Positions 1-20,435 of a DNA stretch of 20,435 bases are shown here, one piece after another (positions within the stretch are counted from its first letter, which is position 1; each line of letters opens with the position of its first letter). Source of the stretch: a virus; the IMG/VR virus record IMGVR_UViG_3300029286_003660, positions 1-20,435 of that record, one strand, 5' to 3'. Under the pieces are notes generated by a model. That model was not told where the DNA came from and did no database searches. It saw only the letters and a program-made list of their open reading frames with translations. The translations under genes were made by a program, and so were the position numbers.

Positions 1-366
1 CGTAAGAAGGCTTGGGCGTTAGTTTCTGAATATGTCCGTAGGTCAGCCGCCAATGAACACGGCATAGTTTTATGCTTTACTTGCGGCAAGCCCCATATGT
101 GGACGGATATGGATTGCGGACATTACATCCATAAAGACTGCCTTGATTATGATTTGGTAAACCTTCATCCTCAATGCGGCTATTGTAACCGGCGCTTACA
201 CGGTAATAGGGGGATATACGCTGAAAGACTAATCGCAGAATATGGAGAAGCTACTATCTCGGAGTTAAGGGTGCGTTCTGAAAAAGTAAAGAAATTTAAC
301 ATTACAGAACTTGAAGAAATAATAGGGAAATACAAAACACTTTTAAAGGAGCTTCCCAATGGATGA
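1..366 (+). CDS. ninG: NinG/Rap-like recombination protein, 5' partial
   Basis: The reading frame is open from base 1, so the N-terminus lies outside the window; 121 C-terminal residues are visible. The pattern matches the lambda NinG (Rap) family: a first cysteine pair (LCFTCGK, residues 25-31), then MDCGHYIHK, then NLHPQCGYCNRRLHGN with a second CxxC, then a YG...ELR tail. NinG/Rap is a branched-DNA endonuclease that acts on recombination intermediates in phage recombination. The internal ATG at 97 is not the real start, because conserved sequence (KKAWALVSEYVRRSAA) lies upstream of it. The end carries AAAGGAG (about 346), which can serve a 16-codon ORF starting at 359. Family assignment is confident; activity is inferred. 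Confidence 0.88.
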   Translation, partial: RKKAWALVSEYVRRSAANEHGIVLCFTCGKPHMWTDMDCGHYIHKDCLDYDLVNLHPQCGYCNRRLHGNRGIYAERLIAEYGEATISELRVRSEKVKKFNITELEEIIGKYKTLLKELPNG

Positions 367-409
367 AGTGAGAAAGGTATTGGAAGAATTAACTAAGGAG
401 GGAGTATGA
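359..409 (+). CDS. 16-aa mini-ORF linking ninG to the repeat protein
   Basis: ATG at 359 overlaps the ninG stop, has a strong AAAGGAGC site 6-7 nt upstream, and reads 16 codons ([16 protein letters not shown]) to a TGA whose ATGA overlaps the start of the next gene at 406. The charged, helix-like peptide and the tight coupling resemble a real phage micro-gene. It may instead be only a translational bridge delivering ribosomes to the repeat gene, which also has its own AAGGAGGGAGT site inside this ORF. No family is recognised. Confidence 0.4.
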   Translation: MDEVRKVLEELTKEGV

Positions 410-978
410 AATACAAATTAACAAAAGTAACAAAAGAGTGGTGTGGAGTTACCTTATTTCAAATTGAAGCACTTACATCTTTTGGTAATATCAAGAAGGG
501 TGATAAAGGTGGATTTATTGAAAAAGAAAGTAATTTAAGTCAGTATGACGACGCTTGGGTGTATGGCAACGCTCAGGTGTCTGACGACGCTTGTGTGTTT
601 GGCAACGCTCGGGTGTCTGGCAACGCTCAGGTGTCTGACGACGCTTGGGTGTATGGCAACGCTCAGGTGTCTGACGACGCTCAGGTGTCTGGCAACGCTC
701 GGGTGTCTGGCAACGCTCAGGTGTCTGACGACGCTCGGGTGTCTGGCAACGCTCAGGTGTCTGGCAACGCTCGGGTGTTTGGCAACGCTCAGGTGTCTGG
801 CAACGCTCAGGTGTATGGCAAATTAAAATTAACACTTGGTTTTTTCTTTGGTTTGCGTTACCAAAAAGAAGAAATTAAATATGTAAAATTAGATGATGAT
901 TATGAAATCATTTGTAAAGGCGATATAAAAATTGAAGAAGATAAACCAGGGAGAGAGATAAAAGGCGTGGATATATGA
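406..978 (+). CDS. Hexapeptide-repeat (left-handed beta-helix-like) phage protein
   Basis: This 190-aa protein has a three-part layout. Residues 1-46 are an N-terminal region ending [17 protein letters not shown], which caps the repeats. Residues 47-136 are fifteen perfect-length hexapeptides of the form [S/Y/F][G/D][N/D]A[Q/R/W/C]V. Residues 137-190 are a charged C-terminus. Six-residue repeats with a small residue and V at fixed positions are the signature of left-handed beta-helix proteins. Similar phage proteins and the E. coli YdcK type share the GDKGGFIE...L start, but the cellular role of these phage versions is not established. Repeats carrying DDA and GNA alternate. The start has AAGGAGGGAGT just upstream and overlaps the 16-aa ORF by ATGA. 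The enzymatic acyl/acetyl-transferase reading is not supported by any visible active site. Confidence 0.8.
544..813 (+). repeat. Tandem array of fifteen 18-bp units
   Basis: Fifteen contiguous 18-bp units built on ggcaacgctcaggtgtct or its tgacgacgct variant, each coding one hexapeptide. Units are near-identical at DNA level, including at silent positions, which suggests recent expansion by slippage or unequal recombination. The array has no stop codon in several frames, which creates long shadow ORFs on both strands. Confidence 0.95.
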
Positions 979-1109
979 AATCACAACATAATTTTTATAA
1001 CACCGCCCTCCTCGCCATAGACAAACTCTACAAAGAGAAGTTTTTAAGGATGGTAGAAAAATGTAAGGAATATGATTTCAGACACCAAGTTTATCCGGAA
1101 AGAAAGTAA
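975..1109 (+). CDS. Hypothetical 44-aa protein
   Basis: ATG at 975 overlaps the stop of the repeat-protein gene as ATGA, a coupling used throughout this window. It encodes 44 residues, starting [20 protein letters not shown] and ending HQVYPERK before TAA. It is basic and mostly helical looking, with no recognised domain. The last codons overlap a second, frame-broken ORF (1072-1153). It could be intact, or the front part of a gene whose tail is out of frame. Confidence 0.5.
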   Translation: MKSQHNFYNTALLAIDKLYKEKFLRMVEKCKEYDFRHQVYPERK

Positions 1110-1153
1110 GCGTTGAATTGGATGGGAATAAGTATACGGCCACAATAGATTGA
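1072..1153 (+). pseudogene. Frame-broken small ORF (about 26 aa if one T is removed)
   Basis: The frame ending at the TGA of 1151-1153 reads SGKKVSVELDGNKYTATID, a clean beta-strand-like ending, but it has no start codon after the upstream stop at 1073. An ATG at 1072 with AAGGA just before it lies one base out of frame. Removing one T from the TTT at 1076-1078 would give a continuous MIQTPSLSGKK...TATID peptide. I read it as a small gene broken by a single-base insertion, either real or a consensus error. No function is assigned. Confidence 0.35.
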
Positions 1154-1300
1154 TTGTTCTTAAATAACCTGGGGGAGTTTGTGGCGTGGGAACGCAGTAC
1201 TTAGCGGTATTAGTAAGCAAAGAGCATCTTACACCTCCTTATGGCTTCTGCCATCTATGCTATTCAAAATAGCAGGAGATTATGCTTACTGCCAAGCTCT

Positions 1301-1317
1301 CCCAGATAAAATATGGG
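1301..1317 (+). repeat. 17-nt repeat copy 1 at RNA domain boundary
   Basis: cccagataaaatatggg matches 1413-1429 in 16 of 17 positions. It bridges the 3' strand of the domain 1 helix and the 5' strand of the domain 2 helix, and could itself pair as ccca/tggg. Confidence 0.85.
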
Positions 1318-1412
1318 CAAGGTTAACACCTAAACTCTCTAAGCGGTTATATCTCTAAGACAGCTGTTAATGAGATGAGCTGGAAGCGGGGGAAGGGCTG
1401 CGAAAGCAGTAG

Positions 1413-1429
1413 CCCAGCTAAAATATGGG
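1413..1429 (+). repeat. 17-nt repeat copy 2 at RNA domain boundary
   Basis: cccagctaaaatatggg, one mismatch from copy 1. It bridges the end of domain 2 and the first bases of the tRNA-like acceptor helix, which is the equivalent position one domain later. Confidence 0.85.
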
Positions 1430-1504
1430 GCTGTGGCACTCTTATAAAGTGCGATAGGTAAAGCAGGATAGCATCCTGAACTGGTTCAAATCCAGCCAGC
1501 CCCT
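1427..1504 (+). tRNA. tRNA-like domain, non-canonical (possible degenerate tRNA)
   Basis: A perfect 7-bp acceptor-like helix (ggggctg/cagcccc) and a T-arm of four pairs around TTCAAAT (1485-1491) are tRNA hallmarks. The length, 77 nt plus a T discriminator, is slightly long. The middle does not fold cleanly. One D-arm option (gcac/gtgc, 1436-1452) lacks the GG of a D-loop; another (tgc/gca, 1450-1465) has gataGGTAaa but leaves 16 unpaired bases before it. The best anticodon-like hairpin, 1464-1478, has the 7-base loop atagcat, which would place AGC (Ala) after T33, but the variable loop would then be almost absent. No CCA is encoded. It may be a decayed tRNA, a tRNA containing indels, or a tRNA mimic inside the larger RNA. 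Confidence 0.4.
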
Positions 1505-1524
1505 AAACTAAAAAGGAGTGAAGA

Positions 1525-1668
1525 ATGAACGAACGCAAAGCAAAATCAATCCGTAAGCAGTTATTTAGTGAGGGAATAGTAATCAAGGCAGAGCCTTATT
1601 CCCAACAAGGCAATCAGGTAATATCAAGCAAGGGTAGAAGAATTTATCAGAAGCGGAAAGGCAGATAA
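1525..1668 (+). CDS. Hypothetical basic 47-aa protein
   Basis: ATG at 1525 follows a strong aaaaaGGAGtgaag site directly after the structured RNA. It reads 47 residues rich in K and R, ending KGRRIYQKRKGR before TAA. The charge would fit nucleic-acid binding, but no motif is recognised. It is the first gene of a new run of small genes. Its Shine-Dalgarno site is only 8-20 nt past the tRNA-like 3' end, so RNA processing there could leave a short leader on its mRNA (inference). Confidence 0.65.
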   Translation: MNERKAKSIRKQLFSEGIVIKAEPYSQQGNQVISSKGRRIYQKRKGR

Positions 1669-1670
1669 GG

Positions 1671-1790
1671 ATGAAAGGAAAATGTAAACACGAATTAGAC
1701 CAGGGTTACGAAAGTTGGTGTGAAAAACACCAGCAATTTCTTTCTGGCTCTACCTGTGAGAATTGCGCCGATTACGAAGAGGCAAAATAA
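1671..1790 (+). CDS. Hypothetical 39-aa cysteine-containing mini-protein
   Basis: It starts 2 nt after the previous stop, with AAGG immediately before the ATG. The 39 residues include C5, C17, a C29-x2-C32 pair, and H7 and H20, arranged like a very small zinc-binding module (CKHE...SWCEKH...CENC). No family is recognised. It stops with TAA at 1790, three bases before the next start. Coding status is supported by spacing and cysteine placement, not by homology. Confidence 0.6.
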   Translation: MKGKCKHELDQGYESWCEKHQQFLSGSTCENCADYEEAK

Positions 1791-1792
1791 TA

Positions 1793-2233
1793 ATGGAAAA
1801 ATATTGTGTATCGCTTGAAATCGCTAAGAAGTTAGTGGAGGCTGGATGGAAGAAGGAAACGGAGTTTTGTTATAAAGTTAATATAGTTTTACCTACTAAT
1901 GGTTTTACGGAGGTGTGTGAGTATGAAATAATCTCTAAAGATAAAATAAAACCGAAAAAAAGAGTTGAATTCTACCCCGCCCATCTCTCCGATGAAATTT
2001 TGGAGGAGTTTCCGGATAGCATTAAAGAATATAAATTTTATATTTTTAAAGATGAGCGTGGATATGGAGTTGGATATAGCACGGATGATGAAAATGAAGA
2101 ACATAGAGTTTTAGGGCAAAAAGAAAATGAAAGAGATAACGAAATTCCATTTATAGAAAAATCTTTACCCAACGCTTTAGCCCTAATGTATATCTATCTA
2201 AAATCCAATAACTTATTAGAAGGGGGGAAGTAG
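1793..2233 (+). CDS. Conserved phage hypothetical protein (146 aa)
   Basis: The chosen start is ATG 1793, behind GAAGAGG at 1776-1781. An in-frame ATG 30 bases upstream would overlap the previous gene and is less likely. The N-terminus (CVSLEIAKKLVEAGWKKETEF), the central PAHLSDEILEEFPDSI and the C-terminal SLPNALALMYIYLKSNNLLE form a pattern I recognise from many phage and prophage hypothetical proteins of 120-150 aa, whose function is unknown. There is no signal peptide or membrane segment. The gene ends TAG one base before the next. Confidence 0.8.
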   Translation: MEKYCVSLEIAKKLVEAGWKKETEFCYKVNIVLPTNGFTEVCEYEIISKDKIKPKKRVEFYPAHLSDEILEEFPDSIKEYKFYIFKDERGYGVGYSTDDENEEHRVLGQKENERDNEIPFIEKSLPNALALMYIYLKSNNLLEGGK

Positions 2234-2234
2234 G

Positions 2235-2474
2235 ATGAAAAAGATTGAACTAATACCACCGGACAAGAAACAATGTCAAGCTGAGCAGTTAATAGGGGGG
2301 TCTTTTTCACTTGGTAGACCTTACTATAAACGGTGTAATAAAAAACCAGTTGTTATAATTACTGAAACTAAAAAACCGTATGGTTCAATGTCTTTATGTG
2401 CAGATTGTTTAGTAGTTGCCTCAAAACAACTTGGTAAAAAATTTACAATAAATAACCTCGAAGAACTTAAATGA
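2235..2474 (+). CDS. Hypothetical 79-aa Cys-rich protein, possible zinc ribbon
   Basis: GGGGGGAAG lies just upstream of the ATG. The 79 residues carry C14, C34, C55 and C58 (KKQCQAE, YKRCNKK, LCADC), the spacing of a one-zinc ribbon that pairs two split cysteines with a closing CxxC. The stop region overlaps the next gene's ATG by 4 nt. Proteins of this layout are common in phage early regions, but no activity is known to me. Confidence 0.7.
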   Translation: MKKIELIPPDKKQCQAEQLIGGSFSLGRPYYKRCNKKPVVIITETKKPYGSMSLCADCLVVASKQLGKKFTINNLEELK

Positions 2475-2884
2475 ACACAAAAGAGATTGAGGAAGCGGTA
2501 AAGTCATTAACTCTAGTTACGGGAATTACGAAAGATGGAACTGGATTTTTAAACAGAAAAGCATTAGACACTGCATTAAAAGTTATGCAAGAATATTTAG
2601 CGGTGAAGGGATTGCCGGAAGGAAAAGAAGAAAAACACGATGGTTCTGGAAATAATCTTTGTCAGTATAGTGAAGCTAAGTCTTTCAACCAAGCCCTCCA
2701 CCTTTGTAAGCTTGCCCTACTCAAAAAAGAAGCGGAGTGGAAGGAGAAGATACCGAGTGAGGAAGAAATGAATGAATTTTTACAGATTTATTTTTCCAAT
2801 AAATTACAGGATAAAGAAGTAAGGTTTAACACTAGAGATTTAGCCACTGTCATTCGTAAGATGCTTGAAGAAAGGATAAAGTGA
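2471..2884 (+). CDS. Hypothetical 137-aa protein
   Basis: It begins in an ATGA overlap with the preceding gene. It is predicted mostly helical and charged, with an N-terminal stretch (NTKEIEEAVKSL), a Gly/Lys-rich linker near residues 50-62, and a C-terminal helix ending TVIRKMLEERIK. There are no catalytic motifs and no membrane segment. The 3' end (2870-2884) encodes ERIK-stop and also supplies AAAGGA plus the GTGA start of the next gene. Confidence 0.7.
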   Translation: MNTKEIEEAVKSLTLVTGITKDGTGFLNRKALDTALKVMQEYLAVKGLPEGKEEKHDGSGNNLCQYSEAKSFNQALHLCKLALLKKEAEWKEKIPSEEEMNEFLQIYFSNKLQDKEVRFNTRDLATVIRKMLEERIK

Positions 2885-3162
2885 AAATTCTAATCTTAAT
2901 ATTTTTTATCTTTATGACAATTGGTTATACGAGCGGTCTAATAAAAAGAACTAAATCTCTGGAAGAAGAAAACATCTACTTAAGGCACTTCTATGAAAAT
3001 AAACCTACCAAAATTGTTAATAGTTCTGAAATAAAAAAGGATAGAATTACTTGGTTAGCTTTTCCAGTTTCTACTTCTATCAGAAGAGTTTGCAAAATAG
3101 AATGGGTAAATCCAAAAACTAAGGAAGTAGAGGGATTTGAAATACCCGAAAGGATGAGATGA
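2881..3162 (+). CDS. Small N-terminally anchored membrane protein
   Basis: GTG start at 2881 in a GTGA overlap, with AAAGGA 6-7 nt upstream. Residues 3-19 are strongly hydrophobic (ILILIFFIFMTIGYTSG), followed by KRTKSLEEE, so the topology is one membrane helix or uncleaved signal anchor with a soluble 70-residue tail. The helix after it (LEEENIYLRHFYEN) could be a short coiled coil. The function is unknown; an outward-facing accessory or superinfection-type role is only a guess. Confidence 0.7.
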   Translation: MKILILIFFIFMTIGYTSGLIKRTKSLEEENIYLRHFYENKPTKIVNSSEIKKDRITWLAFPVSTSIRRVCKIEWVNPKTKEVEGFEIPERMR

Positions 3163-3320
3163 GAAACTGGATTATAGTGCTTAAGAAGGTTAGGAAGATA
3201 ATTCATGAGCAAGGTACGGATTCAACTCTTCTTCAAGCTAAATATGTAACAGACTTTATAAGAAAGAATTTTAAGCCAAAGAAAAAGAGCAAGGTATTTT
3301 TGGAAGAAAGGATGAGATGA
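3159..3320 (+). CDS. Hypothetical 53-aa basic protein
   Basis: ATGA overlap with the previous gene, preceded by GAAAGGATGAG. It encodes 53 residues from MRNWIIVLKKVRKIIHEQG to FLEERMR. It is very lysine-rich in the second half (KPKKKSK). No known domain. Its 3' end repeats, base for base over 15 nt, the 3' end of the preceding gene (3148-3162 and 3306-3320), including the start codon of the next gene. Confidence 0.6.
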   Translation: MRNWIIVLKKVRKIIHEQGTDSTLLQAKYVTDFIRKNFKPKKKSKVFLEERMR

Positions 3321-3448
3321 CGCTATTCCAATGGTTACTATTAGCTTTCTTTGCGGTCTGTGTAGTTGTAATCTTAGGGCTTATGTGGTTATTCGGAGGA
3401 AATGAGGAAGGGGAGTATGCTCACCCAAGCGATGAAAGGGGGATATAG
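3317..3448 (+). CDS. 43-aa single-pass membrane protein
   Basis: ATGA overlap again, with GAAAGGATGAG as ribosome site. Residues 3-27 are continuous hydrophobic sequence (FQWLLLAFFAVCVVVILGLM...WLF), followed by an acidic polar tail (NEEGEYAHPSDERGI). The layout matches many phage micro-membrane proteins. It is too small for a canonical class I holin. The stop TAG overlaps the next GTG by one base. Confidence 0.6.
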   Translation: MTLFQWLLLAFFAVCVVVILGLMWLFGGNEEGEYAHPSDERGI

Positions 3449-3531
3449 TGGAACTTTATTTAGATACGGCTTTGATATTTCTTGTAGCTGGATTGTTCTT
3501 TGAGTTAGGAAGAAGGTTAATTAAGAAGTAA
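3448..3531 (+). CDS. 27-aa membrane mini-protein
   Basis: GTG start sharing a base with the upstream TAG, behind AAAGGGGGATA. The 27 residues hold one hydrophobic stretch (LDTALIFLVAGLFFEL) and a basic end (GRRLIKK), which predicts an N-out/C-in or surface helix by the positive-inside rule. It is short enough that chance must be considered, but the ribosome site and 1-nt coupling favour translation. Confidence 0.5.
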   Translation: MELYLDTALIFLVAGLFFELGRRLIKK

Positions 3532-3556
3532 CATCAACTTGGAGTAACAATACCTA

Positions 3557-3775
3557 ATGGGTAAAACTTCTTTTTGTCTTGATTGCGATAAACGAAGTAC
3601 CTGTAAAGAAATATGTCCAGAGTTAGAGAAAACATTACCAAAACCGAGAAGTGGGGGGAATAGTAAGGAGTTCCCGACTAACAACATTGACGAGGTAGCT
3701 ATTAAATGGGCTTTAGGAAGGAGAGGGAGGAGAAAGCCAAACTATCTTTATAACGACAATTACGAACTATCTTAA
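3557..3775 (+). CDS. Cys-cluster protein resembling truncated sigma-like phage regulator
   Basis: ATG at 3557 with GGAGTAA 10 nt upstream; 72 aa. Residues 7-20 carry CLDCDKRSTCKEIC followed by PELEKTLPKP. I associate this cluster with small phage proteins that continue into a sigma-70 region 4-type helix-turn-helix after a YxDN(W/Y)E segment. Here that segment is present (YNDNYELS) but the protein stops exactly there, and the convergent gene begins. The DNA-binding part is therefore absent, lost or encoded elsewhere. It ends in a 9-nt tail-to-tail overlap with the - strand gene at 3767. The family link is from memory and moderate. Confidence 0.6.
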   Translation: MGKTSFCLDCDKRSTCKEICPELEKTLPKPRSGGNSKEFPTNNIDEVAIKWALGRRGRRKPNYLYNDNYELS

Positions 3776-4072
3776 GAAATCTTTAAGGGCTAGTGCGATA
3801 TCGTTTACTATCTGAATAAATTCTTTGTGGTCAAAGTTAAATAGGAAGTTTTCATTACCGTCCATTCCGCCATATTGTTCATAGCGACAATCTCTACAGG
3901 AAAGTATAGCCTCAATTACCTCGTGTAAAAATATGGGAACTACATTGGACGGATTACCCGTTCCTACCTCCAATAGTAGTTTGTCAGACCAGAACCTTCC
4001 TCCACTGTATTTATTATTACTTTTTACTTTCCACTCTTGACCACCGATTATAACCTTCTTAGGTATTTTCAT
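3767..4072 (-). CDS. Small HExxE putative metalloprotein
   Basis: This 101-aa protein starts MKIPKKVIIGGQEWKVK, typical of a phage family with a beta-rich N-terminus, and carries FLHEVIEAIL at residues 48-57. That is a helical HExxE motif, and a later H appears in FDHKEFIQIVNDIALALKD. The pattern is that of small SprT/ImmA-like zinc peptidase folds, but a full HExxH is absent, so it may bind metal without being a protease. The CRDCRY pair could add a site. It is the last gene of the leftward operon. AAGGT lies before the ATG and it overlaps the upstream gene by 4 nt. Confidence 0.7.
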   Translation of the reverse strand: MKIPKKVIIGGQEWKVKSNNKYSGGRFWSDKLLLEVGTGNPSNVVPIFLHEVIEAILSCRDCRYEQYGGMDGNENFLFNFDHKEFIQIVNDIALALKDFLR

Positions 4073-4296
4073 TTTTTATACCTTACTTCTCCAACAAAAT
4101 ACTTTCTTAAAAAATTAAGAACTTTATTGTCAAAATTATAATTTGGTTTATGGAGAATAAAAACCTGAAACCTCCAGATAGTTTCTACAATTATATCGTC
4201 GCATATCCACCTTCTTAGAGATTGTGGAAAAGGATGATGGGGGTAGGGGAGAGACCATTTAATCTTACGCAAACAATTGCTTATTTTACTTATCAT
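4069..4296 (-). CDS. Hypothetical 75-aa protein
   Basis: I place the start at ATG 4296, not the in-frame TTG at 4314. The ATG forms an ATGA overlap with the newly found 33-aa gene, and AAGGA lies 4 nt upstream. The 75 residues are aromatic- and proline-rich (SLPYPHHPFPQSLRRW) and basic towards the C-terminus (FLRKYFVGEVRYKK). No domain is recognised. The ATGA overlap with the HExxE gene shows translational coupling. Confidence 0.6.
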   Translation of the reverse strand: MISKISNCLRKIKWSLPYPHHPFPQSLRRWICDDIIVETIWRFQVFILHKPNYNFDNKVLNFLRKYFVGEVRYKK

Positions 4297-4394
4297 ATAG
4301 TCCTTAAATACCAAAATCCTTCGCTGTCTGTATAGATAATCAGTCTATATCTCTCTTCAAATACGCCATTATAAATTATTTGTAATTTTTCCAT
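4293..4394 (-). CDS. 33-aa mini-protein
   Basis: The ORF (MEKLQIIYNGVFEERYRLII then YTDSEGFWYLRTI) overlaps the end of the previous gene out of frame by 26 nt and ends in an ATGA overlap with the next ATG at 4296. Alternating hydrophobic and polar residues suggest two or three beta strands. The ribosome site is weak, so it probably depends on re-initiation. No family is known. Confidence 0.5.
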   Translation of the reverse strand: MEKLQIIYNGVFEERYRLIIYTDSEGFWYLRTI

Positions 4395-4533
4395 TACCGT
4401 TACTTACTACGTCAAGTGTTTTAAGTGGCTTTAAGAACACTGGCTTAGAACAGGAAAAACAACAATAGGGGTAGTTTTTACAACACTTGCCACAACTTAA
4501 AATTTCATCAATGGTTCTTTTTTTCTTTTTCAT
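4369..4533 (-). CDS. 54-aa lysine/cysteine-rich protein
   Basis: The start chosen is ATG 4533, with AAGGG 7-8 nt upstream. A longer in-frame start at 4623 would run through a better-looking zinc-ribbon gene in another frame. The 54 residues begin MKKKKRTIDEILSCGKCC and include CCFSC, so six cysteines lie within residues 14-29, a likely metal site. The remainder (KPLKTLDVVSNGNGKITNNL) is featureless. It overlaps both neighbours by 26 nt. Confidence 0.5.
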   Translation of the reverse strand: MKKKKRTIDEILSCGKCCKNYPYCCFSCSKPVFLKPLKTLDVVSNGNGKITNNL

Positions 4534-4657
4534 AACAACCCTTACACCTGTATTCATTCCCTTTTTGGACAAATACCTTTTTTTCTCCGCATTTACATAC
4601 TGGGTCTTTCTGGTGTGAAGCATAAACGCTAAATGACTTTTGTAGGAACTTTGTCAA
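4508..4657 (-). CDS. 49-aa zinc-ribbon protein with TTG start
   Basis: TTG at 4657 is preceded by GAGGAG with 4-5 nt spacing, inside the end of the TSCPD gene (29-nt overlap). The 49 residues contain C21-K-C23 (DPVCKCGEKKVFVQKG) and C38-x2-C41 (YRCKGCYEKE), a compact zinc-ribbon knuckle pair with strands between. This frame is far more protein-like than the longer frame covering the same bases. Nucleic-acid or protein binding is probable, but no partner is known. Confidence 0.6.
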   Translation of the reverse strand: MTKFLQKSFSVYASHQKDPVCKCGEKKVFVQKGNEYRCKGCYEKEKKNH

Positions 4658-4973
4658 GGAACTCCTCTTTTAATACCTGGGCTACCCCATCAGGGCAACT
4701 CCGGCAGTGGTTTTTGTTTGCTGGCATAGCATTACAATAGTGTCCTGCTATAGCCTTAATAATCAGTTTTATGTCCTTCTCTCCTTCTGCCCTACTACGG
4801 AGAGCGAAGGTAAGCAGGTCTTGGAGGGCATAAGCATAAGAACACCCGCAATCGTTGGTTTTTGACGGCGGGTGAAGAAGAACAGAGGCGAACTCCCCTT
4901 CCTCTTTTCGATTTATAATAATATAGATATTCTCATTGTTACAGGTTTTACGGATATAAGTCTTAGATGTCAT
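4629..4973 (-). CDS. TSCPD-domain protein
   Basis: This 114-aa protein matches the stand-alone TSCPD domain, which is also found at the C-terminus of B12-dependent ribonucleotide reductases. It has an N-terminal strand region, then DCGCSYAYALQDLLTFALRS (residues 41-60), then IIKAIAGHYC, then NHCRSCPDGVAQVL (88-101). C42, C44, C80, C90 and C93 are candidate zinc ligands. In phages the lone domain has no proven activity. A link to nucleotide metabolism or DNA binding is suggested by its family and its neighbour, the exonuclease with which it is coupled by ATGA. Hydrophilic, no membrane part. Confidence 0.75.
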   Translation of the reverse strand: MTSKTYIRKTCNNENIYIIINRKEEGEFASVLLHPPSKTNDCGCSYAYALQDLLTFALRSRAEGEKDIKLIIKAIAGHYCNAMPANKNHCRSCPDGVAQVLKEEFLDKVPTKVI

Positions 4974-5647
4974 AGTGAGGTCTGGGCTAATCTAATATAC
5001 TTATGTATTCTATCCCAAAGTTTCTTAGTAGATTGAACATCCTCAATATTATGAACTAGGATATAGTCTATGGCTTCTTGCATTAACTTTGGATTGCCAG
5101 TCATAAGGTAATTCCAATACTTAGTCATAATTGGGTGTTGTTTAGCCCCGATACCAAAAAACTCGCAACCTGATTTTAGCGAGTTTGATTTAAGTCTGAA
5201 TTTATTTTTGAGTATTAAATGAGTGTCAGTAATGGAGTGGAATTTATAGAGCGGAAAGGGTAACTTCCATAGTTCTGCCCTGGAACGGAGCATAGGTATG
5301 TCAAACTTCCTATCCCCTATGTAGTGCCCTACAATGCGGTTAAATGGCTTGATATCCTCACAGAACTGGATTAAGAGGTTCTTGTCAAACTCTGCCTTAT
5401 AGAGGTCTTTGAGGGTAATACTACGCTTAATAAGCCTTCCTTGCTCGTCTCCTAAGACATAACATATAATAAAACCCCACGGAGCAGTCAAATCGGTAGC
5501 CTCTATGTCTAAAAAGGCTATCTTTTCAACTAATCCGTGGGTTTTATTGAAACAAATAGGATGTTCTATCCCCGAATGACCGTGGAAACACCTAAACTTA
5601 TATCTTTGGTTGAGTTCTGACTTGCTTAGTGCTTTTAAGTTGAGCAA
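4970..5647 (-). CDS. DnaQ-fold 3'-5' exonuclease (RNase_H_2/YprB-like)
   Basis: This 225-aa protein has all the exonuclease motifs of the DEDD family: D47-I-E49 (FLDIEATDL), a second block with D116 (FNRIVGHYIGDRKFDIPML), and HNIEDVQSTKKLW with D203, so the acidic set is complete. The N-terminus has a possible metal patch (CFHGHSG...HPICF, residues 20-33). It should cut DNA or RNA 3'-5' in replication or repair; the substrate is unknown. The start is TTG at 5647, supported by AGGAGG 4-5 nt upstream; the nearby ATG is out of frame. It is coupled to the TSCPD gene. The 45 nt upstream hold no gene, only a weak 5-bp hairpin. Confidence 0.85.
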   Translation of the reverse strand: MLNLKALSKSELNQRYKFRCFHGHSGIEHPICFNKTHGLVEKIAFLDIEATDLTAPWGFIICYVLGDEQGRLIKRSITLKDLYKAEFDKNLLIQFCEDIKPFNRIVGHYIGDRKFDIPMLRSRAELWKLPFPLYKFHSITDTHLILKNKFRLKSNSLKSGCEFFGIGAKQHPIMTKYWNYLMTGNPKLMQEAIDYILVHNIEDVQSTKKLWDRIHKYIRLAQTSL

Positions 5648-5692
5648 ACATCCTCCTCACTTATACAAGGATTTTATCTGTTGATAAAGCTG

Positions 5693-5914
5693 TTAATTTC
5701 CTTTTAATTCATTAGGTGATGGTATTCTAGCACATCCCCCAAATCCCACGTGAATTTCGTAAGCTATGCCCCCTGTTTGAACGCTTGTGGGGTTAGGCTT
5801 AAATGTTGGTTTTATAAAAGTAGCCCAACAAGCAAAAATTAATAATGCAGATAAGATAAAATAAACTAACCAATGTCCTAACCACTTAGCTATCGGTATT
5901 AACCATCCTGGCAT
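5693..5914 (-). CDS. 73-aa single-pass membrane protein
   Basis: ATG 5914 is preferred over an upstream in-frame start at 5971 because TATGGAGGGAAA lies directly before it. Residues 2-33 include an amphipathic run (WLIPIAKWLGHW) and a strong membrane helix (LVYFILSALLIFACW). The tail is Pro/Thr-rich and then GGIAYEIHVGFGGCARIP. The gene lies in a block of small membrane proteins between virion genes and the exonuclease, where lysis genes could sit. A holin or spanin subunit is possible but unproven. It overlaps the HNH ORF by 29 nt. Confidence 0.65.
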   Translation of the reverse strand: MPGWLIPIAKWLGHWLVYFILSALLIFACWATFIKPTFKPNPTSVQTGGIAYEIHVGFGGCARIPSPNELKGN

Positions 5915-6197
5915 TTTCCCTCCATAGTTTATGTGTTTCATTATGGCAAGACTTACAAAGAGAAACTCCATTATCTATATCCCAAAATGGTTTATAAGAT
6001 ATAGATAATTTTGCTAAAATTTCTTTATCATCTACGGGGGAAAACCAATAATATTCCTGTAAGAAATCTTGCAATATCTTGGAAAAAGCCTTAAGGTGGT
6101 GAGGATGTAGAATACCCCCTCTATCAAAACATTGTTGACAAGTCCAACCGTCCCTAAGAAATATTGCTTTACGCCATATTTTAAACTCTTCATATAC
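5886..6197 (-). CDS. HNH endonuclease ORF lacking a normal in-frame start
   Basis: The open frame runs 103 codons after an upstream TAG and encodes a complete HNH core: FKIWRKAIFLRDGWTCQQC (C20, C23), then HPHH (31-34), then N76 GVSLCKSCH (C81, C84, H85) and H89. This is the zinc-HNH fold of phage homing or packaging-associated nucleases. The only standard in-frame start codon is a TTG at 6074, which would delete the first cysteine pair and HxHH. Full length needs a GTG-like start lost at GTA 6197, readthrough of the TAG that ends the preceding 28-aa gene in the same frame, or a -1 shift at the TTTAAAA heptamer (6185-6179) from ATG 6193. It may also be decayed. Confidence 0.7.
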   Translation of the reverse strand, partial: VYEEFKIWRKAIFLRDGWTCQQCFDRGGILHPHHLKAFSKILQDFLQEYYWFSPVDDKEILAKLSISYKPFWDIDNGVSLCKSCHNETHKLWRENARMVNTDS

Positions 6198-6284
6198 CTA
6201 TTTAATTATCCCTTTTTCTTTTAATAAATCATAAACCTTTGTTGCTAACGCACCTATTACTATTCCGATTAAAAAGTTAATCAT
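6198..6284 (-). CDS. 28-aa membrane mini-protein
   Basis: ATG 6284 is preceded by an excellent AAGGAGGAAAAA site. The product, MINFLIGIVIGALATKVYDL plus KEKGIIK, is one hydrophobic helix followed by a charged tail, typical of phage micro-membrane proteins. Its TAG stop is in frame with the downstream HNH ORF, with no other stop between, so readthrough would create a membrane-HNH fusion; I have no evidence that this happens. Confidence 0.6.
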   Translation of the reverse strand: MINFLIGIVIGALATKVYDLLKEKGIIK

Positions 6285-6294
6285 TTTTTCCTCC

Positions 6295-6480
6295 TTAGTT
6301 TAATAACAACATCATCTTTTGTTCAATTTCCTGCATCCTTTTTATTACATCTTTTAACACTGTGGGGGATATGTGAAGTGATTGGTTGTGTGCTATCTCC
6401 ATATGTGATTTTAATGACTGGTAAAGTGGTCTGAATTGTTCGTGCCTTATATTATCTATAATCTTCACTAAGTCAGCCAT
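6295..6480 (-). CDS. 61-aa helical hypothetical protein
   Basis: ATG 6480 lies behind AAAGGATAGAATTTA. It is entirely helix-prone, with a heptad-like C-terminus (VIKRMQEIEQKMMLLL), and likely forms a coiled-coil oligomer. No cysteines, no membrane segment, no recognised family. It overlaps the zinc-ribbon gene upstream by 8 nt (ATGGCTGA), so it is probably translated by coupling. Confidence 0.65.
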   Translation of the reverse strand: MADLVKIIDNIRHEQFRPLYQSLKSHMEIAHNQSLHISPTVLKDVIKRMQEIEQKMMLLLN

Positions 6481-6613
6481 TAAATTCTATCCTTTCTCTC
6501 ATTGTCGGTAATCTTTCTTTTCCGCATTTTCTGCAAATATAAACAAAGTACCATCTACCATTACGACTTCTTTTTTCCACTATCCAAGTATCACATCCGC
6601 AAATACAGGTCAT
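6473..6613 (-). CDS. 46-aa zinc-ribbon protein
   Basis: The start ATG 6613 is in an ATGA overlap with the upstream membrane gene. The 46 residues carry MTCICGCDTW (C3, C5, C7) and, after a beta-hairpin-like RSRNGRWYFVY, CRKCGKERL (C27, C30): a textbook short zinc ribbon. The arrangement resembles zinc fingers in transcription or nuclease partners, but no partner is visible. It ends within the next ORF. Confidence 0.65.
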   Translation of the reverse strand: MTCICGCDTWIVEKRSRNGRWYFVYICRKCGKERLPTMRERIEFNG

Positions 6614-6870
6614 TTTTTAATAAACCAATTTATTAAAGTAACAAGTAAATCCTTTGAGCCAGTTCCCACTAAAGCCCCTATCACCCCTCCCACTAAAGCA
6701 GAAGTCCAGAAACGCTCCTTAAGGTCTTTAATGTTAAATTCAGCTATTAGTAATCTATCTCTAAAACCACCTTTTTGGTCTCCTTCCATAACGTGGCTAC
6801 TATGGGTTTTTAAAATTTCCCATAACTTCCCCCACTCTCCTTCTTTTAAGCAAGCAATATGTTCATCCAT
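6610..6870 (-). CDS. 86-aa C-terminally anchored phage membrane protein (XhlA/holin-accessory-like)
   Basis: ATG 6870 with CGGGAG 6 nt upstream. Residues 1-56 are soluble helices (HIACLKEGEWGKLWEILKTH, then GGFRDRLLIAEFNIKDLKERF). Residues 57-80 are a Gly-rich membrane helix (ALVGGVIGALVGTGSKDLLV), followed by INWFIKK. Small proteins with a coiled N-terminal region and a C-terminal helix in this layout include holin-associated (XhlA-type) proteins, and similar ones are common in phages. The exact role is inferred. It is coupled to the zinc-ribbon gene. Confidence 0.65.
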   Translation of the reverse strand: MDEHIACLKEGEWGKLWEILKTHSSHVMEGDQKGGFRDRLLIAEFNIKDLKERFWTSALVGGVIGALVGTGSKDLLVTLINWFIKK

Positions 6871-6880
6871 TGTTCTCCCG

Positions 6881-6994
6881 CTATTTTAAAATTATTGTAC
6901 TATATATATTTGCATATGCTACTATGGCAACTACTCCAAATAAAGCTATAATTTTTATTTTTGGGAGTAAATCTTTACCATTAATTTTAATCAT
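6881..6994 (-). CDS. 37-aa membrane mini-protein
   Basis: ATG 6994 has GAGGT 5 nt upstream. The product opens with a polar start (MIKINGKDLLPKIK) followed by a hydrophobic helix (IIALFGVVAIVAYANIY) and ends TIILK-TAG. It sits 7 nt after the structural gene and 10 nt before the next membrane gene. Function unknown; the position next to other membrane genes would suit a lysis cassette. Confidence 0.6.
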   Translation of the reverse strand: MIKINGKDLLPKIKIIALFGVVAIVAYANIYSTIILK

Positions 6995-7001
6995 CTTGAC
7001 C

Positions 7002-7832
7002 TCATTCTAACCAACCCCTTATTGCTGCGTTACAACCTACCGCCAAAGCTGTATCACCAACTACGCTAATCTTTAAATCTGCTGTGGCTGGTATCTTTGT
7101 GGGTACTTCTAATTCTCTATGGAATGACTGGTTGACCATACCTATTTCATTAAAAGGAAACCATAAGGTTGAAGGTAGCCCAGTCCCAGGGTCAACTTTT
7201 GCCCTTGTAATAAAGGTAACGTAGTTAAATTTACCGGAAGCTGTGGTGTTGCCTACTCCAGCACTAAAGGAGATAGAAGTAATGTAAAGTGATTTTCCGG
7301 CAGGGACAGTATAAACCATCTGCCTTGACTGGGTGAGACCTATACTGATTTGAGCATATACGGTAGCAGCAGTTGTTAACTTAGCAGTAATAGTCCCAGC
7401 CGCAACCCCATTTGCACCTGCGGCACTAATCCACATTTTATTAATCCTTAAGAATGAATTAGCAGTAACAACGGCAGTATCCGCAAGGGTTACTTCTTCG
7501 GTAATTTCTGCATAAGAAGAATTAAGACCACTTATTTTAATTTTTTGTGCACCACTCCCTCCGTCTTTGTCATTAGTCGTGTCAGAAGAAACTACATCTA
7601 ATTTAGTCGCAGAAGCGGGGAAAGCATAAACCGAATTACCCTCCCAGACATCCATTGCGGAGTTAGATACTATACAACGCCCGTATTTGGCAAAGGGAGT
7701 GTGTTCTGGTTCATTTCCCTCTGCAATATCAAATAAATAAGGCATACAAGACACTCTGGGTTTATTATCTATATGTCTTACTCCATATGGCTTAAGTTGT
7801 TCATCTATAAGTCTTACTGAAGGGTAACCCAT
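7002..7832 (-). CDS. Phage structural protein, beta-sandwich type (276 aa)
   Basis: The N-terminus (MGYPSVRLIDEQLKPYGVRH) and the segment KLDVVSSDTTNDKDGGSGAQ followed by KIKISGLNSSYAEITEEVTL and TANSFLRINKMWIS belong to a pattern common in virion proteins of tailed phages. It continues into a YTVPAGKSLYITSISFSAGVG and RAKVDPG...F repeat-like half and ends AAIRGWLE. The composition is low in Cys and rich in Ala/Thr/Val, as expected of an abundant virion component. It may be a tail, appendage or capsid-decoration protein; I cannot say which. TAATG overlap with the upstream gene. Confidence 0.7.
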   Translation of the reverse strand: MGYPSVRLIDEQLKPYGVRHIDNKPRVSCMPYLFDIAEGNEPEHTPFAKYGRCIVSNSAMDVWEGNSVYAFPASATKLDVVSSDTTNDKDGGSGAQKIKISGLNSSYAEITEEVTLADTAVVTANSFLRINKMWISAAGANGVAAGTITAKLTTAATVYAQISIGLTQSRQMVYTVPAGKSLYITSISFSAGVGNTTASGKFNYVTFITRAKVDPGTGLPSTLWFPFNEIGMVNQSFHRELEVPTKIPATADLKISVVGDTALAVGCNAAIRGWLE

Positions 7833-8185
7833 TAAAAAGTCCTCATATAATTCATATTTTTTTTAATATTTTCGTATTGTTTAAGTGCCTTATCTGCCGA
7901 TTGCCTAAGTCTTAAATACTTATACACTCTTCCAAGTTTAGTTTCCCCGACAGGGGTTTGTCCTATCTCGGTAAAAATATGAAGAAGATTGTCTTTAGGA
8001 TGTTCTCCGAGAGTATCAGATACATACTTAACTTTTTCCTGGATGTCAGGGTCAGAACAATCCCTGCCGTAAATTTCCATCATCTCGTATAATCCCCTGT
8101 CAACTTCTGGTGGAGAAGAGACTAAGATACGGGAAACTTCTTCTTGGACAATTTCTGGTTGGTCGGAGGATTTGGCTATGGGCAT
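7832..8185 (-). CDS. Hypothetical 117-aa helical phage protein
   Basis: AAAGGAATTAA precedes ATG 8185. It is helical and charged (VDRGLYEMMEIYGRDC..., LHIFTEIGQTPVGETKLGRV then YKYLRLRQSADKALKQYENI). The TEIGxTPxGExxLxRVYxYLRL run looks conserved and recalls small proteins placed between virion genes, but I cannot name a family. It overlaps a 42-aa membrane gene by 10 nt and the structural gene by 1 nt, so co-translation is likely. Confidence 0.65.
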   Translation of the reverse strand: MPIAKSSDQPEIVQEEVSRILVSSPPEVDRGLYEMMEIYGRDCSDPDIQEKVKYVSDTLGEHPKDNLLHIFTEIGQTPVGETKLGRVYKYLRLRQSADKALKQYENIKKNMNYMRTF

Positions 8186-8304
8186 TTAATTCCTTTTATT
8201 CTTATAATAAAATTAATTATCGGAGATAAAACATACATACAAAATAATGAGAATAAACCGAATAATAGTGAAACAAAAAATAATGCAATTATTAATTGTA
8301 TCAC
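8176..8304 (-). CDS. 42-aa hydrophobic mini-protein (GTG start)
   Basis: GTG 8304 lies in a GTGA overlap with the end of the large virion gene, AGGG being just upstream. Nearly all of residues 2-34 are hydrophobic (IIALFFVSLLFGLFSLFCMY, then VLSPIINFII), followed by RIKGIKCP. It could form one long or two short membrane helices. Its TAG overlaps the start of the next gene by 10 nt. The junction fits a translated gene, and the + strand ORF over the same bases is a shadow. Confidence 0.55.
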   Translation of the reverse strand: MIQLIIALFFVSLLFGLFSLFCMYVLSPIINFIIRIKGIKCP

Positions 8305-9347
8305 AACACCCTACCCTGTAAAACTTCTCTTTGAAAACTTCCCTTTGGAGGTAAGTCGGGATTTCCTAACATTGTGTTGTATTGACCTTCAGGGTCGTTC
8401 CTTAATTGCCATATTTTAAAAGCCTGTAAAGCCATTGGAGCGTAACCAAACATCCCACCTATAGTTTTTAACGTTCTACCTATTAGCGGAACATCTTGCG
8501 GAAGTTCTGCTATTTTAGCCGCTACCTTATAACTACCCATTCTCTTAACTACTTCCTTGGGCATCACCTTCTCCACTGCTACTTGACCCTCTGCTCCACC
8601 AAATTTATTTTTAATTGAATCCAATAATGAATTAAACTTAAACTTACTTTTTACCTGGTTATATGGTTCAATAAATTTTTTGTATTCCGCTCTAACACCT
8701 TCCATCTCTGGTACTGCTTCGAGTTGTGCTCCCCTAATGTTATTAAGCGTATCTACTACTTCAAGATTGTTATACCTAATATTTTTTGGTATCTTTGTAT
8801 TCATATAATTAATAATTTCTTGGGATTTATTTAAAGACAACGAAGTATTAGGTATTTTTATTTTATCTCCAACCATATTTTTTAAGTATGGTGTTTTTTT
8901 AAATACAGTTTTAACTTCAGGAGAAAGTTCTTTCCAATTAGCATTTATCTCTTCTACCGCACTCTGTAAAGATACGGGATTGTTAGGGTATTTAGAACTT
9001 AGTTGTTCAATTTGGTTTCCAAATGTTGCTACTCTGTCGCTATGTGCCTGAACAAAAGAAGCCCTAATGGATTCGGCAAAATTAGCACCTTTTTTAATAT
9101 TGGTAACTTTGTCAAGATTTGCGATACCCCTGCCGACAGTATCAACTCCCTTAATTACTTTCTGTGGTATACCAGTTTTTGCTAAACCCAATCCAGCCAA
9201 CGCCGCAGTTCCTATCGCTCCCGTAACTCCTAACAATGAGTTAGCCTTAGTTTCAGATTGTTGGTTCATAGGCTTTAGTTCATACTGCGACCATTCATCA
9301 TTTTGCGGTTGGTCTTTTAATATATAAGCATCCCATTCGTCAGCCAT
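8301..9347 (-). CDS. Large virion protein, possibly internal/DNA-ejection protein (348 aa)
   Basis: AAAGGATTATA precedes ATG 9347. The N-terminus holds two copies of a short motif (DEWDAYILK and DEWSQYELK). Residues 37-57 are a Gly/Ala-rich hydrophobic stretch (SLLGVTGAIGTAALAGLGLA) that could enter a membrane. The rest is long and helical (SLQSAVEEINANWKELSPEV; SQEIINYMNTKIPKNIRYNN). Position downstream of the tail genes, size and amphipathic content suit a podoviral internal virion or ejection protein, but this rests on context. No lytic or protease motif is seen. Confidence 0.55.
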   Translation of the reverse strand: MADEWDAYILKDQPQNDEWSQYELKPMNQQSETKANSLLGVTGAIGTAALAGLGLAKTGIPQKVIKGVDTVGRGIANLDKVTNIKKGANFAESIRASFVQAHSDRVATFGNQIEQLSSKYPNNPVSLQSAVEEINANWKELSPEVKTVFKKTPYLKNMVGDKIKIPNTSLSLNKSQEIINYMNTKIPKNIRYNNLEVVDTLNNIRGAQLEAVPEMEGVRAEYKKFIEPYNQVKSKFKFNSLLDSIKNKFGGAEGQVAVEKVMPKEVVKRMGSYKVAAKIAELPQDVPLIGRTLKTIGGMFGYAPMALQAFKIWQLRNDPEGQYNTMLGNPDLPPKGSFQREVLQGRVL

Positions 9348-10192
9348 TATAATCCTTTTGCTTTTTTAAATGCTTCAACCTTATCTTTTGGTATGTTATA
9401 TTTTATCCCGTTTATATCAAATGTTTCCATTTCTTTTCCACTCTTCCCACCACGGGTAGTTTTAATATCTTCTACTAATTGAGCAAGTTGACCAAGTTTT
9501 AGGCTTCCTGATTCGTAGCTATCCATTAATGACGGAACTAATTGCACCACAGCCCTCTGTTCATACTCACTAAGATTCCCTACATCACCCATACCTCTGG
9601 CTAATTGTGCTCTTACCCCTTTAACAAAACTTGCATAAGCCTGGTCTTGTTGTTGAGCACTCGTTGCACCAGCACCCTTTTTTAATATATCCCATAATCC
9701 GAGTACCGGAACTAAACCAGTTTTAGTAATGGCACCCTTATAGGGAGAGGTTTTAAGCCAAGCATTTTCTATTGTTTTACCAACTGTTTTTAGTCTATTT
9801 GATTTGCTGATAGCTGTCTCGTTTTCTTTTTGAACAGCAATATTAGTTTGTTTTTGTGATTCAAGTTTGGCACTCCAGCGAGGGTCAATCTCCATCTTAA
9901 AACCAGTTGGAGAAGAATAATCAGGAACTTTAATAAACTGCGGTTGTTCGCCCAACCCACCAGATGGTTCGCTAGGATTTAAATTACCACTACCTAAGGC
10001 TGTAAGAAATGCCTTTTTAGCGTTTTCTTCCTTAGCCATTTCTTGTCTTTTCATCTGCATATTCTGGAAATTACTCAAGAAAGGTTGTCCGGTCATTCCT
10101 TGACCCATAGCCATAGCACCTTCAGATAAACCCATACCCAAGTTACTTAAAAAACTATTTTTACCTCTGTCTTCATAATCATATTTTGCCAT
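9347..10192 (-). CDS. Virion protein (281 aa), internal/ejection type
   Basis: Starts at ATG 10192 behind AGGTGATATA and shares one base with the next gene (TAATG). The N-terminus is glycine-rich (FLSNLGMGLSEGAMAMGQGM), followed by Q/K/E-rich helix (MQMKRQEMAKEENAKKAFL). The middle is GATSAQQQDQAYASFVKGVR plus QLARGMGDVGNLSEYEQRAV, resembling parts of phage structural/ejection proteins. The end FDINGIKYNIPKDKVEAFKK forms a small separate domain. Role inferred from composition and from its place between two other virion proteins. Confidence 0.55.
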   Translation of the reverse strand: MAKYDYEDRGKNSFLSNLGMGLSEGAMAMGQGMTGQPFLSNFQNMQMKRQEMAKEENAKKAFLTALGSGNLNPSEPSGGLGEQPQFIKVPDYSSPTGFKMEIDPRWSAKLESQKQTNIAVQKENETAISKSNRLKTVGKTIENAWLKTSPYKGAITKTGLVPVLGLWDILKKGAGATSAQQQDQAYASFVKGVRAQLARGMGDVGNLSEYEQRAVVQLVPSLMDSYESGSLKLGQLAQLVEDIKTTRGGKSGKEMETFDINGIKYNIPKDKVEAFKKAKGL

Positions 10193-10659
10193 TATATCAC
10201 CTGACCCTTTGAATAACGTTTGATTATTTCATCTTCAAATCTCTGTTGTGCTCCCTTAACTTTAGAATTATATATATCTCTCGTTGAATAACCCTTTTGC
10301 CATACAGGTTGCTCTTCTGAAGCCCCGATTTGGGGAGAAAAACCATAGTTTCTAAAAGATACTAAATCATTCGCTGATTGTTTAGCCATACCAATTAAAT
10401 CTAATTTAAGTTTTTCTTTACTTCCTTTTTGGTCAGCAAAAGAAGAACTTAGGTTATCTAAACCCATAGCCTTATCGTTCTGTTGGGTAAACGCACCGCT
10501 TAAACCTTGACCAGTTTGATAAGGTTGAGGGTTAGTGGTGCCAAATCCGGTTAGACCATAATTTTTATCGCCACCAGCCATCCCTGACAAACTAAAATTA
10601 CCAGTTCCTCCTGAAGTAGCCGGAGTTGGTGATTGTGGTGTTCCTGTTTCTCCACCCAT
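10192..10659 (-). CDS. Low-complexity virion-associated protein (155 aa)
   Basis: ATG 10659 follows GGAGAAATAA, which also ends the S74-fragment gene, so stop and start abut. Residues 1-60 are Gly/Thr/Pro/Ser-rich and unstructured. Residues 80-155 are more ordered (LKLDLIGMAKQSANDLVSFR ... AQQRFEDEIIKRYSKGQVI). The start context is nearly identical to that of the gene at 11564 (ggagaaataaatggg), and both products begin MG plus a Pro/Thr-rich stretch. Function unknown; virion location inferred from neighbours. Confidence 0.5.
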   Translation of the reverse strand: MGGETGTPQSPTPATSGGTGNFSLSGMAGGDKNYGLTGFGTTNPQPYQTGQGLSGAFTQQNDKAMGLDNLSSSFADQKGSKEKLKLDLIGMAKQSANDLVSFRNYGFSPQIGASEEQPVWQKGYSTRDIYNSKVKGAQQRFEDEIIKRYSKGQVI

Positions 10660-10866
10660 TTATTTCTCCATTTCCTGTATAGCTTTAACTAAAATACCTA
10701 TCATTGTAAGTGGCTTAATACCTTCAATTTTTCCATCTTTATACCAAACAGCTTCAGGGACAATCTTAGCTAATTCCTCAGCGATAATCCCAATGTCGTG
10801 TGTTCCATCTAACCAATCAAACTCAACTACCTTAATTTTCTTTATTTTATCTAAAGCTATGCCCAT
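10660..10866 (-). CDS. C-terminal part of a Peptidase_S74 (intramolecular chaperone) domain, split from its front half
   Basis: The 68 residues (MGIALDKIKKIKVVEFDWLD, then HDIGIIAEELAKIVPEAV, then IKPLTMIGILVKAIQEMEK) match the body of S74 intramolecular chaperone domains: KIKKL...FDW..., GIIAEE, P-EAV, and a final helix. The upstream ORF ends in the S74 start motif SSIRYKTNIK. One added base (for example a second C in AAACT before ATG) would join them as NIKPMGIAL. There is no Shine-Dalgarno site before this ATG. I read this as one gene cut by a -1 shift or consensus error, though an evolved split is possible. Confidence 0.75.
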   Translation of the reverse strand: MGIALDKIKKIKVVEFDWLDGTHDIGIIAEELAKIVPEAVWYKDGKIEGIKPLTMIGILVKAIQEMEK

Positions 10867-11564
10867 AGTTTAATATTAGTTTTATAACGAATTGAAGAAG
10901 CAGCAGCAAACCCTCCCCCTACACTACCAGCTGCTCCAATACCACTACCCATAAGATTCATCATAGATGAATAACTTTGACCAGCTAACTGGGCGTTTGC
11001 CCCATACATAGAGGAATAAGCATTAGAATAATTACCATAGTTCTGGTTATTAGCACCTGCCACTGAACTCGGTGTAAAGGTAGAAGCATAATTAGAATAC
11101 CCTGGATTACTCGGTTGGGCTAATGGTTGACGTCCAGCGGTTGAAAGACCTAAATCTCTATAATAATTCTGCCAATCCTGTTGCTGTTGTAAAAGCCCAC
11201 GGCTAACATAATCAGCCCCAACTCCAGAACCAACATTAGTTCCGAGATTAGCGTTTACATCAGATAGGTATTGTGACTTCATCCACTCTGGAACACCACT
11301 TTCCATCCCAGTTAAAGCTTGTCCCGCTAATTTTTCCTGTAAAGCGGAAGTTTCAGGGTACATAGCCTTCTGTGCGTCATACATAGCTTGACCTAATGGA
11401 GCAGCATATTGCTGTGCTAACTCAACCTGTTGTTGTGCTTCAAGAGGTGCGTATTTCTGTTGTAACTCAAACATAGCAGGATAATTAGAAATCCAATCCT
11501 GCATATTCTCTGCCGTAGTAGGTGCTGCTGGCGGTGTTGGTGTTTCTACTGCTGGTGAACCCAT
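10857..11564 (-). CDS. Virion protein ending in the S74 serine-lysine motif (235 aa, truncated by frame break)
   Basis: AAGGAGAAATAA precedes ATG 11564. Residues 1-150 are helical, Gln-rich and likely structural (NMQDWISNYPAMFELQQKYA, QQQVELAQQYAAPLGQAMYD). Residues 150-215 are low complexity in N, Y, S, A and G. The end, AASSIRYKTNIKLWA, carries the S74 S-x4-K dyad (S223, K228), which in these chaperones performs self-cleavage after trimer folding. The remaining fold is in the next ORF (10-nt overlap, different frame). S74 domains usually trimerise tail spikes or fibres, so this is probably a tail or appendage protein. Confidence 0.65.
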   Translation of the reverse strand: MGSPAVETPTPPAAPTTAENMQDWISNYPAMFELQQKYAPLEAQQQVELAQQYAAPLGQAMYDAQKAMYPETSALQEKLAGQALTGMESGVPEWMKSQYLSDVNANLGTNVGSGVGADYVSRGLLQQQQDWQNYYRDLGLSTAGRQPLAQPSNPGYSNYASTFTPSSVAGANNQNYGNYSNAYSSMYGANAQLAGQSYSSMMNLMGSGIGAAGSVGGGFAAASSIRYKTNIKLWA

Positions 11565-11577
11565 TTATTTCTCCTTG

Positions 11578-11949
11578 TTAAAAATTGTTATGCTTTAAAA
11601 ATTCACTGATTAAAATTTTTCTCTCTTCTTTGCGGTTCTTTCTTCCCCGTTGGAAAACTAACCATTTACCCTTAGGGAAAGTTTTTAATGCCCTCAATAT
11701 AAAATGTTTGCCTAATCCCTGTCCCCGGTAATCGGGATGGATTGCTAAATCTAATATAAACCCAGTTTCACCATCATCGGATATATTCCAACGGACTAAA
11801 CCTATTATTTCTCCCTGTGGAGTGATAGCATAATCTATGGTGTGAAATTTATAATGCTCATTGAGATAATTTTTTACTAAGTTCCTATCTGTATAGGGGA
11901 GATACTTTTGTATAAACTCTGTAAGTTTCTCTAATAACTTTGGTTCCAT
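11578..11949 (-). CDS. GNAT-family N-acetyltransferase (123 aa)
   Basis: The compact GNAT fold is clear: IDYAITPQGEIIGLVRWNIS (strands 2-3), FILDLAIHPDYRGQGLGKHF with the acetyl-CoA loop R75-G-Q-G-L-G80 at residues 64-83, then GKWLVFQ and a basic tail (RGRKNRKEER). Acetyl-CoA-dependent transfer to an amine is the family reaction; the acceptor is unknown. It sits between a fibre gene and virion genes, so it may modify a virion protein, a host target or a small molecule. It starts directly after the fibre gene's stop, with only a weak ribosome site, so coupling is likely. Confidence 0.85.
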   Translation of the reverse strand: MEPKLLEKLTEFIQKYLPYTDRNLVKNYLNEHYKFHTIDYAITPQGEIIGLVRWNISDDGETGFILDLAIHPDYRGQGLGKHFILRALKTFPKGKWLVFQRGRKNRKEERKILISEFLKHNNF

Positions 11950-12711
11950 CTATGCCCATCTTGGTTGACCACTTGCGTTGATGGTGAGAACTTGACCTGC
12001 TGTCCCAGGAGCTATTCTTTTCCACGGGTCAGGGTCGGTTCCTTCGTAATAAAACATATCACCTGTCACCTGATTACTAATTTCCCAGATAGCTGTATCA
12101 GCGAGGTTGTTTAATTTAGTGTGCGTAACCTGTTCAGTAACTCCGAAGGTATAATTACGCCTAATCATCCTTGTGGCTAAGAACGGAACTCCACCTTCTA
12201 ATGTTCCGGTCAAAGTCAATTTCGCTGGAGAAACTGAAGAAGAAATATGAACTGAAGGATTATATAGGGTAAATGATAACGTTTCCCCTGGAACTACCAC
12301 AGAGTGTCCTATTACTACCGCATTGACCATAGCGGTCATATTTAGGGTAGTAGGAGTAACATTGATACCTATGCCATAAGTGGGAGCATTGAGTGTTGCT
12401 GTGAAGGTTAAAGTAGCTGGAGAAACGTCTACCGAAACTGAAGTTATGAAATTATCTACATAGAAAGTATTTGCACTATCCGCATTGGCTACTGTGATTA
12501 TGAATGTATCTATTGCGTTCTTGTCTGCGTCCGCTACCCCTGATATATCCCAAGCAATACTTTGCCACGCATTAGCACTTGTTATATTTGGTGTGATTTC
12601 GGTAGTAGTCCCGCCTGTATCGTGAATGCCGAATTTAAGATTAGACCCCGTCCTACTTGAGTAAACATCAAATCCGATAGTATTTACACCACTGAAGTCT
12701 TCGGCTGCCAT
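11950..12711 (-). CDS. Tail fibre / receptor-binding protein, C-terminal portion (253 aa)
   Basis: Three regions are visible. Residues 5-88 (FSGVNTIGFDVYSSRTGSNL ... GTTTEITPNITSANAWQSIA ... TFYVDNF) look like the second half of a carbohydrate-binding-like beta-sandwich whose first strands are in the upstream ORF. Residues 92-172 contain three similar beta repeats (SVDVSPATLTFTATL, INVTPTTLNMTAMV, SVSPAKLTLTGTL). Residues 185-253 are the module shared with the 76-aa and 197-aa fibre proteins (YTFGVTEQVTHTKLNNL ... PGTAGQVLTINASGQPRWA). The ATG at 12711 lacks a ribosome site, which again suggests an artificial or recoded split. Confidence 0.65.
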   Translation of the reverse strand: MAAEDFSGVNTIGFDVYSSRTGSNLKFGIHDTGGTTTEITPNITSANAWQSIAWDISGVADADKNAIDTFIITVANADSANTFYVDNFITSVSVDVSPATLTFTATLNAPTYGIGINVTPTTLNMTAMVNAVVIGHSVVVPGETLSFTLYNPSVHISSSVSPAKLTLTGTLEGGVPFLATRMIRRNYTFGVTEQVTHTKLNNLADTAIWEISNQVTGDMFYYEGTDPDPWKRIAPGTAGQVLTINASGQPRWA

Positions 12712-12712
12712 T

Positions 12713-13381
12713 TTAGAATGTCTTAGTTAAAGTTTTATTTAACGCTCCTGTAGTTGCTACTGCTTTTAGAGAATAACTCCCTTGTGTCTTGATTGTGGCT
12801 TCGGAGTAGGATTGGAGAGAATAGGATTGTACATAAACCTTGAAATACCTATTCCAACCCCACCCACCAGTCCATCCACCTACGGTATACCAATATGCTC
12901 CATAATAACCATAAGCGTTAAGTTTGGAAGACAGTGTCCAGTAAACATTAGTTGCTTGGTCAGGACAGGTTATTACTAACCAGTAAAGAGTTGAGGCATT
13001 AAGCGAAAACGGAGTTGCGAATGTTCCCTTAATTACAGTATTCTCTGCCGGAGGAGTTACTACAATAGAAGCATTAGCATCAGCTAAAGTGCCTGAAGGA
13101 ACACCTGAATTATCAGTCTCTATTCTAAATGTCCAGTTACCAGAGGGAGTTCCACTTGTTGAACCTCCCCTCCTAACTTCAACGGCAGTAACAACCAAAG
13201 TACCTGATAACTGAAAAGATTGACCGTAGTGCATTTGGTTAGTAGAACCCTTACCAAACGCATCATCGTTATCATAAGTTGTCTGTTGTTGGTCAACAGA
13301 CTCTCCAACAGACGCATTAGTTACATACGCCGCCTGTGCATTGGCGTCAGAGGAGTATTCCATAAAATCAATTTCGCTCAC
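12713..13381 (-). CDS. Tail fibre / appendage protein, N-terminal portion (222 aa)
   Basis: The start at GTG 13381 has GGAGG 4 nt upstream. A better AAAGGA-spaced ATG at 13406 opens MANYNWRS in another frame and would join this ORF by one base shift as MANYNWRSVSEIDFMEY. Residues 52-188 form a jelly-roll-like beta domain (YGQSFQLSGTLVVTAVEVRR, NWTFRIETDNSGVPSGTL, FSLNASTLYWLVITCPDQ) of the kind used in surface binding, with a Trp/Tyr/Gly-rich patch at about 150-180. The end (EATIKTQGSYSLKAVATTGA) begins another beta-sandwich that continues in the next ORF after a frame break. Confidence 0.65.
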   Translation of the reverse strand: MSEIDFMEYSSDANAQAAYVTNASVGESVDQQQTTYDNDDAFGKGSTNQMHYGQSFQLSGTLVVTAVEVRRGGSTSGTPSGNWTFRIETDNSGVPSGTLADANASIVVTPPAENTVIKGTFATPFSLNASTLYWLVITCPDQATNVYWTLSSKLNAYGYYGAYWYTVGGWTGGWGWNRYFKVYVQSYSLQSYSEATIKTQGSYSLKAVATTGALNKTLTKTF

Positions 13382-13415
13382 GTGACCTCCAATTGTAGTT
13401 TGCCATAGTTATCCT

Positions 13416-13844
13416 TTAAGAAAAACTAATAATTCCGTCTCCGTCCCAAATTATGGTAAACGTCCCAGAACTTACTGCCTTTGCCCCGCCAAAATCTATA
13501 GAGCAAATTAAGTTATCCGCAGAAGCGTCTACAGTTGTATCGTATAAAAGTGCATAGTAAGCTGTAAAAGTAGCAGTAGTCCAAGCAGTATCAGCAGCAT
13601 CAAATTTAATTGTAGCTGAAGAGCCGTCTACAGGAGTAAGCGTTTGTGTCCCTAATGTCGCCCCACCCTGTGTGTAACCAGTTGCTGTAGCTAATTCGTT
13701 AGTCGTAGAATAATTCCTTGAAGTTGCTGACAGATTGTAACTATTGTCATAAAGTGCTACCTTGATTGTGTCTCCACCACTCGCCAAGTTTACTTTCTTG
13801 GTGAGGACATTAGACTTGAAAATGTTAGAAACAAAACTCGCCAT
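13416..13844 (-). CDS. Phage tail/appendage beta-rich protein (142 aa)
   Basis: AAAGGAATAGTT precedes ATG 13844. The sequence starts MASFVSNIFKSNVLTKKVNL and follows a pattern seen in phage virion proteins: GGDTIKVALYDNSYNLSA, a TTNELATATGYTQGGATL-like loop, TIKFDAADTAWTTATFTAYY, ALLYDTT, then CSIDFGGAKAVSSGTFTIIW and a C-terminal DGDGIISFS. It appears complete, all beta, low in charge. The likely location is the tail fibre or baseplate region; the precise role is unknown. Confidence 0.7.
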   Translation of the reverse strand: MASFVSNIFKSNVLTKKVNLASGGDTIKVALYDNSYNLSATSRNYSTTNELATATGYTQGGATLGTQTLTPVDGSSATIKFDAADTAWTTATFTAYYALLYDTTVDASADNLICSIDFGGAKAVSSGTFTIIWDGDGIISFS

Positions 13845-13846
13845 AA

Positions 13847-14014
13847 CTATTCCTTTCCCTTTCCTAATTCCTGCTGTTTACCTTGTATTTTAAGACAAGG
13901 AACATAAATCTCCACATCAATACGACCATTCTTATGTTTAATCTCCCTACTCGTAGCTTTGACTATTCCGTTTTCGTCGCAATCTACTAACTTATCTCCT
14001 ATCTTTAGCAACAT
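13847..14014 (-). CDS. 55-aa hypothetical protein
   Basis: ATG 14014 has GGGAGT 6 nt upstream and overlaps the preceding small gene by 10 nt. The product (MLLKIGDKLVDCDENGIVKA, then IKHKNGRIDVEIYVPCLKIQ) looks like a small beta-barrel with two cysteines and a charged tail. Its last codons contain the AAAGGA site used by the next gene. No family recognised. Confidence 0.6.
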   Translation of the reverse strand: MLLKIGDKLVDCDENGIVKATSREIKHKNGRIDVEIYVPCLKIQGKQQELGKGKE

Positions 14015-14154
14015 AAAGTTACTCCCAATAATCCTATTAATGAACCATCGTGATTTATTTTTTTAGATTTAGCTTTTATTTCATAGTTTCCATCTTTGTC
14101 TTTAGGTGCTTCCTCGGAAACACCATCAAAATGTAAATATTTTTTCTGTGCCAT
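14005..14154 (-). CDS. 49-aa hypothetical protein
   Basis: ATG 14154 is chosen because AGGAGATAAA lies directly upstream; a longer in-frame start at 14247 would run through the 76-aa fibre-module gene in another frame. The product (MAQKKYLHFDGVSEEAPKDK ... NHDGSLIGLLGVTLCC) has a polar first half and a short hydrophobic end with two cysteines. Small proteins beginning this way occur among phage tail genes, but the function is unknown. Confidence 0.55.
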   Translation of the reverse strand: MAQKKYLHFDGVSEEAPKDKDGNYEIKAKSKKINHDGSLIGLLGVTLCC

Positions 14155-14162
14155 TTTATCTC

Positions 14163-14393
14163 CTATGGAGTAGCCCAAGTTGGGGCAGTAGCTCCGGCGT
14201 TCATAGTTAACACTTGTCCAACCGTTCCAGGAAGTAAAATTTTCCAATCAGTTCCATCGTAATAGCACATTGCTCCTACAGCTTGATTAGTTATTACCCA
14301 AGTGGCTAAGTCAACGAGGTTATGGAGCTTAGTATTAGTTATATTTTCTCTGTTAGAAAATGTTTGACCTTTAGTTATAGTAGGTGAACTCAT
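14163..14393 (-). CDS. Stand-alone tail-fibre module protein (76 aa)
   Basis: Nearly the whole protein is one copy of the module ending the 253-aa fibre protein: FSNRENITNTKLHNLVDLAT, NQAVGAMCYYDGTDWKILLP, GTVGQVLTMNAGATAPTWA aligned to EQVTHTKLNNLADTAIW, NQVTGDMFYYEGTDPDPWK, GTAGQVLTINASGQPRWA. The YYxGTxWK and PGTxGQVLTxN pieces are widespread in phage fibre proteins, where they form a short beta-knot next to a trimer stem. It starts right after the TAG of the 197-aa fibre gene, so the two are probably made together. Confidence 0.75.
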   Translation of the reverse strand: MSSPTITKGQTFSNRENITNTKLHNLVDLATWVITNQAVGAMCYYDGTDWKILLPGTVGQVLTMNAGATAPTWATP

Positions 14394-14987
14394 CTATGCC
14401 GTCCTCTCCCACATATAGACCACCAAGTATGGTTGGAGATTATTATGTGCTGTTCCACTTCCCGTTGAGTTAATAGTAGCTGTGTTTGTAGAACCACCAT
14501 AACCCCAAGTTGCTCCAGCTCCTGCAACACCGCTTCCATATACTGTCATAGTGTGCGAGTGGGATGGCATTTCTGCTTCAGTTAGGGTGTGCGTTGCTTC
14601 TCCACCTGTAGTTCCTGCTGTATATCCACCACCAGCTCCCAATAAAACTCTTCCCTCACCCAAAGCACTCCAAGTTCCAAAACCTAAAGTTGAACTTGGG
14701 TTGGTAGCCACTGTAGAAATATGAACTGAACCTACTGGATAAGCTCCAGATATATCAACTGTTAAATTAGCCGATGGTATCTTTCCCGCTCCCGCAACTA
14801 TGTTGGCAAGCCCAGTTAATTTACTTCCATCTATGTCAGCTAACTTAGATGTAGCAATAGAAGCCGCAGAGTCTATGTCAGCATTAACTATTGCAGTAAC
14901 GGTCGCAGAATCAACTAACGAATGTAACTTTGCGTTAGTAACTTGTTCCGTTGCCCCGAAAGTATATCCTTTTGTAAGAGTAGCCAA
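14394..14987 (-). CDS. Tail fibre with tail-collar-like tip (197 aa)
   Basis: The start is TTG 14987 with AAGGAG 7 nt upstream. Residues 4-28 (LTKGYTFGATEQVTNAKLHS) are the attachment module shared with two other fibre ORFs. Residues 30-80 are a short-repeat stem (DIDSAASIATSKLADIDGSK). Residues 84-197 form a collar/MdpB-like tip: GAYPVGSVHIS, FGTWSALGEGRVLLGAGGG, GGEATHTLTEAEMPSHSH with P-S-H143-S-H145, and NNLQPYLVVYMWERTA. Such HxH tips bind a metal in trimeric fibres. It is a likely host-recognition component. Confidence 0.8.
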   Translation of the reverse strand: MATLTKGYTFGATEQVTNAKLHSLVDSATVTAIVNADIDSAASIATSKLADIDGSKLTGLANIVAGAGKIPSANLTVDISGAYPVGSVHISTVATNPSSTLGFGTWSALGEGRVLLGAGGGYTAGTTGGEATHTLTEAEMPSHSHTMTVYGSGVAGAGATWGYGGSTNTATINSTGSGTAHNNLQPYLVVYMWERTA

Positions 14988-14988
14988 T

Positions 14989-15264
14989 TTAATTCTCCTT
15001 CATAATACTTACTAATTCAAGTTCTGCTTTATAGAATTTATCAATACTTTCAGATTTTCCAGTAAGGGTAACGTAATCTGTCATATTAGTATTGTCTTTA
15101 TAGTGTTCAACTAAATCCCACTCTTTATCTTTATGTTTAAATTTTAATTCAAACTTTTTAAACGTATGGTCGGGGTTAGTTTCATACCTAATCCATATTT
15201 CAGGTTTGATGTGATAACTTGAATCAAATAAATCTTCCCTTACTAAATCTCTTTGCCAATCCAT
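14989..15264 (-). CDS. Hypothetical 91-aa protein
   Basis: ATG 15264 has GAGGT 4 nt upstream and directly follows the stop of the 533-aa tail gene. It is acidic and aromatic (IKPEIWIRYETNPDHTFKKF, DKEWDLVEHYKDNTNMTDYV), probably a small alpha/beta domain. It sits between the nozzle gene and the fibre cassette, so a fibre attachment or accessory role is possible; there is no direct evidence. Confidence 0.65.
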   Translation of the reverse strand: MDWQRDLVREDLFDSSYHIKPEIWIRYETNPDHTFKKFELKFKHKDKEWDLVEHYKDNTNMTDYVTLTGKSESIDKFYKAELELVSIMKEN

Positions 15265-16866
15265 TTATACCTCATCCTGGTAGGTTAAAGCATAGGTAAT
15301 TATAGAACGTTCTAAGACTGTTATATCGTCTGAACCATTAACAGCATTGTGTTGTATTTTTAGTCGTATTTGATTCCATTCACCCAAATTATCTAAATGG
15401 AATTCTTCAGTTATAACATTAGCACTCGCTAAGTCAAATGGAAGATTAACGGGTAAGGTTGGAGAATTACCTTGTAATGCTATTGAACCTAACGTTTCAT
15501 AAGCTCCATCATCTATTGAAGCAGATATAGTTAAAGTATAATCACCTGAAGATAATGCTTTAATCCTTACTATTCCTCCGGATTTCTTAACAAGAGGTTG
15601 ACCACAATCCTCTTTGCGACCCTCCTCTTGGTAGTTTATTGCTGTGCCATCAGTAATTGTACTTCCCTCATCCGTATATCCATACCAAGCCCTATAAACC
15701 TTTCCGTCTGCGTGTTGTCCGTAGTAAAGTCTTTCTTCTCCACCGACTTTATACTTTACCCAGTTACGTGGTTCCCAACCAGTTATAATCATAAATGATT
15801 TAGTAGCAGGATAATAAACCCAGGTATCAAAGGTTGACGCTCCAGTTGGAACACCTATGAAAATCTTATTATCAAAGTATTCCATAGTTAGACGGTCAAT
15901 ATAAGCCCAATTTATTGAATCAAATTCTGTTTTAAGATTATAAGATAATGGATAATCAGTTCCAGCCTGGAGTTTATCCTGGACAGTTCTCATTAACGCC
16001 CTAAATCCGTCTTGGGCGAAATAATAAATATCATCTCCGGCATTTACCCAACCCTTCTTGCTTACTACCCCACGATTAGTTACTAATGGTTCAGGTTTAT
16101 CTGTTACTGCTGGTGTAGCACTTGGGGCAAGACCCCAAATAGCGTCTTTACCCATAACAATCATTCCTGTATCACGAGTGGGTACTATACCCCTCTCTTG
16201 ACCAACAGGAACACGATACCAATTAGTTACATTATCAAAAGCAGTAGAATAATCACTATCGTAAGCATCAGAGAAAAACAACTGGTCGTTCTTTAATATC
16301 CATATTCTATTACCATACCAAGACATTACTGTGGAAATGGGAGGAGAAGCAGAAGCTCCCGTAGCTGAACCCAAGTCTTGGATAGCCCAAACATCAGAAC
16401 TATTCTTGTGAAGTCTTTTGATTGTATCAGTTCCATTGGAAACTAAAATAATGTCGTCAGGAACAAGATCACTTTCCTTTGCTGATAATATGTTAACATC
16501 GGTTTGTCCTGTGGTAAAAGCACTCGCTGTGGCGGAAAGAAAACTTCCTGAACCTAACCACTCCCATAGGTTTATATCATCATAGACAACTAATGAATCA
16601 GTATATCCTTGCCTGTCATAACTATGTAAATCAGCAAATGTAGTAGAACCTAAGTCATTGCCTATTAACACTGAACCAGGACGCTTAGTAGACTGTCCAG
16701 CAGTTCCTATGTCGGCATTATAAAGTACGGTAACCTGATTTTCGGCTATCAAACTCCCGTGCTGTTTAGAGTTTACACCTCCAGAGATGTCCCTGCGAAC
16801 AACAAATATTTGTGCGTCGTCAGGAGATTTAACTGAAGATAATAATCTTATGTCTTTAATACTCAT
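15265..16866 (-). CDS. Tail nozzle / stabilisation protein (P22 gp10 / T7 gp12-like), 533 aa
   Basis: The layout is typical of podoviral beta-propeller tail proteins. The N-terminus carries DISGGVNSKQHGSLIAENQV, then a run of blades such as FADLHSYDRQGYTDSLVVYD, STVMSWYGNRIWILKNDQLF with FSD, and TDKPEPLVTNRGVVSKKGWV with YYFAQDGFRAL, where the RGVVSKKG segment is characteristic. The C-terminus is a beta domain (RIKALSSGDYTLTISASIDD). It would cap the tail below the adaptor. It begins one base inside the adaptor's stop (TAATG). Length and gene order fit; exact family membership is inferred. Confidence 0.75.
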   Translation of the reverse strand: MSIKDIRLLSSVKSPDDAQIFVVRRDISGGVNSKQHGSLIAENQVTVLYNADIGTAGQSTKRPGSVLIGNDLGSTTFADLHSYDRQGYTDSLVVYDDINLWEWLGSGSFLSATASAFTTGQTDVNILSAKESDLVPDDIILVSNGTDTIKRLHKNSSDVWAIQDLGSATGASASPPISTVMSWYGNRIWILKNDQLFFSDAYDSDYSTAFDNVTNWYRVPVGQERGIVPTRDTGMIVMGKDAIWGLAPSATPAVTDKPEPLVTNRGVVSKKGWVNAGDDIYYFAQDGFRALMRTVQDKLQAGTDYPLSYNLKTEFDSINWAYIDRLTMEYFDNKIFIGVPTGASTFDTWVYYPATKSFMIITGWEPRNWVKYKVGGEERLYYGQHADGKVYRAWYGYTDEGSTITDGTAINYQEEGRKEDCGQPLVKKSGGIVRIKALSSGDYTLTISASIDDGAYETLGSIALQGNSPTLPVNLPFDLASANVITEEFHLDNLGEWNQIRLKIQHNAVNGSDDITVLERSIITYALTYQDEV

Positions 16867-17789
16867 TAAATTATGCCCTCATCACGACTTAAAGCCTCCG
16901 GCTGGAATTGATGGACTATTCCAGGCTGAGCGACTTCTCTGTGTATTCTATCGGATTTCATTATTTGATATTGAGTTTCGCAGACATTTGCCTTAGAACC
17001 CTGTCTTTTATATCTCCAGGCATCAGACTGTGCACCCATCTCTATAATATCTTCTATATCTTCAATTACTGGATAATCATAGGTTTGTGATAAAGGGGTT
17101 ATCTTGCGTTTAGTTCTTAGCTTTATAGTTACCGCACCGCTGGGAACTGGATAAAGATTAAGTATTTTATATCTGCTAACAAGAGTTTCAGGAGACATAA
17201 CCGCCCTAACCGTACTTCCATCATTGTCATATAAGGTAATCTTTCCAGCCGTTGATGTAGATTTGGAAAATCCAAGAACTTGGGTATATGTATTCGAAGC
17301 TGTTACTGCTGTAGTTCCATTACAGGTTAAACTCTCATATACTTCTCCAGCGGTAGAACTTAATCCCCTTAATAGAATAGTCTGCGTAGTATCACTAGCT
17401 GAAGAACTTTTTATAATTAATTTCTGTCCAGTTTCCGGCTGTGAAGCAGCTACATCGCTTACTAAAAAGCAAGTATCTGGTGAACCCGTGTCTGTTAAAG
17501 CATCTCCATAGTTCTGAAGAAAGTCTTGTTCGGTTACTATATTTATAGGACAATCATTAGTTATATCCACGGCATAGATAAGTCTTTCTGTATTCTCATC
17601 AAACGCATAGGCAGAAGTATTAGCTGTGGTAGTTAAACTCTGGTTATGATAAAGTTGTTCCCAATCATAACTATTAATTATATCTCTATATCTATTATTT
17701 ACCCAGAGTCCGACTATGGTTGAAAAGGCAGAAGAAGTGTCCTGCACATATGAACCAACATTTGCTTTTATTACTGAAAAACTTTTCAT
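16866..17789 (-). CDS. Head-tail adaptor (gp11/gp4-type), 307 aa
   Basis: AGGAG precedes ATG 17789. The N-terminal helix pair ending VNNRYRDIINSYDWEQLYH and the C-terminal LRTKRKITPLSQTYDYPVIE with a helix EMGAQSDAWRYKRQG are the ring-forming elements of podoviral adaptors. Between them lies an inserted beta domain, about residues 110-205 (QKLIIKSSSASDTTQTILLR, ITLYDNDGSTVRAVM). The protein should join portal to nozzle. Being next to the nozzle gene, which it overlaps by one base, supports this. The insertion makes it longer than the T7 gp11 form. Confidence 0.75.
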   Translation of the reverse strand: MKSFSVIKANVGSYVQDTSSAFSTIVGLWVNNRYRDIINSYDWEQLYHNQSLTTTANTSAYAFDENTERLIYAVDITNDCPINIVTEQDFLQNYGDALTDTGSPDTCFLVSDVAASQPETGQKLIIKSSSASDTTQTILLRGLSSTAGEVYESLTCNGTTAVTASNTYTQVLGFSKSTSTAGKITLYDNDGSTVRAVMSPETLVSRYKILNLYPVPSGAVTIKLRTKRKITPLSQTYDYPVIEDIEDIIEMGAQSDAWRYKRQGSKANVCETQYQIMKSDRIHREVAQPGIVHQFQPEALSRDEGII

Positions 17790-17797
17790 AAAAACTC

Positions 17798-18244
17798 CTA
17801 TTGTATGTGAAACTGAAAATTACATTTAGGACACTGGATAACTTGATAGTGGTGATTATGAGAAATCAACATCAAATTTTCAGGTCTATTATCGTCTTTA
17901 ATACCATTTTTATGGTGGACATCTTCTTCTTTGGTTAAGTATCTTCCAATAATTTTTTCCATTACCAATCTATGCTCTAACACATAGCCCCCACCACCCT
18001 TACCATTTCTTTTGGCAAATGGATGCTTAGGGCAATATGTAAAAATATATCCATCTCTTTTAGTAGTATATTTTCCACCTTTCCAGTGGGGACTATCTTC
18101 TCCCTTTGGGAATACTCTACCTTTTGAAGCATTACCTATATTTATTTTTACCTGTTCAAGTAAGACTGGATTTTTCTTTGTTTTTTCCCACCATTCTTTT
18201 CTTATTTGGGACATCTTTTGTTTATATTCTTCCGTATGTTTCAT
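17798..18244 (-). CDS. HNH homing-type endonuclease (148 aa)
   Basis: ATG 18244 is used because of its ATGA overlap with the sugar-enzyme gene; an in-frame ATG 12 bases earlier is less likely. The N-terminus ([19 protein letters not shown]) resembles a NUMOD3-type DNA-recognition element. The HNH_3 core is at residues 90-125: [37 protein letters not shown] with H110-H111, N113 and N123. A C138-x2-C141 zinc knuckle follows. The gene sits between two unrelated operon genes, as expected of a mobile homing endonuclease. Confidence 0.85.
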
Positions 18245-19251
18245 AAACCTAACCATTCCTTATTTTCCATATACCAATTTACAGTTCTCATTAAAGATAA
18301 ATCAAAGCCTATCGGGTGTATCCATCCTAACTCACCCAACTTTTCTCCATTTAAACCATAATGTAAATCGTGCCCCTTCCTCAAACTGTGTGCATCTACT
18401 AATTTATATTTCAATGGTTCATTTAATATTTCTGAAACTTTCTGAGCCAATTCTAAATTACTGATTCTTCTTTCCCCAACTATATTAAATCTTTCTGGTT
18501 TACCATAATCAGGGTAAAATTTCACCATACAGTTTTTTAGTAAAAACAATATTGCGTCTGCGTGGTTACGTGCGTGTATCCAGTATCTTGAACCAGCCTT
18601 AGTCAGTTCTTGATTTGCGTGTATATCTAAAACCTCACCACTTAAAATCTTCTTTATAACCATTGGTAAAAACTTTTCAGGGTCTTGCATTTCTGCAAAA
18701 TTATTCATAGTATTGGTTAGAATAACTGGAACCCCATAAGTTCTCCAATATGAAATAGCTATTGCTTCCTGACTTGCCTTTGAAGCTGAATAGGGATTTG
18801 ATGGTAATATAGTATCCCATTCTCTGTGTGCCGTAAATTCATCTGTTGCACCATACGATTCATCAGTCCCTATCTGAATAAACTTCTCTGGTTTTATCTC
18901 CCTTGCCAGTTCAAGCATATTAAGGACTACTGCCACATTATTTTTAACAAAATCTACTGGGTCTGTTATAGACCTTTCTACGTGAGATTCAGACGCAAGA
19001 TTAACGATATAATCCACCTTACCAATTTTATGTTTCAATATACTTGAAAAAGGTGCAGTTAAATCGTGTGTTAATATCTTTACCCTTGATTTATTATCTT
19101 GATAATGTTTATTCTGAGTTATTCTTTCCGAAATACCCTTGTGATTCCAACTATCTGTTCCAATTATTTCCCAATCGGTATTTAATAAAAAGTGAGATAA
19201 AAAATGGCTCCCAATAAAACCACCAATACCACTCAAGAATATTTTTTTCAT
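18241..19251 (-). CDS. NAD-dependent sugar-nucleotide dehydratase/epimerase (RmlB-like), 336 aa
   Basis: GGAG precedes ATG 19251. The extended SDR fold is complete: nucleotide loop G8-x2-G11-x2-G14, then T129-D130-E131 (IGTDESYG) and Y154-x3-K158 (NPYSASKAS). The acid pair after Thr is the mark of 4,6-dehydratases such as RmlB, rather than of plain epimerases. [19 protein letters not shown] matches the substrate-facing region. It likely converts an NDP-hexose to a 4-keto-6-deoxy form. With the coupled aminotransferase it could make an amino-sugar for a virion, host surface or DNA modification. Confidence 0.85.
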
Positions 19252-20435
19252 TTTTTCTCCGTGACTATGGTTCTGAACACCTCTGCTGCGGGTTTACCTT
19301 TCAATGCTTTAATTGGATTTTTCCAATTATCCTTGCAAACCTTTAGTGCCTGCTTAATCACATCAAGAGTATAGAGAATTTCTCTTTCTCTGTGAGAAAA
19401 AGAAATGAAGTTAGCCCACCCAAAGAACACTCCCCTTTGAATACATTCTTGCCAAAATAACGACTTATGCACTCCACTTGGAAAATCAAAGAACGTTCTA
19501 CAGGGATAACCCTTACACTCTGTTTCTAAATCTAACGATTTGGCTATCTCGTTATATCCATCTTTGAGATATTGTCCGTGATACCAAATATCCTCTATAA
19601 CGTGTTCATCTTCTAAAATCTTGATAGTTTCTAAAGCCCCCACGATACCAAGTAAATCACCACCGAAAGTAGAACTAACAAAACAATCACCCTCTAACTC
19701 CTTCATATACTTTTTCTTACCGCAAACTACGGAAATAGGTATTCCGTTAGCCATATCTTTTCCAAATGTGGCTAAGTCGGGAGTTACCTTAAAGTATTTT
19801 TGAGCCGAATAACCAGTTGTTCTAAACCCAGTAACAACTTCATCAAATATTAATAATGCCCCATTTTTATGGGCAAGTTTTTTAACTTCACCTAAAAAGT
19901 TATCTCTTGGTTCTTCAAAGATACACGGTTCCATAATCACAGCCGCTAAGTTATATTTATCGGTAATATATTTTAGTGACTGTAGATTATTAAATTCAAA
20001 TTTATGGACTAAGTGTTCATAACACTTGGGTATTCCTTTATTTTTCGGGGTAGATACTGTAAACCAATCGTGCCAGCCGTGATAACCACAGATTGCTATG
20101 TGTTCTCTTCCCGTATAAGAACGGGCTATCTTTATAGCAGCGGAATCAGCCTCTGAACCTGTTTTCAAGAACCTTGACATTTCCGCACAAGGTATTAACT
20201 CTTTTATCTTTTCCGCCAACTTTGTTTCTAATATTGATGTACAGATAAAAAGGTTTCCTCTACTTAATCTATCTGTTACCGCTTCAACCACTGGATGATA
20301 TGCGTGTCCTAAAAGTATTGCTCCTAGACCTAAGGGATAATCTATAAATGTATTATTTTCATTATCTCCCACATAACATCCGTGTCCGTGTTCTAAGTAA
20401 ATTGGGTAAACTCCTTCTACAAACTTGTTTGGCAT
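19248..20435 (-). CDS. Class III PLP aminotransferase (glutamate-1-semialdehyde aminomutase-like), possibly 5' partial
   Basis: 395 residues are visible and the first codon, ATG, is exactly at the window edge. Family members usually have more N-terminal sequence before PNKFVEGVYPIYLEHGHG, so the gene may continue outside. Motifs are clear: TGSEADSAAIKIAR (93-104, phosphate cup), GYHGWHDW (117-124), E169-P170, D198-EVVTGFR, and the PLP lysine K226 in TFGKDMANG. HemL makes 5-aminolevulinate, but phage copies next to sugar enzymes more likely aminate a sugar or related keto-compound (inference). It overlaps the dehydratase gene by 4 nt, so the two form one operon. Confidence 0.85.
   Translation of the reverse strand: MPNKFVEGVYPIYLEHGHGCYVGDNENNTFIDYPLGLGAILLGHAYHPVVEAVTDRLSRGNLFICTSILETKLAEKIKELIPCAEMSRFLKTGSEADSAAIKIARSYTGREHIAICGYHGWHDWFTVSTPKNKGIPKCYEHLVHKFEFNNLQSLKYITDKYNLAAVIMEPCIFEEPRDNFLGEVKKLAHKNGALLIFDEVVTGFRTTGYSAQKYFKVTPDLATFGKDMANGIPISVVCGKKKYMKELEGDCFVSSTFGGDLLGIVGALETIKILEDEHVIEDIWYHGQYLKDGYNEIAKSLDLETECKGYPCRTFFDFPSGVHKSLFWQECIQRGVFFGWANFISFSHREREILYTLDVIKQALKVCKDNWKNPIKALKGKPAAEVFRTIVTEKK

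Follow-up and report, generated by a model that had tools for sequence, protein, structure and literature searches.

A phage intergenic gap that probably encodes a structured RNA of three domains, the last of them tRNA-like

What does a phage encode in a 415-nt gap without recognizable genes, set within a series of very short genes on the + strand? The window analyzed here, i.e. the whole stretch of 20,435 nt, is an entire IMG/VR virus record; it is a fragment of a P22-like phage and encodes a relative of the P22-type "phage stabilization protein" from spring phages. The gap is flanked by a 44-aa ORF (975–1109) upstream and a 47-aa ORF (1525–1668) downstream, and genes for a NinG-type nuclease and a YdcK-type solenoid protein are situated upstream of the element described below. 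A PHROG search gave no match for the ORFs of the gap, including the sole ORF within the element (1179–1358, TTG start, 59 aa), nor for an antisense ORF, in line with the lack of coding signal noted in the preliminary description. From its predicted structure, we propose that a 336-nt stretch of this gap probably makes a folded non-coding RNA, with a tRNA-like top half formed by its last 78 nt.

1110–1524, + strand: non-coding gap of 415 nt, from the sequence and the ORF list
1169–1504, + strand: the element, 336 nt, inside the 415-nt gap

The minimum-energy fold of positions 1160–1506 consists of three consecutive domains, as had been drawn in the preliminary description, and most of its helices have a pairing probability of at least 0.7. 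The three closing helices proposed at that time (13, 5 and 7 bp) were all recovered at the same positions, the middle one being weak, as were both GNRA-capped hairpins (1184–1195 and 1398–1409). To these, the present analysis adds a linker repeat, a second T-loop-like hairpin (1258–1274) and a hairpin resembling an anticodon arm (1436–1452). The features of domain 1 are:

1169–1305, + strand: domain 1, closed in the fold by a 13-bp helix (1169–1181/1293–1305)
1184–1195, + strand: GNRA hairpin GCGU-GGGA-ACGC of domain 1, from the predicted fold
1258–1274, + strand: T-loop-like hairpin UGCUA-UUCAAAA-UAGCA of domain 1, from the sequence

The closing helix of domain 1, with 2 G-U among its 13 bp, has a pairing probability of 0.97. 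The hairpin at 1258–1274 lies directly against the 3′ strand of the helix that closes the three-way junction of this domain (1235–1239/1274–1278), a stacking plan also found in the acceptor and T arm of domain 3. Since the energy model offers here a longer stem of 6 bp with a 3-nt loop, the T-loop of domain 1 should be taken as a possibility only. The linker repeat and domain 2 follow:

1301–1317, + strand: linker repeat, copy 1, CCCAGATAAAATATGGG, from a repeat search
1314–1416, + strand: domain 2, closed by the weak 5-bp helix UGGGC/GCCCA (1314–1318/1412–1416)
1398–1409, + strand: GNRA hairpin CUGC-GAAA-GCAG of domain 2, from the predicted fold
1413–1429, + strand: linker repeat, copy 2, CCCAGCTAAAATATGGG, from the repeat search

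The helix closing domain 2 has a pairing probability of 0.45 and competes with a local 7-bp hairpin (1395–1401/1409–1415) that wins once the flanks are folded too. The linker, CCCAG[A/C]UAAAAUAUGGG, stands before domain 2 and again before domain 3, and its GGG is in both cases the start of the closing helix of the domain that comes next. Domain 3 contains the following features:

1427–1504, + strand: domain 3, tRNA-like, 78 nt, from the Infernal tRNA match and the fold
1436–1452, + strand: anticodon-arm-like hairpin GCACU-CUUAUAA-AGUGC (pairing probability 0.99), whose loop would give the anticodon UAU
1464–1478, + strand: hairpin CAGGA-UAGCA-UCCUG, positioned where a variable arm would be, or read by Infernal as a short anticodon arm
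1481–1495, + strand: T arm CUGG-UUCAAAU-CCAG, from the Infernal match and the fold

This domain reads 5′-GGGGCUG-UG-GCACU-CUUAUAA-AGUGC-GAUAGGUAAAG-CAGGA-UAGCA-UCCUG-AA-CUGG-UUCAAAU-CCAG-C-CAGCCCC-U-3′. Its closing helix (1427–1433/1497–1503; 7 bp, pairing probability 0.65–0.75) has the place of an acceptor helix, and in the predicted structure it is followed by the 4-bp T stem, with an A-C mismatch between both; an AU-rich linker ending in U lies 5′ of it. The T-loop claimed in the preliminary description for the 3′ domain is present, and from the start of the T arm to position 1503 there is identity at 22 of 23 nt with a real tRNA-Met gene at its 3′ end. Domain 3 also shares with tRNAs (RF00005) a hairpin that corresponds in size and loop to an anticodon arm (C32 U33 UAU A37 A38; 7 nt); in contrast, the D arm with its conserved GG is missing, as only UG separates the acceptor from the anticodon-like arm, a D-loop-like AGGUAA occurs out of place, 3′ of the latter arm, and the CCA is not encoded. 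With the whole Rfam tRNA model, Infernal scored domain 3 at 22.4 bits, under the gathering cut-off of 29 (E 0.036 over all 4227 families, ca. 1e-5 for the tRNA family singly). In the alignment of Infernal the first hairpin is taken as a D arm, with a loop lacking GG, and almost no variable loop is left; under both readings, the predicted structure retains the top half of a tRNA, whereas the bottom half is rearranged. The preliminary description had proposed searches with Rfam and ARAGORN: the former gave this sub-threshold tRNA match and no family at gathering score, and the latter called no tRNA, either in domain 3 or elsewhere in the 20,435 nt of this record, which may be a fragment. Domain 3 was therefore not assigned to the tRNA family, on account of its Rfam score, its missing D arm and the silence of ARAGORN.

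The same data bear on the idea that domain 3 represents a tRNA gene which is aberrant or in decay, lacks its D arm and is perhaps for isoleucine (UAU), in which case domains 1 and 2 would be a separate structured RNA or unrelated. That the acceptor, the T arm and the anticodon-like arm are intact would fit such a gene, and so would the identity to tRNA-Met, the similar AU-rich spacers found immediately 5′ of tRNA genes in many phages and the occurrence of the CUUAUAA loop in some tRNAs from other viral contigs. A perfect 7-bp acceptor helix with a T arm is, however, unexpected in a decayed gene, and the lack of a D arm, of any further tRNA in the record and of a call by either program at its threshold also argues against it; we consider this explanation unlikely, the second among the rivals. 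The loop CUUAUAA (anticodon UAU, Ile) was seen in tRNA-like genes of viral contigs L058, L070, L100, L116, L133 and L117, and the gene from L117 has a long variable arm, which is unusual in an isoleucine tRNA. A phage attachment site, carrying a copy of the 3′ end of a host tRNA, was also considered and rejected: the 19-nt tRNA end was absent from 192 genomes of one phylum, no integrase was recognized among the proteins searched, and such a site would leave the matching 5′ strand of the acceptor unexplained.

An AT-rich phage spacer might offer helices as any such sequence would, and the folding energy gives this view some room. The folding z of the element was −3.48 in one run and −3.0 in another, ranking sixth among the 118 segments of the window (5/118 equal or better); its total folding energy is thus unexceptional, and only moderately beyond chance. 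Two other segments on the + strand, antisense to structural genes (16657–17003 and 13187–13533), had z values of −3.7 and −3.5, equal to or beyond that of the element, so that z alone is a poor guide. The predicted folding energy was better for the + strand (−118.6) than for the − strand (−104.4). The specific anatomy is more telling than the bulk energy and is clearly beyond chance, with rates that are optimistic because the tests were partly picked after the sequence was seen: an acceptor-like 7-bp helix abutting a T arm with a UUCRA loop appeared in 6 of 20,000 dinucleotide shuffles and two T-loop hairpins in none of 20,000; the 17-nt linker repeat was found in 0/300 shuffles and a helix matching the 13-bp one in strength in 4/300. 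These rarities and the single-family tRNA match weigh against a chance origin, which the modest z values and the lack of homologues would suit, and which we regard as very improbable.

The collection of homologues by blastn, also proposed in the preliminary description, yielded none. Searches of a phage collection (a single 25-nt chance match, E 0.4) and of a plasmid collection retrieved no homologue of the element, and neither did blastn and a covariance model of domain 1 in 764 genomes (384 and 380) from two candidate host phyla, where blastn gave only two matches, one of 43 nt due to chance and one that is the terminal 3′ part of a true tRNA-Met. MW202573 and MW202524, distant relatives of the phage, had no match to the element. 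Pattern scans of IMG/VR, which took exact words only and excluded near copies of the window, so that an absence of relatives in them is weak evidence, gave 38 matches for the doubled linker (mostly coding-like, none aligning to the element), at least 119 for linker plus T-loop (mostly ordinary tRNA genes), 10 for the single linker (flanks unrelated), 7 for the combination of anticodon loop, D-loop and T-loop (unrelated), 2 for a piece of domain 2 (flanks unrelated) and 0 for the hairpins of domain 1. Protein-guided scans of IMG/VR, with the protein encoded at 7002–7832 and with NinG, found no relatives, and a D-arm-less pattern had 0 matches in bacterial and archaeal genome contigs. No collection searched thus supplied a homologue with which the base pairs could be compared.

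The element lies close to the next gene, and this raises its main rival explanation, that of a cis-acting 5′ leader controlling translation or transcription of the 47-aa gene, with domain 3 as an operator or sensor:

1513–1668, + strand: ribosome binding site AAGGAGTG and 47-aa basic ORF, from the sequence; the target under the leader reading

Leaders that mimic tRNAs act as operators or sensors. Here, the ribosome binding site, a good one, starts 9 nt and the ATG 21 nt past the end of domain 3, with no terminator-like site in between. With its small size and strongly basic character (pI 11.1), the encoded protein could bind the RNA. On the other hand, genes are tightly packed across the region, which means that nearness to the 47-aa gene says little; no leader or riboswitch family of Rfam matched, and no clear alternative fold hiding the ribosome binding site was seen. 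By analogy with such leaders, control of the 47-aa gene by the element can be envisaged, and we consider it unlikely on balance. The 47-aa protein itself, without a match in PHROG, could be an RNA-binding partner or merely the product of the next small gene.

The interpretation that we favor, tentatively and at something short of even confidence, is that of a structured non-coding RNA of ca. 336 nt cut from an early-region transcript, with the tRNA-like 3′ domain as a signal for processing and stability. It is supported by the 415-nt non-coding gap, the three domains with mostly well-determined helices, the shuffle rarities, the tRNA match and the better folding of the + strand. Against it we count the lack of homologues, the ordinary bulk energy, and the lack of any sigma-70 promoter-like site on the + strand between 900 and 1900 and of a terminator-like site directly after 1504; the CCA that is not encoded and the discriminator U also speak against it, and the closeness to the next ribosome binding site suits a leader equally.

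If this interpretation holds, a stable RNA of ca. 336 nt would be excised from the transcript of the early region. Domain 3 appears to keep what processing enzymes measure, namely an acceptor helix of 7 bp with the T stem abutting it, and a T-loop; a tRNA top half kept 3′ of an AU-rich linker whose last base is U would be a plausible substrate for RNase P. Host RNase P would then cut the linker before GGGGCUG, between 1426 and 1427, and another nuclease may cut the same linker ahead of domain 2. Domains 1 and 2 would be released as the working, trans-acting part, and the tRNA-like domain would set the 3′ end and guard it. Known non-tRNA substrates of RNase P consist of a tRNA-like top half joined to another RNA, and some are phage-encoded (PMC11143913). 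The features of such substrates, i.e. the stack of acceptor and T stem, the T-loop and a single-stranded 5′ leader, are found in the predicted structure of the element, from which we infer its processing by RNase P. M3 RNA, the C4 antisense RNA of phages and the tRNA-like 3′ ends of plant RNA viruses are similar to it in having a tRNA-like top half.

The early-type setting, the multi-domain RNA and the tRNA-like 3′ end described previously are supported by the structure statistics and the sub-threshold tRNA match; the likeness then suggested to GOLLD and ROOL did not stand. Both kinds of RNA form homo-oligomers (nanocages). The ROOL RNA that was studied has 659 nt, many GOLLD RNAs exceed 800 nt, and both are frequently found near tRNA islands of phages or prophages (PMC12286853). 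As a multi-domain non-coding RNA of a phage with a tRNA connection, the element is comparable to them; unlike them, it is half their size or smaller, in a gap of just 415 nt as opposed to ca. 600 to >800, and its link to tRNA is a mimic at its own 3′ end, with no tRNA island in the record. Rfam gave no match to GOLLD or ROOL even at relaxed E (up to 5 and 10), and this, the size and the lack of a tRNA gene in the 20-kb record, possibly a fragment, speak against membership, which we reject. A tmRNA also carries a tRNA mimic attached to a larger structured RNA; in the element, however, the 5′ strand of the acceptor is local, so that the 5′ terminus of the complete RNA takes no part in closing the mimic, and there was neither a match to the Rfam model nor a call by ARAGORN. 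A T-box was likewise ruled out with Rfam. As modeled, the element would be a structured phage RNA that carries a tRNA mimic, and Rfam contains nothing similar.

It might also be the first of a new class of multi-domain phage RNAs, defined by three domains, a repeated linker, T-loop modules in two of the domains and a D-arm-less 3′ mimic with a displaced AGGUAA, with a role in processing or in engaging a tRNA-handling enzyme of the host; this further proposal we hold as doubtful. If real, the element would be a compact addition to the few known large phage RNAs of open function, with a testable handle in its tRNA top half, for which recognition by RNase P or by the CCA-adding enzyme would be expected. 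As it is known from one sequence only, it counts as a good candidate and not as a discovery.

Two further observations concern other parts of the record. The gene for the YdcK-type beta-solenoid (406–978, + strand) contains near-identical tandem DNA units of 18 and 36 nt at ca. 540–820. At the opposite end of the window (18,241–20,435, − strand) this phage carries a sugar-epimerase-like gene and a class III aminotransferase-like gene; the closest relative of the aminotransferase is one from an Omnitrophota groundwater genome, with 47 % identity, a likeness that may hint at the habitat or the host and at nothing beyond.
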